Numbered from the stretch's first letter, positions 1 through 64,000 are shown. The stretch is DNA of 64,000 bases from Elusimicrobiota bacterium (GCA_016182905.1 JACPFR010000056.1:1-64000); one strand, 5' to 3'. Notes: generated by a model not told the origin, from the letters alone. A program made the numbers and translations.

Positions 1-185
1 AGAAGCTTGACGGATTTGTGCAAGCGTTTCTTTAGACACACGGCATGACAGTACAGGCCTTGCGTGGGTTGAACTTCTCCACCCTCTGAGAATCCGGGCG
101 TATAGGCGAGTTCTCCTGGGTCGGTGTCATTTGCAGCGATAGGAAGGCCGCAGAAACAACATTGGAATATCTGGCGATCGCTCAT
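1..185 (-). CDS. Small Cys-rich zinc-finger-like protein (3' part outside window)
   Basis: The reading frame opens with ATG at 185 and runs off the left edge, so only about 61 residues are visible. It starts MSDRQIFQCCFCGLPI and has further cysteines near residues 52 and 56, a pattern typical of a small structural zinc site. An AGGA Shine-Dalgarno element sits about 9 nt before the ATG, and a TTGACT/TATGCT promoter lies upstream. I do not recognise the family, and no function can be assigned from this part. It is divergent from the deformylase gene. Confidence 0.6.
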   Translation of the reverse strand, partial: MSDRQIFQCCFCGLPIAANDTDPGELAYTPGFSEGGEVQPTQGLYCHAVCLKKRLHKSVKL

Positions 186-208
186 GGAATATTTCCTATA
201 TAGGCTAA

Positions 209-237
209 AGCATAAGTTCGGTACTCCCTTGAGTCAA
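209..237 (-). promoter_or_regulatory. Promoter of the Cys-rich protein gene
   Basis: On the minus strand TTGACT (237-232) and TATGCT (214-209) are separated by 17 bp. The predicted start is near 202, giving a leader of about 17 nt that contains the AGGA ribosome site. The interval also holds an inverted repeat, TAAAGCAT at 206-213 and ATGCTTTA at 237-244, which could be an operator. Confidence 0.45.
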
Positions 238-251
238 TGCTTTACCTCGGG

Positions 252-281
252 ATGACGGGACAAGTCCGGATATGGCAAAAT
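252..281 (+). promoter_or_regulatory. Putative leaderless promoter of the deformylase gene
   Basis: ATGACG (252-257) and CAAAAT (276-281) are spaced 18 bp. The -10-like element ends 6 nt before the ATG at 288, so the transcript would begin at or very near the start codon. No Shine-Dalgarno sequence is visible. Confidence 0.35.
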
Positions 282-287
282 GCCCTC

Positions 288-830
288 ATGAGCGCGAACA
301 TCGTCGGCATCGCCACCCGGAAGGTCACCTTGCTCGGTCATCCCGTCCTGCGCAAGGTCCTGCGCAAAATAAAGCCCGACGAGATCCGCTCCGAGGACAT
401 CCACCGCCTCATCCAGGAGATGGCGGTCACCATGGAGGAGTACGACGGCGTCGGCATCGCCGGCAACCAGGTGGGCGAGGACCTCTCCGTGTTCGTCATG
501 GGCCTGCCCAAGGGCACCAAGCGCCACCCCGACGGCATCGAGCTGACCGTTGTGTTCAACCCGGTCATCAAGCCGCTCGGCGACGAGACCGAAGAGGACT
601 GGGAGGGCTGCCTGTCGGTGCCCGACCTGCGCGGCAAAGTGCGCCGCCACAGCAAGCTCGAGCTCAGCGGCCACGGCCTCGACGGCAAGGCCTTCAAGCG
701 GATCTACGAGGGCTTCCCCGCCCGCGTCGTCCAGCACGAGACCGATCACCTCAACGGGTTCGTCTACCTCGACCGCATGGACGGCCTCAAGACTCTCTCC
801 TACATGAGCGAGATCGGCCGCAGGGGCTGA
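288..830 (+). CDS. def: Peptide deformylase
   Basis: This metalloenzyme removes the N-formyl group from nascent proteins. The three family signatures are present in order: GVGIAGNQ (motif 1, where most enzymes have GxGLAAxQ), EGCLSVP with the metal-binding Cys (motif 2), and QHETDHLNG with the HExxH metal/catalytic motif (motif 3). From ATG 288 it is 180 residues, normal for the family. An in-frame ATG at 237 was not chosen because the 17 extra residues are not family-like and it would precede the predicted promoter. The exporter gene starts 1 nt after its stop. Confidence 0.93.
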   Translation: MSANIVGIATRKVTLLGHPVLRKVLRKIKPDEIRSEDIHRLIQEMAVTMEEYDGVGIAGNQVGEDLSVFVMGLPKGTKRHPDGIELTVVFNPVIKPLGDETEEDWEGCLSVPDLRGKVRRHSKLELSGHGLDGKAFKRIYEGFPARVVQHETDHLNGFVYLDRMDGLKTLSYMSEIGRRG

Positions 831-831
831 A

Positions 832-1809
832 GTGGCCCTCGCGGTCGAGACGAAGGGCCTCACCAAGGACTACCGCTCGCCGGTCAAGGAGCCGGGCCTG
901 TGGGGCGGCGTCAAATCCCTGTTCGACCGCAGGTACAAGGACACGCGCGCCGTCGACGGGGTCTCGTTCTCCATCGAGGAGGGCGAGCTCGTCGGCTTCC
1001 TCGGCGCCAACGGCGCGGGCAAGACCACCACGCTCAAGATGCTCTCCGGCCTGCTCACGCCCACGGCCGGGGAGGCCACGGCCCTGGGGCACGTCCCCTG
1101 GAAGCGCGAGCCGTCGTTCCAGCGGGCGATCTCGCTGGTCATGGGCCAGCGCTCTCAGCTGTGGTGGGAGATCCCCGCCTTCGAGACCTTCAAGCTCAAC
1201 CAGGCGATCTACGGCCTCTCGGACGCGGACTTCCGCGTCCATCTCGACGAGCTCGTGGAGCTGCTCCAGCTCGGCGAGCACCTGTCGATCCCGGTCAAGA
1301 AGCTCTCCTTGGGCCAGCGCATGCGCTGCGAGCTGGCCGCCGCCCTGCTGCACCGGCCGCGCCTCCTCCTGCTCGACGAGCCCACGATCGGCCTCGACGT
1401 CGTCATGCAGAAGAACGTGCGCGAGTTCATCAAGGCCTACAACAAGCGCTCCGGCTCGACGATCATGCTGACGAGCCACAACATGACCGACGTCGTGGAG
1501 CTCTGCAAGCGGGTCATCGTCATCGAGAAGGGCCGCCTGCTCTACGACGGCGCCCTCGACCGGCTCGTCGAGCGCTACGCCGACCACAAGATCCTGCGCG
1601 CGCGCTTCACGACCGACGTCGAGCCCGGCGATCTGAAGGGCCTGGGCTCCGTGGTCAAGTACGAGGAGCGGACCGTCACGCTCGAGGTGCCCCGCGCCCG
1701 GATGGCCGCCAGCGCCGCCGCTTTGCTCGGCTCCTACCCCGTCGCCGACCTCAACGTCGAGGAGGTCGCCATCGACGACATCGTGCGCCGCCTCTTCACC
1801 CACGAATGA
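832..1809 (+). CDS. ABC-2 type exporter, ATP-binding subunit
   Basis: This is a cytoplasmic ATPase that drives an ABC exporter formed with the next two genes. It has 325 residues from GTG. Visible motifs are Walker A GANGAGKTT (about 58-66), signature LSLGQ (about 159-163), Walker B LLLLDEP (about 179-185) and the H-loop TSHN. An insertion before Walker A (residues 17-38) matches the uncharacterised exporter ATPases usually found with two ABC-2 permeases. It overlaps the next gene by 4 bp (ATGA). The substrate is unknown. Confidence 0.88.
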   Translation: MALAVETKGLTKDYRSPVKEPGLWGGVKSLFDRRYKDTRAVDGVSFSIEEGELVGFLGANGAGKTTTLKMLSGLLTPTAGEATALGHVPWKREPSFQRAISLVMGQRSQLWWEIPAFETFKLNQAIYGLSDADFRVHLDELVELLQLGEHLSIPVKKLSLGQRMRCELAAALLHRPRLLLLDEPTIGLDVVMQKNVREFIKAYNKRSGSTIMLTSHNMTDVVELCKRVIVIEKGRLLYDGALDRLVERYADHKILRARFTTDVEPGDLKGLGSVVKYEERTVTLEVPRARMAASAAALLGSYPVADLNVEEVAIDDIVRRLFTHE

Positions 1810-2600
1810 ACAAGTACTGGGTCGCCTACCAGATCGCGCTCCAGGAGACGCTCCAGCGCCGGTCGACCTTGATCATGGACCGCCTGGGCGGCTTCGCCGT
1901 GGTCGTGAGCCTGTATTCGTTCTGGACCGCGCTGATCGGCGACAAGGCGACCTTCCTCGGCTACACGCGCGGCGAGATGCTGACCTACGTCCTCGCGCTG
2001 AACGTCCTGCGCTCGTTCGTCTTCACCGGACGCGGCTGGCAGCTCGTCGGGGAGATTTCGAGCGGCAAGATATCCTCCTACCTGATCCGGCCGCTCGAGT
2101 ACTACGGCTACGCCCTCTCCCTCGACCTCGCGCAGAAGACGGTCCACGTCGCCGCGTCCTTCTTCGAGGTGAGCCTTCTCGCCTTCCTGGTCCAGGACGA
2201 GCTTTTCCTGCCGCTGTCTCCCTCGACCTGGCTCATTTTCATCGTCGCCGTCGTGCTCTCGTCGCTGCTCTTCTTCTTCCTCGAGTTCATGGTCAGCTCC
2301 CTCGCCTTCTGGACCTCGGAGTCCGGCGGGCCGCTGTTCTGCTTCGACCTGTTCCTCCAGTTCGCCGCCGGGGCCTTCTTCCCCCTCGACGTCCTGCCCA
2401 TGGGCCTGCGCCGGCTGCTCGAGATGACCCCTTTCCCCTACATGGTGTACTTCCCCGTCCGCGTCTTCCTCGAGAAGGTGCCCCCCGCCGAGGCCATGAG
2501 GCTCATCGGCATGGAGGCGCTGTGGCTCATGGCCGTGTTCACGGCGGCGATGATGGTATGGAAGAAGGGCGTCGCCTCCTACTCGGCGGAGGGCGGCTGA
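1806..2600 (+). CDS. ABC-2 family permease subunit 1
   Basis: This 264-residue integral membrane protein starts MNKYWVAYQIALQETLQRRS. A cytoplasmic N-terminus is followed by about six hydrophobic segments, the layout of ABC-2 permeases. The start overlaps the ATPase stop and the end overlaps the next start by one base, so the three genes should be translated together. Family trios of this kind are annotated as uncharacterised transport systems. Nothing in the sequence reveals the exported molecule. Confidence 0.82.
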   Translation: MNKYWVAYQIALQETLQRRSTLIMDRLGGFAVVVSLYSFWTALIGDKATFLGYTRGEMLTYVLALNVLRSFVFTGRGWQLVGEISSGKISSYLIRPLEYYGYALSLDLAQKTVHVAASFFEVSLLAFLVQDELFLPLSPSTWLIFIVAVVLSSLLFFFLEFMVSSLAFWTSESGGPLFCFDLFLQFAAGAFFPLDVLPMGLRRLLEMTPFPYMVYFPVRVFLEKVPPAEAMRLIGMEALWLMAVFTAAMMVWKKGVASYSAEGG

Positions 2601-3391
2601 TGGAGTTGCTCCGGAAGTATTGGCGCATCTGGCTGCGCACCGCCTCGATGGCGATGCAGGCGCAGCTCACCTACCGCCTGGGCTCCTTCGGCTTCCTGCT
2701 CGGCAAGATGATCCGGCTGCTCTTCTTCTTCGCCTTCATGGCCGCCGTCTTCAACCACGTCGAGACCGTGGCGGGCTACAACCTCGTCGAGACCGCGCTG
2801 TTCTTCATGACCTTCAACCTCGTGGACATGACCGCGCAGATCCTGTTCCGCGGCGTGTACGGCGCCCGGCGCACGGTCAGCGAGGGCGACTTCGATTTTT
2901 ATCTCGTACAGCCCTGCTCCCCTTTATTCCGCATGACCTGCTCGAGCGTGGACTTCCTCGACATCATCACCATCATCCCGGTCATCGTCATGACGGGTGT
3001 GGTCTTCGCGCGCCTGCCGCCCCTCGGCTGGCAGAACTACGCCGCCTACGCGCTCCTGATGCTCAACGGCGTGGGCCTGATCTACGCCATCCACATCCTC
3101 GTCGCCGCGCTCGCCGTGCGCACGCAGGAGCTCGAGAGCGCCATCTGGATCTACCGCGACGTGATGTTCATGGGCAAGTTCCCCGTCGACGTCTACGCCC
3201 CGGCCGTGCGCTGGGCGCTGACCTTGGGGATCCCGATCGCGGTGATGACGACCTTCCCCGCCAAGGCCCTGCTCGGCAGCCTGTCGGCCGCCTGGATCGC
3301 CTACGCCCTGGCCCTGACCGCCGTCGCTTTGCCCGCCTCTTGGCTCTTCTGGAAGGATTCCGTGGCCCGCTACACCTCGAGCTCCAGCTGA
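2600..3391 (+). CDS. ABC-2 family permease subunit 2
   Basis: This 263-residue membrane protein begins MELLRKYWRIWLRTASMAMQ. It has about six transmembrane segments with a conserved central EGDFDFYLVQP stretch, which in these permeases lies between helices 2 and 3. The ATG overlaps the previous stop (TGATG). Together with the two upstream genes it completes one heteromeric exporter. It is the last gene of the unit; a new promoter follows at 3424. Confidence 0.82.
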   Translation: MELLRKYWRIWLRTASMAMQAQLTYRLGSFGFLLGKMIRLLFFFAFMAAVFNHVETVAGYNLVETALFFMTFNLVDMTAQILFRGVYGARRTVSEGDFDFYLVQPCSPLFRMTCSSVDFLDIITIIPVIVMTGVVFARLPPLGWQNYAAYALLMLNGVGLIYAIHILVAALAVRTQELESAIWIYRDVMFMGKFPVDVYAPAVRWALTLGIPIAVMTTFPAKALLGSLSAAWIAYALALTAVALPASWLFWKDSVARYTSSSS

Positions 3392-3423
3392 TGATGGTGT
3401 CAGGCATTCCACTATTTTCAGTA

Positions 3424-3452
3424 TTGACGCCGTAACCGGCCCCGGATACCCT
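3424..3452 (+). promoter_or_regulatory. Leaderless promoter of the PilZ gene
   Basis: TTGACG (3424-3429) and TACCCT (3447-3452) are 17 bp apart. The -10 ends 7 nt before ATG 3460, so the start codon should be at or within 1-2 nt of the transcript 5' end. Confidence 0.5.
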
Positions 3453-3459
3453 AAAGACG

Positions 3460-3843
3460 ATGAATGAGAGCGGCCGCACCCACCAGCGTTGGCCCAGCGA
3501 CCTCGCCGTCGAGGTCTTCAGCGGCCCCGTGGGCGGCGTGCGCATCGGCGAGGGCGTCCTGCTCGACCTGAGCCTTACCGGCTGCCTGCTGCGGGTGCGC
3601 GGCCTGCTCAAGGCCGGCTCGACCTACCGCGTCCGCGTCAACTGGAAAGGCGGAGCGCTCGACCTGCCGGGACGCGTGGCCCGCGACGCCGGGCGCTCCG
3701 GAACCGATCAGACCGCGCGACACTACGGCTTGGCCTTCAACCTCACCGGCGGCCAGGAAAAGGAGCTTCGCCTCCTGATCGACCAGGTCCGGCGCACCGA
3801 AAAGCCCGAGGACAAGGGCTTCATGCGCTCCTACTGGGGATAG
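3460..3843 (+). CDS. PilZ-domain-like protein
   Basis: This 127-residue cytoplasmic protein has PilZ features: a basic/aromatic start (QRWPSDLAVEVF) and the LDLSLTGCLLRV strand matching the D/NxSxxG part of the c-di-GMP site. The usual RxxxR motif is not clean, so ligand binding is uncertain. It likely acts as a signalling adaptor. It is transcribed alone and faces the convergent gene at 3853 with a 9-nt gap. Confidence 0.7.
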   Translation: MNESGRTHQRWPSDLAVEVFSGPVGGVRIGEGVLLDLSLTGCLLRVRGLLKAGSTYRVRVNWKGGALDLPGRVARDAGRSGTDQTARHYGLAFNLTGGQEKELRLLIDQVRRTEKPEDKGFMRSYWG

Positions 3844-3852
3844 CCGACGCCG

Positions 3853-4791
3853 TCAGTCTTGCTTCTCGCGCGGCGTCGTTCCTATTCGATCCGTCTTCCG
3901 AGTCCCGCCGGACGGCGGGCAGCGGGAACGATCCGCCTGCGCGTCTCCGGCACAGACGGCGGGTCCGAGCATCGCCTCGAGAACCGGGCGCAGTTCGGCG
4001 TGATGGCTCGCGCCGTAGACGACGAGGATGCGCTTCGCGCGGCTCAACTGCTCGGCGATGAGGGCGGCGAGGACTCGGTTGCGCACGAGGCTGTCTTTGT
4101 CGGCCACGCGCCGGCTCAGCAGCGGCGAGTCCGGTTGCGGGAGAATCTCGTCGAAATCGGGTTCGCCGGTGAAGGCCTTCCCGTTCCCGGCGGAGTACCA
4201 GGCTTCAAACTCCGGGTCAGACATCAACAAGCGCGGAGCCACGCCGAACTCCCGCGAGAAAGCGGACACGATCTCGCCGATGGTGCGCCGGCCCTCGGGA
4301 CGAGCGGCGTCCAAGAACCAAGTCCGTAAAATATAGAAACCCTGAAAATCGCGCATCGTGCATTTGCGGCGGGCGTGACAATCCTCGGCGAGCACGCCCT
4401 GCAACTCCTTCGCGGCGGCCGGCTCGCCCCCCAGCCACCTTACTCCTTGAGCTTCCGCCAGTCTCGCCGCGTGCGCCGACTCGCCTCCGGACGGGGGGCG
4501 TCGAGACCCCGGGCGCACGCCCTCGAGGATCAGCACGGCGGGACTCTGGGCGGCCAACTCCTCTTCGATGAGACGGAACGTCGAGGAGTCCTCGCCGTGG
4601 CGCGCCGCCACGAAGGAGAGGGCCGCGCGTCCATCGTCGTACCGCGCCCAGAACGGAGCCGGCGCCAGGTCCAGCGAGGAATTCCATGAGCGCACGAGCC
4701 GCGGATCGCTCGAATAGGGGGGCGTAGCGGGCGTATTCTCCGCCGCGAGCCCCGCCGAGAGGATCAGCATGATCGAGGCGGCGCGCACCAT
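3853..4791 (-). CDS. Secreted Tiki/TraB-like protein
   Basis: From ATG 4791 this 312-residue protein starts with a signal peptide (MVRAASIMLILSAGLAAE). Weak motifs fit the Tiki/TraB/ChaN-like fold: AARHGEDSSTF near the start of the mature part, a Glu in AVLILEGVRPG about 25 residues later, and VVYGASHHAEL near the C-terminus. Some family members are metalloproteases and others bind haem. The first motif has Ala where Gly is usual. An in-frame upstream start would add 11 non-signal residues and precede the promoter, so it was rejected. It lies just downstream of the radical SAM operon on the same strand but has its own promoter. Confidence 0.5.
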   Translation of the reverse strand: MVRAASIMLILSAGLAAENTPATPPYSSDPRLVRSWNSSLDLAPAPFWARYDDGRAALSFVAARHGEDSSTFRLIEEELAAQSPAVLILEGVRPGSRRPPSGGESAHAARLAEAQGVRWLGGEPAAAKELQGVLAEDCHARRKCTMRDFQGFYILRTWFLDAARPEGRRTIGEIVSAFSREFGVAPRLLMSDPEFEAWYSAGNGKAFTGEPDFDEILPQPDSPLLSRRVADKDSLVRNRVLAALIAEQLSRAKRILVVYGASHHAELRPVLEAMLGPAVCAGDAQADRSRCPPSGGTRKTDRIGTTPREKQD

Positions 4792-4800
4792 GGCGCAAAC

Positions 4801-4829
4801 AGGATAGCCCCGCCGCCGCGTCACGGCAA
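4801..4829 (-). promoter_or_regulatory. Putative leaderless promoter of the secreted Tiki-like gene
   Basis: On the minus strand TTGCCG (4829-4824) and TATCCT (4806-4801) are 17 bp apart. The -10 ends 9 nt before the ATG at 4791. Confidence 0.42.
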
Positions 4830-4848
4830 GGGTCCTGTCCCAATCCTA

Positions 4849-4862
4849 GCCGCCGCGGCGGC
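4849..4862. repeat. GC palindrome downstream of the His-Xaa-Ser gene
   Basis: GCCGCCGCGGCGGC is a perfect 14-bp palindrome 28 bp past the stop of the small protein gene. It could act as a terminator hairpin, but there is no T-tract after it. Confidence 0.3.
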
Positions 4863-4890
4863 GGCATGTCGCTGCGCCGCGCCGGTCAGT

Positions 4891-5175
4891 TCAAGAAGAA
4901 TGCGAGATGTAATAGTAGCTGATGTGATCAGAGTAGCTGCTATGCGCGTAGCTGTTGTGGTCCGTGTATTTGAGGTAAACGGTATAACCGCTGTCTATCA
5001 ACCGAAAGACTTTGTTTTTGGGGCCTTTCGGGCCCAGGGGGTTCTTTTGGGACTTGAACCCGCCCTTGTTGGCGGCCAAGGCCGCCATTCGTTTCAGCGC
5101 CTGCCGTCTCGCCGGCGTTGCCTTGCCGATGACCGACTGCTTGGTTTTCCCGCCGCTCTTTTTTCCCTTCTTCAT
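4891..5175 (-). CDS. Small basic protein with His-Xaa-Ser tail; candidate modified peptide
   Basis: This 94-residue protein has two parts. Residues 1-60 are Lys/Arg/Gly-rich (MKKGKKSGGKTKQSV). Residues 61-94 are dominated by Tyr, Ser and His and carry four His-Xaa-Ser motifs: HNS (73-75), HSS (78-80), HIS (84-86) and HSS (92-94), most preceded by Tyr. A GGGAG ribosome site lies 7 nt before the ATG. It is the last gene of the radical SAM operon, 39 nt after the glycosyltransferase. HxsA proteins, substrates of paired radical SAM enzymes, have C-terminal His-Xaa-Ser repeats, so a precursor role is a reasonable inference. The basic half alone could instead suggest a nucleic-acid-binding protein. 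Confidence 0.6.
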   Translation of the reverse strand: MKKGKKSGGKTKQSVIGKATPARRQALKRMAALAANKGGFKSQKNPLGPKGPKNKVFRLIDSGYTVYLKYTDHNSYAHSSYSDHISYYYISHSS

Positions 5176-5214
5176 TGGTGGCTCCCTGTACCGCTCGCCT
5201 CGCGGGCGAGCCGT

Positions 5215-6072
5215 TCACTCTTGGGTCTGAATGATCTTTAGAATTTCGCCGAAAATCCGCTCTACGGAGATTTCGTCAAGGCAATGGTTTTCCGGCCGCG
5301 GGCATTGCGAGGCGTAATTCTTGGGGTATCGCGGACCGATGCAGCGGCTTCGTTGATCGCACCTTTCCGCGGCAGCCGACAGCAAAACTTGGCCGTCATA
5401 CCCGTACGTCGCCGCATCGGTCGGGCCGAAAACGACGATGGCCGGCGTCCCCGCCAAGTGGGCCGCGTGCATGATGAAATTATCCGCCGTGACGACCAAG
5501 TCCGCTCTTTTCAACAGCGCCAGGAGCTGGCGGGGAGTAGTCAACCCCAATAGGGAATAAGCTCCCCTAACGTATGGGTCGCGCTTCCGGCCAACCTGCA
5601 GCGCCAGCAGGCCCTCGCTCGACGACAACTCGACGAGCCTCTCCCACCTTCCCATGCTCCATATTTTCCGCGGCGAATCCGAACTCGGCGCGATGATCAC
5701 GTTCTTCCTCTTCCATGGGACGGCGCCCGCGACCAGAGGATCGTCCTGAATGGCCCCCGGCAGATAAAGATTTTCCGCGATCGGCGTGGCGAGGCCGAAC
5801 GCGCGCGCCAGGATTTGAAAGGGACGCCGGCTTCCTCCTCCCAACTCCTCCAGCGCCCAGTAATCCGTCTTGATGATTCGCGCCCCTTTGGGGGGGAATC
5901 CGATGCGTTCTATGGCCGGATGTCCTTTGAAAATCGTCGTATACCGCGTTCTTCTGATCAAATTGAACTTCTGTCGAGGATTTCTCTCGAAAGCGGCCTT
6001 CAGCACGCCCGAGACCATCAGCGCGTCCCCGTACCCGCCGACGACATTGATCCATGGTTTATCCATCAGCAT
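5215..6072 (-). CDS. Glycosyltransferase family 9-like protein
   Basis: This 285-residue protein resembles heptosyltransferase-type GT9 enzymes. It has an N-terminal Rossmann-like GGYGDALM segment and the C-terminal nucleotide-sugar region ADLVVTADNFIMHAAHLAG followed by VVFGPTD. Five cysteines cluster near the end (CDQRSRC, SQC, NHC). It starts 3 nt after the radical SAM gene at 6076 and is followed by the His-Xaa-Ser gene. GT9 enzymes normally build lipopolysaccharide cores. No other envelope genes are here, so it may glycosylate the small protein or simply share the operon. Confidence 0.75.
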   Translation of the reverse strand: MLMDKPWINVVGGYGDALMVSGVLKAAFERNPRQKFNLIRRTRYTTIFKGHPAIERIGFPPKGARIIKTDYWALEELGGGSRRPFQILARAFGLATPIAENLYLPGAIQDDPLVAGAVPWKRKNVIIAPSSDSPRKIWSMGRWERLVELSSSEGLLALQVGRKRDPYVRGAYSLLGLTTPRQLLALLKRADLVVTADNFIMHAAHLAGTPAIVVFGPTDAATYGYDGQVLLSAAAERCDQRSRCIGPRYPKNYASQCPRPENHCLDEISVERIFGEILKIIQTQE

Positions 6073-6075
6073 GGC

Positions 6076-7194
6076 CTAGGCATTCGCGTGAACCGAAAAG
6101 TCGGCCTTCAACCCGGTGATCGGCTCGAAATATTTTTTCAAGAAAATCCGCTTGGCGTCGCACCATTCCGTCTTGTGCATGAAATCCTTTCGATCGTTAT
6201 AGGCATCCAGCGGACAGCCGCCATGGCATATCCGCCAATATCCGCAGCCGCGGCACTCCGTTTCCTGCAGCACATCGTCACGCTCCATCAGAACCCTCCG
6301 CTGACGATCCTGGAAGATGTCGGTCAGGGACCGGTCCTTGATATTCCCATATGAAAGGACTTCCCAGTCGGACGAGCGCCCGCAGTGGGATGCCCGGCCC
6401 GTCGGGCCGATGTATACGTGATCGAAGGCGCACTGGCCGGAGTTCGAGCAGCTTAGATGCCGGGGGCCTTCCTCGTAATTCTTCAAGTAAGTTCTGAAAG
6501 GATCCACCTCCTTGAACCGCGAGCGGTGTTCCCACCATGCGGGGAAGATGGCCCCCAGGAACTCGGTGAATTCGAGAGGAGTGATGCCGATCTTATTCTT
6601 GTCGTCGTTCTCGAATATTTCCACCGGATGGATCTTGAAGTTCCCGTTAAGCTTGAAATTGGCTAAAAAATTGAAGATGTCCAAGGGCCTCGTCAGGGCT
6701 TGGCGCGTCACCACGTAGATGAAGCCCCAACTGATCTTGTTCTTTCGGAGAAGCTCGGCGCCCTTCATGAACAACCGATTGTACGTCTCGGAATTCCGGC
6801 GTTTCCCGACGCCCCTGATATTGGGCAGCACTTCGAAGCTCGTCCCGATCGTCCCGATTCCCAGGCGCCGGAGGACGTCGATTATGTCCTGATTGATCAG
6901 GGTCAAGTTGGATTGTATGCTGTGATGCAGTCGAGCCTTCGTCGCGCGGCAGTGGTTTTCCTGAAACTCGACGGCTTCCTTGAAATAGTCCGCGCCGACG
7001 ATGCACGGCTCTCCGCCGTGCCAGGTCAGGTTGATCGTCTCCCTCGGGTTCTCCTCGAGATAGCGGTTGAAGCTCTTGAAGCAGACCTCCAGCAGGTCGA
7101 GGGGCATGATCCGGGGGGCTTTTCGCTGAACCACGTCGCAGTAGATGCAATTCGCATTGCATGCTTCCGTGGCTTTGAAGATTATGGTCGGCAC
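6076..7194 (-). CDS. Radical SAM/SPASM enzyme
   Basis: From GTG 7194 this 372-residue enzyme begins VPTIIFKATEACNANCIYC, which holds the CxxxCxxC motif for the [4Fe-4S]-SAM cluster. WHGGEP follows about 55 residues later. The C-terminal third has a SPASM-type cysteine set: LSCSNSGQC, ASHCG, ECRGCGYWRICHGGC and EWC. This resembles sulfatase-maturase and peptide-modifying enzymes. A GAGG ribosome site lies 5 nt before the GTG. A longer frame upstream exists, but its extra 58 residues are the shadow of the preceding gene. It overlaps that gene by 13 bp. Confidence 0.88.
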   Translation of the reverse strand: MPTIIFKATEACNANCIYCDVVQRKAPRIMPLDLLEVCFKSFNRYLEENPRETINLTWHGGEPCIVGADYFKEAVEFQENHCRATKARLHHSIQSNLTLINQDIIDVLRRLGIGTIGTSFEVLPNIRGVGKRRNSETYNRLFMKGAELLRKNKISWGFIYVVTRQALTRPLDIFNFLANFKLNGNFKIHPVEIFENDDKNKIGITPLEFTEFLGAIFPAWWEHRSRFKEVDPFRTYLKNYEEGPRHLSCSNSGQCAFDHVYIGPTGRASHCGRSSDWEVLSYGNIKDRSLTDIFQDRQRRVLMERDDVLQETECRGCGYWRICHGGCPLDAYNDRKDFMHKTEWCDAKRIFLKKYFEPITGLKADFSVHANA

Positions 7195-8042
7195 GAGGCC
7201 CTCGGGGACTTCTCCCGCGTCCGATGGGAATCGGCGGCGTCCAGTAAATTCGAAAACAGCGTCCGGCAGCCGGCGTCCTCGCCGCGGCGGCCGGCGAATT
7301 TTCCCAGGCAGATTCTCCAGGCCGGGCAGAAGGCGCACGCGCTTCGCTGGAGGAAGGGTTCTTGCCAAACGGCCAGGGCGGCCTGGTATTCGTCGTTTTG
7401 CGAGATCGATCCGAGCGAGCTCACTCCCTGCGCGATGAATTCGCCCCGTAAAAGTGCCGCGTGATTCAAGGCGATATTCTCGTTTTCGTCGATATGCAGG
7501 TATCGCCGGGGGTTTTCGAAATAGACCGAATCAAAATCCATGGGCGTCCGGGGATCATAATGCGACATGACGTGATGAAACGGCTCGATAGTTCCGCGGC
7601 CGGCCCGCCCGTAGACCGAGTAATGCATGAGGTCGTCCAACGCGTCCCAGTCGAGCTCCTCGGCCTCGAAAGTCAGCCCGCAATCGATCCCCAACGAGGC
7701 CAGAATCCTCGATTCGCGGATTCCCTCAGGGCTGGCCGGGGAGAATACACGGATATTCAGCTCCTTCAGCAGCGCAAGGCGCTCCGTGAGCTCGTTGAAC
7801 GGACCGAGGCCGGCGACATGGAGCGCGATTGGGATCTCGCGCCAGTCTTCGTCGAAAGGGACCCCCGTCAATGACTCTTTCCGGCTTGAGAGCAGCACGG
7901 CGTGCAGCTTGTTGCGCGCGTTCGCCAGGCGATCGATCTCCCGGATCCAGCCGGCGTCATCGGTCCGCACGACAAGCGCTTTCCGCTCGATCCTCGAGAT
8001 CAGCGCCTCATCGCACGGGCAGACCAGAATATGGTCACTCAT
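7182..8042 (-). CDS. Pseudo-radical-SAM/SPASM-like partner protein
   Basis: This 286-residue protein sits between the two radical SAM genes and overlaps both. Its middle looks like a TIM-barrel radical SAM core (LKELNIRVFSPASPEGIRES, LASLGIDCGLTFE) but it lacks any CxxxCxxC. The C-terminal region keeps a SPASM-like strand (YLHIDENENIALNH) and a cysteine set CAFCPAWRIC followed by a further Cys, enough for one auxiliary cluster. Pseudo-radical-SAM proteins accompany some peptide-modification systems. It may be a substrate-binding or electron-transfer subunit. The assignment rests on pattern only. Confidence 0.6.
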   Translation of the reverse strand: MSDHILVCPCDEALISRIERKALVVRTDDAGWIREIDRLANARNKLHAVLLSSRKESLTGVPFDEDWREIPIALHVAGLGPFNELTERLALLKELNIRVFSPASPEGIRESRILASLGIDCGLTFEAEELDWDALDDLMHYSVYGRAGRGTIEPFHHVMSHYDPRTPMDFDSVYFENPRRYLHIDENENIALNHAALLRGEFIAQGVSSLGSISQNDEYQAALAVWQEPFLQRSACAFCPAWRICLGKFAGRRGEDAGCRTLFSNLLDAADSHRTREKSPRASCRP

Positions 8043-9030
8043 CCGGATAGGCGCTCGCCAGGCGCACCTTGGGCTCGTTCATGAAATGCGTCAAGTTGTG
8101 CGCCAGACATCCGCCGGCGCAAAGCCCGTTGTCGCGATGCTTGCAGGCGTCGCACTCCTCGAATATCCCGCCCGCCTCGACCCTCATGGAGCGGTGCATC
8201 TCCGAGAAAAACTCATAAATGTCCGCGATGGAGTCGAACTCATAGAGTGATTTCTTTTGATAATTGGAAGTGGCGAAGCACGACCAGACGCTCATGTCCG
8301 GGCCAATGTCGAACGCCGGGCTGCAGCCGAAGTTCAGCCGCCCGCCGTTTAATTTGTAGAGGCGCCCCAGCTGCTCCTCGCTGAAGAGGCATAGCGGCAT
8401 CCCGCAGTCGAGAAGCGGCATGATGCCGAAACTCTCGAATTTTGGGATGAGCGCCACGAGACGCCCCGCCATTTCGCGCATATCCTCGATCTTCACGTGC
8501 TGATTATAGTCCCGGCCTGGTATCGGATGCGCCAGTCCCAGGCGAACGTGACGCTTCAAGCCGAATTGATTTATCAATTGGAACAGGAAGTCGAGCTCGA
8601 AATCGGGACGATAGATGTTGAATCCAGCGCTGGTCAGGCGGCCGAGGGAGCCGAGGAATCTCTTGATGCGTCCGGATTCCGCGGCAGTGGAAATCCCGGG
8701 GTCGTTGATGTTGCAGACGATGGACAGCCGCTCCGGGTCTCGGCCGCCCAGATGGCGCGCCGCCTCTCCCAGCGTTTTCTCCGAGAGTATGCCGCTCGTG
8801 AAGACATTCACGTGAAGGTCCCTCTTGAGCAAATACAGGATGAACTCAACGGAATGCGGATGTAGAAAGGGCTCGCCGCCGAGAAGCGCGACATTTTTTT
8901 CGCCGGATGCTTCCGCGAGATCGGCGATATAGATCAGGTTCTCCCAGCTCAAGACGTCCTCCGGGGCGGAGTCGTCCATATGCTTCTTGGCGAAGCAATA
9001 GGGACAGGAGCGCACGCATTTTTGCGTCAA
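8035..9030 (-). CDS. Radical SAM enzyme with C-terminal Cys cluster
   Basis: This is the first gene of the operon. TQKCVRSCPYCFAKKHM gives the CxxxCxxC cluster motif, followed by NVALLGGEPFLHP. The C-terminal part has FGCSP, WSCFA and CDACKHRDNGLCAGGC, consistent with one or two auxiliary iron-sulfur clusters. The start is uncertain. TTG 9030 gives 331 residues, but the frame stays open to 9093 with residues IPNILL just before the first motif, and homologues usually have about 5-10 residues there. A non-ATG start slightly upstream is possible. It overlaps the next gene by 8 bp. Confidence 0.85.
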   Translation of the reverse strand: MTQKCVRSCPYCFAKKHMDDSAPEDVLSWENLIYIADLAEASGEKNVALLGGEPFLHPHSVEFILYLLKRDLHVNVFTSGILSEKTLGEAARHLGGRDPERLSIVCNINDPGISTAAESGRIKRFLGSLGRLTSAGFNIYRPDFELDFLFQLINQFGLKRHVRLGLAHPIPGRDYNQHVKIEDMREMAGRLVALIPKFESFGIMPLLDCGMPLCLFSEEQLGRLYKLNGGRLNFGCSPAFDIGPDMSVWSCFATSNYQKKSLYEFDSIADIYEFFSEMHRSMRVEAGGIFEECDACKHRDNGLCAGGCLAHNLTHFMNEPKVRLASAYPDE

Positions 9031-9110
9031 TAAAATATTAGGAATGGCGCGGCATCCTTGCGATCGGCTTACCCTCGGCCTGCTTCCCGGACGCTACGGT
9101 CGGGCATGGC

Positions 9111-9581
9111 CTAACTGTTGAAAAAAGAGTCGGCGGCAACTTTGGCGAGCTCTTGAAGGTCCGCCTCCGCGCCGGCCAGCCCCGCTATATCGGCGGAATC
9201 CCCCGACGACTTCGCGAACGCTTCTCGCCGGTGCCGCAGCCCCGCGGCCTTCGCCGCGGCGAGGCGGGCGAGCGCTTTCCCCTTCGCTTCGGCGTCTAGC
9301 GCCGTCTTTAAAGCGTCCTTCGTGGATTTCTCGGCCGTGTCGGCGCGCCGCTCGGCCTTGGCGGCCTGCTCCCGGTGCACCTCTCGGCCGAAAAGGAAGC
9401 CGGCGGCGGCGAACGCGATCGCCTCGACGCTTCCGAACAGATAAATCGCTCTTGTCCACGTTCTTTCATCGGCCGTGCCGGTTATCTGCAGCATGTGCCG
9501 GAGCACGAGCCCAAAAGCCGCCAGCACGGCGATAGCCCCGACGAGAAGGACGGGGGTCCATTTTCCATTGGCGTCGTCCAT
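9111..9581 (-). CDS. Two-helix membrane protein with coiled-coil tail
   Basis: This 156-residue protein is not a family I recognise. It has transmembrane segments at about residues 9-29 and 45-65, then an Ala/Lys/Glu/Arg-rich stretch (about 70-130) likely to form a cytoplasmic coiled coil, ending DSFFNS. It lies 80 nt upstream of the radical SAM operon on the same strand. It could be its first cistron, although no clear linkage is visible. Confidence 0.6.
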   Translation of the reverse strand: MDDANGKWTPVLLVGAIAVLAAFGLVLRHMLQITGTADERTWTRAIYLFGSVEAIAFAAAGFLFGREVHREQAAKAERRADTAEKSTKDALKTALDAEAKGKALARLAAAKAAGLRHRREAFAKSSGDSADIAGLAGAEADLQELAKVAADSFFNS

Positions 9582-9726
9582 GTTTAAAAGATCGCTTCCA
9601 TCGCCCCTGCTCGTGGTAATTTTTGTGATTTCGTTCTATCATTAAATCCGATGGCGGACGGATGGGCAATCCTCTTTCACGCCTCGAATGAGAAGACCGG
9701 CGCTGGAGAGACCGAGGGTGGACGCG
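9582..9726. other. Intergenic stretch, no gene seen
   Basis: This 145-bp gap between two minus-strand genes has an AT-rich half (about 9600-9650) that could hold the promoter for the membrane protein at 9581. I could not assign convincing -35 and -10 elements. Short open frames here match nothing recognisable. Confidence 0.4.
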
Positions 9727-11076
9727 TTAAGCGACGTCGAGGGAGGAGATGCGGAAGGTGGGGGCGCCGAGGGAGCCTTGGAAGGTGAGGTCGGAGGCGA
9801 CGCCGTCGACGCGGGACAGGAGGTCGAGGAGGCTGCCGGAGATCATGGCGCCTTTGACGGGGCGGGCGACTCGCCCTTTCTCGATGGACAGGCCGGAGAC
9901 GCCGACGGAGAAGGCGCCCGAGACGGGGTCCACCATGTGCATGCCGAGCACCTCGGCGACGAGGAGGCCCGACTTCGTGTCCGCGATGAGGGCCTCGCGC
10001 GTCGCCGCGCCGGGAGCGAGGTAGAGGTTCGACGCGCCGGGGCCGGGCAGGCCGGCGTAGGAGTCGCGGAAGGCGCAGCCGTTCGAGGGCAGGCCTTCCC
10101 GGGCCGCGGTGAACGCGTCGTGGAAGAAGCCGCGAAGGACGCCCGCCTCGATCATCGCCTTGTCGCGGGTGGGCACGCCCTCGTCGTCGAATCGGCTCGA
10201 CCCCAGGCCGCCGGGGCGGCGGGGATCGTCGCGCAGGGTGACGAGCGGGGAGGCGACCGTCTTGCCGAGCTTGCCGGCCAGCAGCGAGCGTCCGCCCTGG
10301 ACCTCGTCGGCCGAGAGCAGCTCGGCCAACAGCTCGAGGAATTCCCCCGCGACCCAAGGCTCGAAGAGGATCGCGCGCTTGCCGGCCTTGACGCGGCGGG
10401 CGCCGAGCAAAGACGACGCGCGCAGGCCCGCCTCGCGGCCGGCGGCGGCGAAGTCGAGGGACGACGCGCGCCGCTCGGCGCGATAACCCTCGCCGAGCTG
10501 GACCTCGGCCCCGTCCTCGGCGGCGACGACGAGGGAGACGCTCGCCGAGCCGCCGCGCTCGCCGGCGAGCAGGCCGCTCGTGCCGGCGACGACGACGGAC
10601 CCGCGGCTCTCCGCGTACTCGACGCGCATGACCTTGGCCACGCGCGGGGACGCGAGCGCGGCCGCTTCGGCCTCGCGCAGGCGCTCCTCGACCTTCTCCC
10701 ACGGGGCGGTGAACAGCGCCTCGTCCCACAGGGTCCCGGGCAGGGCGTCGTCACCGGGGGCGGGCTGGGGGCCGGGGAGGACGCGGCGGGGGTCGGGTTC
10801 GGCGTGAGGCAGCTGCTCGAGGGCACGAGCGTATAATTCCTTTATAGCCTCGAGGTCCGCGCCCCCGGCCGCGGCGAAGCCGACGCGGCCGTCGCGCACC
10901 ACGCGCACCCCGGCGCCCGCGTTCTCCGAGGCCTCGACGCCGTCGCGCTCGCCCTCCCGCCGGGACACGGAGCGCGCCTCGCCGCTCGACAGGAAGACCT
11001 CGGCCTGGGTCTCGGCGGAGCGGGACCGCATCCAGGCGACGGAATCACGCGCCAGCTGCTCGAGGTCGGCACTCAT
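9727..11076 (-). CDS. pmbA: TldD/PmbA family protein (PmbA/TldE-type)
   Basis: This 449-residue protein matches the PmbA (TldE) half of the TldD/TldE metalloprotease. The N-terminal domain includes GAGVRVVRDGRVGFAA, and the C-terminal domain has ISGSLLDLLSRVDGVASD and GAPTFRISSLDVA. TldD/E heterodimers trim peptides such as microcin B17 precursor and CcdA; TldE itself lacks the zinc motif. No tldD is in the window. It is the last gene of the long minus-strand run. A TldD/E-type protease not far from a candidate peptide-modification operon is suggestive, but they are separate units. Confidence 0.85.
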   Translation of the reverse strand: MSADLEQLARDSVAWMRSRSAETQAEVFLSSGEARSVSRREGERDGVEASENAGAGVRVVRDGRVGFAAAGGADLEAIKELYARALEQLPHAEPDPRRVLPGPQPAPGDDALPGTLWDEALFTAPWEKVEERLREAEAAALASPRVAKVMRVEYAESRGSVVVAGTSGLLAGERGGSASVSLVVAAEDGAEVQLGEGYRAERRASSLDFAAAGREAGLRASSLLGARRVKAGKRAILFEPWVAGEFLELLAELLSADEVQGGRSLLAGKLGKTVASPLVTLRDDPRRPGGLGSSRFDDEGVPTRDKAMIEAGVLRGFFHDAFTAAREGLPSNGCAFRDSYAGLPGPGASNLYLAPGAATREALIADTKSGLLVAEVLGMHMVDPVSGAFSVGVSGLSIEKGRVARPVKGAMISGSLLDLLSRVDGVASDLTFQGSLGAPTFRISSLDVA

Positions 11077-11083
11077 GCGGGTG

Positions 11084-11302
11084 TCAGCGGCCCAGCGAGG
11101 ACCAGCCCGTGTACAGGAACAGGAAGGACACCAGCAGGAAGAACATGCCCCACTTCTTGCGCTCGAGGGCGATGTAGGCGTCGTTGAGCAGGTAGTCGCG
11201 CAGGACCGCGTTCATGCGCTCGATGAGGTCCGGGCGGTACAGGTAGCCCAGGCCGAGGACGCCGCTGAGCAGGCCGATGACGATCTTGAGCGTGGGGGTC
11301 AT
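11084..11302 (-). CDS. Small membrane protein, 72 residues
   Basis: It starts MTPTLKIVIGLLSGVLGLGY and has two hydrophobic segments, about 5-21 and 50-67, separated by a charged loop. The ATG overlaps the end of pth by 4 bp and pmbA starts 7 nt after its stop, so it is translationally linked to both. I do not recognise the family and propose no function. Confidence 0.65.
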   Translation of the reverse strand: MTPTLKIVIGLLSGVLGLGYLYRPDLIERMNAVLRDYLLNDAYIALERKKWGMFFLLVSFLFLYTGWSSLGR

Positions 11303-11859
11303 GCAGCGGGATTATAGCGGTTCATGGCCATGTCGATGCCGTTCTCGCGAACGACCCCGACGGCCTCGGCCGCGGTGGCGAGAACGGCGTCCAGTTCGTT
11401 TTCTTCGCTTTTATTGAATTTTCCCAGAACAAAATTCGTCGCGCTTACCTTCTCCGGCTGAGGCCCGATGCCGATGCGAAGCCTCGATATGTTCTCCGTT
11501 CCAAAGTGCGAGATGATGGACTTCATGCCGTTCTGACCGCCCGCGGATCCGTTCTTCCGGATACGGATCTTGCCGAGAGGGATGGCGAGCTCGTCATAGA
11601 CGATCAATATATCCTCCAGCGCGATGTTGTGGTAGGCGGCGAACTTCTGCACGAACTCTCCGGAGAGGTTCATGAAGGTCATCGGCTTGGCGACCCACAG
11701 GTCGCCGCTCTTGGCGGCGATGCCCAGTCCTTTAAAATCCTTCCAAAAAGAGTCCGCCTCGCCGACCAAGCGGTCGGCGAGGCGGAAGCCCACGTTGTGG
11801 CGCGTCTTCTCGTACTCCGGGCCCGGGTTGCCGAGGCCGACGACGAGCTTAAGCGCCAC
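11299..11859 (-). CDS. pth: Peptidyl-tRNA hydrolase
   Basis: This enzyme releases peptides from prematurely dissociated peptidyl-tRNA. It has 186 residues, the usual size. Motifs are VVGLGNPGPEYEKTRHNVGF (with the catalytic His), KPMTFMNLSG and DELAIPLGKIRIR, then GGQNGMKSI. It lies 12 nt after rplY. The order prs-rplY(ctc)-pth is conserved in many bacteria, which supports the call. Confidence 0.96.
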   Translation of the reverse strand: MALKLVVGLGNPGPEYEKTRHNVGFRLADRLVGEADSFWKDFKGLGIAAKSGDLWVAKPMTFMNLSGEFVQKFAAYHNIALEDILIVYDELAIPLGKIRIRKNGSAGGQNGMKSIISHFGTENISRLRIGIGPQPEKVSATNFVLGKFNKSEENELDAVLATAAEAVGVVRENGIDMAMNRYNPAA

Positions 11860-11871
11860 CGAAGGAAAGGG

Positions 11872-12603
11872 CTACTTGCCTTCCTTCTTGGGTTCCTTCT
11901 TGGCGTCGGCGGCCGGAGCGCCGGGCTTCGCCGCTTCCTTGATGACCTTGCCTTCCTCGTCCTTCTTGCCCTTCGTGGAGGCGGATTCGGGCTCGGCGGG
12001 GACGGCGCCTTCGACGACGGCGCCGGCGACGGGCTCAGCGACGACCTCGACCTTGGCGAGGACGATGCGGATGATGGCGGCGTCCGCGGCGTCGAGGACT
12101 TCGATGCCTTCGGCCAACGAGAGGTCCTTGACGAGGATGCCCTGGTGAAGCTCGAGCTTGGAGACGTCGACGTCGATGTGCTGCGGAATGGCCGTGGGCA
12201 GCGCCTTGATGCGCAGCTCGCGCATGTCGATGGACATCATGCCGCCGGAGGTCTTGACGCCGGGCGCCTCGCCGACGACGTTCAGCGGGACCTTCGCCTC
12301 GATCTTCTGGGTCAGCGAGATGCGCTGGAAGTCGGCGTGCACGGGCCGGTCGGTGACCGGGTGCCGCTGCAGCTCCTTGACGATGACGGTCTCCTCGCCC
12401 TTGGCGTGCTTCAGGCGCAGGATGGCGTTCGCGCCGCCCTTGCGGCGGGCCGCCATGAGATCCTTCTCGGACAGCGCGACGCTGATCGGAGCTTTCTCGC
12501 CTCCGTACACGACGGCCGGGATGCGGGATTCGGCGCGCAGGGACGAGAGCGCCTTCTTGGTGCCCTTCTCGGCGCGGACTTCGACGTTCAGCGTGATTTC
12601 CAT
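11872..12603 (-). CDS. rplY: Ribosomal protein bL25, long (CTC) form
   Basis: It binds 5S rRNA. It has 243 residues: an N-terminal L25 domain (about 1-95, with IPAVVYGGEKAPISV and HADFQRI) and a C-terminal CTC/TL5 beta domain (about 100-190). An Ala/Lys/Glu-rich tail ends KKEPKKEGK. The tail is longer than in typical CTC proteins and is probably disordered. It lies between prs and pth, the conserved position. Confidence 0.94.
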   Translation of the reverse strand: MEITLNVEVRAEKGTKKALSSLRAESRIPAVVYGGEKAPISVALSEKDLMAARRKGGANAILRLKHAKGEETVIVKELQRHPVTDRPVHADFQRISLTQKIEAKVPLNVVGEAPGVKTSGGMMSIDMRELRIKALPTAIPQHIDVDVSKLELHQGILVKDLSLAEGIEVLDAADAAIIRIVLAKVEVVAEPVAGAVVEGAVPAEPESASTKGKKDEEGKVIKEAAKPGAPAADAKKEPKKEGK

Positions 12604-12625
12604 GACTCTATTACTCTCCTGTGTC

Positions 12626-13648
12626 TTAAACGAACAAAGCGCTGATGGACTTGCCCTGATGATTCCGCGCGATCGCCTCGCCCATGAGGGGCGCGATCGA
12701 CAGGACCGTCAGTTTCCCCCCGGCCAGCGCATGGACCGGGATCGAATCGGTGAGGATCATCTCCTCGAGAGACGACTTGGCGATCAAGTCGTGGGCGGCG
12801 CCGGACAGGACGCCGTGGACGCAGGCGGCGTAGACCTTCAGCGCGCCGTTCTCGCGGATCTTGTCGGCGACCTTGCACAGCGTGCCGCCGGTGTCCACCA
12901 TGTCGTCGAGGATGAAGCAGTTCTTGCCCTTCACGTCGCCGATGATGTTGTAGACCGAGGCCTCGTTCGGGCGCGGGCGCCGCTTGTCGATGATGCAGAG
13001 CTGGGCGTTGAGGCGCTTGGCGAACGCGCGGGCGCGCTCGACGCCGCCGACGTCGGGCGACACGACGACGAGGTTCTTGAGCGCCTTCTTCTTCACGTAG
13101 TCGATGATGATCGGCGCGGCGTAGAGGTGGTCGACGGGGATGTCGAAGAAGCCCTGGATCTGGGCGGCGTGCAGGTCCATCGTGATGACGCGGTTCGCGC
13201 CGGACTCGACGATGAGGTTCGCGACGAGCTTCGAGGTGATCGGCATGCGCGGCGCGGTCTTGCGGTCGGCGCGCGCGTAGCCGTAGTAGGGCATGACGGC
13301 GGTGATGCGCCCCGCCGACGCGCGGCGCAGCGCGTCGATCATGATCAGGAGCTCCATCAGGTTCTCGTTCGTCGGACGGCAGGTCGGCTGGATGACGTAG
13401 CAGTCGGCGCCGCGGACGTTCTCCTCGATCTGGAGGTTGATCTCGCCGTCGGCGAAGCGTCCGACGTGGGTCTTGCCCAGCGGCACGCCGAGATACTTGG
13501 CGATGTCGTCGGCAAGGGGCCGATTGGCGTTTCCGGAGAACACCTTGAGGCCCCGCAGGGTCTTGAGGCCCTCCATGGGGAGCGGCTTCTCCACGAACTT
13601 ATGTGACGCCATCCGCGCCTCCGCCTTCTCCGGGGATTTGATCGCCAT
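12626..13648 (-). CDS. prs: Ribose-phosphate pyrophosphokinase
   Basis: It makes PRPP from ribose 5-phosphate and ATP for nucleotide, His and Trp synthesis. Signatures are [35 protein letters not shown] and the PRPP loop [12 protein letters not shown]. From the first ATG it is 340 residues, about 25 longer than usual. Homology begins near [19 protein letters not shown], so an internal Met at residue 13 or 25 may be the true start. The gap to glmU is 1 nt. Confidence 0.95.
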
Positions 13649-13649
13649 A

Positions 13650-15038
13650 TCAGGTCTTGTTCACCTGGCGGGCGCGCGCGATCGCGAGAGCCTCGTCGGG
13701 GACGTCCTCGGTCACGGTCGAGCCGGCGGCGACCTTCGCCCCGCGCCCGACCTTCACCGGCGCGATCAGGTTCACGTTGGAGCCGATGAACGCCTTCGCG
13801 CCGATCGTCGTCTTGTGCTTCTCCTTGCCGTCGTAGTTGCAGGTGATCGTGCCCGCGCCGATGTTGACGTCCTCGGCGATGTCGGCGTCGCCGATGTAGG
13901 AGAGGTGGTTGACCTTGGAGCCGAAGCCGATCCTCGACGCCTTGACCTCGGTGAAGTTGCCGACGCGCGCGCGGGGCCCGATCGTGGACTCCGGGCGGAT
14001 GTGGGCGAACGGCCCGACCGAGGTCTTCTCGAGCAGGCGCGACTGGATCACGTAGGAGAAGCGGACCTCGCACTCGTTGCCGATCTGGGTGTCCTCGATG
14101 TGCGTGTAGGGCCCGATGCGGCACATGCGGCCGATCTTCGTGTGGCCGCGCAGGATGGTGCCGGGGTAGATGACCGTGTCCTGGCCGATCTCGACGTCGG
14201 CGTCGACGTGCGTGGACTGCGGGTCGCGGATCGTGACGCCGGAGATCATCAGCCTCTCCAACATGCGCTTGTTCAATACGCGCTCGGCGGTGGAGAGCTG
14301 GGCGCGGTTATTGATGCCCTGGATCTCCTCGGAGTTCGAGGACGTGTACGCGTGGATGCGCCCGCCCTTGCCGCGGATGGCCTCCATCACGTCGGTCAGG
14401 AAGTGCTCCTTCTTCGGGCCCTTGGCGCCGATCTCCTTGAGGCCCTGCACGAGGGCGTCGACCTCGAAGCAGTACGCGCCCGAGTTGACCTCGGTGAGCG
14501 CGAGTTCCTTCGGGGAAGCGACGCTTTCCTCGACGATGCGCTGCACCTCGCCGAGGGCGCCGCGCACGATGCGGCCGTAGCCCTTCGGGTTCTGCAGGCG
14601 CGCCGTCAGGAGCGTGGCCTGCCCCTTGAGCTGCTCATGGGTCAGATAGAGGTTGTAGATGGATTCGTAAGTGAGCAGCGGCGTGTCGCCGCACATCACC
14701 ATCGCGGTCTTGAACTTCTTCAGGTATGGAAGCGCCTCGAGGACGGCGTTGCCGGAGCCCATCTGCTTCTTCTGGTGGATCATCTGCAGCGGACGGGCGA
14801 TGCCGACGGACTTGAGCATCTCCATCGACGCGTCCTTGACCTGGCCGGCCTCATGGCCGACGACGACGCCGATCGAGCCCGGCTTGAGGGCGTTGGCGAT
14901 GCGCAGGACGTAGAACAGCATGGGGCGTCCGCCGACGTGGTGCAGAACCTTCGGGATGGTGGATTCCATCCGGGTGCCCTGACCCGCGGCGAGGATCAGC
15001 ACGCACAGCTGGCCTTGGCCCTTTTTCGTCGCGCTCAT
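13650..15038 (-). CDS. glmU: Bifunctional GlmU uridyltransferase/acetyltransferase
   Basis: It makes UDP-GlcNAc from GlcN-1-P in two steps, for peptidoglycan and lipid A. It has 462 residues. The N-terminal pyrophosphorylase domain has [20 protein letters not shown]. The C-terminal left-handed beta helix carries the hexapeptide repeats, with [17 protein letters not shown] and [17 protein letters not shown]. It sits 22 nt after tRNA-Gln. GlmM and GlmS are at 30771 and 28177, so the whole UDP-GlcNAc route is in this window. Confidence 0.97.
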
Positions 15039-15060
15039 TTCATTTTCCTCGAAATCTGCA

Positions 15061-15131
15061 TTCCCGGGCGTGGATTCGAACCACGAATAACGGCTTCAAA
15101 GGCCGCTGTGTTACCATTACACCACCCGGGA
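15061..15131 (-). tRNA. trnQ: tRNA-Gln (anticodon TTG)
   Basis: The 71-nt cloverleaf reads 5' to 3' on the minus strand. The acceptor stem TCCCGGG/CCCGGGA has 7 perfect pairs. The D stem is GTGT/ACAC, the anticodon stem GCGGC/GCCGT with loop CTTTGAA, and the T arm CGTGG-TTCGAAT-CCACG. Anticodon TTG reads CAA/CAG. CCA is not encoded; the discriminator is A. Its first 15 nt are also the end of spoVG, so both must come from one transcript. Confidence 0.96.
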
Positions 15132-15410
15132 GTCTGCCTTGTTCCCTGCAGCGGCCTGGAGAACCTCCCGCTCGTAGCAGGCGAACACTTTGCTCTCCAG
15201 AAACGACCTGAATTCGACGGTGATCGGATGCGCCACGTCCTTGAAGCTGCCGTCGGGCATCTTCCGGGACGGCATGCAGAGTATGAGCCCTTTGTCGCTC
15301 GCGATCACTTTCATATTGCGGACCACGAAGCAGTGGTCGAACGTGACGGTGGCGAACGCCTTGAGCTTGTCCTCGTTGCGCAGGTGGACGCGGATTTCCG
15401 TGATCTCCAA
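15117..15410 (-). CDS. spoVG: SpoVG family RNA-binding regulator
   Basis: This 97-residue protein shows the family pattern: MEITEIRVHLRNEDKLKAFA, VTFDHCFVVRNMKVI, LILCMPSRKMPDGSF and DVAHPITVEFR. SpoVG proteins are small site-specific nucleic-acid-binding regulators that are widespread outside spore formers. It lies 4 nt after ispE and ahead of glmU, the same neighbourhood as in Firmicutes. Its last codons and TAA stop lie inside tRNA-Gln, the stop falling in the D arm. Confidence 0.93.
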   Translation of the reverse strand: MEITEIRVHLRNEDKLKAFATVTFDHCFVVRNMKVIASDKGLILCMPSRKMPDGSFKDVAHPITVEFRSFLESKVFACYEREVLQAAAGNKADSRVV

Positions 15411-15414
15411 GATT

Positions 15415-16305
15415 TCAGCCGTGACAGCTCGTCAAATAGACTTTCCAGGGGTAAGCCTGGAGCCGCCGGACCACACGCACGCCTTCGGCGTGCGAGCCGA
15501 TAAACCCGAAGACCGAAGAACCCGAACCCGACATGCGCACCCCCTTCACACCCGCTGACTCCAGGATGCGTCGGGCTTGTGCGACTTCTTTCATGACCGG
15601 CAACTCCGCCTGCTCCAGGCGGTTGAAAAGAAGACCCCCCCATTCCTCGACGGGACGGCCGCTTTTCAGACGACGGATGAGTTTATCAAGTTGAGACAAG
15701 CGCGTCAATATATCGCTTCGGCGGCGGGGCGGCACGGCGGTGAAGACCGGGCCGGTCGGCGACGGGAAGCCGGGCCAGACCAGGACCATAAAAGGAAGGG
15801 ATTTGGCGATCTTGATGGGCTTCAGACGGTCGCCGATCCCGGTGGCGCGGCAGAAGTTGGCGTCCTTCAGGAAGAACGGGACGTCCGCGCCCAGCTTGAC
15901 CGCGATGTCGTGCAGCTTCTTCTTCTTGGCCGCCGTCAGATCGATCTGCAAAAGCCTGGCTAATCCGAGAAGAGTGCCCGCCGCGTCCGAGGACCCGCCG
16001 CCGAGGCCGGCGCCCATCGGGATGCGCTTGTACAGCACGATCTTGACGCCGACGCCCACCCGGAACTCCCGATAGAAGGCCCGCGCGGCGCGCAGGACCA
16101 AGTTGTCGGGCCCGGCGGACAGGGGCATGGTGCCCAACTCGTCCACGATCTCGAGGGTCGGCTTATTGCCGTTGACGACCTCCATGTCGAGTACGTCGTA
16201 GATGTTGATCTTGGCGAAGAGGGTGGCCAACGTGTGGTAGCCGTCCTTGCGCCGCCCCGTGACCTCGAGGAACAGGTTGACCTTCGCGGGGCACTGCTGC
16301 TTCAT
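15415..16305 (-). CDS. ispE: 4-diphosphocytidyl-2-C-methyl-D-erythritol kinase
   Basis: This GHMP-family kinase of the MEP isoprenoid pathway has 296 residues. Motifs are PAKVNLFLEVTGRRKDGYH at the N-terminus, the ATP loop PMGAGLGGGSSDAAGTL and the C-terminal GVRMSGSGSSVFGF. It overlaps the TPR gene by 4 bp and is followed by spoVG after 4 nt. Confidence 0.95.
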   Translation of the reverse strand: MKQQCPAKVNLFLEVTGRRKDGYHTLATLFAKINIYDVLDMEVVNGNKPTLEIVDELGTMPLSAGPDNLVLRAARAFYREFRVGVGVKIVLYKRIPMGAGLGGGSSDAAGTLLGLARLLQIDLTAAKKKKLHDIAVKLGADVPFFLKDANFCRATGIGDRLKPIKIAKSLPFMVLVWPGFPSPTGPVFTAVPPRRRSDILTRLSQLDKLIRRLKSGRPVEEWGGLLFNRLEQAELPVMKEVAQARRILESAGVKGVRMSGSGSSVFGFIGSHAEGVRVVRRLQAYPWKVYLTSCHG

Positions 16306-18419
16306 GGAAAAAACTCGGCTTTCGGTTCAGCGCAGGAGACGGCGAGCTCCCAGAAGCGGCCCTTGGTCTCCATCAGGCGCGGGACCTGGCGAGCGCGCGC
16401 GCGCAGGAAATCCGACAGGGCGACGCTGACGCCGTTGCCGGCCGGAGAGATTCCCCGCGCCATCCCTTCCTCGAGGTCGATCCTCCAGGCGGGACGCATC
16501 AGGCTCGTGCGGCCCCAGCCGCGCTCCATGCGCGCCGGCCCCGGGGCGAAGGCCTCGCCGGACAGCGCGGCCGCGATCGCGGCGAAGGCGCCTTGCGCGG
16601 CCTCCTCGACGCGCGCCTGGTCGAGGCCCTCGACGGGGAACGGGTCCATCGAGAAGCCGCGCGCGTCGAGCCGCGCGCGCCAGGCGGTCGAGAACATCGG
16701 GCCGAGCAGCTCGAAGGACACCTCGCGCGGGGCGCGGAAGGCGAACAGCGCCTGGCGGGACACCGGGCGGCCCGCGATGCGGCCCTTGAGCTCGCACAGG
16801 CCGCTCAGCTTCTTGACGCCGCCCTGCACGGCCTCCAAGTGGCGGCGCCAGAGCTCGGCGAGCGTCTCGTCGGACATCTCCTTCTGCAGGGCCTCCGCCT
16901 TCTCTCCGGCCTTCGCTCCGCCGAGGCTCTGCGCGAGGCGCCACGCGAGCCAGGCCGAGCCGGCGTCGCCGACGGCCTGATGGGCGGCGCCGAGATGGTC
17001 CCAGAGGGCCCCGTCGTCGGCGATGGCGCGCGCGGACGCCTCGAGCTCGACGACGGCCTCGGTGCTGCGTCCCTGCTTGAACAGCGCCCAGCCGAGGGAG
17101 TCGCGGTACGCCGCGTTGCCGGGCTCGAGGGCGAGGGCGCCGCGGATCAGCGCCTCGGCCTCGACGAGCTTCAAGCCCCGGTCGGCCAGCGCGTAGCCGA
17201 GGTAGTTCAGCGCCGGCGCGTCATCGGGCTTGCTCGCGATGAGCGCGCGGAACTCCGGCTCGGCCTCCGCCATCTTGTCCATCTTCTCGAGGATGGTGGC
17301 CAGCTGCCACCGGGCGTCGCGGTCGTCGGGCTTGAGGGCGAGGACCTCGCGCAGCAGCGCCGCCGCCTCGGCCCGCTCGCCGAGGTCGTCGTGGCCCAAC
17401 GCCAGGTAATAGGCGATGCGGTCGTCCTTCGGCCAGCGCGTCCGCGCCTCCTGCAAAGTCCTCATCGCCTCCTTCACGCCGCCGGACTGCAGCTGATAAT
17501 AGCCGAGGCGCAGGTGCAAGGTCGGATCGTCCTTGAGGGCCGAGCTGTCCTTCAGATAGCCCGCGGCCTTGCGGAAGTCGCCGGCGCGCTCCGCGTCGGA
17601 GGCAAGCCAGGCGGCGGCCATGGCGTCGTCCGGGCGCTTCTCCTTCAGGCGCAGGAACTCGGCGCGCGCGGCGGCCGCGTCCCCGCGCGCGGCCTCGAGC
17701 TCGGCGACGTGGGCCCACAGCTCATGATCGTCCGGGATCGAGGCCAGCACCTTGCGGTATTCGGCGACGGCCGCGGCGGTGTCGTGGGAGATCTCGTACA
17801 CCTGCCCCAAGGTCAGGCGCACCGGGTCGGACTCGGCCTCGTCGAGGGAGATCGCGCGGCGGAGCTTCTCGACGGCGGCGGCGTAGCGGGACTCCTGCGC
17901 GTCGAGCTTGCCGAGCTCGTGCAGCACCTTCGCCGCGTGCTCCGGGTTGGCGGCGAGGAAGCGCTCGAGCATCGAGCGGGCGCGCTTCGGGTCCTTCGGC
18001 GCGATGAGCTCGGTCAGCGCCATGATCGCGTCGATGGAGGCGGAGTCGAGCTTCAGCGCCGCCTCGAACTCCTTGACCGCCTCGTCCTCCTGGCCGCGCG
18101 ACCAGAACACGCGGGCCAGGATCATCGCCGACTTGCCGTCGGTGGGGGCCAGCTCGAGCCGCCGGCGGGCCCATCTCTCGGCGCGGGCCCAATCCTCGAG
18201 CTCGAGCGCCAGGTCCGCCGCCTCGCCGGCGAGGAACGCCGAGCCGGGATCGAGCGCGAGAGCGTTCTCGTACGCCGTCAGCGCCTCCGCGAACGCCCCG
18301 CGCCGCTCGAGCAAGGTCCCGCGCAGATATTCCTGCTGCGCGCTCGCCGAGGCTCCGGAGCCCGCCGACGAGGAGGCCGCGGCCGGGACGGCGAGGAGGA
18401 GCGCCAGGAGCAGGTTCAT
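16302..18419 (-). CDS. Exported TPR-repeat protein
   Basis: This 705-residue protein starts with a signal peptide (MNLLLALLLAVPAAASSS). Tetratricopeptide repeats span about residues 28-510, for example GAFAEALTAYENALALDPGS and AEPEFRALIASKPDDAPALN. The last 170 residues form a separate domain starting LCELKGRIAGRPVSRQALFA and FELLGPMFSTAWRARLD. This is reminiscent of LolB/DUF4292-type lipoprotein-carrier folds, a weak match. It probably works in the periplasm or at the outer membrane. It overlaps rimI and ispE by 4 bp each. Confidence 0.75.
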   Translation of the reverse strand: MNLLLALLLAVPAAASSSAGSGASASAQQEYLRGTLLERRGAFAEALTAYENALALDPGSAFLAGEAADLALELEDWARAERWARRRLELAPTDGKSAMILARVFWSRGQEDEAVKEFEAALKLDSASIDAIMALTELIAPKDPKRARSMLERFLAANPEHAAKVLHELGKLDAQESRYAAAVEKLRRAISLDEAESDPVRLTLGQVYEISHDTAAAVAEYRKVLASIPDDHELWAHVAELEAARGDAAAARAEFLRLKEKRPDDAMAAAWLASDAERAGDFRKAAGYLKDSSALKDDPTLHLRLGYYQLQSGGVKEAMRTLQEARTRWPKDDRIAYYLALGHDDLGERAEAAALLREVLALKPDDRDARWQLATILEKMDKMAEAEPEFRALIASKPDDAPALNYLGYALADRGLKLVEAEALIRGALALEPGNAAYRDSLGWALFKQGRSTEAVVELEASARAIADDGALWDHLGAAHQAVGDAGSAWLAWRLAQSLGGAKAGEKAEALQKEMSDETLAELWRRHLEAVQGGVKKLSGLCELKGRIAGRPVSRQALFAFRAPREVSFELLGPMFSTAWRARLDARGFSMDPFPVEGLDQARVEEAAQGAFAAIAAALSGEAFAPGPARMERGWGRTSLMRPAWRIDLEEGMARGISPAGNGVSVALSDFLRARARQVPRLMETKGRFWELAVSCAEPKAEFFP

Positions 18420-18841
18420 GGGATGTCGAGGTCCATCAGCACGGCGTCCGAGCCATCATAGTAGAACTTCGGACGGCGGCCGACAACCTTCGCGCCGGCC
18501 TTCGCGTAAAAAGAGAGCGCCCGGGCGTTCGCCGCCGAGGCCTCGAAGGTGACCTTCGCGCAGCCGCGCGCCTTCGCGGCGCGCGCCAGCGCCGACAGCA
18601 GCGCGCGGCCGACGCCGCCGCCGTCCGCGGCCGCCGCGAGGTCGAGCAGCCGGCATTCGCCGTCCGCGACGCGCGCGAGCGCGTAGCCGCGCTCCGGCAC
18701 GACGAGGAAGATCGCGTCGTCCCGGCCGAGCTCGCCGGCGAGCGCCGCGCGGCTCCAGCCGGCGGCGAAGGGACGCGCGCCGATCGCGGCCACGGCGTCG
18801 AGGTCCCCCGCGGCCGCCGGCCTAACCGCGAGGCCGCTCAT
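18416..18841 (-). CDS. rimI: GNAT acetyltransferase, RimI-like
   Basis: It has 141 residues with the GNAT fold. The acetyl-CoA loop is AAAADGGGVGRALLSAL, preceded by GECRLLDLA and followed by LSFYAKAGAKVVGRRPKFY. RimI acetylates the N-terminus of ribosomal protein S18. The tsaE-tsaB-rimI order is widely conserved, which supports RimI over other GNATs. The start overlaps tsaB by 20 bp. Confidence 0.82.
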   Translation of the reverse strand: MSGLAVRPAAAGDLDAVAAIGARPFAAGWSRAALAGELGRDDAIFLVVPERGYALARVADGECRLLDLAAAADGGGVGRALLSALARAAKARGCAKVTFEASAANARALSFYAKAGAKVVGRRPKFYYDGSDAVLMDLDIP

Positions 18842-19442
18842 AGCTCGCCGGCTTCAGGTAGAAGGGCTCGAACGGCGGCATCTTCCCGGCGGCGAGCGCG
18901 GCGCGGGCGACGGGCAGGAGGTCGGCGGCGGTCGTCTCGCCGTAGGAGACGGAGAGACCGCTCTTCTCGGCCGCGTCGCGCAGCGCCGGCCAATCCTTCG
19001 GCGGCGTGAACGCCGCGGCGCCGAAGGCCTTCCCCTTCCGGAACTCCTGGGTGTACACTTCGTCCTTCCAGCCGGGCAGCGCTCCCAACGCCCGGCCGGA
19101 CTTCGCCCGTCCCGCGGCGGCCGCCAGGCGGCTGATCGCGATGACGGGGATCTTCAACTGGAACCCCGCGGCGGCGGCGAAGGACATGCCGATGCGGATG
19201 CCGGTGAACCGGCCGGGGCCGGAGGCGGCGGCGATCGCGTCGAGGTCCTCCCAGCGGAGCTTGGCCTTTTTCAGCAGGCGCTCGACGAGCGGCAGGAGCG
19301 CCTCGTCGTGCTTCTTCGCCGCACGCTTCAGCTCGAAGGAGCCGACGGCGACCGACAGGACTTCGCCCGTCGCGTCGACGGCGAGTATATTCGCGTTCGG
19401 ATTCGCGTTCGGCCGCGCCTCACGCTCCTTTCTTTTATACAC
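18822..19442 (-). CDS. tsaB: tRNA t6A modification protein TsaB
   Basis: TsaB is the non-catalytic partner of TsaD in making t6A37 on ANN-decoding tRNAs. It has 206 residues. Family signatures are ILAVDATGEVLSVAVGS and IAAASGPGRFTGIRIGMSFA. The only good in-frame start is GTG 19442, giving an unusual 20-residue basic extension (KRKEREARPNANPNAN) before the conserved first strand. A later non-ATG start cannot be excluded. tsaD and tsaC are not in this window. Confidence 0.92.
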   Translation of the reverse strand: MYKRKEREARPNANPNANILAVDATGEVLSVAVGSFELKRAAKKHDEALLPLVERLLKKAKLRWEDLDAIAAASGPGRFTGIRIGMSFAAAAGFQLKIPVIAISRLAAAAGRAKSGRALGALPGWKDEVYTQEFRKGKAFGAAAFTPPKDWPALRDAAEKSGLSVSYGETTAADLLPVARAALAAGKMPPFEPFYLKPASYERPRG

Positions 19443-19887
19443 GCCCTGATTCTAGGATTTTACGGGCGATCGGTCCGGTCGCCTTCATCGCCAGGAGGCG
19501 GCCGCCGGGGGCGTGGGACAAGGTCGCCTCGAGGCGGTCCTTGGGCCAAACCCCGCCGGCCGCGTCGGGCCACTCCACGACCACTGCCCCGCGCGGGTCG
19601 GCCAGCAGCTCGTCGAGGCCGAGCTCGGAGTCCTCGCCGCGCGCCACGCGGTAGAGATCGAGGTGATGCACCGTCAGGCGCTTGCCGCGGTAGACGTGGG
19701 CGAGCGCGAAGGTCGGGCTCGACACCCGTCCTTTATAGCCCGCCCCGCGGGCCAGGCCGCGCGCGAGCGTCGTCTTGCCCGCGCCGAGCTCGCCGCGCAG
19801 GAGCACCAGCGCTCCGGGCTTCAGCCTCCGGCCGAGGCGCTCGCCGAGGGCGATCGTCTCCGCCTCGCTCGTCAATTTTAAGCGCAC
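19435..19887 (-). CDS. tsaE: tRNA t6A ATPase TsaE
   Basis: This 150-residue P-loop ATPase drives turnover of the TsaB-TsaD complex. Walker A is RGELGAGKTTLARGLA; then come SSPTFALAHVYRG and the Walker-B-like HHLDLYRV. GTG 19887 was chosen: it gives the family start (VRLKLTSEAETIALGE) and overlaps the nnrD stop by 10 bp. The end overlaps tsaB by 8 bp. Confidence 0.93.
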   Translation of the reverse strand: MRLKLTSEAETIALGERLGRRLKPGALVLLRGELGAGKTTLARGLARGAGYKGRVSSPTFALAHVYRGKRLTVHHLDLYRVARGEDSELGLDELLADPRGAVVVEWPDAAGGVWPKDRLEATLSHAPGGRLLAMKATGPIARKILESGRV

Positions 19888-20798
19888 AGGGCTTTGAACG
19901 CGTGCGGCAGATAGTCCACGAGGTCGGTCGAGGTCACGGCCCACGGCGTGAGCTCCTTCTCGGCGGCGTCGCCGGCGGCGCCGTGAAGCCAGGCGCCGAG
20001 CGCCGCGGCCTTGAACGGCAGGTCCCCGGAGACCCGTCCGGAGGCGAGCATCTGCGCCCAGAGCCCGGCGATGAGGCCGGTCAGCACGTCGCCCGTGCCG
20101 CCCTTGCCGAGCCCAGGCCCGCCCGTGGGGTTGGCGACCGTGCGCGCGCCCGAGGAGATCAAGGTCTTGCGGCCTTTCAGCAGGACCACGCCGCCGAGGC
20201 CGCGCGCGAGCTTCTCCGCGCACTTCAGGCGCTGAGCCTCGACCTCGATCTTCTTCATCCCGAGCAGGCGCCCGGCCTCCGCCGGGTGCGGCGTGTAGAT
20301 GCAGGGCTGCTTGCGCGCCCGCAGCATCTGCTCGACGCCGTCGGCGTCCTGCTGGGCCAAGGTGTTCAGCGCGTCGGCGTCCACGACGGCCGCCGCCGGC
20401 ACGCCGGACAGGGCGAGCAGCACGAAGCGCGCCGCGTCGGCGTGCGTCGTCATCCCGGGGCCGATGGCCATCGTCGACGCGCGCCGGGCCTTCGCGTACT
20501 CCTTCAGCAGGTCCACGCCCTCGGGGCGGAACGCGCCGGAGGAGTTCTCCGGCAAGGCCAGAGTCATCGCCGAGGGCACGGCGCCCGCGACGGTCCCGGC
20601 GACGCCGGACGGGACCGCGACGGTCACGAGGCCCGTTCCGGAGCGCAGGGCGCCTCTCGCCGCCAGGATCGCCGCGCCGGCCATGCCGCGCGAGCCGGCC
20701 ACGACGAGGACGTGGCCGAAGGTCCCCTTGTGGTCTCCGGGCTCGCGCGCGACGAGGCCCTCTCGCAGCTCCGCCTTCCCGAGGGCTTTGACGCTCAC
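19878..20798 (-). CDS. nnrD: ADP/ATP-dependent NAD(P)H-hydrate dehydratase
   Basis: It repairs hydrated NAD(P)H. From GTG 20798 it has 306 residues and holds only the dehydratase domain. Motifs are HKGTFGHVLVVAGSRGMAGA, AIGPGM, IYTPHPAEAGRLLG and NPTGGPGLGKGGTGDVLTG. The NnrE epimerase domain often fused to its N-terminus is absent. The GTGA start overlaps the HNH gene stop; the downstream neighbours are tsaE and tsaB, as in many genomes. Confidence 0.92.
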   Translation of the reverse strand: MSVKALGKAELREGLVAREPGDHKGTFGHVLVVAGSRGMAGAAILAARGALRSGTGLVTVAVPSGVAGTVAGAVPSAMTLALPENSSGAFRPEGVDLLKEYAKARRASTMAIGPGMTTHADAARFVLLALSGVPAAAVVDADALNTLAQQDADGVEQMLRARKQPCIYTPHPAEAGRLLGMKKIEVEAQRLKCAEKLARGLGGVVLLKGRKTLISSGARTVANPTGGPGLGKGGTGDVLTGLIAGLWAQMLASGRVSGDLPFKAAALGAWLHGAAGDAAEKELTPWAVTSTDLVDYLPHAFKALCA

Positions 20799-21373
20799 GC
20801 GTTCTCTTGGGACAGGAGCTTCTTCCAGCTTTCGGGGATGTGCGCGCGCGGATGAGGCACCAGGCTCCCCATCAAGGTCCAGCGCGGCCGCTCCGGCTTG
20901 CGCTTCAGCGGCATGCCCGCCTCGTCCGGCAGGCGATCCGCCTTCTTCAGGTTGCAGGGGCGGCAGGAGGTGACGATGTTCGTCCACTCGTTGGAGCCGT
21001 CGCGCGAGCGCGGGATCACGTGATCGAGGTCGAGCTCCTCGCTCGACTTGCGCTTGCCGCAGTAGGCGCACTTGTAGCGGTCGCGGGCGAAGACGTTGTG
21101 GCGCGTGAAGGCCACCTCGCGGTGCGGTATCCGGTCGTAGCGCACGAGCCGGATCACCTCGGGCACGGCGAAGCGCAGGTTCGTCGAGTTCACGAACCCC
21201 GCCGGGATCTCCACCCAGTTGGACGAGACGGCGACCCAGGCCTCGAAATCGTAGGGGGTCAGGTCCTCGTCGAGCGCCTCGGCCAGGCCCATGTAGACGA
21301 GCGTGACCGCCCGCCGCCAATCGGCGACGGCGACGGCCCGGAAGCTCCTGTTCAGCACGAGGGTGCGGCCCAT
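20795..21373 (-). CDS. HNH endonuclease family protein
   Basis: This 192-residue protein contains a full HNH site: RYKCAYCGKRKSSEE (zinc Cys pair), LDLDHVIPRSRDGSNEW and NIVTSCRPCNLKKADR. The N-terminus (MGRTLVLNRSFRAVAVADWR) matches a widespread chromosomal HNH subfamily of unknown role. It is the first gene of a long housekeeping run, and its promoter lies just upstream. No restriction or mobile partner is nearby. Confidence 0.88.
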   Translation of the reverse strand: MGRTLVLNRSFRAVAVADWRRAVTLVYMGLAEALDEDLTPYDFEAWVAVSSNWVEIPAGFVNSTNLRFAVPEVIRLVRYDRIPHREVAFTRHNVFARDRYKCAYCGKRKSSEELDLDHVIPRSRDGSNEWTNIVTSCRPCNLKKADRLPDEAGMPLKRKPERPRWTLMGSLVPHPRAHIPESWKKLLSQENA

Positions 21374-21381
21374 GTCCTAAT

Positions 21382-21410
21382 AGACTAACAGGCAAATACC
21401 GGGAAATCAA
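21382..21410 (-). promoter_or_regulatory. Promoter of the HNH-to-pmbA operon
   Basis: On the minus strand TTGATT (21410-21405) and TAGTCT (21387-21382) are 17 bp apart. The -10 ends 8 nt before ATG 21373, so the operon's mRNA should start almost at the start codon. Confidence 0.5.
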
Positions 21411-21473
21411 CGCCCACGGCGGCCCTAGGCCGGTCAGGCCGGGTAAACCCTTATTTTCACGGCGCTATCGCGC

Positions 21474-21773
21474 CTATTTCGTTCCGAGGCCTGGGGCGAC
21501 CGGCCGGGACGCGCCCGCGTTCCAGCGCTCGAGCTTGTGCAGGTTCCGGACCAGCAGGCGCGCGACGAATAGGGGGTAGCCCATGTCGTGCAGCTTGGCG
21601 GCGCTGAGGATCTTCATCTGGTCGACCGTCATGTCCGGATGAGTGAAGCGTCCGTCGGCGTAGCAGAGGCTGCAGTAGGTGTGGCTCTTCGACCCGTCGG
21701 AATACGTGCCGCCGCCTTTGGGGTCCTTCTTGAGGGGCATGCCGCAGCTTTGGCAGTCGTTCCGGGTCGTCAT
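21474..21773 (-). CDS. Putative zinc-ribbon protein
   Basis: This 99-residue protein begins MTTRNDCQSCGMPLKKDP and continues KSHTYCSLCYADGRFTHPDM. The two CxxC pairs form a zinc ribbon, a pattern I associate with a small uncharacterised family that has a C-terminal helix (VDQMKILSAAKLHDMGYPLF). It is monocistronic. The role is unknown. Confidence 0.8.
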   Translation of the reverse strand: MTTRNDCQSCGMPLKKDPKGGGTYSDGSKSHTYCSLCYADGRFTHPDMTVDQMKILSAAKLHDMGYPLFVARLLVRNLHKLERWNAGASRPVAPGLGTK

Positions 21774-21863
21774 ACGGGCACCTCCGACGGCGGGGAGCCG
21801 TCCTACTCCTCGACGCAACGCTACTGCCTGTAACGCCCCGGTCCGATCGCGCACCCACTTCAG

Positions 21864-21889
21864 TACAATCTGGGACGTTTTCACGGAGG
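21864..21889 (+). promoter_or_regulatory. arsM -10 element and ribosome-binding site
   Basis: TACAAT (21864-21869) is a good -10, though its -35 is weak. A strong GGAGG (21885-21889) lies 7 nt before ATG 21897. Unlike most lead genes here, this transcript would have a leader of about 20 nt with a Shine-Dalgarno site. Confidence 0.45.
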
Positions 21890-21896
21890 CTCCCCC

Positions 21897-22943
21897 ATGC
21901 CCATCGACATCGAAGCCGGAGTCCGCGACTATTACGGAAAGACCTTGAAGAGCGGGGCCGACCTCAAGACCGACGCCTGCTGCTCCCCCGCGGCCCTGCC
22001 GCGCAAGGTGCGCGAGGCCCTCGCGAAGGTGAGCGACGAGGTCGTCGCGCGCTACTACGGCTGCGGCCTGACGATACCCGCGGAACTGACGGGGTTGAGC
22101 GTGCTCGACCTGGGGTCCGGGTCGGGACGCGACTGCTATCTGCTGTCCCAGCTGGTCGGCGCCTCCGGGCGCGTCACGGGCGTGGACATGACCGACGAGC
22201 AGCTCGCGGTCGCCGAGCGCAACCGCGCGCATCACGCCCTGGCCTTCGGTTACGGGAACGTCGAGTTCCTCAAGGGCGACATCTCGCGGCTCGACGCGCT
22301 CGGACTGAAGGACGCGTCGTACGACCTGATCGTGTCCAACTGCGTGATCAACCTGGCGCGCGACAAGGAGGCCGTGCTGCGCCAGGCCCGGCGCGTGCTG
22401 AAGGAGGGCGGCGAGATGTACTTCTCCGACGTCTACGCCGACCGGCGCGTGCCCGAGGAGCTGAGGAACGACCCCGTGCTGTACGGGGAGTGCCTGGGCG
22501 GCGCCCTGTACTGGAACGATTTCCTGGCCCTGGCCAAGCGCGCGGGGTTCGCCGACCCGCGGCTCGTCGAGTCGCGGCCCCTTTCCATCGACGCGGGGCC
22601 CATCCGCGAGCGCGCCGGGCGCATCGGCTTCTACTCCGCGACCTACCGTCTGTTCAAGCTCGAGGGCCTGGAGCCCGCCTGCGAGGACTACGGCCAGGCG
22701 GTGAGGTACAAGGGAACGATCGAGGACGCGCCCCGGGAGTTCGAGCTCGACGGCCACCATCGCTTCGAGACCGGGCGGATCATGACGGTGTGCGGCAACA
22801 CCTCGCTGATGCTCGAGAAGAGCCGCCTCGGCCGCCACTTCGACTTCTTCGGGGATATGAAGACGCATTTCGGCATCTTCCCGGGGTGCGGGACGAACAT
22901 GCCGTTCGCGACGGAGCCGAGGAACGACGGTGCCTGCTGCTAA
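21897..22943 (+). CDS. arsM: Arsenite S-adenosylmethyltransferase
   Basis: It methylates As(III) using SAM. It has 348 residues. The SAM site is VLDLGSGSGRDCYLLSQL, preceded by the family start VRDYYGKTL. Cysteines expected to bind arsenic are present: DACC near residue 28, SNCVINL and GECLGGALYW. The C-terminus ends GACC. The next gene overlaps by 14 bp and encodes a radical SAM enzyme, so this is probably the first step of an organoarsenical pathway rather than simple detoxification. Confidence 0.9.
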   Translation: MPIDIEAGVRDYYGKTLKSGADLKTDACCSPAALPRKVREALAKVSDEVVARYYGCGLTIPAELTGLSVLDLGSGSGRDCYLLSQLVGASGRVTGVDMTDEQLAVAERNRAHHALAFGYGNVEFLKGDISRLDALGLKDASYDLIVSNCVINLARDKEAVLRQARRVLKEGGEMYFSDVYADRRVPEELRNDPVLYGECLGGALYWNDFLALAKRAGFADPRLVESRPLSIDAGPIRERAGRIGFYSATYRLFKLEGLEPACEDYGQAVRYKGTIEDAPREFELDGHHRFETGRIMTVCGNTSLMLEKSRLGRHFDFFGDMKTHFGIFPGCGTNMPFATEPRNDGACC

Positions 22944-23820
22944 ATGGGCCGTCGCGGAAACCACCGCGCAGGGCAAGCCCCGCGCGAAGGTCGAGCCCGC
23001 GACGCTGACGACGGTGTGGCTCAACACCGGCACGCTCTGCAACATCGAGTGCGCGCATTGCTACATCGAGTCCTCCCCCCGCAACGACCGCCTCGAGTAC
23101 CTGAGGGCCGCCGACGTCCGGCCCTTCCTCGACGAGGCCCGCGACGCGGGCGCGCGCGAGGTCGGCTTCACCGGCGGCGAGCCGTTCCTGAACCCGGACC
23201 TGATCGCGATGGCCGGGGAGTGCCTCGAGCGCGGCTTCGAGGCGCTGATCCTGACCAACGCGATGGCCCCGATGATGAACCGCAGGCGCGAGCTCCTCGA
23301 CCTGCTCGTGCGGCGCGGCCGCGGCCTGCGCCTGCGCGTGTCGCTCGACCATCACATCGCGGCGGCGCACGACGCGGAGCGCGGCGCGGGAGCCTACGAC
23401 AAGACCTTGGCCGGCCTGCGCTGGCTGCTCGACGCGGGCTTCGACGTCTCCGTGGCGGGGCGCGCCTTCGTCGACGAAGACGAGGCCGCCGCGCGCGAGG
23501 GCTACCGCCGCGCGGTCGGCCGGGACGTCGAGCTGACGGTGTTCCCCGAGATTGGCGCGCCGGGAGACCTGCCCGAGATCACGACCGAGTGCTGGGGCCT
23601 CCTCGGCAAGGCGCCCGAGTCGGTGATGTGCGCCTCCTCGCGGATGGTCGTCAAGCGGCGCGGAGCGGAGCGCCCCGCGGTCGTGGCCTGCACCTTGATC
23701 CCGTACGATCCCCGCTTCGAGCTCGGCGCGACCTTGCGGGAGTCGTGGCGCCCGGTCGCGCTCCAGCACCCGCACTGCGCCTCGTTCTGCGTCCTCGGCG
23801 GGGGGTCCTGCTCGCCGTGA
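22930..23820 (+). CDS. Radical SAM enzyme of the arsenic cassette
   Basis: From GTG 22930 it has 296 residues. TGTLCNIECAHCYIESSP holds CxxxCxxC, and VGFTGGEPFLNPDL follows. The C-terminus is Cys-rich (HCASFCVLGGGSCSP). ArsS is a radical SAM enzyme that acts after ArsM in arsenosugar synthesis. This protein does not clearly show ArsS-specific sequence, so it may be a functional analogue. It overlaps arsM by 14 bp and the glycosyltransferase by 4 bp. Confidence 0.8.
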   Translation: MPAAKWAVAETTAQGKPRAKVEPATLTTVWLNTGTLCNIECAHCYIESSPRNDRLEYLRAADVRPFLDEARDAGAREVGFTGGEPFLNPDLIAMAGECLERGFEALILTNAMAPMMNRRRELLDLLVRRGRGLRLRVSLDHHIAAAHDAERGAGAYDKTLAGLRWLLDAGFDVSVAGRAFVDEDEAAAREGYRRAVGRDVELTVFPEIGAPGDLPEITTECWGLLGKAPESVMCASSRMVVKRRGAERPAVVACTLIPYDPRFELGATLRESWRPVALQHPHCASFCVLGGGSCSP

Positions 23821-24485
23821 AGGTCACCGTCGTCATCCCCGTCCACGGGAGCGGCGCCGACTGGCTGCCGCGCATACTCGCGCGCCTGGCCGAGGTCCCG
23901 GGCCTCGAAGCGGTCTGCGCGGGCGACGCCCCGCCGCCGGAGGGATCCGGCGCGCGCTTCGTGCGCGTCGACGGCCCCTCGCGCGGCGCGCGCCTGCAGG
24001 CGGGCATCGACGCCGCGTCCCACCCCACCATCCTGCTCCATCACCCGCGCTCGCTCGTCCCGGCCGAGGGCCTGCGCTGGCTCGCCGCGCGCGCGGGCCG
24101 GGCGGGCTGGGGCGGGTTCACCCACGCCTTCGACTGGGACCATCCCCTGCTGCGCTTCACGAGCTGGTACTCGAACCGGGTGCGCGCCTCGCGCCGCGGC
24201 ATCGTCTACCTCGACCACTGCGTGTTCTTCGAGAAGGCGCTCCTGACCCGCCCCATCCCCCCGGTCGAGATCTTCGAGGACACCGAGCTGTCCTTGATCC
24301 TGCGCGAGAGCGGCCCTCCGGCGCTCGCCCCCTTCGTCGTCGAGACCTCGGCGGTGCGCTTCCGCGTCAACGGGCCGTGGCGCCAGGCCCTGCTCAACCA
24401 GCGCCTGAAGCTCTCGTACCTGCTCGGAGCCTCGCACCGGCGCATGAACGCGCGCTACGAGCGCGGCCTGAGGCTCAACTCCTGA
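23817..24485 (+). CDS. Glycosyltransferase-like protein (radical-SAM-associated type)
   Basis: From GTG 23817 it has 222 residues. It looks like the short family-2-type transferases that accompany arsenosugar or selenodomain radical SAM genes: VTVVIPVHGSGADWLPRILA, PSRGARLQAGIDAAS and EIFEDTELSLILRESG. Where such enzymes usually have LHADT, this one has LHHPRS, so the expected acidic residue is missing. Its stop overlaps the hrpB start (TGATG). Confidence 0.68.
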   Translation: MKVTVVIPVHGSGADWLPRILARLAEVPGLEAVCAGDAPPPEGSGARFVRVDGPSRGARLQAGIDAASHPTILLHHPRSLVPAEGLRWLAARAGRAGWGGFTHAFDWDHPLLRFTSWYSNRVRASRRGIVYLDHCVFFEKALLTRPIPPVEIFEDTELSLILRESGPPALAPFVVETSAVRFRVNGPWRQALLNQRLKLSYLLGASHRRMNARYERGLRLNS

Positions 24486-26899
24486 TGGACCGGGCCCTGC
24501 CGATCGCGGCGTTCCGCGACGCGATCGTCTCCGAGCTCGGCCGCGCCGGGGCGCTGATCCTGACCGCGCCGACCGGCAGCGGCAAGTCCACGCAGACCCC
24601 GCAGTATCTGCTGGGGAGATTCCCCGGGAAGATCCTCGTCCTCGAGCCTCGCCGCCTGTCCGCGCGCAGCCTCGCCGGGCGGGTCGCGGTGGAAACGAAG
24701 ACGAGCCTTGGAGCCGCGATCGGCTACCAGGTCCGCTTCGACAGCCGTTGCGGCGCCGACACCATAGTCGTCTTCCAGACCTACGGCGTCTTCGTCGCGC
24801 AGATGATGAGGGATCCGGAGCTCAAAGGCGTCGGAGCCGTGCTCCTCGACGAGTTCCACGAGCGGAGCCTCGACTGCGACCTGGCCCTCGCCTGGCTGAA
24901 GGCTTTGCGCGCAGGGAAGCGGCCCGACCTGAAGATCGCCGTCATGTCGGCGACGCTCGAGGCCGAGGCGCTGTCCCGCTATCTGCCCGAAGCGGCCAAG
25001 GTGGAGGTGCCGGGACGGCTTTTCCCCGTCGACATCCGCCACCATCCGCTCGACTCGCGCGGAGGTCCGGCGGAGGGCGCGCTCGCGGCGCTCAAGGAGC
25101 TCGCGCGCGAGGGCCTCGACGGCTCCATCCTCGTCTTCATGCCCGGCCTGCGCGAGATCCGCCGCGCGATGACGGTCCTGACGCCCTACTGCCGGGAGAT
25201 GGACCTCGAGCCGCACGCGCTGCACGGGAGCATGGACCTCGCCGAGCAGCAGAGCGTCCTGGAGGAGTCCCCCCGCCGCCGGGTCATCGTCGCGACCAAC
25301 GTGGCCGAGACCGGGCTGACCATCCCCCAGGTCACCATGGTCATCGACAGCGGCCTGCACCGCGTCGCGGCCTACGACGCGGCGCGCGGCATCAACACCT
25401 TGTATCTCGCGCGCATCAGCCGGAGCAACGCCGCCCAACGCGCCGGCCGCGCCGGGCGCACCGCGCCCGGACGCTGCGTACGCCTCTGGTCGCGGTCCGA
25501 GGAGACGGGCATGGCCCCGAGCCTCGTGCCCGAGATCCTAAGGCTCGAGCTGAGCTCCCTGCGCCTTCAGGCCGCGTCGCTCCCCGCGCCGGTGGACTGG
25601 GTCACCGCCCCCAAGACCGACGCCTGGGCCGCGGCGGGAAAGACGTTGTCCGCGCTCGGAGCCGTCGACGCCCAGGACCGCGTCACGGCGAAAGGGCGCG
25701 CCTTGCTGCGCTACCCCGCCCCGCCGCGGGTGGCGAGCGTCCTGGAAGCGGCGCGCGCCCTGGGCCCCGAGGCGTACGAGCGCGCCTGCGCCATGGCCGC
25801 CGTCTTCGAGACCGCGGGCGATCCTCGCCCCGGCCGGACGGCGGACCTGACCGCGCTCGCCTCCGATCTCCTGGCCGGCGCGCGCGAGGAGACGTCGTGG
25901 GAGGCCTCCGAGGTGTTCCGCCAGTTCAAGCGGCTGTACCAGGACCCCGGCGGAGCCCTTCCCGAGGCGACCGCCGGCGCGCTCCCGCTCGCCTGGCTCG
26001 ACGCCTTCTCGGACCGCCTCGCCGCGCGCGAGGGCGACGGGTCCTTCTACCGGCTCGGCGACGGGCGCGGGGCGCTGCTGCCCGCCGCGAAGGACCCGCC
26101 TCCCTTGCTGATCGCGCTCGACGTGCGCGAGCGCGCCGGAGGAGGGCAGGCCCGGCAGGTCGCGATCAATCTGCATCTTCCGTTCACGCCGGAGGCGATC
26201 CTCGCGGCCTTCCCCGAGGAATGCGCCTGGACGCCGTCGGCGGAGTTCGACGACAGGAAGGGCCGGGTCATCAAAGAAGACCGTCTCCTGTTTCGAGGTC
26301 TCGTCATCTCTCGCCGCGAGGTCACCGCGCGAAAAGAATACAAAAAGATCGCCGCCGACCTTTGGGCGGAGAAGTTCGCCTCGGGCGAGCTGCGGCATCC
26401 GGGACTCGACGACAAGGCGAGCCAGCTCGTCGTGCGCATCGCGCTGGCGCGCCGCCTGTATCCCGACATGGGCTACCCGGAGATGAGCGCCGACGACTGG
26501 CGGCTGATCTACGGCGAGGCCTGCGCCGGGAAGAACTCCCTCAAGGACATCGAGCGGGTGAGCCTTCTGCCGCACATCGAGGGCTACCTGGGGCGCGGCC
26601 TGGCGGACTTCCTCGACCGCGCGCTGCCGGCGACGAAGCGTCTGCCCTCGGGCAAGACCGGCCGCTTCACCTACCACGAGACGCATCCGCCGGAGCTGTC
26701 GGCGCGCCTGGGCGACTTCGTGAAGATGACGGGCACGCTCGCGCTCTGCGAGGGACGCCTTCCGGTGACCTTCGACGTTCTGGCGCCCAACCACCGCACC
26801 GTGCAGAAGACGAAGGACCTCGCGTCGTTCTGGGCCAATGCTTATCCCACGGTAAAAAAGGAGCTGCAGCGGCGTTACCCGCGCCATCCCTGGCCGTGA
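24485..26899 (+). CDS. hrpB: DEAH-type ATP-dependent helicase HrpB
   Basis: It has 804 residues, the family's usual length. Motif I is LTAPTGSGKSTQTPQ; motif II is LLDEFHERSLDCDLALAW, where the DEFH variant is characteristic of HrpB. Motif III is AVMSATL and motif VI is QRAGRAGRTAPGRC. A helicase-associated domain and the HrpB C-terminal domain follow. The ATG overlaps the glycosyltransferase stop by one base, so it is transcribed with the arsenic cassette but is probably unrelated to it. Confidence 0.93.
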   Translation: MDRALPIAAFRDAIVSELGRAGALILTAPTGSGKSTQTPQYLLGRFPGKILVLEPRRLSARSLAGRVAVETKTSLGAAIGYQVRFDSRCGADTIVVFQTYGVFVAQMMRDPELKGVGAVLLDEFHERSLDCDLALAWLKALRAGKRPDLKIAVMSATLEAEALSRYLPEAAKVEVPGRLFPVDIRHHPLDSRGGPAEGALAALKELAREGLDGSILVFMPGLREIRRAMTVLTPYCREMDLEPHALHGSMDLAEQQSVLEESPRRRVIVATNVAETGLTIPQVTMVIDSGLHRVAAYDAARGINTLYLARISRSNAAQRAGRAGRTAPGRCVRLWSRSEETGMAPSLVPEILRLELSSLRLQAASLPAPVDWVTAPKTDAWAAAGKTLSALGAVDAQDRVTAKGRALLRYPAPPRVASVLEAARALGPEAYERACAMAAVFETAGDPRPGRTADLTALASDLLAGAREETSWEASEVFRQFKRLYQDPGGALPEATAGALPLAWLDAFSDRLAAREGDGSFYRLGDGRGALLPAAKDPPPLLIALDVRERAGGGQARQVAINLHLPFTPEAILAAFPEECAWTPSAEFDDRKGRVIKEDRLLFRGLVISRREVTARKEYKKIAADLWAEKFASGELRHPGLDDKASQLVVRIALARRLYPDMGYPEMSADDWRLIYGEACAGKNSLKDIERVSLLPHIEGYLGRGLADFLDRALPATKRLPSGKTGRFTYHETHPPELSARLGDFVKMTGTLALCEGRLPVTFDVLAPNHRTVQKTKDLASFWANAYPTVKKELQRRYPRHPWP

Positions 26900-26923
26900 G
26901 CGACTCGCACCGGTGCGAGTCGC
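26900..26923. repeat. 24-bp perfect palindrome
   Basis: Two 12-bp arms meet at 26911/26912, with core CACCGGTG. It begins right after the hrpB stop. It is the first of three palindromes in this 92-bp convergent gap. Confidence 0.8.
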
Positions 26924-26927
26924 GCGG

Positions 26928-26943
26928 CTGTTTCCGGAAACAG
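26928..26943. repeat. Interspersed palindrome, copy 1
   Basis: CTGTTTCCGGAAACAG is a perfect 16-bp palindrome. The same core recurs at 39577 and 53087, and a diverged form at 45371, always in intergenic DNA. Confidence 0.85.
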
Positions 26944-26951
26944 TCAGGGGC

Positions 26952-27003
26952 GAAAACTACTGATAATCACTATTCCCGGGAATAGTGATTATCAGTAGTT
27001 TTC
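26952..27003. terminator. 52-bp perfect palindrome, likely bidirectional terminator
   Basis: Two 26-bp arms meet at 26977/26978 (CCC/GGG) without mismatch. The outer ends are GAAAAC and GTTTTC, so RNA from either strand forms a long stem with a short U-run. It lies between convergent hrpB and the aspartoacylase-like gene, and its right arm includes the last codons and stop of the latter. Confidence 0.75.
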
Positions 27004-27843
27004 CGGCAGTTGGGCCGGGACCGCGAGGTAATACCACTCCTCGCCGACGGCCGCGGCCTCGTAGGGCATGACGACGAACGCATCTTCCGGAGCGAGGAGC
27101 TCGACGCCGTCGGCGTAGCGCGCGATCGGCTCGCCCTTCGCCACGGGATCGAAGTTCTTCCAGGGGCGCGCGAACTTCCCCTCCCTCTCGCGCCGGACCA
27201 TCGCCGTCAAGCGCAGCGCCTTCGGCCTCGGCCGCCGGGGCGTGCCGATGATCAGGCCGAAGTGCGCGATCGCCCGCCGCGCCGCGTCGAAGGCGAACTC
27301 CGCCGCCGCGGGGTCGTCGTTCCGGCCGGCCTCGACGGTCAGCGCGCGCTTGCCCAGGCTCTGGGCGTAGCCGGTCGTCGTGAGCGCGTCCGAGCCGGCA
27401 TAGAGCGCGGGCCAGCCGAGGATCAGATATTCCGCGCCGAGCGCCTCGGCCCAGCCGCGCACGGGCACGGACTCGTCGTCGAGGAAGACGAAGGGGACCG
27501 TCGGCGCCTGGGTCCCGTGCAGGTCGAGGACGGCGTCGTGCGCGGCGATCAGCGCGGCCAGCTCGGAGGCGAGCGCCTGCTCGCGGTTCGCGGGGGCGGG
27601 GTGAGGCCGCACGACGCGGTTGAGGTTCTCGTCGACGAAGTGGAGGCCGCGCGCGACGGCCTCGGCGTTCGCCCGGGGGACGATAGTCAGCTGGCCGCGC
27701 GCCAGCGACAGGCCGTCGGACGCGAGCTCCGCGTCGAGGCGCTCGAGCGCGAGAACGCCGGGCTTCTCCTCGCCGTGCACGCCGCCGAGGAGCAGGACGC
27801 GCGGCCCCGGGCCGCGGCTGAAGTAGCGCCGCGCGTCGATCAA
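26992..27843 (-). CDS. Succinylglutamate desuccinylase/aspartoacylase family protein
   Basis: From TTG 27843 this 283-residue protein has zinc carboxypeptidase-like motifs: LLLGGVHGEEKPG (His and Glu zinc ligands), FVDENLNRV and VLDLHGTQ (second His). The C-terminal beta domain ends VPAQLPENY. Family members cleave N-acyl amino acids or peptides; the substrate is not evident. A longer frame upstream is a shadow of acpS. TTGA overlaps the acpS stop. It is the last gene of the hpt operon. Confidence 0.8.
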   Translation of the reverse strand: MIDARRYFSRGPGPRVLLLGGVHGEEKPGVLALERLDAELASDGLSLARGQLTIVPRANAEAVARGLHFVDENLNRVVRPHPAPANREQALASELAALIAAHDAVLDLHGTQAPTVPFVFLDDESVPVRGWAEALGAEYLILGWPALYAGSDALTTTGYAQSLGKRALTVEAGRNDDPAAAEFAFDAARRAIAHFGLIIGTPRRPRPKALRLTAMVRREREGKFARPWKNFDPVAKGEPIARYADGVELLAPEDAFVVMPYEAAAVGEEWYYLAVPAQLPENY

Positions 27844-28175
27844 CGCGCGAGCACGGCGAAGGCGACGGCGTGGTCGCGGCCGTGGGAGAGCGAGAGCTTG
27901 AGTCCGCGCACCGGCTTGCCGTGGATCTTGACCGACGGGCGGCCGTCCGCGCCGCGCTTGACCGAGATCGCGGTCAGCGGTACCTCGGCCTTGCCCAGGG
28001 CCTTGTAGACGGCCTCCTTGGCGGCGAAGCGCACGGCGAAGTGGGGCCACGGGTTCTTCTTGCTCTTGCAGTAGGCGATCTCGTGAGCGGAGAACACGCG
28101 CGGGAGGAACTTCGGGTTGCGGCGGGCCAGCGACTTGATCCGCCCGATCTCGACGAGGTCGACCCCGAGCTCCAT
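27840..28175 (-). CDS. acpS: Holo-[acyl-carrier-protein] synthase
   Basis: It transfers 4'-phosphopantetheine from CoA to acyl carrier protein. It has 111 residues, with GVDLVEIGRIKSLARRN (magnesium-binding Asp) and RFAAKEAVYKALGK (Glu ligand), then LSLSHGRDHAVAFAV. It lies 1 nt after glmS. Confidence 0.95.
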   Translation of the reverse strand: MELGVDLVEIGRIKSLARRNPKFLPRVFSAHEIAYCKSKKNPWPHFAVRFAAKEAVYKALGKAEVPLTAISVKRGADGRPSVKIHGKPVRGLKLSLSHGRDHAVAFAVLAR

Positions 28176-28176
28176 C

Positions 28177-30045
<1,869 letters not shown>

Positions 30046-30048
30046 GCG

Positions 30049-30774
30049 CTAGTCGATGGCCCGGCGCATCTCGGAGACGGCGGTCTTCAGGCCCACGAAC
30101 ACGGAGCGGGCGACGATCGAGAAGCCGATGTTGAGAGCGGACATGTGCGGGATGCGCGCGACGGGCGCCACGTTGTGGTAGTCGAGGCCGTGGCCGGCGT
30201 GGACGACGATGCCCATCTCCCAGGCCATGTACGCCGCGAGCTCGAGGCGCTCGAGCTCGAGCTTCTGCTTGGGCTTGCTGTGGGTCTTGGCGTAGTCGCT
30301 CGTGTCGAGCTCGACGATGTCGGCGCCGATGTTGCGCGCGGCGCGCACGGCCGGGGCCTCGGGCGCGACGAACAGGCTGACCTCGACGCCGGCCTTCTTG
30401 AGCCTGGCGATCGTCTTGGCGAGGCTCTTGCCGTTGCGGACGAGGTCCAGGCCGCCCTCGGTGGAGACCTCGCCGGGCCGCTCCGGCACGAGGCACACCG
30501 AGGTGGGGCGGGCCTTGAGCACGGAGGCGATGATCTTGGGGTCGTCGGAGAGCTCGACGTGGGTCTCGCCCTTGAGGCGGCAGAGCTTGACGATGTCCGC
30601 GTCCTGCATGTGGCGGCGGTCGCGGCGGAGGTGGCAGACGATGATGTCGGCGCCGGACTGGCGGGCGACCTGCGCGGCCTGCACGGGATCGGGATCGATG
30701 TCGAGCCGCGCCTGGCGCAGCGTCGCGACATGGTCGATGTTCACGCCCAATTTCAGCTTCTGCTCGGTCTTCAT
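30049..30774 (-). CDS. pdxJ: Pyridoxine 5'-phosphate synthase
   Basis: It closes the pyridoxine ring in the DXP-dependent vitamin B6 pathway. From ATG 30774 it has 241 residues. Motifs are GVNIDHVATLRQAR, CHLRRDRRHMQD, LVPERPGEVSTEGG and HAGHGLDYHNV. The ATG overlaps the glmM stop by 4 bp. Confidence 0.96.
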   Translation of the reverse strand: MKTEQKLKLGVNIDHVATLRQARLDIDPDPVQAAQVARQSGADIIVCHLRRDRRHMQDADIVKLCRLKGETHVELSDDPKIIASVLKARPTSVCLVPERPGEVSTEGGLDLVRNGKSLAKTIARLKKAGVEVSLFVAPEAPAVRAARNIGADIVELDTSDYAKTHSKPKQKLELERLELAAYMAWEMGIVVHAGHGLDYHNVAPVARIPHMSALNIGFSIVARSVFVGLKTAVSEMRRAID

Positions 30775-32147
30775 CCGTGTTTCTCCTCTCTTGCGCCCGT
30801 CTCGGTCAGATAGATCTTGGCGATCTCGTCGGCGATCCTGCGGTTCTCCGCGGACTTGGGGCCCTCGACGAGGACGCGCAGCACCGGCTCGGTCCCCGAG
30901 TAGCGGACGAACACGCGGCCGCGGCCCGCGAGGGTCCTGGTCGCCGCGGCGATCGCGGCGGAGGTGCGGCCGAGCGCGGCGATGGCCGGCTTCTGCTTCA
31001 CGCGGACGGCGCGCAGGACCTGAGGCGTCGCCTTGTACAGCCGCCCCAGGGCGCTCATCGGCTTGCCCGACTCGCGCCAGGCGGCCAAGGTCTGAAGGCC
31101 GGTCAGCATGCCGTCGCCGGTCGGGGCGAAGTCCCGGAACACGATGTGCCCGGAGTTCTCCCCGCCGAGGCTCAGACCCTCGCGCTCGATGGCCTCGGTC
31201 ACGTAGCGGTCGCCGACCGGGGTCGTGACCGCGTCGACGCCGAGGCCGCCCAGGTAGGACAGCAGGCCGAAGTTCGACATGACGGTCACGGCGACCTTGC
31301 CGCCCTTCAGGGCGCCGCGCCGCAGCAGGCGGGCGGCCGCGGCCGCGATCAGCGCGTCGCCGTCGAGCAGGTCGCCGCGCTCGTCGCAGATCAGGGCGCG
31401 GTCGGCGTCGCCGTCGAGGGCGAGCCCGGCGTGCGCGCGGCGGCGCTTGACCTCGCGGCGCATCGCCTCGGTCGCGGTCGCGCCGCAGCCGTCGTTGATG
31501 TTCCGGCCGTTCGGCTTGACGCCGATCGCGAAGACCTCGGCGCCGAGCCCGGCCAGCAGCCTCGGCGCGAAGGCGGCGGCCGCGCCGTGCGCGCAATCCA
31601 CGACGATGCGGGCCCCGTCGAGGTCGAGCGCCGCGGGAAAGGCGCTCTTGAGGAAATCCAGATAGATGCCGGCCCGGTCCGCGGCGGCGAAAGGCGGGCG
31701 CGAGATCGCGGGCGGCGCGGGGCGCTTCATGCGCCCCTCGACCTCGTACTCGAGGGCGGGCGCCATCTTGAAGCCCGCGCCGTCGAAGAACTTGATGCCG
31801 TTGTACTCCGCGGGGTTGTGGCTCGCCGAGATCACGGCGCCGGCGAAGCAGCCCAGGCGAGGAGCGAGGTACGACACGGCCGGCGTGGGGATGACCCCGA
31901 GGTCGAGCACGCGCACGCCGGCGGCGGAGAAGCCCGAGATCAGGGAGCGCAGCAAAGCGGGGCCGGAGCCGCGCGTGTCGCGGCCGACGGCGATGAGCGG
32001 GGCGTGGCCGTTGATCTTGACGCCCTGGCGCTCGAGAAGGACCTTCGCCGCGTGATAGGCGAGCGCGCGCACCGACTCGGGCGTGAGGGGGCCCTGGCCG
32101 GGGATGCCGCGCACGCCGTCGGTACCGAACAGGGAAGGGGAGCTCAC
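30771..32147 (-). CDS. glmM: Phosphoglucosamine mutase
   Basis: It converts GlcN-6-P to GlcN-1-P, between GlmS and GlmU. It has 458 residues. LFGTDGVRG opens the protein, VISASHNPAEYNGIKFF has the catalytic Ser, DGDADRAL the metal loop, GGENSGHIV the sugar loop and RYSGTEPVLRV the phosphate loop. It overlaps folP and pdxJ by 4 bp each; folP-glmM is a common pair. Confidence 0.96.
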   Translation of the reverse strand: MSSPSLFGTDGVRGIPGQGPLTPESVRALAYHAAKVLLERQGVKINGHAPLIAVGRDTRGSGPALLRSLISGFSAAGVRVLDLGVIPTPAVSYLAPRLGCFAGAVISASHNPAEYNGIKFFDGAGFKMAPALEYEVEGRMKRPAPPAISRPPFAAADRAGIYLDFLKSAFPAALDLDGARIVVDCAHGAAAAFAPRLLAGLGAEVFAIGVKPNGRNINDGCGATATEAMRREVKRRRAHAGLALDGDADRALICDERGDLLDGDALIAAAAARLLRRGALKGGKVAVTVMSNFGLLSYLGGLGVDAVTTPVGDRYVTEAIEREGLSLGGENSGHIVFRDFAPTGDGMLTGLQTLAAWRESGKPMSALGRLYKATPQVLRAVRVKQKPAIAALGRTSAAIAAATRTLAGRGRVFVRYSGTEPVLRVLVEGPKSAENRRIADEIAKIYLTETGAREEKHG

Positions 32148-32995
32148 GCGGCCTCCGAGACGGCGCGCAGGGTTTCGATGACGCGCCGGGTCTCGAGGAC
32201 GTCATGCACGCGTAAAATGGAAACGCCGTTGAAGCAGGCCCAGGCCGCGACTGATAATGATCCGGCGAGACGGTCCCCCGATCCGTTGTCGTTCAAAATC
32301 TTTCCGAACATCGATTTCCGGGAGACCCCCAGCAGAACGGGGGCGATGGCGGAGAGTTCGCCGGCGCGGCGGATCAAGGTGAGATTGTGATCCAACGTCT
32401 TTCCAAAGCCGATGCCGGGGTCCACGACGACCCGGTCTGCGCGGCCTCCGGCCGCGACGAACGACTGGAGGCGACCTTGCAGGAACCGGGAGACCTCGTC
32501 GAAACAATCCTTGTAGGTCGGGTCGGCCTGCATCGTCTTGGGCGAATCACCCAGCATGTGCATCAAGATCACTCGCTCCGCGCGCTGCGCGACCTTGAGC
32601 ATGTCCTTGTCGTCGCGCAGCGCGGAAATATCGTTGACGATCACGGCGCCGACGTCTAATGCCTCGGCCGCTATCGCGGCCTTGGTGGTATCGATCGAGA
32701 TCCGGACCTTGACCTGCTTGGCCAAGGCCTTGATCACGGGGATCACGCGGACCCGCTCCACTTCCAACGGCACCGAGTCCGAACCCGGACGGGTCGATTC
32801 CCCGCCGATGTCCAGGATGTCCGCGCCCTCTTCCACCAGCTTCAGGGCGCGTTCGACGGCGAGGTCGCTCGTCGCCGCGCGGCTTCCCGCGTAAAACGAA
32901 TCCGGCGTGCAGTTGACGACCCCCATGATCGACGGCTTGCGAAATCGCTTCGCGATCTCGCCGCCTGATCTTGGCTCGGTCATCGTCGCGGTCAC
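32144..32995 (-). CDS. folP: Dihydropteroate synthase
   Basis: It condenses p-aminobenzoate with the pterin pyrophosphate in folate synthesis. It has 283 residues. Motifs are IMGVVNCTPDSFYAGS, DILDIGGESTRPGSD and GIGFGKTLDHNL. Homology starts near residue 20, so the internal Met5 could also be the start. It lies 4 nt after ftsH. Confidence 0.95.
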   Translation of the reverse strand: MTATMTEPRSGGEIAKRFRKPSIMGVVNCTPDSFYAGSRAATSDLAVERALKLVEEGADILDIGGESTRPGSDSVPLEVERVRVIPVIKALAKQVKVRISIDTTKAAIAAEALDVGAVIVNDISALRDDKDMLKVAQRAERVILMHMLGDSPKTMQADPTYKDCFDEVSRFLQGRLQSFVAAGGRADRVVVDPGIGFGKTLDHNLTLIRRAGELSAIAPVLLGVSRKSMFGKILNDNGSGDRLAGSLSVAAWACFNGVSILRVHDVLETRRVIETLRAVSEAA

Positions 32996-32999
32996 GATA

Positions 33000-34805
<1,806 letters not shown>

Positions 34806-35351
34806 CTAGATCTTCAACACTCCCACGCACGGCAGTTGCCGATAGCGCTCGTCGTAGTCGAGGCCGAAGCCCACGACGAACTCGTTCGGGATCTTGAATC
34901 CCACGTATTTCGGCTGGAACGGGACCTTCCGGCACTCGGTCTTGTCGAGCAAGGTGCAGACCTCGAGCGAGCTCGGATGATGCGCGCGCAGGGTCTCGGT
35001 CAGGGAGGTCAAGGTCAGGCCGGTGTCCACGATGTCCTCGATGAGCAGCAGATGCTTGCCCTCGGGACTCTGGCGCAGGTCGAGCAAGGTGCGGATGGCG
35101 CCGGTCGAGGCCGTCCCCGCGTAGGAGGAGACCGCCACGAAGTCCGTCTCGACGTCCACCTCGGGGCCGATCGCGCGCAGCAGGTCGGCGAGGAAGATGA
35201 CGCTTCCTTTGAGCACGCCCACGACCACCAGGCGCTTGCCCGCGTAATCGCGCGTGATCTGGACGCCGAGCTCCTTGATCCGGGCCCGGAGGACGTCCTC
35301 GTCGATCAAAACCTTGGTCAAAGCGGGGTGAACGGCGGTTCGGGAGGTCAT
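34806..35351 (-). CDS. hpt: Hypoxanthine phosphoribosyltransferase
   Basis: It salvages hypoxanthine/guanine with PRPP. It has 181 residues. The PRPP motif is LLIEDIVDTGLTLTSL, with VVVGVLKGSVIFLADL before it and YVGFKIPNEFVVGFGLDY after. It is the first gene of an eight-gene unit ending at 26992. Confidence 0.95.
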   Translation of the reverse strand: MTSRTAVHPALTKVLIDEDVLRARIKELGVQITRDYAGKRLVVVGVLKGSVIFLADLLRAIGPEVDVETDFVAVSSYAGTASTGAIRTLLDLRQSPEGKHLLLIEDIVDTGLTLTSLTETLRAHHPSSLEVCTLLDKTECRKVPFQPKYVGFKIPNEFVVGFGLDYDERYRQLPCVGVLKI

Positions 35352-35359
35352 GAAGGTGC

Positions 35360-35389
35360 ATTTTACCTTTTAGGCCGGCTCCTTATCAA
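35360..35389 (-). promoter_or_regulatory. Promoter of the hpt-ftsH-folP-glmM operon
   Basis: On the minus strand TTGATA (35389-35384) and TAAAAT (35365-35360) are 18 bp apart. The -10 ends 8 nt before ATG 35351, a near-leaderless arrangement with no ribosome-binding site. Confidence 0.55.
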
Positions 35390-35431
35390 GGAAGCGCGCG
35401 GCGGCGCCGTTACGGGGCCGTGTCCTGAGGG

Positions 35432-35460
35432 TGGACGGCATGGGATTGGTCTGCTACAAT
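35432..35460 (+). promoter_or_regulatory. Leaderless promoter of the hybrid kinase
   Basis: TGGACG (35432-35437) and TACAAT (35455-35460) are 17 bp apart. The -10 overlaps the ATG at 35459, which argues against that start. GTG 35468 lies 7 nt after the -10. Confidence 0.5.
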
Positions 35461-35467
35461 GCCGTCC

Positions 35468-37006
35468 GTGCCGACCTCCGCTGAACTCGCCTTCTCCGTC
35501 CTCGTCGTCGACGACGAGCCAGACGCCCGGACCGTGCTCCGGGGCGAGCTCGAGAAAGTCCCCGGCGTGACCCTCAAGGTCGGGACCGCCGGCACCGGCG
35601 ACGAGGCCCTCAACAAGCTCAAGGACGTCCCCTACGACCTGGTCTTCCTCGACTACCGCCTCCCCCCCACCAACGGCCTCGATATATTGGAGAAGATCCG
35701 CCAGCACCACCCGAAGACCGCCGTCGTGATGACCACGGCCGCGGGCAACGAGCAGGTGGCCGTGGCCGCCATGAAGAAGGGCGCGATGGACTACATCACG
35801 CAGAGGGACCTGCGTCAGACCGACCTCGGCCAGCTCCTGCGCCGCGTCATCGAGATTCGCGACCTGGTCAACCAGAACATGGAGCTGCGCCAGGTCAACC
35901 AGATGAAGAACGAGTTCATCGCGAACGTCTCGCATGAGCTGCGCACCCCCCTGACCGTCGTCATCGGCTACGCGAACACGATGAAGGACGGCAGCATGGG
36001 CCCCCTCAACGAGGCGCAGCAGAAGGCGCTCACCTCCATGATCGACCGCGCCGAGGGCCTGATGGCCACCCTCAACAACATCCTGCGCATCCGCGAGGTC
36101 CACGAGGGCCGCAAGCAGCTCCTCCTCAAACCCGTCGAGCTCAACCGCCTCGTCGCGGCCGCGCTCGAGCGCGCCGGACGCGAGATCCGCCGCCGCAAGC
36201 TGAAGCTGACCGCAGAACAGCAGACCTCCGAGATCTGGGTGATGGCCGACGAGGAGAAGCTCGGCGACGTGATCGACAACCTGCTCTCCAACGCCTGCAA
36301 GTTCAGCCCCGTCGAAGGCGCGCTGCGCGTGCTCGTGGCGACCGAGAAAGGCCACGCCCGCCTGTCCGTCGTCGACGCCGGGCCCGGCGTGCCGCCCGAG
36401 GTCCTGCCGCACATCTTCGACACCTTCTCCGCCGCGAACCAGGGCCCGACGCGCGAATACCCCGGCCTCGGCCTCGGCCTTCCCCTCTCGAAGCAGATCG
36501 TCGAGGCTCTCGGCGGCCGCATCTGGATCGAGAGCGAGGGCTCCGGGCGCGGGACCACCGCCCGCCTCGAGCTGCCGGTCTCGGCGAAGGACGCGCCTCC
36601 CGCCGTCGTCGACGGCTCAGAGACGGTGCGCAAGAAGCGCGTCCTCATCGTCGAGGACAACCCCGACCTCGTCGAGGTCCTGATGCTGTTCCTCGCGAGC
36701 GTCAGCCGCAACCTGTCGATCTCGACGGCGCACTCCGGCTTCGAGGCGCTCGAGCGCATCGAGGAGGAGATGCCGAGCCTCGTCATCCTCGACGTGATGA
36801 TGCCGGGCATGGACGGCTTCGAGGTGCTCTCCCGCCTCAAGCGGCTGCCTCGCGAGAAGCGCCCGCCGGTGATGGTGCTGACCGGCTACTCGGACGCGCT
36901 GTCCCGCGCGAAGGACGCCGGCGCGGACGAGGTCATGCTCAAGCCCTTCGAGAAGAACGCTTTCGTCAAGAAGGTCCTCCAGCTCCTCGGCGCCCCGACC
37001 GTCTGA
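35468..37006 (+). CDS. Cytoplasmic hybrid histidine kinase (REC-HisKA-HATPase-REC)
   Basis: From GTG 35468 it has 512 residues and no membrane segment. An N-terminal receiver (VLVVDDEPDA, phospho-acceptor Asp in LVFLDYRLPP) is followed by a HisKA box, FIANVSHELRTPLTVVIGYA, with the phospho-His. The HATPase domain has DNLLSNACKFSP and GLGLGLPLSKQIVE. A second receiver ends the protein (VLIVEDNPDL, LVILDVMMPGMDG). Input must come through phosphotransfer or protein contact. Its target is not evident; a lone CheY-like regulator is at 38082. Confidence 0.9.
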   Translation: MPTSAELAFSVLVVDDEPDARTVLRGELEKVPGVTLKVGTAGTGDEALNKLKDVPYDLVFLDYRLPPTNGLDILEKIRQHHPKTAVVMTTAAGNEQVAVAAMKKGAMDYITQRDLRQTDLGQLLRRVIEIRDLVNQNMELRQVNQMKNEFIANVSHELRTPLTVVIGYANTMKDGSMGPLNEAQQKALTSMIDRAEGLMATLNNILRIREVHEGRKQLLLKPVELNRLVAAALERAGREIRRRKLKLTAEQQTSEIWVMADEEKLGDVIDNLLSNACKFSPVEGALRVLVATEKGHARLSVVDAGPGVPPEVLPHIFDTFSAANQGPTREYPGLGLGLPLSKQIVEALGGRIWIESEGSGRGTTARLELPVSAKDAPPAVVDGSETVRKKRVLIVEDNPDLVEVLMLFLASVSRNLSISTAHSGFEALERIEEEMPSLVILDVMMPGMDGFEVLSRLKRLPREKRPPVMVLTGYSDALSRAKDAGADEVMLKPFEKNAFVKKVLQLLGAPTV

Positions 37007-37013
37007 CGCGGCC

Positions 37014-38066
37014 GTGGAGGTCTTCCTCTATTTCCTGAGGCTCGGCGCGACGGTGTTCGGCGGCGTCGGCCCCCAGCTCCTCGCCATGCGCCGCGACCTC
37101 GTCGACGAGCGCCGCTGGGTCACCCCCGCCGAGTTCGACCGGGGCGTCGCGCTCGCCTACATCTGCCCCGGGCCCGTCGGGACGCAGGCGGGCGTGTACA
37201 TGGGCTGGCGCCGTGCCGGCGCGCTCGGCTCCCTCGCCGCCCTGACCGGCTTCCTGCTCGTGCCCTTCCTGCTCGTCGTCGCCCTCGCCGCCGCCCACGC
37301 GCATTATGGCTCCGGGGGCCGGTTCGGGAACCTCGTCCTCGGGATGCGCAGCGCCGTCGTGCCGGTGATCGCGCTGTCCGCCGTGAAGCTGTTCCGGATC
37401 GCGTTGACGGGCCGGCTCGAGAAGGCGATTTCGATCGCCGCCCTGGCCTGGTGCGTCCTCCGCCCGGAGGACGCGACCGCCGCCGTGCTCGCGGCCGGAG
37501 CGCTCCTCGCCTTCCGCGCGTCGCGCGGGACCAAGGCGCGGGGCGCCGCCTCGGCGGGCCTCCTCGCCCTGTTCCTCGTCGGCCTCCAGGCGGGCGCGCT
37601 CGTCTACGGCACCGGCCAGGCCATCCTGCCGATCGTGCGCGAGGCCGCCGTCGTGCGCCGCGCCTGGCTCACCGACGCCCAGTTCGCCGACGCGGTGTCC
37701 GCCGGCCTCGTCACGCCGGGCCCCATCGTGATGGCGATCGCCTACGTCGGCTTCGTCGCGGCCGGCGTCGGGGGCGCGTTCGCGGCCGCGGCCGGAGCCT
37801 TCGTCCCCGGTTGGCTCCTCGTCCTGCTCGTCGGGCCCTGGATGGAGAGGCTCGAGCGCGACCCGCGCCTGAAGGCCTTCGCGCGCGGAGCGACGGCCGC
37901 GGCGATCGGCGCCGTCGGCGCCGCCGCGCTCGCCCTCGCCGGGACCACGCTCGGCACGCCCGCGGCCGCCCTGCTCGCCGCCGCCTCCGCGGCCGCGGTC
38001 CTGCTCGGCGCCCCCGACGCCGCGGTCATCGCGGCGTGCGGCGCCGCCGCCGCGCTCTTTTTATAA
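37014..38066 (+). CDS. chrA: Chromate transporter (ChrA/CHR family)
   Basis: This 350-residue membrane protein starts at GTG 37014, 7 nt after the kinase gene. It has two homologous halves, each with the family signature: FGGVGPQLLAMRRDLV with ICPGPVGTQAGVYMG in the first half, and TPGPIVMAIAYVGFVAAG in the second. CHR proteins export chromate, although many members have unknown substrates. It is slightly shorter than typical two-domain ChrA. Confidence 0.85.
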   Translation: MEVFLYFLRLGATVFGGVGPQLLAMRRDLVDERRWVTPAEFDRGVALAYICPGPVGTQAGVYMGWRRAGALGSLAALTGFLLVPFLLVVALAAAHAHYGSGGRFGNLVLGMRSAVVPVIALSAVKLFRIALTGRLEKAISIAALAWCVLRPEDATAAVLAAGALLAFRASRGTKARGAASAGLLALFLVGLQAGALVYGTGQAILPIVREAAVVRRAWLTDAQFADAVSAGLVTPGPIVMAIAYVGFVAAGVGGAFAAAAGAFVPGWLLVLLVGPWMERLERDPRLKAFARGATAAAIGAVGAAALALAGTTLGTPAAALLAAASAAAVLLGAPDAAVIAACGAAAALFL

Positions 38067-38069
38067 GGC

Positions 38070-38075
38070 TATAAT
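38070..38075 (+). promoter_or_regulatory. Consensus -10 of the CheY-like gene
   Basis: A perfect TATAAT (38070-38075) ends 6 nt before ATG 38082. No ribosome site fits between, so the mRNA should be leaderless. The -35 is poor. Confidence 0.5.
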
Positions 38076-38081
38076 TCCCCC

Positions 38082-38456
38082 ATGGCGCGCGTGCTGATAG
38101 TCGACGACGAGGAATACATACGGGATCTCATCAAGGAAGTGCTCCTGGCCCAGGGCCACGAGTTCGAGCTCGCCGCCGGCGGGACCGAGGCCCTCGAGAT
38201 CCTGCGCCGCAAGGCCATCGACCTCGCCATCGTCGACCGGAACATGCCGGGCATGAGCGGCATCGAGGTCGTGCAGCTGATCCGCCAGAACCCGAAGACT
38301 AAGGGCCTGAAGGTCCTGATGTGCACCGGCTCGAGCGTGACGAAGGAGATCGACGAGGCCTTCGCCGCCGGCGCCGACGACTACGTGCTCAAGCCCCTGA
38401 ACTTCCCGGCCCTTCTGGGCAAGGTCGCCAAGGCCCTGGCCTCCCCCGCGAGATGA
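38082..38456 (+). CDS. Single-domain response regulator (CheY-like)
   Basis: This 124-residue protein is only a receiver domain. The acidic pair is in VLIVDDEEYIRD, the phospho-acceptor Asp in AIVDRNMPGMSG, Thr/Ser in MCTGSS and the conserved Lys in YVLKPLNF. Without an output domain it probably acts by protein-protein contact. It overlaps ddl by 4 bp, an odd pairing that ties a signalling protein to a cell-wall enzyme. Confidence 0.9.
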   Translation: MARVLIVDDEEYIRDLIKEVLLAQGHEFELAAGGTEALEILRRKAIDLAIVDRNMPGMSGIEVVQLIRQNPKTKGLKVLMCTGSSVTKEIDEAFAAGADDYVLKPLNFPALLGKVAKALASPAR

Positions 38457-39547
38457 AGCGCTCGACCGTGGTCGTCTTGTGCGGCGGGAGATCGGCGGAA
38501 AGGCTGGTCTCCCTCGTATCGGCGCAGTGCGTCGTCGCCAACCTCGACGCGAAACGCTTCAAGGTCAGACTGATCCATATCGGGACGGATAACGGATGGG
38601 TGGAGGTCTCCCCCAAGCGCCTTCTGGCCGAGACGCCGGGCTCGCTGCATCGCGGAGGAGCCTCGGTTCTTCGCCTTCGGCGCAACGGCATAAAAAAAGA
38701 TCCTTGGAAGCTGCTCACCTCGCTGGGGCGGCGCGACTGCGTCTTCCCCGTGCTGCATGGCCCCATGGGCGAGGACGGCACGATGCAGGGCCTGCTCGAG
38801 CTGACCGGCGTCGCCTACGTCGGCTGCGGCGTCCTGGGCTCGGCGGCCGGCATGGACAAGGAGGCGACCAAGCGCGTCGCCCACTCGGCCGGGCTGCCCC
38901 AGGTGCCGTGGGCCGTCGCGCGGACCCCGCGCGAGGCGGCCGCGGCCGCCCGCCGCTTCGGCTTTCCCGTCTTCATCAAGCCCGCGCGCATGGGCTCATC
39001 CGTCGGCGTCGTGAAGGTCAAGGGGCCCTCCGGCGTCGCCGCCGCGCTGCGCGAGGCGCTGCGCTTCGACGACAAGGCGCTCGTCGAGAAGGGCATCCCC
39101 GCGCGCGAGGTCGAGACCGCCGTGCTCGGCGACCCCTGGGCCTCGAAAGGAGACCGCTTCGAGCTCAAGGCCTCGCTCTGCGCCGAGATCCTGCCGAACG
39201 CCGAGTTCTACGACTACAAGGCGAAGTATCTCGACCCGAACGGCGCGAACTTCGTCATCCCCGCGGCGGTGCCGGCGAGGGTCTCCGCGCGCGTGCGCGA
39301 GGTGGCCCTGGCCGCGTTCCGCGCCCTCGACCTGTACGGCCTGGCCCGCGTGGATTTCTTCGTGCACAAGAAGACCGGCGCGGTCTACTTCAACGAGCCG
39401 AACACCTTGCCCGGCTTCACTCCGGCCAGCATGTACCCGCGGCTGTGGCGCGAGACGGGCCTGCCGACGAAGAAGCTCGTCGAGACCTTGGTCGCCCTGG
39501 CCCTGCGCCGCGCCGCCTCCCGGCGGCGGATCAGCACGAAGCATTGA
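38453..39547 (+). CDS. ddl: D-alanine-D-alanine ligase
   Basis: It makes the D-Ala-D-Ala dipeptide for peptidoglycan. It has 364 residues with an ATP-grasp fold: VVLCGGRSAERLVSLVSA, VFPVLHGPMGEDGTMQGL, FPVFIKPARMGSSVGVVKV and VYFNEPNTLPGFTPASMYPR. The ATG overlaps the response regulator stop. It is followed by a palindrome-containing gap. Confidence 0.94.
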   Translation: MKRSTVVVLCGGRSAERLVSLVSAQCVVANLDAKRFKVRLIHIGTDNGWVEVSPKRLLAETPGSLHRGGASVLRLRRNGIKKDPWKLLTSLGRRDCVFPVLHGPMGEDGTMQGLLELTGVAYVGCGVLGSAAGMDKEATKRVAHSAGLPQVPWAVARTPREAAAAARRFGFPVFIKPARMGSSVGVVKVKGPSGVAAALREALRFDDKALVEKGIPAREVETAVLGDPWASKGDRFELKASLCAEILPNAEFYDYKAKYLDPNGANFVIPAAVPARVSARVREVALAAFRALDLYGLARVDFFVHKKTGAVYFNEPNTLPGFTPASMYPRLWRETGLPTKKLVETLVALALRRAASRRRISTKH

Positions 39548-39576
39548 ATGACCTCGGACCCGGGCGGGGATCCCGA

Positions 39577-39592
39577 CTGTTTCCGGAAACAG
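39577..39592. repeat. Interspersed palindrome, copy 2
   Basis: This is the same CTGTTTCCGGAAACAG core as at 26928, here between ddl and the symporter gene. A GGGATCCC palindrome (39567-39574) precedes it, and a GGGACT/AGTCCC hairpin (39610-39631) follows. Confidence 0.85.
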
Positions 39593-39639
39593 CCGCCGTC
39601 GTTCGTTAAGGGACTAGCCGGCGCGAGTCCCGTGAGACC

Positions 39640-40995
39640 ATGATCGACGCGATGATCGTCGCGGGCTTTCTTCTCGCGTGCCTCTACTTGGGCGCGCGCG
39701 CGCGCCGCTCCGAGGACCTCGAGGGCTGGATCCTCGCCGGCCGGACCTTGACCTTGCCGGTGTTCGTCGCCACCCTCGTGCCCACCTTCTACGGCGGCGT
39801 GCTCGGCATCGGCGAGTTCACCTGGAGCGCCGGCCTGTCGAACTGGACGGTGATGGCCCTGCCCTACTACGTGTTCGCGGGCCTGTACGCGGCGTTCCTC
39901 GCCGGGCGCGTGCGGACGACCGCCGGCCTGACCATCCCCGACCATCTCGAGTCGGCCTACGGCCGGCCGATGGCGCTGATGGGCGCCTTGCTCGTGTTCA
40001 TCCTCGCCAGCCCCGCCGACGAGCTCCTGATGGCCGGCTCCCTGCTCGGGCACATGACGGGCCTGCCCGTCGCCGCGGCGTCCCTCGTCGCGGCCCTCGT
40101 CGCGCTGACCCTGATCTGGCGCGGCGGCCTGCGCTCCGACGCGGCCGCCAACCGCCTGCAGTTCGTCGTCATGTTCGCGGGCTTCGCCCTGGTCATTCCG
40201 TTCGCATGGCATGCCGTCGGGAGCCCCTTGGCCATGGCCCGGAAGCTTCCCGCCGGCCACTTGAGCTGGACCGGGGGATTGAGCGCCATGCAGCTGATCG
40301 GCTGGTGGCTGATCGCGGTGTGGACCATCGTCGATCCGTCCTTCCACCAGCGCTGCGCCGCGGCGGAGAGCCCGGCCGTCGCCCGCAAGGGCATCCTCAT
40401 CTCGATCGCGTTCTGGGCCTTGTTCGACCTCATGACGACGACGGCGGGCCTGTACGCGCGCGCCGCCCTTCCCGCCCTGGGGAGCCCGACGCTCGCCTTC
40501 CCCCTGCTCGCCGACGCGGTGATGCCACCGGTCGCGCGCGGCCTGTTCATCGCGGGCGTCTCCGCCTCGCTTTTCGCGGCGCTCCAGGGCACGGCGATGC
40601 TCGCCGCCGCGTGTCTGGGCAAGGCCCGCCTGCGCGCGGGGCTGGTCTTGACCATGCTCCTGTCGTACGCGCTCTCCCGCCTCGTCCCCTCCATCGTCGG
40701 GCTGTGGTACGCGGTCGGAAGCGCCGCGATCCCGGGCCTCCTGCTGCCGATGCTCGGCGTCTATCTCCCGGCGCTCCGCGTGCCCGGGGCCTGGGCCGCG
40801 GCGTCCTCGGCCGCGGGCTGGCTCGTCTCCCTGTCCTGGGTCGTCGCCGCGCGGATCGAGGGAGCGCCCCCGCTGGGCGTCGAGCCGATGTTCCCCGGCC
40901 TGCTCGCGTCCGGGGCGCTGTGGGCGGCGGGCTGCTTCTCGTCGACGCGCACGGTCACGACGGCGCCGAACAGCACGCCCCACGCGCCGCAGTAG
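39640..40995 (+). CDS. Sodium:solute symporter family protein
   Basis: This 451-residue protein has about 12 transmembrane segments. It shows the SSS layout: LAGRTLTLPVFVATLVPTFY near the N-terminus (cf. the family's AGR.....va.s), GEFTWSAGLSNW and RTTAGLTIPDHLESAYGRP. The substrate is not predictable. The tail (SSTRTVTTAPNSTPHAPQ) is short and cytoplasmic. It is probably transcribed alone. Confidence 0.85.
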   Translation: MIDAMIVAGFLLACLYLGARARRSEDLEGWILAGRTLTLPVFVATLVPTFYGGVLGIGEFTWSAGLSNWTVMALPYYVFAGLYAAFLAGRVRTTAGLTIPDHLESAYGRPMALMGALLVFILASPADELLMAGSLLGHMTGLPVAAASLVAALVALTLIWRGGLRSDAAANRLQFVVMFAGFALVIPFAWHAVGSPLAMARKLPAGHLSWTGGLSAMQLIGWWLIAVWTIVDPSFHQRCAAAESPAVARKGILISIAFWALFDLMTTTAGLYARAALPALGSPTLAFPLLADAVMPPVARGLFIAGVSASLFAALQGTAMLAAACLGKARLRAGLVLTMLLSYALSRLVPSIVGLWYAVGSAAIPGLLLPMLGVYLPALRVPGAWAAASSAAGWLVSLSWVVAARIEGAPPLGVEPMFPGLLASGALWAAGCFSSTRTVTTAPNSTPHAPQ

Positions 40996-41028
40996 GCCCA
41001 GACCACTTAGGAAATTTCCCCGGCGCGG

Positions 41029-43383
41029 CTAAGACCCGGCTTCCTCTCCGGCCTTGACCGACTCGACCTTGAGGATCAGGCGCTCGAAGGTGTCCCGGAA
41101 GCCGCCCGTGAACGGCTCGTCGACCACGCGCAAAGTCCCGAGCCGGCCCGCGCGCGCCGCCGGGACCAGGCCGCGGCCCGGCGCCTCCGCCCGCAGGCGC
41201 TCGAGCTGGTCGGTCGGCAGCACTTGGCCGGCGGCGAGCTTCGCGGCGAACTTCTTCTCAACGAGCCTCGCGGCCTCGGCCGCGTCCTTGCCGACGAGCA
41301 GGAACTCCTTGCCGCCGGCGCGCACCGGCTCCTCGACCGAGTAGCCCAGCTTGCGCAGGCGGTTGACCTCGACGCGCATGATCACGCCGAGCCGCTTCAG
41401 GTAGCGATCGCCCGCGTCGTGGCCGAGGACGTCGTTGACGGCCTTGAAGTTGCGCGCCGAGATCATCGCCGCGGCGCCCTTCCCGTCGTAGTCGGCCTCC
41501 CACCGCGGCCGCGCCATGTCGATCCACTCGGCGGTCCGCGTCAAAGTGAGGGGGTCCTTGAACACGGCTTCGAGGAACACCGCGTACTCCTTCTGCGTGA
41601 GCTTCTCCTTCAGCGCCCGGATCTCCGCGATCCGGTCCTGCCGCGGCGCGGACGCGTGCTCGACGAAGTCGTGGGCGAGCGTCGAGAGCTCGCGCAGGCG
41701 CGTGAAGGTCAGCGTCCCAGGGACCTCGACGACGGCCTCCCCGCGCAGGCCCTCGGCCTTCGCCTTGTTCAGCACCCCGTCGGCGGCCTTGAGCGTCTCC
41801 TCGAAGCCGCGCCCTTCCTCGGGCGCGATGCCGTAGGTGAAGTCGCCGACCGGACCGGTGCGCCGCATGCGCGTCATCGCGGCGTCGATCGCCAGCCTCT
41901 CCGGCCCGCCCGGAGCGAGGCCGACTCCGTCGTCGCCGAGCTTCACGTCGCCGAGGATCTTCTCCGGCGGGAAGGCCTTCCGCATCCGGCGGGCGAACTC
42001 GATGACGTCGTTCATCGACCCGAACGCGACGATCTCCTCTCCGCCGAGCCGCGCGGCGCGCACGCCGGCCCTCTTCGCGATCGCGTCGATCTTCGGCCCC
42101 GCCGAGGCGAGCATGCGGTCGCCCAGCTCCTTGCCCGCCACGGGCCCGTGCACGTCGGCGAGGCCGGCGTTGACCGCGCCGAAGTTGTTCATGTCGAGCA
42201 TGGCGACCGTCGGCTCCTTCACGCCCGCCAGCAGTTCCTCGGCCTTCTCCATGATGAAGGCCCGGTTGGGCAAGCCCATCAGGCCGTCGGTGTAGAAGAT
42301 CTCCTCGGCCCGCTTGAACAGCGCGCCCTCGCCGCGCGCCTCGAGGGAGCGCTGCATCTGGCGCAGCGGCGAGCGCTTGTCGGCGGCCTGGCGGGCGGGG
42401 CCGTTCGTGGGGCTATGATCGAAGAAGCCGTCGGCGACGCCGCGGAAGCGGATCGGGCGGCCGCGGACGTGGTCGAAGACGTCGACCGGCGTCCCCAGGA
42501 TCGCGCCGGCGTGCACGGCGAGCGCCCGCGCGTTCTTGATGTTGGGCTTCCACCGCGTATCGAGACCGACCTGGGAATAGGTCCCGCTGTCGAAGTCGAG
42601 CCGCGGCCGTCCCGTGGCCGGGTCGACGAGGACCGCGCCGGCGAACAAGACCGGGCGGCCGCCGCCGAGCGCCGCGTGCTTGACGCCCATCTCCTTGGCG
42701 TCGCCGGGGACGACGCGCCCGACCGTCATCCCGATCGTCCCGTCGGGGTTCTCGAAGATCACGTAGTTGTGCTTGACTCCCGGCTTCATGCGCCTCCAGG
42801 AGGCCGCGTCGGCCTCGAAGACGAGGCCGTGCTCGCGCGCGGCCTGCATGATCTCGGGCGCATAGACCGAACCGGGCAGCAGTCCGGGGTCGAGCTTGAC
42901 GCCCGCGCCGCGCCGTTCGAAGCCCGCCGGACGGGGCACGGCCTCGGGCGCCGCGCCCTCGCGGGCGGCGCCTTGGTCGAACAGCATCCGTCCGGCGTCG
43001 GGGGAGTCATCCGACGTCGACGCGGCGGAGCCGACCGTCCGGCCGACGACCTTCGGCCGGCCCGGCACGGCGGCGGCGCCCGGCGAGGATGGGAGCGCGG
43101 CGCTCGGCCTTAACGCGACCGGCGGCACGACGGCGGGCCGGATCGCCGCGGGCCGGGCGAGGTTCGGCGCCGGCGCCGGGAGGTTCGCCAAGCTCGGCGC
43201 GCCCGAGGCGTTCAACGACGGCGCGCTCATCCGGACGGGAGCCGGCGCCCCCAACGAGGATCCGATCGCGCCCGTCTGCATGCCGGGGGCGGCCTGGCCG
43301 GATACGGGACCTTCGACCTGGCCGGCGCGGGCGGCGCAGGCCAAGCCCAAGAGCAGGAGGACTCGGAGGGAGAGGGGCCTCAC
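41029..43383 (-). CDS. Exported protein with two degenerate GGDEF-like domains
   Basis: From GTG 43383 it has 784 residues. A signal peptide (LRVLLLLGLACAARAG) is followed by an Ala/Pro/Ser-rich stretch to about residue 150 and an unassigned domain. Next comes a GGDEF-like domain with TDGLMGLPNRAFIMEKAEEL and RLGGEEIVAFG. A second GGDEF-like domain near the C-terminus has NFKAVNDVLGHDAGDRYL and GGKEFLLVG. The first keeps a usable catalytic loop; the second keeps the nucleotide-binding NDxxGHxxGD but has Lys in the loop. Frame extensions upstream of 43383 lie outside the promoter and were rejected. Confidence 0.75.
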   Translation of the reverse strand: MRPLSLRVLLLLGLACAARAGQVEGPVSGQAAPGMQTGAIGSSLGAPAPVRMSAPSLNASGAPSLANLPAPAPNLARPAAIRPAVVPPVALRPSAALPSSPGAAAVPGRPKVVGRTVGSAASTSDDSPDAGRMLFDQGAAREGAAPEAVPRPAGFERRGAGVKLDPGLLPGSVYAPEIMQAAREHGLVFEADAASWRRMKPGVKHNYVIFENPDGTIGMTVGRVVPGDAKEMGVKHAALGGGRPVLFAGAVLVDPATGRPRLDFDSGTYSQVGLDTRWKPNIKNARALAVHAGAILGTPVDVFDHVRGRPIRFRGVADGFFDHSPTNGPARQAADKRSPLRQMQRSLEARGEGALFKRAEEIFYTDGLMGLPNRAFIMEKAEELLAGVKEPTVAMLDMNNFGAVNAGLADVHGPVAGKELGDRMLASAGPKIDAIAKRAGVRAARLGGEEIVAFGSMNDVIEFARRMRKAFPPEKILGDVKLGDDGVGLAPGGPERLAIDAAMTRMRRTGPVGDFTYGIAPEEGRGFEETLKAADGVLNKAKAEGLRGEAVVEVPGTLTFTRLRELSTLAHDFVEHASAPRQDRIAEIRALKEKLTQKEYAVFLEAVFKDPLTLTRTAEWIDMARPRWEADYDGKGAAAMISARNFKAVNDVLGHDAGDRYLKRLGVIMRVEVNRLRKLGYSVEEPVRAGGKEFLLVGKDAAEAARLVEKKFAAKLAAGQVLPTDQLERLRAEAPGRGLVPAARAGRLGTLRVVDEPFTGGFRDTFERLILKVESVKAGEEAGS

Positions 43384-43389
43384 CGCCCC

Positions 43390-43395
43390 AATATA
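43390..43395 (-). promoter_or_regulatory. -10 element of the GGDEF-like gene
   Basis: TATATT on the minus strand (43395-43390) ends 6 nt before GTG 43383. This is another leaderless arrangement, and it supports the GTG as the start. Confidence 0.45.
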
Positions 43396-43442
43396 ACAGC
43401 CCCGTCGAGGTCCCCGCCAGATGATTAATGTAAGGAAGCGCC

Positions 43443-43471
43443 TTGACCGGCGCGGCCGATTTGACGAGAAT
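43443..43471 (+). promoter_or_regulatory. Promoter of the TSUP permease gene
   Basis: TTGACC (43443-43448) and GAGAAT (43466-43471) are 17 bp apart, and the -10 ends 5 nt before ATG 43477. Confidence 0.4.
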
Positions 43472-43476
43472 GGCTG

Positions 43477-44244
43477 ATGGACCTCGGCCTCGGCGCGACG
43501 ATCTTTCTGGGCGCCTGCGTGTTCTTCGCCGGCATCGTCGACGCGCTGGCCGGCGGCGGCGGTCTGATCACCTTGCCCGCCTATCTCGCCGTCGGCCTCA
43601 ACCCCGCCCTCGTGCTCGGCACCAACAAGCTCACCTCCTCGCTGGGCACCGTCGTCTCGACCTGGCGCTACCACGACGCGCTGAAGTTCTCCATCAAGGA
43701 TTTCCTCCCCGTCATCGCGGCCTCGACGATCGGCTCCTGGCTCGGCGCGCGCGCCGCCATCCTGGTCGACCCGTCCTGGATCCGGCCCATGCTGCTCGCC
43801 GCCTTGCCGGTCGTGGCCTGGCTGGTCTGGTCCAAGAAGGACTTCGGCTCCGTCGACGACAGCCACCGTCTCTCCGCCGGCGAGCGCCGGCGCCGCGGCG
43901 TTCTCGTCGCCGCGCCCATCGGCGCCTACGACGGTTTCTTCGGCCCCGGCACGGGCACCTTCTTCGCGATCGCCTTCGCCCGCTGGGGCCGCCACGACCT
44001 GCTCGGCGCCACGGCGCGAGCGAAGATCCTCAACCTCGTCTCGAACCTGGGCGCGCTCGGCGCCTTCATCTGGGCGGGCCGCCTCGACTGGAAGATCGGC
44101 CTTTCGATGAGCCTCCTCTCGATCGCGGGCCATTGGGTCGGCTCCCATCTCGGCGTCAAGAAAGGAGCCGGCCTCATCCGACCCGTCGTCGCCCTCGTCT
44201 GCGCGGGCCTTTTCGCCAAGGTGCTCTTCGACGCCGTTCGTTGA
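43477..44244 (+). CDS. TSUP (TauE/SafE) family permease
   Basis: This 255-residue membrane protein has about 7-8 hydrophobic segments. It shows the two family repeats: FAGIVDALAGGGGLITLPAY with GTNKLTSSLGTVVSTWRY, and IGAYDGFFGPGTGTFFAIAF later. TSUP proteins carry sulfite, sulfoacetate and other small organosulfur or organic anions. The RuBisCO-like gene follows after 12 nt. Confidence 0.87.
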   Translation: MDLGLGATIFLGACVFFAGIVDALAGGGGLITLPAYLAVGLNPALVLGTNKLTSSLGTVVSTWRYHDALKFSIKDFLPVIAASTIGSWLGARAAILVDPSWIRPMLLAALPVVAWLVWSKKDFGSVDDSHRLSAGERRRRGVLVAAPIGAYDGFFGPGTGTFFAIAFARWGRHDLLGATARAKILNLVSNLGALGAFIWAGRLDWKIGLSMSLLSIAGHWVGSHLGVKKGAGLIRPVVALVCAGLFAKVLFDAVR

Positions 44245-44250
44245 TATGAT
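44245..44250 (+). promoter_or_regulatory. -10 element of the RuBisCO-like gene
   Basis: TATGAT (44245-44250) starts right after the TSUP stop and ends 6 nt before GTG 44257. The -35 is weak. Confidence 0.35.
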
Positions 44251-44256
44251 GTCCCG

Positions 44257-45345
44257 GTGAGCGAGCGCCTGATCGCCGTCTACGAAGTCCCCGGTCCCGC
44301 GGCCGAAGCCGAGAAGACCGCGCGCGCGATCGCCTTCGAGGAGACGGTCGAGGTCCCCTTCGAGTTCCCTCTTCCGTCGCGGATCCGCGAGGAGATCGTC
44401 GGCCGCGTCGGAGCCCTGACGCCCGTCGAGAACGGGCGCTTGCGCGTCGAGATCGACTTCCCCGCGGCGCTCGCCGGCGGACGCGTCGGCGCGCTCCTCA
44501 ACCTGGTCTTCGGCAACGCGTCCATCTGGCCGGGCGTCCGCCTGGTCGACGTCCGTTTTCCCGAGTCCTTCTTATCGGCGTTCTCCGGGCCGAACTACGG
44601 CGTCGCCGGGCTTCGAGAGCTCCTCGGCGTCCAGGGCCGTCCGCTGCTGGCGACCGCGCTCAAGCCGATGGGCTCGACCGAGGTCGAGCTCGCCGAGGCC
44701 GCCGCCGCCTTCGCGCGCGGCGGCGGGGACATCGTCAAGGACGATCAGAACATCGTCGATGCGACCTATGCCGTTTTCCGTTCGCGCGTCGGCCGGATCG
44801 CGGAAGCCGTTTCTCGAACGAAGTGCCTGTACTTCCCGCATCTGTCGGGTCCGCAGGAAGAGCTGGAGGACCGCCTCCGCTTCGTTCTCGGCCTGGGGCT
44901 TAAAGGAGTGCTCATCTGCCCCGCCATCGTCGGCCTCGATCAGACGCGCGCCTTGGCCTCCCGGCGCAAGGCCGTGTTCATGGCCCACCCGGCTTATTCC
45001 GGGGCGTTCTACGCCGAGCGCTCCCACGGCATCGAGCACTCGCTGTATCTCGGGACCATGATGCGCCTGGCCGGGGCCGACATCACCGTTTTCCCCAACG
45101 CCGGAGGGCGGTTCGGCTTCACTCCGCAGGAATGTCGCGCCATCGCCGAGAGAGGACGCGCCCCGTTGGGCGGCCTGGCGCCGATCTTCCCGGCTCCGGG
45201 CGGCGGCATGAACCTCGACAACACCGGCGCCATGGCGGCGGATTTCGGCGCCGACTCGATTTGGCTCGTCGGCGGACGCCTGCTGATGCATCCCGGCGGG
45301 CCCGAGGCCGGCGCGCGGGCCTTCCGCGAGAAGATGCCCGCGTGA
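44257..45345 (+). CDS. RuBisCO-like protein (large-subunit fold)
   Basis: It has 362 residues, shorter than true RuBisCO. Family landmarks are GPNYGVAGLRELLGVQGRP, LATALKPMG (Lys136, equivalent of K175) and GGGDIVKDDQN (Lys161, equivalent of the carbamylated K201). The motif is normally KDDE; here the metal-binding Glu is Gln164. The C-terminal phosphate-site loop ends WLVGGRLLMHPGGPEAG. Loop-6 and other carboxylase residues are not evident, so it is a form IV-type enzyme, likely an enolase, isomerase or decarboxylase on a sugar-acid or thio-sugar substrate. Confidence 0.88.
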   Translation: MSERLIAVYEVPGPAAEAEKTARAIAFEETVEVPFEFPLPSRIREEIVGRVGALTPVENGRLRVEIDFPAALAGGRVGALLNLVFGNASIWPGVRLVDVRFPESFLSAFSGPNYGVAGLRELLGVQGRPLLATALKPMGSTEVELAEAAAAFARGGGDIVKDDQNIVDATYAVFRSRVGRIAEAVSRTKCLYFPHLSGPQEELEDRLRFVLGLGLKGVLICPAIVGLDQTRALASRRKAVFMAHPAYSGAFYAERSHGIEHSLYLGTMMRLAGADITVFPNAGGRFGFTPQECRAIAERGRAPLGGLAPIFPAPGGGMNLDNTGAMAADFGADSIWLVGGRLLMHPGGPEAGARAFREKMPA

Positions 45346-45370
45346 ACGAACAACGGATTCGGCTCGTCGA

Positions 45371-45386
45371 CTGTTTACGGAGACAG
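45371..45386. repeat. Interspersed palindrome, diverged copy
   Basis: CTGTTTACGGAGACAG differs from the other copies at two sites. As RNA the stem is kept by one G-U pair. Confidence 0.6.
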
Positions 45387-45390
45387 GCGG

Positions 45391-45406
45391 CTGACGGCAC
45401 CGTCAG
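45391..45406. repeat. Hairpin next to the diverged palindrome
   Basis: CTGACGG and CCGTCAG flank a 2-nt CA loop. It sits 4 bp past the diverged palindrome, between the RuBisCO-like gene and the next gene, and has no T-tract. Confidence 0.55.
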
Positions 45407-45433
45407 TCAGCCGGCGCAGCGACGCTGAACCCC

Positions 45434-45865
45434 GTGTACGAGATCGACGGCCAAGACCGGGTCATCCCCCTCGACCTCGCCCCGCCCCCCGACCCGGGAG
45501 ACCCGCTGCCCATCGTGCTGGCCAAGGACGGCGCCGTGATCCTGTCCTACGTGGCGGGGCGCGAGCTGACCGTCGTGGCGACCTTCCCCGCGTGCGCCGC
45601 GACCTTGTTCGGGGAACCGCGCGCCAAGACGCTGGCCAAGCACCCGCTCGCGGAGCGGGGGCTCAAGCCGCACGGCGCCTTCGAGATCAGGGACTCGTCC
45701 TGGGCGCGCGCGCTCGAGGCCCGCGACGGCGCGGGGCGCAAGAAGCACTTCGTCTTCACCTTCCGCGACTCGGTCTTCGAGTGCGTCGCCGCCGACATCG
45801 GCGTGGAATTGATAAGGGAAGACGACGACACCATCAAGCTGATGTCCAAGCGCCTGTATAAGTAG
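45434..45865 (+). CDS. Hypothetical protein, 143 residues
   Basis: It starts at GTG 45434 with MYEIDGQDRVIPLDLAPPPD and ends IKLMSKRLYK. It is mostly beta-strand-like with no signal peptide or membrane segment. I do not recognise the family. Codon use matches the GC-rich neighbours, so it looks like a real chromosomal gene. No function is proposed. Confidence 0.6.
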   Translation: MYEIDGQDRVIPLDLAPPPDPGDPLPIVLAKDGAVILSYVAGRELTVVATFPACAATLFGEPRAKTLAKHPLAERGLKPHGAFEIRDSSWARALEARDGAGRKKHFVFTFRDSVFECVAADIGVELIREDDDTIKLMSKRLYK

Positions 45866-45903
45866 GGCCCTCCAGGGAACTTTTTCTCCCCCTCGATCGC
45901 ATG

Positions 45904-45946
45904 GTAAGTGATGACTCTTGACGAAATCACTTACTTATGGCATACT
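45904..45946 (+). promoter_or_regulatory. Promoter with overlapping operator of the TumE toxin-antitoxin pair
   Basis: GTAAGTGAT (45904-45912) and ATCACTTAC (45926-45934) form a perfect inverted repeat with 9-bp arms. It brackets the -35 TTGACG (45918-45923); CATACT (45941-45946) is the -10. A repressor bound there would block RNA polymerase, as expected for autoregulation by the antitoxin. Confidence 0.55.
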
Positions 45947-45958
45947 ACACCATAACCT

Positions 45959-46243
45959 ATGGTTGAGGTCCTCCATAGGTTCAAGCGCAATTATCCCGAC
46001 GGCAGCATCGAGCAACGAGTGATCTGGGATGTTCCCCGAACACCCGATCGCCCCGACGGAATCCGCTATCGACTGGCGTACATACCGGCCGGAGCCGCAA
46101 ACCCGGCCGTTCTCTACGACAACCATCACCCGAAAGGCCATCACAAGCACATCCGAGGCGTGGAATACGCCTACGAATTCGTCGACTGGAAGAAACTGAT
46201 TGAAGACTTCAAAAAGGACAAAGCCGCCCATGAGAATCTTTGA
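45959..46243 (+). CDS. TumE-type (DUF6516-like) toxin
   Basis: This 94-residue protein begins MVEVLHRFKRNYPDGSIEQR and includes WDVPRTPDRPDGIRYRLAYI and HHPKGHHKHIRGVEYAYEF. The 'h(P)KxxHxH...Y.F' pattern is what I recall of TumE/DUF6516 toxins, which are found beside a winged-helix antitoxin. The biochemical activity is unclear to me. It overlaps the antitoxin by 14 bp. The region is less GC-rich than its surroundings, which fits acquisition by transfer. Confidence 0.7.
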   Translation: MVEVLHRFKRNYPDGSIEQRVIWDVPRTPDRPDGIRYRLAYIPAGAANPAVLYDNHHPKGHHKHIRGVEYAYEFVDWKKLIEDFKKDKAAHENL

Positions 46244-46592
46244 GGTCAAATTCATGACCGAAGAGGAGGCCGACGCCAAGTTCCTGGCGTCGGTCAAACT
46301 GGCCCATACCGGTCAAAAGTATCCGGGCGACGAGGGCGTCTTCTTCACCGGCTGGGAAGCGGCGCTCAACGCTTTCACCGACAAGCGCATGGATCTGCTG
46401 CGGCTCATCAAGAAACACTCCCCCCGCTCGATCAACCAACTCTCCAAGATCGCCGGCCGTGATTTTAAGAATGTCTATACGGATGTTATGCTTTTCAAGC
46501 ATCTCGGCATCGTCCGCGTGCCCGGCGGACGGAGACCCGTGGAGCCCCTGAAGGTGCTCTACGACGCGATCGACATACACGCGACCGTCTGA
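46230..46592 (+). CDS. Winged-helix antitoxin/regulator paired with TumE
   Basis: From ATG 46230 this 120-residue protein has an N-terminal segment (MRIFEVKFMTEEEADAKFLA) and a winged-helix part: LLRLIKKHSPRSINQLSKIA, DFKNVYTDVMLFKHLGIVRV. This is like the MarR/ArsR-type partners of TumE toxins. It is the likely repressor for the inverted repeat upstream of the pair. Confidence 0.7.
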   Translation: MRIFEVKFMTEEEADAKFLASVKLAHTGQKYPGDEGVFFTGWEAALNAFTDKRMDLLRLIKKHSPRSINQLSKIAGRDFKNVYTDVMLFKHLGIVRVPGGRRPVEPLKVLYDAIDIHATV

Positions 46593-46600
46593 TTCTCCGA

Positions 46601-46630
46601 TTGACGCCCCCGTCGGGGAATTGCTACGAT
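46601..46630 (+). promoter_or_regulatory. Promoter of the infC operon
   Basis: TTGACG (46601-46606) and TACGAT (46625-46630) are 18 bp apart. Transcription would start near 46637, leaving a leader of about 34 nt with AGGAG at 46655-46659. Confidence 0.5.
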
Positions 46631-46670
46631 TACCCCTCGCCTTATCCAGCCACTAGGAGTATCAAGCCTC

Positions 46671-47213
46671 ATTAATAATTACAACAGGAATTTTAAGGAT
46701 AGCCGGGATACCACCCGGATAAACGGCATGATCCGGGCCTCCATGGTCCGGCTCATCGACGCAGACGGGACGCAGGTGGGAGTCAAGCCGATCGCCGAGG
46801 CGCTGGCCTTGGCCCGGACTCGCGGGTTGGACCTCGTCGAGGTCGCCGCGACGGCGCAGCCCCCGGTTTGCAAGGTTTTACCGTACTCGAAGTACAAGTA
46901 CGAGCAGGACAAGAAGGAAAGGGAGTCCCGGAAGAAGCAGAAGGCCGGCCTCCTGAAGGAACTGAGGTTCAGGCCGAACATCGGCCTGCATGACTTAGAA
47001 GTGAAGGTCCGGCAGATCGAGGAGTTCATCGACGCGCACGACAAGGTGCGCATCACGGTGGTCTTCCGCGGGCGCGAGATGCAGCACCGGGACCTCGGGT
47101 TCAAACTTTTGATGTCGATCCAGGAAAAGCTGGTCGACAAAGCGGCCGTCGAGCAGGCTCCGATGCCTGACCGAAACCGCCTCGTGATGACGCTGATACC
47201 GAAGCCGCACTAG
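46671..47213 (+). CDS. infC: Translation initiation factor IF-3, ATT start
   Basis: IF-3 prevents 30S-50S joining and proofreads start codons. Choosing ATT 46671 gives 180 residues, the typical length. It includes the conserved RINGMIRASMVRLIDADG and PPVCKVLPYSKYKYEQ; the C-domain has FRPNIGLHDLEVKVRQIEEF and VFRGREMQHRDLG. The first ATG (46728) would cut into the RINGxIRA motif. AGGAG precedes the ATT by 11 nt. AUU starts are known in infC, where IF-3 represses its own translation. Confidence 0.9.
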   Translation: MNNYNRNFKDSRDTTRINGMIRASMVRLIDADGTQVGVKPIAEALALARTRGLDLVEVAATAQPPVCKVLPYSKYKYEQDKKERESRKKQKAGLLKELRFRPNIGLHDLEVKVRQIEEFIDAHDKVRITVVFRGREMQHRDLGFKLLMSIQEKLVDKAAVEQAPMPDRNRLVMTLIPKPH

Positions 47214-47239
47214 CCGCTCAAATAAAAGTAGAGGTTCGT

Positions 47240-47437
47240 ATGCCCAAGTTGAAGTCGCATTCCGGCGCCAAGAAGCGCTTCCGCACCAACGCCGCGGGGA
47301 AGTTCAAGCACGAGCATCCCGGACAGCGTCACCTGATGGCCCCCCTCGGCGGAAAGCGCCGCCGCTTCCTGCAGGGATCTTCCACCCTTAACGCGACCGA
47401 CGCGAAGACGATGCGCCGGTTCCTCCCGTACGGCTGA
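47240..47437 (+). CDS. rpmI: Ribosomal protein bL35
   Basis: It has 65 residues: MPKLKSHSGAKKRFRTNAAG, then KHEHPGQRHLMAPLGGKRRR, all typical of L35. It lies between infC and rplT, the universal order. An AGAGG ribosome site precedes the ATG. Confidence 0.97.
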   Translation: MPKLKSHSGAKKRFRTNAAGKFKHEHPGQRHLMAPLGGKRRRFLQGSSTLNATDAKTMRRFLPYG

Positions 47438-47450
47438 GGCATAGACCACC

Positions 47451-47798
47451 ATGAGAATCAAATCCGGCGTCACCACCCGCGCCCACAAGAAGAAGTATTT
47501 CAAGCTCGCGAAAGGCAACTACTCCGCCAAGCGCTCGCGCTGGCGGATGGTCAAGCAGCAGGTCGAGGCGTCCCTCGCCGAGTCGTACATCGGCCGCAAG
47601 GACAAGAAGGGCGACTTCCGCTCCCTCTGGATCGAGCGCATCAACGCCGCCTGCCGCCAGCACGACACGACCTACAGCCGCTTCATCAGCGGACTGAAGA
47701 AGGCCGGCATCACGCTCAACCGCAAGATGCTCTCCGAGATGGCCATCCGCGACGGCGCGTCGTTCGGCAAGATCATCGCCCTCACCAAGGGCGCGTAA
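47451..47798 (+). CDS. rplT: Ribosomal protein bL20
   Basis: It has 115 residues, with MRIKSGVTTRAHKKKYFKLA, RSRWRMVKQQVEASLAESYI and LWIERINAACRQHDTTYSRF matching L20. It binds 23S rRNA early in 50S assembly and in many bacteria represses its own operon. It lies 13 nt after rpmI. Confidence 0.97.
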   Translation: MRIKSGVTTRAHKKKYFKLAKGNYSAKRSRWRMVKQQVEASLAESYIGRKDKKGDFRSLWIERINAACRQHDTTYSRFISGLKKAGITLNRKMLSEMAIRDGASFGKIIALTKGA

Positions 47799-47808
47799 AC
47801 CTCCGGCC

Positions 47809-48861
47809 ATGACTCGTTCCGACTGGGAGAAATCCTACGTCCGGGCCGAGTCGGCCTTGCGTGAAGCCGGAGTCGAGAACGCGGACCTCCTCAAGCTCGA
47901 GGAGGTCCGCGTTCGATTTATGGGAAGGAAGGGCGAGCTCACCGAGCTGCTCAAGAGCCTGAAGGACCTGTCGATCGAGGACAAGCGCGAGCTGGGGCCC
48001 AAGGCCCAAGCGCTGAAGACGTCATTCGACGCCGTTATTGAAGCCCGCCGCGCCGCGCTCGAGGACCAGAGTGACGCGGCGGCGCCGGAGAAAGACGCGA
48101 TCGACCTCACTTTGCCGGCGATCCGCCCGCCGAAGGGGCGCCTGCATCCGCTGACGACGACGCTCCACGAGATCGCGCGCATCTTCCAGCTCATGGGCTA
48201 CTCCTGGGCGGAAGGGCCGCACGTCGAGGACGAGCGCCACAACTTCACCGCGCTCAACATACCGGAGAACCATCCCGCGCGCGACAGCCAGGACACGTTC
48301 TACCTGCAGGACCTGCCGCTGCTCCTGCGCACCCACACCTCGCCGGTGCAGGTGCGCACGATGGAGAGCCAGCGCCCGCCGCTGCGCGTGGTCTGCCCGG
48401 GCCGGGTCTTCCGCCACGAGCAGCTCGACGCGACCCACTCGGCCGTTTTCGGCCAGGTCGAGGGCCTCGTCATCGACGAGGGCATCGGCCTCGCCGACCT
48501 GAAGGGGCATCTGCAGGCCTTCCTGCAGAAGCTTCTCGGCGCCTCGACGAAGACGCGCTTCCGCCCCTCCTATTTCCCGTTCACCGAGCCCTCCACGGAA
48601 GTCGACGTCAAATGCTTCTTCTGCCCCGGCACCGGCTGCCCCGCGTGCAAGCACACCGGCTGGATCGAGATCCTCGGCGCGGGCGTGGTCAACCCCGCCG
48701 TGCTCAAGGCCGTCGGCTACGACGAGAAGAAGTGGTCGGGCTTCGCGTTCGGCATCGGCGTCGAGCGCGTGGCGATGCTCCTGCACGGGGTGCGCGACCT
48801 GCGTCATTTCTACACGAACGACCTCCGATTCTTGAAGCAATTCGATGAAAGTCTCCTATAA
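47809..48861 (+). CDS. pheS: Phenylalanine-tRNA ligase, alpha subunit
   Basis: This is the catalytic subunit of the class II PheRS. It has 350 residues. The N-terminal coiled coil has VRFMGRKGELTELLKSLKDL. The core has GRLHPLTTTLHEIARIFQLM, HTSPVQVRTM, CPGRVFRHEQLDATH and GFAFGIGVERVAMLLHGV. The two CxxC-like pairs CFFCPGTGCPAC form an insertion. It overlaps pheT by 17 bp. Confidence 0.97.
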   Translation: MTRSDWEKSYVRAESALREAGVENADLLKLEEVRVRFMGRKGELTELLKSLKDLSIEDKRELGPKAQALKTSFDAVIEARRAALEDQSDAAAPEKDAIDLTLPAIRPPKGRLHPLTTTLHEIARIFQLMGYSWAEGPHVEDERHNFTALNIPENHPARDSQDTFYLQDLPLLLRTHTSPVQVRTMESQRPPLRVVCPGRVFRHEQLDATHSAVFGQVEGLVIDEGIGLADLKGHLQAFLQKLLGASTKTRFRPSYFPFTEPSTEVDVKCFFCPGTGCPACKHTGWIEILGAGVVNPAVLKAVGYDEKKWSGFAFGIGVERVAMLLHGVRDLRHFYTNDLRFLKQFDESLL

Positions 48862-51241
48862 CTGGCTCAAGGAGCATCTCCCTCTCGAGCTCTCCGCGAC
48901 GGAGCTCGCGGGCCATCTGCTCAAGATCGGCTTCGAGGTCGCGGGCCACGAGCGCCTGGGGCCGACCTTCACCGGCGTCGTCGTCGGCAAGGTCGTGTCG
49001 AAGGAGAAGCACCCCAACGCCGACAAGCTCTCCGTCTGCGTCGTCGACGACGGCGCGACGAAGCGGACGGTCGTGTGCGGCGCCCCGAACGTGGACGCGG
49101 GACAGACCGTGGCCTACGCGCGCCCCGGCGCCGTGCTTCCGGGCAATTTCAAGATCGAGGGCCGCAAGCTGCGCGGCGTCGAGAGCCAGGGCATGATCTG
49201 CTCCCGCGCCGAGCTGGGGCTGCCGAAGGACGTCGACGGGATCTGGGTCATGGGCGAGGGCCCGGCGCTCGGCTCCGACGTGGGCTCCCTCCTGGGCCCG
49301 GCGGACGACATCCTCGAGGTCGAGGTCACGACGAACCGCCCCGACTGCCTGTCCCACCGCGGCCTCGCGCGCGAGCTCGCCGCCTACTTCCACAAGGAAT
49401 TGAAGCCTCTCGGCGGGGGCATGCTGGAAAGCGCCAAGCCCTCGTTCCCCGTGACGGTCGAGGACGGCGAGGCGTGCCCGTTCTACGGCGGGCGCCTCAT
49501 CGAGGGCGTCACCGTGGGCGAAAGCCCGGCGTGGCTGAAAACGAAGCTCGAGTCGATCGGCCTCCGGCCGATCAACAGCGTGGTCGACGTCACGAACTAC
49601 GTCCTGCACGACATCGGTCAGCCGCTTCATGCGTTCGACGCGGATAAACTGACCGGATCGAAGATCATCGTGCGCCGGTCGAAGGCCGGGGAAAAGCTCT
49701 TGGCGCTGGATCATCGCGTCTATGACCTTCCGGCGGGACTGCTCGTGATCGCCGACGGGGAGAAGCCCGTCGCGCTGGCCGGGGTCATGGGCGGAGAGGA
49801 CTCCGCGGTCACGACGGCCACGAAACGGATCATTCTCGAGGGCGCTTTTTTCAATCCCGCCGAAGCGCGGAGATCGTCGCAAAAGACACGCTTACGGTCC
49901 GATTCCTCTTATCGCTTCGAACGCGGGACCGACCCGGAGGCGCCGCGCGCGGCGGCGGATCGGGCGGCGGCGTTGATATTACAGATCGCGGGCGGTTCCG
50001 CGGCCAAGCCCTTCGAGGTGGCGGCTCCACGGCCGAGACGTCAGCCGATTCAGGCGAGCGTGGGGAAGATCAATGCGGTGTTGGGGGCGGATTTTGCCGA
50101 TCTCGCCGTCTTGCAGGCGCTCGGGGCGATCGGCGACGTCAACGGCAACGGCGTGGAGTTCACGTATACCGCACCTTCCTGGCGGCATGACCTTTTGACG
50201 GCGAACGACCTCGCGGAAGAGGTGGGGCGGTTCCTCGGGTACGACAACATTCCTTACCGAATGGCGCCGATGGCGGCGCGCGCGGCGCGGCTCACGCCGG
50301 TCGAGACGGAATCGCGCCGCGTGCGAACGAGATTAGCGGGACTCGGACTATGGGAAGCGTATAACTACGACCTCGTGTCCGAGAAAACGCTCTTGGCTTG
50401 CCGCCTGACGGCGGAGGGGCAGCCGCGCGTCGCGCAGCCTCTGTCCGAGGATTGGGCCGTGATGCGGTCATCTCTCCTCCCGGGCCTGCTGAAGAATGCC
50501 CAGCACAACCTCAGCCGCGGTGCCGATGCGGTGCGTTTCTTCGAAGTCGGAAAGTCGTACGCGATCCGCGGCAAGGAGGTCGACGAGACCTGGCGCGTCG
50601 CGGGGATATTGCTGGGGCCGGTGCTTGACGCGCGTTGGCAGACGGCGCGGGCGCCCCGCGCGTCTTTTTACGACGGGAAGGCGATCGTCGAGGATCTCCT
50701 GGAAAAAGCCGGGCCGATCGCGTGGGCGAAGCTTTCCGAACCCGGCGCCGGCAGAACGCCTTCCGACCCGCTCTTCCACCCGACCAATTCCTTGCGCGCG
50801 ACGATCAACGGCGCCCCCGTGGCGACCGTCGGCTGGCTGCACCCGCGCGTGGCCCGCGCCCACGACCTCGAGCGCGAGGGCGCGGTCGTCTTCGACGCGA
50901 ACCTCGACTGGCTCGCCGGACGCGAAGCCGCGCAGGACCGCTTCGAGGAGTTCTCGACGCTCCCCAGCTCGCGCCGCGACCTGGCCCTCGTCCTCGACAA
51001 GGCCGTGCCGTACGCGCGCCTCGAGGCCGTCATCCGGGACTGCCGCGTTCCCGAGCTCCAGAGCGTCCTGCTCTTCGACGTGTACGAAGGCAAGAACATC
51101 CCCGAGGATAAGAAGAGCCTCGCGATCCGCCTGACCTTCGGGCGCTTCGACCGCACCCTGACCGACCCCGAGGTCGCCAAGGCCGTCGAGACGATCGTCG
51201 CCGCGCTCGCCAAGGAGCTCGGCGCGAGCCTGCGGGGCTGA
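48845..51241 (+). CDS. pheT: Phenylalanine-tRNA ligase, beta subunit
   Basis: It has 798 residues with the bacterial domain order. An EMAP/tRNA-binding domain (VVVGKVVSKEKHPNADKLSV) comes first, followed by B3/B4 editing domains with INSVVDVTNYVLHDIGQPLH. The B5 domain is central. A C-terminal ferredoxin-fold anticodon-binding domain (FSTLPSSRRDLALVLDKAVP) ends the protein. It works as a heterotetramer with PheS. Confidence 0.97.
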   Translation: MKVSYNWLKEHLPLELSATELAGHLLKIGFEVAGHERLGPTFTGVVVGKVVSKEKHPNADKLSVCVVDDGATKRTVVCGAPNVDAGQTVAYARPGAVLPGNFKIEGRKLRGVESQGMICSRAELGLPKDVDGIWVMGEGPALGSDVGSLLGPADDILEVEVTTNRPDCLSHRGLARELAAYFHKELKPLGGGMLESAKPSFPVTVEDGEACPFYGGRLIEGVTVGESPAWLKTKLESIGLRPINSVVDVTNYVLHDIGQPLHAFDADKLTGSKIIVRRSKAGEKLLALDHRVYDLPAGLLVIADGEKPVALAGVMGGEDSAVTTATKRIILEGAFFNPAEARRSSQKTRLRSDSSYRFERGTDPEAPRAAADRAAALILQIAGGSAAKPFEVAAPRPRRQPIQASVGKINAVLGADFADLAVLQALGAIGDVNGNGVEFTYTAPSWRHDLLTANDLAEEVGRFLGYDNIPYRMAPMAARAARLTPVETESRRVRTRLAGLGLWEAYNYDLVSEKTLLACRLTAEGQPRVAQPLSEDWAVMRSSLLPGLLKNAQHNLSRGADAVRFFEVGKSYAIRGKEVDETWRVAGILLGPVLDARWQTARAPRASFYDGKAIVEDLLEKAGPIAWAKLSEPGAGRTPSDPLFHPTNSLRATINGAPVATVGWLHPRVARAHDLEREGAVVFDANLDWLAGREAAQDRFEEFSTLPSSRRDLALVLDKAVPYARLEAVIRDCRVPELQSVLLFDVYEGKNIPEDKKSLAIRLTFGRFDRTLTDPEVAKAVETIVAALAKELGASLRG

Positions 51242-51243
51242 CC

Positions 51244-51480
51244 GTGCAGGGGCCTCTCCAGAGTCTCAAGCAGCTCGAGGTCCTGGTCAAGCAGGCCTCC
51301 GAGTCCCTCCAGAAGCTCGGCTCCGAGAACCGCCAGTTCAAGGACGTCCTCCGGCGGCTCGAGACGGAGAACAAGGCCTTGAGGGAGGAGCTCAAGGAGG
51401 CGCGCCTGACGCTCGCCCGCCATGAGCGGCTGAAGACCCGCCTGACGCGCCTGACCGACAAGCTCGAGAGGATCGGATGA
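51244..51480 (+). CDS. Small coiled-coil protein, ZapB-like
   Basis: This 78-residue protein starts at GTG 51244 and is almost one continuous heptad coiled coil (QLEVLVKQASESLQKLGSEN, RLETENKALREELKEARLTL). Short coiled coils of this type sit upstream of zapA in several phyla, and ZapB in E. coli binds ZapA at the Z-ring. Size, structure and the 4-bp overlap with zapA support a ZapB-like role, but there is no sequence proof. Confidence 0.65.
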   Translation: MQGPLQSLKQLEVLVKQASESLQKLGSENRQFKDVLRRLETENKALREELKEARLTLARHERLKTRLTRLTDKLERIG

Positions 51481-51785
51481 ACGAGAAAGTCGAGGTCCAG
51501 ATCGGCACGCGCCGGCTCGTCGTCGAGATGGAGGGCTGGACGCCCATCGAGATCAACGCGCTGGCGCAGAAGGTGTCCGAGCGCGTGGTCCAGATGCAGA
51601 GCCACAACACCAACGTGGCCGACACCTCGAAGATCGCCCTGCTCGTCGCGCTGTCCTTCGCGGCCGAGCTCGACAAGGAGCGCCAGGCGCACGACCTGAC
51701 GAGGCGCCTGCTCGAGAACAAGGCCGAGTCCCTGTCGCAGTCCCTGCGCGAGTCGCTCCAGGCCGGCTCCGACACGAACGGATGA
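51477..51785 (+). CDS. zapA: Cell division protein ZapA
   Basis: It has 102 residues. The N-terminal globular part (VEVQIGTRRLVVEMEGWTPI, INALAQKVSERVVQMQ) and middle TSKIALLVALSFAAELDKER match ZapA, followed by a coiled coil. It bundles FtsZ filaments. It overlaps the genes on both sides by 4 bp. Confidence 0.88.
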   Translation: MNEKVEVQIGTRRLVVEMEGWTPIEINALAQKVSERVVQMQSHNTNVADTSKIALLVALSFAAELDKERQAHDLTRRLLENKAESLSQSLRESLQAGSDTNG

Positions 51786-53071
51786 GCGAGCTCTTCGCCG
51801 CGGGCGCCGGGGCTCTCCCGCTGGCGGCGCGGATGGCGCCGCGGAGCCTGGACGAGTTCGCGGGGCAGAACGCGCTTCTCGGGCCGGGTAAGCTTCTCCG
51901 GCGTCTCGTGGAGAGCAAGCGCTTCACCTCGGCGATCTTCTTCGGGCCTCCGGGCTGCGGGAAGACCGCCTTGGCGAGATACATCGCGGGGCAGTCCAAC
52001 GCGGAAGTCGTCGAGCTCAACGCGGTCACGGCGGGAGTGGCGGACATCAGGAAGGCCGTGGAACAGGCCAAATATTCGGCGACCCTCGGCAGAAGGACTT
52101 TATTGCTCGTCGACGAGATACACCACTTCAACAAGACGCAGCAGGACGCGCTGCTGCCGTCGGTCGAGCGCGGGGACGTGCTCTTGATCGGCATGACGAC
52201 GGAAAATCCGGGGTTTTACGTCAACGCCGCGTTGAGATCTCGCGTCACGGCGTTCGAGTTCATGCCGGTGCCGGAGTCCGAGCTGGAAAAGATCCTCGAC
52301 AACGCCTTGAACGACGACGACAGGGGCGTCTCGTCACTACGGGTCATCATGACGCCCGAGGCCCGGGCTCACCTGGTACGGCAGTCCGGCGGGGACGCGC
52401 GGCGGCTATTGAACGCACTGGAGATCGCCGCGCTGACGACGGCGGCTGACGGCAACGGCGAACGACGGGTGACTCTTGCGGTGGCCGAAGAATCCATCCA
52501 AAAACGGCAGATTCGATACGACAAGAAATCCGACGACCATTACGATCACATCTCCGCCTTCATCAAGTCCATCCGCGGAACGGACCCCGACGCCGCCCTC
52601 TATTGGATGGCCAAGATGCTCGAGGCGGGCGAAGAGCCCCGGTTCATCGCGCGGAGGATATTGATCGCCGCGTCCGAGGACGTCGGGAACGCTGACTTCC
52701 GCGCGTTGCTCGTGGCAGAAGCGGCGTTCCGCGCCGTCGAGGTCCTGGGCATGCCCGAGGCGCGGATAACGCTCGCGCAGGCGGTGACCTTCGTCGCGTC
52801 GGCGCCCAAAAGCAACGCCGCCTATCTCGCCGTCGACAAGGCCTCCGCCGAGGTCCGCGAGGGTCCCTCCCGGGAAGTCCCTTTACCCCTTCGCGACGCC
52901 AACATGGACGCCAAGGAGCGCGGCCACGGCCAGGGCTATAAATATCCTCACGATTTCCCCGGCCATTGGACGGCGCAGGAGTACATGCCCAACCCGGTCC
53001 GTTTTTATGAACCGACCGACCAAGGCGACGAGAAGCGCATCGCCGAGCGCTTGAAGTCCCTCCGCGGCTGA
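51782..53071 (+). CDS. rarA: Replication-associated recombination protein RarA
   Basis: It has 429 residues. This AAA+ clamp-loader-like ATPase acts at stalled forks. It opens LAARMAPRSLDEFAGQNALL; Walker A is FFGPPGCGKTALARYIAG, Walker B LLLVDEIHHFNKTQQDALLP, sensor GMTTENPGFYVNAALRSR, and the C-terminal domain has YKYPHDFPGHWTAQEYMP. It is the last gene of the infC unit, before a gap with three hairpins. Confidence 0.95.
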   Translation: MSELFAAGAGALPLAARMAPRSLDEFAGQNALLGPGKLLRRLVESKRFTSAIFFGPPGCGKTALARYIAGQSNAEVVELNAVTAGVADIRKAVEQAKYSATLGRRTLLLVDEIHHFNKTQQDALLPSVERGDVLLIGMTTENPGFYVNAALRSRVTAFEFMPVPESELEKILDNALNDDDRGVSSLRVIMTPEARAHLVRQSGGDARRLLNALEIAALTTAADGNGERRVTLAVAEESIQKRQIRYDKKSDDHYDHISAFIKSIRGTDPDAALYWMAKMLEAGEEPRFIARRILIAASEDVGNADFRALLVAEAAFRAVEVLGMPEARITLAQAVTFVASAPKSNAAYLAVDKASAEVREGPSREVPLPLRDANMDAKERGHGQGYKYPHDFPGHWTAQEYMPNPVRFYEPTDQGDEKRIAERLKSLRG

Positions 53072-53086
53072 CGCCGCGCCGGTGCG

Positions 53087-53112
53087 CCGGACTGTTTCCG
53101 GAAACAGTCCGG
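53087..53112. repeat. Interspersed palindrome, copy 3 (26 bp)
   Basis: This is a perfect palindrome with 13-bp arms around the shared core CTGTTTCCGGAAACAG, extended by CCGGA/TCCGG on the flanks. It lies between convergent rarA and the nuclease gene. Confidence 0.85.
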
Positions 53113-53116
53113 TCGG

Positions 53117-53132
53117 CTATCCTCAAGGATAG
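53117..53132. repeat. Hairpin CTATCCT-CA-AGGATAG
   Basis: It has 7-bp arms with a 2-nt loop, 4 bp after the 26-bp palindrome. It is the second of three hairpins in the rarA downstream gap. Confidence 0.7.
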
Positions 53133-53135
53133 TTC

Positions 53136-53159
53136 CCGGACTCGCGCCCGCGAGTCCGG
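53136..53159. terminator. GC-rich hairpin near the 3' end of the nuclease gene
   Basis: 11-bp arms (CCGGACTCGCG/CGCGAGTCCGG) flank a CC loop, 12 bp beyond the nuclease stop. It could end transcription from either side, but it lacks a T-tract. Confidence 0.45.
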
Positions 53160-53171
53160 TTCATCCGGACG

Positions 53172-54566
53172 CTATTTCGCGCGCAGGCGGAGCGGGACGA
53201 AGTCGAGCGTCACGATCACGGGGAAATGGTCGGAGGGGTTGCGGGAGCGCTCCTCGTAGGTCGCGGGGATGGCGCGCACGCTCCCGTCCGCGTTCTTGTA
53301 GCGGTAGGCTTCGGCCTTCTTGACCGCGCCGCGCAGGGCTTTCGAGACGAGGATGGCGTCCATCTGACCGTAGTGCGTCGCCCCGCCCTTGGGGTGGAAG
53401 GTGTGGGTGATGCGGTCCTTCTCCGACGGGGGGTTCGGGGCGGCGTCGAAGCTGTCGACGAGGCCCGCGGCCTCGAACAGCGGCCGGAACTCGGCCTCCT
53501 TGCCCACCTCGCCGTTGAAGTCGCCGGCGAGCATGACCGGGACGTCCGCGCCGAACTCGGCGCGGTAGCGCGCGATGATCTCGGCCGTGCGCCGGACCTG
53601 CGCGCCCCGCAGGATCCGAGACTCGGGATCGCCGCCGTCGCGGTCGCGCTTGGACTTGTAGTGGGTGCCAAACAGGACGAACAAAGGCTGGGCCTTGCCC
53701 GGGGCGCGCACGACGAGGGAGGTCAGGTCGCGGGAGAACAAGGTTCTCGGGCCGCCGCCGAGCACGGGGTCGACCCAGGTCTCGTCCTTGTGAGAGCGCT
53801 GCTCGACCAGGAAGGGAAGGTCCTTCTTCACGAGGAAGGCCACGTCGATGCCGCGCTCGTCGTTGCCCTCGATGAGATGCACGTCGTATTTGCCGTTAAG
53901 GAAGCGCTCGTTGAAGTCGCGCAAGGCGGCGATGTTCTCGACCTCCTCGAGGGTCACGACGTCGAGGTCGTTCTCGAGGATGACCTTGCCCTGCTCGCGC
54001 AGGGACCACTCCTCCTTGGGCCTGGCGTCGGAGATCTTCTTGAGCTTGCCGGGGTTCGCCGGATCCGGCACGTGCTTACCGACGTTCTCGAAGAGGTTGA
54101 GGACGTTGTAGGAGCCCATCTTGAGCTCCTTGATGGACGAAAGCGCGCGGACCGGGGCCGCGGCGGCCGCGGCGGGACCGGCGGGCTCGCCGACGGCGGC
54201 CGCGCCGTCGAATAAGCCGGTCAGGGCGGCGGGGATCGCGCTCAGGCCCTCGCCGAAGGTCTTCACCGCCGAACGAAGAGGCGTGATGGCTTTCGCGCCC
54301 TGGACGGGGACGGCGGCGGCCGGCACGGCGGCGAGCGGCACGGCGGGCGCGGCCAAGACGGGGACCAGAGCGGGAGCGAGCGCCGCCAGGGACGGCGTCA
54401 GGCCCGGCGCGAGCGCGGACGCCGACAAGGACGGGCCGAGCGCGGGAGCCCGGAAGGACACGACGCCGGGGGCTCCCGTGAGCGCGGGGACCGAGGCCTT
54501 GAGGGAGACGACCTGGGCTTTCAGCGGCGACGCGAGGATCAGCGCCGCCAGCAGGGCTCGAAGCAT
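53172..54566 (-). CDS. Exported endonuclease/exonuclease/phosphatase family protein
   Basis: From ATG 54566 it has 464 residues. A signal peptide (MLRALLAALILASPLKA) is followed by an Ala/Pro/Val-rich stretch to about residue 120. The EEP domain has KMGSYNVLNLFENVG, VTLEEVENIAALRDF (catalytic Glu), FGTHYKSKRD (His), MLAGDFNGEVG (Asp, Asn) and SDHFPVIVTLDF (His). This is like extracellular DNases. A further upstream Met at 54608 lies before the promoter and was rejected. Confidence 0.85.
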   Translation of the reverse strand: MLRALLAALILASPLKAQVVSLKASVPALTGAPGVVSFRAPALGPSLSASALAPGLTPSLAALAPALVPVLAAPAVPLAAVPAAAVPVQGAKAITPLRSAVKTFGEGLSAIPAALTGLFDGAAAVGEPAGPAAAAAAPVRALSSIKELKMGSYNVLNLFENVGKHVPDPANPGKLKKISDARPKEEWSLREQGKVILENDLDVVTLEEVENIAALRDFNERFLNGKYDVHLIEGNDERGIDVAFLVKKDLPFLVEQRSHKDETWVDPVLGGGPRTLFSRDLTSLVVRAPGKAQPLFVLFGTHYKSKRDRDGGDPESRILRGAQVRRTAEIIARYRAEFGADVPVMLAGDFNGEVGKEAEFRPLFEAAGLVDSFDAAPNPPSEKDRITHTFHPKGGATHYGQMDAILVSKALRGAVKKAEAYRYKNADGSVRAIPATYEERSRNPSDHFPVIVTLDFVPLRLRAK

Positions 54567-54572
54567 GACCTT

Positions 54573-54601
54573 ATTATAAGGAGGCCGCCCGTCCCCTCCA
54601 A
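54573..54601 (-). promoter_or_regulatory. Leaderless promoter of the exported nuclease gene
   Basis: TTGGAG (54601-54596) and a perfect TATAAT (54578-54573) on the minus strand are 17 bp apart. The -10 ends 6 nt before ATG 54566. Confidence 0.6.
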
Positions 54602-54662
54602 GGGGCATAAGACCTTGTCATTTTAGGTCTTTCAGCCCTAGGTTCCCGACGGCGGTTAAGAT

Positions 54663-54668
54663 TAAAAT
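54663..54668 (+). promoter_or_regulatory. -10 element of the acyltransferase/ligase gene
   Basis: TAAAAT (54663-54668) ends 8 nt before ATG 54677. The -35 is weak. It lies back to back with the nuclease promoter. Confidence 0.4.
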
Positions 54669-54676
54669 AGGTCCCC

Positions 54677-57304
54677 ATGATCCATCGGATTCTTCTCTTG
54701 ATCGTCGTGCCGGTGACGAGCTTCGCCGGGGTCGTGCGCCTGCCGTCCCTTCAAACCGCGCCTTCCCTCTCGGTTCCGGTCGCCGCGCCCTCCCTCTCCG
54801 TTCCGGCGCTCGCCGCGCCCGCCCTAAGCGTTCCATCGCTGGCCGCCGCCGCTCCGATCCCCGCTCCGGCTCTCCAGGCCGTCCGCGCCGCGGCCGCCGC
54901 TCTCCCCGACCCGAAGGCGCCCGCCGCCTCGGCCAAGGCCGCCGTCGGCGCGTCCTTCGACGCCTCCGTCATCCGCAAGCCGGGGTCCGACGCCGTCGCC
55001 GGCGCCTTCTCGCTCCCGTCCTCGCTGTCCGCGCCCTCCGCCGGCGAGACGCCCGGGCCGTCCTTCGTTCCCGCCGCGTCCGCGCCCGCCGACCGCCCGC
55101 TGTTCTTCCGCCGCTACGGCCTCCTGCGCCTCGCCGTCCGGCCTTTCGTTCGCCTGCTGTATAAGACCTCGATCTCCGGCCTCGAGAACCTCCCCGCCGG
55201 GCCGGCGGTGATCGTCCCCAATCATATCTCCTACGTGGACGCCATCCTGATCTCCTTCGCGGCGGACCGGCCGATGCGCTTCATGATGAAGCGCTCGATC
55301 TTCGACAAGATGCCCCGCCTCCTCGGCGCGCTGGGCGCGATCCCGGTCTCGTCGAAGGACGGCCCGGCCCGGATCGAGGCCTCCCTCGAGGCGGCGCGCC
55401 AGGCGATCCGCGCGGGTCAGAGCGTGGTGATCTTCCCCGAGGGCCAGCTCACCTTGACCGGCAACATGATCGGCTTCCGCCGCGGCTTCGAGCGGATCGT
55501 CGAGAAAGCCCCCGCGCCGGTGATCCCCGCCTACCTCGACGGCCTGTGGGGCTCCGCGTTCTCGATGCAGAAGGGGCCCTCGCTGTGGAGCCGGCTCAAG
55601 GAGCTGCCGCGCCCGGTGTCGGTGCGCTTCGGCCCGGCCCTGGCCGAGCCGACCGCCCAGGCCGCGCGCCTGGCCGTGACCGAGCTCGGAGCCGCCGCGA
55701 TGGGAGACCGCGTCGCCTCCCGCCGCCGCCCGCTGGCGCGCGAGTTCTTCGCCTCCGCGATGCGCTCCTTCGGCAAGCCCGCGATCGCCGACTCGATGGG
55801 CGCGGACCTGACCTACGGCAAGGCGCTGACCGGCGCGCTGCTGCTCGGGCGAGCCCTCGACGCGAAGCTCGAGAGCCGCCCCAACGCCGCCGTGCTCCTG
55901 CCCCCGTCGGCCGGCGGGTCTCTGGCGAACCTGGCGCTCGCCTCCGTCGGGCGCGTTCCCGTCAACCTCAACTATACCGCCAGCCGCGAGGCCGTCGAGC
56001 ACGCCCTCAAGAGCGCGGAGATCACCGACGTCGTGACCTCGCGCAAGTTCCTCGAGGCGTTGAAGACCGAGCGCGGCTTCGAGCTCCCGGCGGACAAGAC
56101 GATCATCTATCTCGAGGACATAGCTCCGACCATCCCCCAGTGGAAGAAGACCGCGCTGTATCTCCTGCTCAAGGTCCTCCCCTCGTCGATGGCGGAGAAA
56201 CTGTTCCTCGGCAAGGCGTCGAGGAACCTCGACGACACCGCGACCATCCTGTTCACCAGCGGCTCGAGCGCCTTGCCCAAGGGCGTCGTGCTGACTCATA
56301 AGAACGTCCTGGCCAACGTGGAGATGGTGCGCGAGATCCTGCCGTGGGCCGAGCGCGACGCGATGCTCGGCGTCCTGCCCTTCTTCCATTCCTTCGGCTT
56401 CACGGTGACGCTGTGGATGCCGCTGGTCTCGGGAATGTCCGCCGCCTATCACGTCCATCCGATGCAGGCCGAGGCGATCGGCAAGCTCGCGGCGAGGTTC
56501 AAGCCCACCTTGCTGCTCGCCACCCCCGCCTTCCTGCAGCGCTACTCGCAGAAGATCCCGGCCGAGGCGTTCGAGGGGCTGCGCCTCGTGATCGCCGGCG
56601 CCGAGAAGTTGCGCGACACCGTCGCCGACGAGTTCGCGGCGAAGTTCGGCGTGCGCCCCTACGAGGGCTACGGCGCGACCGAGCTGTCCCCCGTCGCCTC
56701 CGCCGGCACGCCGGACGCGGGCGGCCAGAAGGGCTCCAAGCCCGGCTCCGTCGGCCGCGCCTTGCCCGGCACCGCGGTCAAGGCGGTGGACCTCAAGACC
56801 GGCAAGCCCGTCCCCGACGGCGAGGTCGGCATGCTGATGGTCAAGGGGCCCCACGTCATGAAGGGCTACCTCGGCCAGCCGGAGAAGACGGCCGAGGTGC
56901 TCCAGGACGGCTGGTACGTCACCGGCGACCTGGGCACGATCGACCGCGACGGGTTCATCTCGATCACCGGCCGCCTGTCGCGCTTCTCCAAGCTCGCCGG
57001 CGAGATGGTCTCGCACACCGCCGTCGAGGAGAAGCTACAGCAGGCCGCGGGCCTGGCCGACATGACCTTCGTCGTCACGGGCGTCAAGGACGAGAAGCGC
57101 GGCGAGAAGCTCGTCGTCCTGTACGCGGGCTGGGACGGCGACGTCGAGGCCCTGCTGGCGAAGATGCGCGCGGCCGGGGTGCCGAACCTTTGGCTCCCAG
57201 CGAAGTCCTCGTTCTACAAGGTCGAGCAGATCCCCCTGCTCGGCACCGGCAAGCTCGACCTGAAGGCCGTCAACGAGCTCGCGGCTCGCCTCGCCGGGAA
57301 TTAA
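54677..57304 (+). CDS. Fused 1-acyltransferase/acyl-AMP ligase with N-terminal signal-like leader
   Basis: It has 875 residues. The N-terminus (MIHRILLLIVVPVTSFAGVV) looks like a signal peptide or anchor, followed by about 100 residues of repeats such as APSLSVP. A PlsC-type acyltransferase comes next: VPNHISYVDAILIS (HX4D) and VIFPEGQLTLTGN. The rest is an adenylate-forming ligase: TILFTSGSSALPKGVVLTHK, YEGYGATELSPVAS and GTGKLDLKAVNEL. The pair resembles Aas (2-acyl-GPE acyltransferase/acyl-ACP synthetase), which recycles lysophospholipids. The major-facilitator domain found in some relatives is absent. Confidence 0.85.
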   Translation: MIHRILLLIVVPVTSFAGVVRLPSLQTAPSLSVPVAAPSLSVPALAAPALSVPSLAAAAPIPAPALQAVRAAAAALPDPKAPAASAKAAVGASFDASVIRKPGSDAVAGAFSLPSSLSAPSAGETPGPSFVPAASAPADRPLFFRRYGLLRLAVRPFVRLLYKTSISGLENLPAGPAVIVPNHISYVDAILISFAADRPMRFMMKRSIFDKMPRLLGALGAIPVSSKDGPARIEASLEAARQAIRAGQSVVIFPEGQLTLTGNMIGFRRGFERIVEKAPAPVIPAYLDGLWGSAFSMQKGPSLWSRLKELPRPVSVRFGPALAEPTAQAARLAVTELGAAAMGDRVASRRRPLAREFFASAMRSFGKPAIADSMGADLTYGKALTGALLLGRALDAKLESRPNAAVLLPPSAGGSLANLALASVGRVPVNLNYTASREAVEHALKSAEITDVVTSRKFLEALKTERGFELPADKTIIYLEDIAPTIPQWKKTALYLLLKVLPSSMAEKLFLGKASRNLDDTATILFTSGSSALPKGVVLTHKNVLANVEMVREILPWAERDAMLGVLPFFHSFGFTVTLWMPLVSGMSAAYHVHPMQAEAIGKLAARFKPTLLLATPAFLQRYSQKIPAEAFEGLRLVIAGAEKLRDTVADEFAAKFGVRPYEGYGATELSPVASAGTPDAGGQKGSKPGSVGRALPGTAVKAVDLKTGKPVPDGEVGMLMVKGPHVMKGYLGQPEKTAEVLQDGWYVTGDLGTIDRDGFISITGRLSRFSKLAGEMVSHTAVEEKLQQAAGLADMTFVVTGVKDEKRGEKLVVLYAGWDGDVEALLAKMRAAGVPNLWLPAKSSFYKVEQIPLLGTGKLDLKAVNELAARLAGN

Positions 57305-57339
57305 GCCGTCCGGCCGCGGCGCCCGCTCTCGATCCGTCG

Positions 57340-58287
57340 CTACTTCGCGCCGGCGATCTTCGACGTCACCGAGGCGAGCGCGGCGGTCGCCTGCGGGTTG
57401 GCGGCCAGGGCGGCCGCCCCGCGCGGGTCCATCACGAGCCCGAGGGCCTTGGGATTGGCCATCGCGATGCTCGTGATCGCGGTCGAGTCGCTGGAGAGCT
57501 CCTTCAGCGAAGGGCAGGCGCTGAGGCGCTTGACCATCTCGGTCCCCGCGAGCGCCGACACGAGGGCCGAGGCGTTGTCGGGCCGTCCCAGCGCCTGCTG
57601 GATCACGGGGAAGACCTTGTTCATCCCGCCGCTGTTGGGGTCGGAGAGGTAATTCTTGAGGGCGCCCCCGCTCTCGCAGTTCTCCTTGGCCCGGGGCCTG
57701 CTCATGAAGGCGTCCACGACCCTCTTGTTGTTGAACACCGCGGCCAGTATCTTCGGGTGGTCGAGCATCTTCGCGGCCAGCGCCGAGAGCATGCCCTCCT
57801 TCGCGCCGAGGTCGCTCAGGCCCCTGGCGTCGGTGGGTATGCCTGCCGCCGTCATGGCGGCGGCATCTCCCGCGGCATCCGGCGCCGCCGGCGGCGTCGG
57901 CGCGTCGGGTCGGCCCTGACTCGCCGCCGCGGCGGGGGTCACGGGAGGGCTCGCCGCCGCCGCGGGGCTGACGGAAGCGTCGGACGGAGGGGTTTGGCGG
58001 TAGAGGCTGGAGGTCACGCCGGCGGGGCCGTCTCCGATCTTGGCGCTGACCATGTCGAGGCTCGTCTTCGGGCGCGACTCGAACGGACGGCCGGTCGCCG
58101 CGGCGGGCGAGCCGCCCACGGCGCCCATGTTGAAGCCGCGCGAGGAGGCCGCCTCGTCTTCCGGGCGGGCGAACATCATCCACGCCGCGACGGCGGCGAC
58201 GAAGCCGACGCCGATCAGCGCCTTCAGCTTGATGCCGTCCCAGTCCCAGGGCGCCGATCCCGCTCGCTGCTCCCGCCATTCGCTCAT
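57340..58287 (-). CDS. Membrane-anchored hypothetical protein
   Basis: From ATG 58287 it has 315 residues. A short cytoplasmic head (MSEWREQRAGSAPWDWDGIK) and one transmembrane segment (about 24-40, LIGVGFVAAVAAWMMF) precede a Pro/Ala-rich linker to about 150. A helical Ala-rich domain of about 165 residues follows, with two Cys (ENCESGG, SACPSLKEL). I do not recognise it. The 20 residues before Met58287 in the same frame lie over the promoter and were excluded. Confidence 0.65.
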   Translation of the reverse strand: MSEWREQRAGSAPWDWDGIKLKALIGVGFVAAVAAWMMFARPEDEAASSRGFNMGAVGGSPAAATGRPFESRPKTSLDMVSAKIGDGPAGVTSSLYRQTPPSDASVSPAAAASPPVTPAAAASQGRPDAPTPPAAPDAAGDAAAMTAAGIPTDARGLSDLGAKEGMLSALAAKMLDHPKILAAVFNNKRVVDAFMSRPRAKENCESGGALKNYLSDPNSGGMNKVFPVIQQALGRPDNASALVSALAGTEMVKRLSACPSLKELSSDSTAITSIAMANPKALGLVMDPRGAAALAANPQATAALASVTSKIAGAK

Positions 58288-58296
58288 CGCGTCATT

Positions 58297-58302
58297 AGTG
58301 TA
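58297..58302 (-). promoter_or_regulatory. -10 element of the membrane-anchored hypothetical gene
   Basis: TACACT on the minus strand ends 9 nt before ATG 58287. Confidence 0.3.
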
Positions 58303-58358
58303 GCTCCTGGGAGGAATTCCGCAAGGGGGCGCGCGGCCTCGGACCATATTCGAAGTGT

Positions 58359-58364
58359 TATAAT
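58359..58364 (+). promoter_or_regulatory. Consensus -10 of the 96-residue membrane protein and xse genes
   Basis: A perfect TATAAT ends 6 nt before ATG 58371. There is no ribosome-binding site, so the mRNA should be leaderless. The -35 is weak. Confidence 0.5.
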
Positions 58365-58370
58365 CGCCGC

Positions 58371-58661
58371 ATGAAGCGAGCGCTCGTCGGGACCTTGATC
58401 GCCGGGTTCACCCTCGCCGTGTTCTCCGACCGCAGCACGCCCGCGTGCCTGCTCGCCGGCGGGCTGGCGACCTTCCTCGTCCTCCAGCTCGGCCCCCGCT
58501 CGATCGTGGAGAAGGTCGGCGCCCTGCTCACCGCCGCCGCGATCGCCTGGCTCGGCGGGCCCGCCGCGCCGCTGCCGAGCCAGAGCCTGACCGCCTACTT
58601 CGCGGGCTGGATCGTCGCCGCGACGGCGCTCTCCGTCTACCTGCACCCGCGCGCGGAGTAG
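58371..58661 (+). CDS. Small membrane protein, 96 residues
   Basis: It starts MKRALVGTLIAGFTLAVFSD and has three to four hydrophobic segments, ending YLHPRAE. It is not recognised. The xseA GTG lies 2 nt after its stop, so it is probably cotranscribed with the exonuclease genes. Confidence 0.6.
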   Translation: MKRALVGTLIAGFTLAVFSDRSTPACLLAGGLATFLVLQLGPRSIVEKVGALLTAAAIAWLGGPAAPLPSQSLTAYFAGWIVAATALSVYLHPRAE

Positions 58662-58663
58662 CG

Positions 58664-59854
58664 GTGGAGCCGACCCGCCGCGTCTTCACGATCTCCGAGC
58701 TCAACGCCCAGGTCCACGAGCTCCTCGAGGCCTCGTTCCCCGAGCTGTGGGTCGAGGGCGAGGTCTCCAACTGCAAGGCGTACCCCTCCGGGCACACCTA
58801 TCTCAGCCTCAAGGACGACAAGGCGCAGGTGCGCGCCGTTCTGTTCAAGGGCTCGTCGTTCGGGGTCAAGTTCAAGCTCCAAGACGGCCTCAAAATACTC
58901 GCCCGCGGACGCGTCACCTCCTACGAGGCCCGCGGCGAGCTGCAGTTCATCATCTCCGCCGCCGAGCCCCGCGAGAAGGGCGCGCTGCAGCTGGCGCTCG
59001 AACAGCTCAAGGCCAAGCTCATGGCCGAGGGCCTCTTCGACGCGTCAAGAAAAAAAGCCCTCCCTCCTTTTCCGAGATCGGTCGGCCTGGTCACCTCGGG
59101 ACAGGGGGCCGCTGTCCGGGACATGATCCACGTCCTTTCCCGCCGCTGGCCGGGCCTCGAGATCCGGGTCTGGCCCGTGAAGGTGCAGGGCCCCGGCGCC
59201 GCGGCCGAGATCTCGGACGCGATACGCGGCTTCAACGAGCTCGCCACCGACACCGACGTCCTCCTCGTCGGCCGCGGCGGCGGCTCGATCGAGGACCTAT
59301 GGGCGTTCAACGAGGAGCCCGTCGCCCGCGCGATCGCCGCGTCGGACATCCCGGTCATCTCCTGCGTCGGCCACGAGACCGACACGACGATCGCCGACTT
59401 CGTCGCCGACCTGCGCGCGCCGACGCCTTCGGCCGCGGCGGAGCTGGCCGTCCCCGAGAAGAGCGCGATCATGGACCGCGTCGCGGAGCTCGTCGACGCG
59501 ATGGCGCTGGAGCTCACCGACACGCTGGACGCCCTGAGCCGGCGCCTGCTGTACGCGGCCGCGCACCCGTTCCTGAAGGACCCGCGCCGCCTGTGGGAGC
59601 AGCGGGTGCAGCGCGTCGACGACCTGTCGATGCGCCTCCCGGAGGCGCTGCGGCGGAGGCTGGAGACTCTGGGCCTGCGCCTCGGCGCCGCCGCGGGACG
59701 GCTCGACGCGATCAGCCCGCTGAACGTCCTCGCGCGCGGCTACGCGATCGCGACGAGCAAAGGAAAGATTTTGACGAGCCCGAAGCAGGTGAAGAAGGGC
59801 GATCCGGTGAGCGTGCGCCTGTCGGAAGGCGAGATCGATTGCGAGGTGTCCTAG
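58664..59854 (+). CDS. xseA: Exodeoxyribonuclease VII large subunit
   Basis: From GTG 58664 it has 396 residues. The N-terminal OB fold (FTISELNAQVHELLEASFPE, LWVEGEVSNCKAYPSGHTYL) is followed by the catalytic domain: GLVTSGQGAAVRDMIHVLSR, LLVGRGGGSIEDLWAFNEEP and SCVGHETDTTIADFVADLRA. The C-terminus has a coiled coil and LARGYAIATSKGKIL. It degrades single-stranded DNA. It overlaps xseB by one base. Confidence 0.96.
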   Translation: MEPTRRVFTISELNAQVHELLEASFPELWVEGEVSNCKAYPSGHTYLSLKDDKAQVRAVLFKGSSFGVKFKLQDGLKILARGRVTSYEARGELQFIISAAEPREKGALQLALEQLKAKLMAEGLFDASRKKALPPFPRSVGLVTSGQGAAVRDMIHVLSRRWPGLEIRVWPVKVQGPGAAAEISDAIRGFNELATDTDVLLVGRGGGSIEDLWAFNEEPVARAIAASDIPVISCVGHETDTTIADFVADLRAPTPSAAAELAVPEKSAIMDRVAELVDAMALELTDTLDALSRRLLYAAAHPFLKDPRRLWEQRVQRVDDLSMRLPEALRRRLETLGLRLGAAAGRLDAISPLNVLARGYAIATSKGKILTSPKQVKKGDPVSVRLSEGEIDCEVS

Positions 59855-60090
59855 TGGCCAAGGAATCCAAGGCGGAGACGTTCGAGAAGTCGCTGGAGTC
59901 GCTCGAGGAACTGGTGCGCGAGCTCGAGGCGGGCGACAAGGGGCTCGACGAGTCCCTCGCGCTGTTCGAGAAGGGCGTCGTGCTCGCCAAGGACCTCTCG
60001 AAGCGGCTCGAAGACGCGAAGACGAAGGTCGAGGCCCTGTCCAAGGAAGGCGGGAAGCTGGTGAAGAAGCCGTTCGCGGCCGAAGACTGA
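59854..60090 (+). CDS. xseB: Exodeoxyribonuclease VII small subunit
   Basis: From GTG 59854 it has 78 residues. TFEKSLESLEELVRELEAGD and LDESLALFEKGVVLAKDLSK match XseB. Several copies bind the coiled coil of XseA. It is convergent with the minus-strand group starting at 60128. Confidence 0.95.
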   Translation: MAKESKAETFEKSLESLEELVRELEAGDKGLDESLALFEKGVVLAKDLSKRLEDAKTKVEALSKEGGKLVKKPFAAED

Positions 60091-60127
60091 TCCGGCCTCC
60101 TAAAAAAAGCCCCTGGCCCGCCGTTTC

Positions 60128-60256
60128 TCACCAGATTCTCGACTGCCGCGGGCCGCGGTGGATCAGGTGCCACGCGACGGCGAAGCAGGCCGCCGACAGC
60201 GCGCCGGCGATCTCCGCCCCGTGATAGGTCGACAGAAGCTCGGCGAGCGAGTTCAT
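60128..60256 (-). CDS. 42-residue membrane peptide
   Basis: It starts at ATG 60256 (MNSLAELLSTYHGAEIAGAL) and contains one hydrophobic segment (about 15-33), ending RGPRQSRIW. The ATG overlaps the stop of the YceI-like gene by 4 bp, the main reason to believe it is translated. The function is unknown. Confidence 0.45.
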   Translation of the reverse strand: MNSLAELLSTYHGAEIAGALSAACFAVAWHLIHRGPRQSRIW

Positions 60257-60831
60257 CTCGGCACCTCCGCGAGCGGTATCCGGTAGCCCAGCTCGAGCTC
60301 GTCGGCGACCTTCGCGACGAGGCCGCCGGCCACGGCCGGCGCCGGGATATTGAACGCGTCGAAGCGCGTCTTCACCGTGCCGAACGCGGCGCCGTCCCCG
60401 ACGGCCGCCGACAGCGCGACGGGGTAGTCCGCGCCGCCGATCCGAAGATCGCCCTCGATCGCGGCCGCGCGGCCCTCGCGCAGGTCCGCCCACTCCTTGG
60501 CGCCGTAGGGCTTCGAGAGGAACACGAGCTCGGGCTGGACGGAAGCCTTCAGGATCTCGAGCACGTGCTTGTCCCGCGCCGGCTCGCCGCTGTCGAAGGA
60601 GGCGACGGGCACGGCGACGCGCAGGCGGCGGGCGCCCTTCTCCGGCACGGCCTCGACCTTGACGGCGCAGCTAAGGCCGGCCGGCTCGAGCTTCTTGAAG
60701 AGGAAGAGGCGCTTGCGCGTCTTCCAGGACACGCAGGCCTTGTCGGGCGCGAAGCCCGGGGTCTGCGCGGCGGCAGGCAGGACGGCCCCCAAGGCGAGGG
60801 CCGCGGCGGCGAGCATGGTTTTCGAGCTCAT
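60253..60831 (-). CDS. YceI-like periplasmic protein
   Basis: It has 192 residues with a signal peptide (TMLAAAALALGAVLPAAAQ). The mature part fits the YceI lipocalin-like beta barrel: VPVASFDSGEPARDKHVLEI, PELVFLSKPYGAKEW, VEGDLRIGG-like IEGDLRIGGADYPVAL. YceI proteins bind amphiphiles or isoprenoids. It follows the SDR after 2 nt and is part of the RND group. Confidence 0.75.
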   Translation of the reverse strand: MSSKTMLAAAALALGAVLPAAAQTPGFAPDKACVSWKTRKRLFLFKKLEPAGLSCAVKVEAVPEKGARRLRVAVPVASFDSGEPARDKHVLEILKASVQPELVFLSKPYGAKEWADLREGRAAAIEGDLRIGGADYPVALSAAVGDGAAFGTVKTRFDAFNIPAPAVAGGLVAKVADELELGYRIPLAEVPR

Positions 60832-60833
60832 GG

Positions 60834-61607
60834 TCAGGCCTCGCTCGCCGGCACCAATTTTTTGGACGCCGCCCAGAGCCGTCCGTTGATGAAGCCCGGG
60901 GCGAGCCGGCGCATGAACGCGAGCTGATTCGCCTGTCCGGGCCGGATCTCGAGCTCGCCGGCCTCGAGTGCGGCGAAGGAGCGCTTCACCAGCTCGTCGG
61001 TCGTCATCAAGGAGACGCCCTCGCCGTCGGCCATCGCCGCGGTCATGTCGGTCCTGACCCCCGGCGGCATGATCTCGACGACCTCCACGCCGGCTTCCTC
61101 CAGCTGGAAACGGAGCGACTGGGTGTAGGAGTGGATCGCGGCCTTGGTCGCGCTGTAGATCGGCGCGGCCGGCAGAGGAACGAAGGCGAGCCCGGAGGAG
61201 ACGTTGATCACGGCGCCCTTGTTGGCCGTGAGGAGGCCGATGAACGCGGAGGTCGTGCGGATCACGCCGCCCACGTTGATGTCCATCTCCGAGGTCAGAC
61301 CGGCGAGGTCCGCCGCCGGGGCCCTGAGGTTCTTGTAGAGGAGGACGCCGGCGTTGTTCATGAGGACGTCTAGCTTGGGGAATTCCTCCTTCACCCGGGA
61401 CGCGAGCGCCGCGATCTGAGCGGGATCCGCGGCGTCGCTCTGGATGACGTGCAGCTTCGGGTGCTTCGCCTTCAGCTCGTCGAGCGCCGCCCGGCGCCGG
61501 CCGGTCACGATGACCTCGTTGCCGAGCTCGACGAACTTGAGGGCGAAGGCGCGGCCGATGCCGGCGGAGCCGCCGGTGACGAGTACGGTGCGTCCGGTGA
61601 GTTTCAT
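60834..61607 (-). CDS. Short-chain dehydrogenase/reductase
   Basis: It has 257 residues. The NAD(P) site is VLVTGGSAGIGRAFA, then LMNNAGVL, catalytic Ser in VINVSSGLAFV and YSATKAAIHSYT with the Tyr-x-x-x-Lys pair. GRRR after the second strand suggests NADPH. It resembles DltE-type SDRs. The substrate is unknown. It lies 18 nt after the RND gene. Confidence 0.88.
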   Translation of the reverse strand: MKLTGRTVLVTGGSAGIGRAFALKFVELGNEVIVTGRRRAALDELKAKHPKLHVIQSDAADPAQIAALASRVKEEFPKLDVLMNNAGVLLYKNLRAPAADLAGLTSEMDINVGGVIRTTSAFIGLLTANKGAVINVSSGLAFVPLPAAPIYSATKAAIHSYTQSLRFQLEEAGVEVVEIMPPGVRTDMTAAMADGEGVSLMTTDELVKRSFAALEAGELEIRPGQANQLAFMRRLAPGFINGRLWAASKKLVPASEA

Positions 61608-61625
61608 GGCTTCATTCTCCTTGCG

Positions 61626-64000
61626 TCAGATCTCGAGGCTTTCCAAAGCTCTTTCGGCGGCCGCGGGCTTCGCGGACGGGGCCGCCGCGTCGAGCCCGCC
61701 GATGCGCCGGGCCCGCGCGAGCGACCACACCCGGAAGCGCTCGAACAGCGCGTAGGCCGCGGGCACGACGAACAAGGTAAGAAAGGTGGAACTCACTATC
61801 CCGCCGATCGCGGTCACGCCCATGCTCGTGCGCTGCGCCGACGCCTCGTTGAGGCCGACGGCGACCGGGATCATCCCCGCGACGAGCGCGAACGAGGTCA
61901 TCAGGATCGGCCGCAGGCGGTCGCGTCCGGCCCGGATCGCGGCCTCCATGTCGGGCATGCCGCGGGCCGTCAGCTGCTTCGTGCGGTCGACGAGCAGGAT
62001 CGAGTTCTTCGTCGCGATGCCGAGCAGCAGGATCATGCCGATCATCGAGTAGATGTCGAGCGACTGCCCCGTGAGCCACAGCGCGAGAAAGCCGCCGCTC
62101 GCCGCCAGAGGCAGGACGAGCATGATCGTCAGCGGCGTGATGAACGACTCGTACAGGCTCGCCAGCGCGAGGAAGATGAAGAAGACGGCGAGCCCGGCCG
62201 CGAGCGCCATGTTCACGATGAGCTCCTCGAAGTCCTCCGCCTGGCCCTCGAAGCGGTAGGCCACGCCGGGCGGCGGCTTGAGCTCGCCCGCCGCGAGCGA
62301 GCGGAACTCGGCCATCGCGCCGCCGAGCCCGGAGCCGCCCGGAGCCACGTCGGCCCCCAAGCGCACCGAGCGCGCCCGGTCGGAGCGGTTGACCGCCGCC
62401 GGCGAGCGCCCGGAGACCGCGCGCGCCGCGTCGGACAGGCGCACGAGCCGCCCGTTGACGTTCGGCACGAGGGTCTTGGCGAAATCCGCCTGGATGTCGC
62501 GCTGATCCTCCTGTAAGCGGACCCTGACGTCGTACTCGCGCCCGTCCTTGCGGTACACCGCGGGCGTCTCGCCCTCGATCTGGGCGCGCAGCTCGCGGCC
62601 GACGAGCAAGGTGGACAGCCCCAGGCGCCGCGCGCGCTCCTCGTCGAGCGCCGTCCGGCCCTCCGGCTTGCCCGGCTTCTCGCTCGTCTCCGGCTCGAGC
62701 AGGGCGGGGTGATTCATGAAGCGGGCGTAGACCTTGTCGGAGTAGGCGCGCAGGGCCTCGGCGTCCTGGCCGAGGAGGACGAGATTGAACGGGCGCATGC
62801 CCGCGCCGAAGTCGTCGTAGTCCTTCACGCTCGCGCGCCACGACGCGTAGGGCTTGAGCTCCTCGCGCATCAGGTTCTTGAAGGCCGTCGTGTTCATCGT
62901 CCGCTTCCTGCGGGGCACGAGCTCGACGTAGAAGTCGGCCTTGTGGGACTCGTTGTCGGCGTTGCCGACCGTGAGCTTGCTGGTCTTGACCTCGGGGTGG
63001 GCGCGCAGGAGGCCGTCCACCACGGCGGCCGCCTTGGCCGTCGCCTCAAGGCTCGCGCCGGGCTCGAGCTCGAGCGAGACCGAGAACTGGCCGTTGTCCT
63101 GGGGCGGGAGGAAGGTCTTCGGGACCAGGGCCGCGATGCCGAGGCTTCCGACGAACAGCGCGGCCGCGCCGGCAAGCACCGCCCACGGCCGTCCGATCGA
63201 GCGGCGCAGGGACCATTCATACGCCTCCTCGAGGCGCGTCTGGCCGCGGTCCACGGCGGCGAGCAGGCGGTCGAGCGCTCCCGCCTTCTTCTTCGCGCCG
63301 TGGCCGGAGCCGCCGGCGGCGAAGTACGCCGACATCATGGGCGCGATGGTCAGCGCGTCGAACAGGGAGATCGCCATCGCGAACACGACGGTGAGGCCGA
63401 ACTGCTTGAAGAACTGGCCGACGATGCCCTGAAGGAAGGCGATCGGCAGGAAGACGGCGATGACCGCCGCCGTCGTCGCGACGACGGCGAGCGCGACCTC
63501 GCGCGTGCCGTCGACGGCCGCCTTCTCCGCGGGCTCGCCCGCCTCCTGGCGCTTGAAGATGTTCTCGCGCACGACGATCGCGTCGTCGATGAGCAGGCCG
63601 ACGGCCAGGCTCATCGCGAGCAAGGTCATCATGTTGATGGTGAAGCCGAAGACGTACATCATGACGAAGGAGCCGAGCAGAGAGGTCGGGATCGCGAGGC
63701 CGGTGATCAAGGTCGAGCGGGCGCTGCCCAGGAACAGGAACACCACGACGAAGGTGAGGATGATGCCGAGGAAGATCGTCTCCTTGACGTCGTCGACGTT
63801 GTCCTTGATCGCCTTCGAGCGGTCCATGACGACGGTGAGCGTCGGGGCGCCGGGGCGGGCCGCCAGCTCCGCCTGGAGCTTGGCGAGCCGGGCCTTCACC
63901 GCGTCGACGACGGCCAAGGTGTTGGAGCCCGACTGGCGGTAGACCTGGACGTACAGCGCGGGCTTGCCGTTCCAGAACGCCCGGGTCTTCTCGTCCTGCA
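61626..64000 (-). CDS. RND efflux pump inner-membrane subunit (5' part outside window)
   Basis: The frame is open to the right edge, so the N-terminal part is missing; about 790 residues are visible. It is an HAE1/AcrB-like pump. The proton-relay Asp pair is in LAVGLLIDDAIVVRENIFKR, and the C-terminal repeat has LLGIATKNSILLVDRTKQL. Two periplasmic porter regions are present (for example SLELEPGASLEATAK). The tail ends AERALESLEI. The membrane-fusion partner is expected upstream, outside the window. Confidence 0.92.
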   Translation of the reverse strand, partial: QDEKTRAFWNGKPALYVQVYRQSGSNTLAVVDAVKARLAKLQAELAARPGAPTLTVVMDRSKAIKDNVDDVKETIFLGIILTFVVVFLFLGSARSTLITGLAIPTSLLGSFVMMYVFGFTINMMTLLAMSLAVGLLIDDAIVVRENIFKRQEAGEPAEKAAVDGTREVALAVVATTAAVIAVFLPIAFLQGIVGQFFKQFGLTVVFAMAISLFDALTIAPMMSAYFAAGGSGHGAKKKAGALDRLLAAVDRGQTRLEEAYEWSLRRSIGRPWAVLAGAAALFVGSLGIAALVPKTFLPPQDNGQFSVSLELEPGASLEATAKAAAVVDGLLRAHPEVKTSKLTVGNADNESHKADFYVELVPRRKRTMNTTAFKNLMREELKPYASWRASVKDYDDFGAGMRPFNLVLLGQDAEALRAYSDKVYARFMNHPALLEPETSEKPGKPEGRTALDEERARRLGLSTLLVGRELRAQIEGETPAVYRKDGREYDVRVRLQEDQRDIQADFAKTLVPNVNGRLVRLSDAARAVSGRSPAAVNRSDRARSVRLGADVAPGGSGLGGAMAEFRSLAAGELKPPPGVAYRFEGQAEDFEELIVNMALAAGLAVFFIFLALASLYESFITPLTIMLVLPLAASGGFLALWLTGQSLDIYSMIGMILLLGIATKNSILLVDRTKQLTARGMPDMEAAIRAGRDRLRPILMTSFALVAGMIPVAVGLNEASAQRTSMGVTAIGGIVSSTFLTLFVVPAAYALFERFRVWSLARARRIGGLDAAAPSAKPAAAERALESLEI

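Follow-up and report, generated by a model that had tools for sequence, protein, structure and literature searches.

A diverged member of a widespread, apparently unnamed radical SAM-glycosyltransferase gene system, probably acquired horizontally, in an Elusimicrobiota genome

The window analyzed here, a 64 000-nucleotide stretch of DNA from an Elusimicrobiota bacterium (GCA_016182905.1 JACPFR010000056.1:1-64000), contains a compact operon of five minus-strand genes that encode two radical SAM enzymes (rsA, 8035..9045, with SPASM-like C-terminal cysteines, and rsC, 6076..7194), a pseudo-radical-SAM protein (pB, 7182..8042), a GT9-family glycosyltransferase (gtD, 5215..6072) and a small putative substrate protein (smE, 4891..5175). 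An earlier note made from the sequence alone had described this arrangement, and rereading of the sequence reproduced it exactly: rsA and pB overlap by 8 bp, pB and rsC overlap by 13 bp when rsC is read from the GTG at 7194, and gaps of 3 nt and 39 nt separate rsC from gtD and gtD from smE. The GTG, not the mechanically assigned TTG at 7368, is the start of rsC, the homologues of which begin with MPTIIFK. The mechanical start of rsA is a TTG at 9030, but the corrected start is almost certainly the ATT at 9045 (IPNILLTQKC): the homologues begin with M[AP]N[IVL]LLT..C, ATG occupies this position in 39 of the 41 readable ones, and the ATT of the window (9043-9045) has AAGGA nine bases upstream. 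Such a rare initiation codon could also be an assembly error or an early sign of decay. The GC content of the operon (0.56-0.61) is lower than that of its flanks (about 0.64-0.70), as the note had it, and the CxxxCxxC motif is present in both enzymes (CVRSCPYC in rsA, CNANCIYC in rsC) and absent from pB. The extra C-terminal cysteines reported for three proteins are conserved in rsA, rsC and pB, and in the glycosyltransferase as well. In an Rfam scan of the window, a tRNA was the sole match.

Together with two unrelated minus-strand genes (3853-4824 and 9111-9581), the operon forms a 5.9-kb island (3845-9726) inserted between a PilZ gene (3460-3843) and pmbA (9727-11076). The operon is absent from this junction in five congeners: the PilZ-pmbA gap is 15 bp in genome G011, 47 bp in G001 and similarly short in G018, whereas the junction spans about 0.7 kb and lacks PilZ in G006 and carries a different 4.4-kb insert in G007. 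The junction is an insertion hot spot, with the island at 3843-9727 of the window and the unrelated insert at 7275-11630 of the G007 locus (L074). Neither of the two extra island genes, which encode proteins of 323 and 156 amino acids, has a homologue in the other operon loci, and rsC was not found in 57 relatives at E<=1e-40. The closest relatives of the window rsA, with up to 60% identity, are found in three Bacteroidota loci (L019, L021 and L022), which also share with the window the order of GT9 gene followed by precursor gene; identity to the other Elusimicrobia is near 49%, within a range of 49-70% among the Elusimicrobia homologues. Horizontal acquisition of the operon is likely; the tree has poor resolution near the window and points to no one donor. 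The neighboring PmbA/TldD protease was weighed as a participant and set aside, since every one of the 17 congeners and family members examined encodes it, and rsC searches of these 17 showed them to be without the operon.

The operon is a diverged member of a widespread gene system for which no name was found. The three genes rsA, pB and rsC occur in this fixed order on one strand in 37 loci, including the window, from 11 phyla according to submitter titles (Bacteroidota, Thermodesulfobacteriota, Myxococcota, Chlorobiota, Nitrospirota, Ignavibacteriota, Gemmatimonadota, Spirochaetota, Nitrospinota, Armatimonadota and Elusimicrobiota). An rsA profile search of contigs from one genome per species gave 48 loci, and a pB search across the phylum gave three further Elusimicrobia operons (L009-L011); all locus counts are lower bounds because loci were scanned by exact peptide patterns. 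Three loci (L054-L056) contain only distant relatives of rsA, and no relative of rsC was found in a scan of viral contigs. In NCBIfam release 20, neither the substrate nor any of rsA, pB and rsC is covered by an equivalog, so that annotation pipelines pass the system over, and no description of it was found in the open-access literature; subscription papers or preprints could contain one. Gene content varies around the conserved trio: three loci (L017, L018 and L024) carry a tandem rsC pair and hence three radical SAM enzymes per operon, a DUF3738 protein (PF12543, tested) is encoded downstream of the L009 operon (4768-5523), and an operon neighbor in L011 (9403-10230) resembles that protein by eye.

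Among the enzymes, rsC matches PF04055 and PF13186, and its eight C-terminal cysteines, invariant in 20 homologues, correspond to two auxiliary clusters of the anSME type. The closest solved structure to its model is that of anSMEcpe (TM 0.80), followed by ChlB (TM 0.78). The best NCBIfam scores are those of DynA (149 bits, cut-off 450), the anSME equivalog (146 bits, cut-off 349), DarE (121 bits, cut-off 650), GrrM/OscB (102 bits) and AmcB (100 bits), with YhhB (77 bits) and XyeB (60 bits) lower still; the cut-offs of the last four lie at 310-450 bits, and none is reached. The enzyme is about equally close to anSME and to the cyclophane formers and falls below every curated cut-off. In anSME, the Asp that follows the third auxiliary cysteine is catalytic; rsC has a Gly at the aligned position. 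The first enzyme, rsA, matches PF04055 (51.4 bits) and, weakly, SPASM, and no characterized close relative was found for it.

Between the two enzymes lies pB, which is predicted to be a catalytically dead protein of the radical SAM/SPASM fold. The CxxxCxxC motif is missing in all 29 homologues, and the cysteines of the invariant tail C-x2-C-x5-C...C are spaced like those of the second cysteine group in rsC. Neither Pfam nor NCBIfam, including the NCBIfam pseudo-rSAM models, gives a match, but the pB profile matches rsC (E=3.5e-5), and the AlphaFold model (pLDDT 93) finds its best folds among the maturases CteB, TigE and SuiB (E from 4e-5 to 7e-4, with TM only about 0.49).

The glycosyltransferase gtD scores 43.3 bits against PF01075 (Glyco_transf_9; gathering score 22). 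In the alignment, most members of this GT9 group share N-terminal GD and DNFxMHAAH motifs, and the group has its own set of four conserved C-terminal cysteines. GT9 is encoded by a separate gene in 18 loci and forms a C-terminal fusion with rsC in five (L027, L028, L039, L041 and L048); in L044, L045 and L047, where rsC was not found, a degenerate GT9-like domain lies within a pB-like protein. No GT9 is located nearby in about a dozen loci, for some of them because the contig ends. The shared operon and the rsC-GT9 fusions support a putative sugar transfer by GT9 to the small protein. The earlier proposal of a radical SAM protein-modification pathway with a pseudo-enzyme and a coupled glycosyltransferase is supported by the pB fold and the fusions; a substrate of the HxsA type is not supported.

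A small tyrosine-rich protein is encoded beside the operons in 37 loci, 30 of them recognized via the leader and seven via composition. The family leader, [ST]RR[DE]A[LI]KR[MI]A, is followed by a hydrophobic segment and normally makes up a Tat-type signal; in eight precursors (L016, L017, L018, L024, L026, L032, L040 and L058), a lipobox-like cysteine comes after the signal. In the 31 precursors other than that of the window, the motif Y-x-[SND], the pattern of known three-residue cyclophane substrates, occurs 462 times compared with 251 +/- 10 in shuffled sequences, an excess that does not translate into a probability because the 31 sequences are related. The spacing between tyrosines is 3 in many precursors and 4 in others, whereas Ser, Asn or Asp at i+2 is found in both types and is therefore the more constant feature. 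TatC is encoded in 33 of the 36 host genomes checked, and a tatA-like gene adjoins the operon in L019, L022, L050 and L052; L052 probably includes tatC as well, since the hit G339:C12:2774-3466 would lie within this locus provided that contigs are numbered as in the record. Two Elusimicrobia hosts, G271 and G258, gave no TatC match, although their precursors have Tat-like signals; given that these genomes are MAGs, the absence is not certain. In three Chlorobi loci (L035, 11457-12269; L036, 4269-5144; L050, 6615-7586), the tyrosine stretch is part of a larger protein, and the C-terminal domain of the L036 protein, the one tested, is similar to its counterpart in Lcl, a collagen-like adhesin (60.8 bits, which is below the cut-off), and this suggests a stalk role.

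The small protein of the window, smE, departs from this pattern. It aligns with the precursors of L009-L011, is encoded by the last gene of the operon and carries the leader motif TPARRQALKRMA at residues of about 20-31. Its tail reads YTV YLK YTD HNS YA HSS YSD HIS YY YIS HSS. When Tyr and His are pooled, this tail shows 8 lag-3 pairs compared with the 3.5 expected (p = 0.001), Tyr alone shows no period-3 excess (p = 0.46), and the excess of [YH]x[SND] is weak (7 vs 4.2 expected, p = 0.047). The twin arginine of a Tat substrate is present and the hydrophobic h-region is absent: the maximal mean hydropathy is -0.29, compared with 1.45-2.21 in the 31 relatives. TatC is encoded in the genome of the window. 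The retention of the RRxALKRMA block without an export segment suggests that the maturases also read this block. In its own genome, smE ranks only third with the leader profile (E = 0.023), as an internal segment of a TadC-like protein and a further RR signal score higher, and for this reason leader, operon position and core are taken together.

These peculiarities might mean that the window copy is decaying after a recent acquisition, with smE a degenerate precursor, or that smE is an unrelated basic protein and no substrate at all, and the missing signal segment, the modest leader match and the ATT start of rsA all fit such an account. It appears improbable, given that all four genes for the enzymes are intact and their cluster cysteines conserved, that the leader motif and the Tyr/His register are kept, and that smE occupies the last position in the operon exactly as do the precursors of the nearest relatives, L019, L021 and L022. 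A weak search of the genome brought up no further tyrosine-repeat precursor; a search of the same genome with full-length precursors, which is uninformative for sequences of such low complexity, found nothing.

The tail was also the basis of the assignment of smE as a His-Xaa-Ser substrate of the HxsA type. It does contain four HxS motifs (p = 0.002 compared with shuffled tails), and like HxsABCD, the window has two radical SAM enzymes beside a small protein with HxS. However, the HxS motifs of smE are the histidine part of its Tyr/His period-3 register, and a single HxS, in L009, was detected in the 31 other precursors. Poor conservation of the tail among orthologues, named beforehand in the earlier note as evidence against its proposal, is thus what the relatives display; wide occurrence of the small protein without radical SAM neighbors, the other such evidence, was not seen in searches anchored on the enzymes. 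The enzymes fall far below the HxsB and HxsC cut-offs (with the HxsB model, cut-off 370, rsC reaches 54.5 bits and rsA 18.1 bits), and family-model searches revealed no match to HxsA, HxsC or HxsD among the window proteins, in line with the suspicion that HxsD is missing and the architecture differs. Family scores and orthologue tails together led to the rejection of Hxs membership, and a true Hxs system or a close variant of it is exceedingly improbable.

The reading favored here, with a probability of about 0.5, is that rsC forms three-residue cyclophanes iteratively, that rsA and pB act as its partner or as a second modifier, and that GT9 glycosylates the product. The leader TPARRQALKRMA would recruit the maturases; rsC would then link the Tyr or His ring at position i to the beta-carbon of Ser, Asp or Asn at i+2 and repeat this along the Tyr/His-x-x array to yield a chain of three-residue cyclophanes. 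The dead pB, as a substrate-binding or cluster-carrying partner, and rsA would assist or add a second radical modification, and GT9 would attach sugar to the product, with hydroxyls of Ser or Tyr as the probable sites. Among the relatives, the stiffened product in most cases would be exported by Tat and kept at the envelope, partly as a lipoprotein, as a rod or stalk; the smE product, lacking the export segment, would stay in the cytoplasm or leave by another way. Of all this, the family, its gene order, fusions, folds, cluster cysteines and core motif are observed, whereas leader recognition, chemistry, sugar site, localization and biological role are inferred. This reading is preferred because known enzymes show the same Tyr/His interchange, YhhB reportedly forming both Tyr-to-Arg and His-to-Arg three-residue cyclophanes and ScaB taking Tyr for His (PMC11002830), and because Tat, which transports folded proteins (PMC13323110), would be a fitting route for a chain already stiffened in the cytoplasm. 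Also counted in its favor are the fixed gene order, the common leader, the Tyr/His register, the likeness of rsC to the DynA, DarE, GrrM, AmcB and YhhB models, the Gly in place of the anSME Asp, the rsC-GT9 fusions and the occurrence of TatC and tatA. Counted against it are the rsC scores, which lie below the cut-offs and are about as close to anSME as to the cyclophane formers, the weak [YH]x[SND] excess in smE, the dependence of its period-3 result on pooling His with Tyr, the third rank of its leader, its lack of a signal segment, the dozen or so loci without GT9 and the gaps in TatC occurrence.

The main rival keeps the substrates and changes the chemistry: the radical SAM pair would form ethers or link one tyrosine to another (i to i+3 or i+4), oxidize rings or beta-carbons, or give epimers or backbone changes. 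The regular distance of 3 or 4 between tyrosines stands out no less than the i+2 residue, rsA has no characterized close relative, and DarE, whose model scores well with rsC, makes an ether and a C-C link (PMC9055067). The spacing varies, whereas precursors of either spacing retain Ser, Asn or Asp at i+2, and this speaks against the alternative, which nonetheless retains a limited plausibility.

Found in at least eleven phyla, the system suggests a coupling of glycosylation to the radical modification of tyrosine-repeat proteins. Known radical SAM peptides are mostly small secreted compounds, whereas the proteins here are long, mostly targeted for export and partly membrane-anchored. It is conceivable, as a tentative extension, that they represent ribosomal polymers of a widespread and so far unnamed class: rods of tyrosine arrays, anchored in the envelope, that are rigidified in the cytoplasm by iterative radical cross-linking, glycosylated by a GT9 enzyme attached to the maturase or fused with it, and exported folded through Tat as structural stalks, mostly in anaerobes; a function of the rods as tyrosine wires is more speculative still. 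Both the coupling and the aromatic specificity are open to direct test, through the natural rsC-GT9 fusions and the Tyr-to-His mix of the window.

Among the known systems, HxsABCD differs through the lack, in the window, of HxsA, C and D homologues, the HxsB score and the unconserved HxS. In Bacteroidales RiPP clusters (IPR026418), a dead radical SAM/SPASM protein lies beside active enzymes and a precursor (PMC10352776), which is the setting of pB; unlike those proteins, pB matches no NCBIfam pseudo-rSAM model, and a LanC-like gene is not among the five genes of the operon. With anSME, rsC shares its closest solved structure and the eight auxiliary cysteines, but it has Gly for the catalytic Asp, and the operon contains no sulfatase. 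DynA and DarE are among the best-scoring models for rsC, yet their products are small secreted antibiotics with Trp-centered links, and no GT9 or pseudo-enzyme is noted here for them. The triceptide enzymes (XncB, OscB/GrrM, MscB, YhhB, HaaB and AmcB) share the SPASM fold and cluster set, and their systems the substrates rich in aromatic-x-[Ser/Asn/Asp] triplets, with alternating Tyr and His in those of YhhB and HaaB/ScaB (PMC11002830). In the present system, by contrast, rsC is accompanied by another radical SAM enzyme, by a pseudo-enzyme and, as a rule, by a GT9, and the substrates are long tyrosine-repeat proteins that have Tat-type leaders and lipoboxes. With scores below all the cut-offs, its enzymes are outside every curated triceptide family, and they may act in a like mode.
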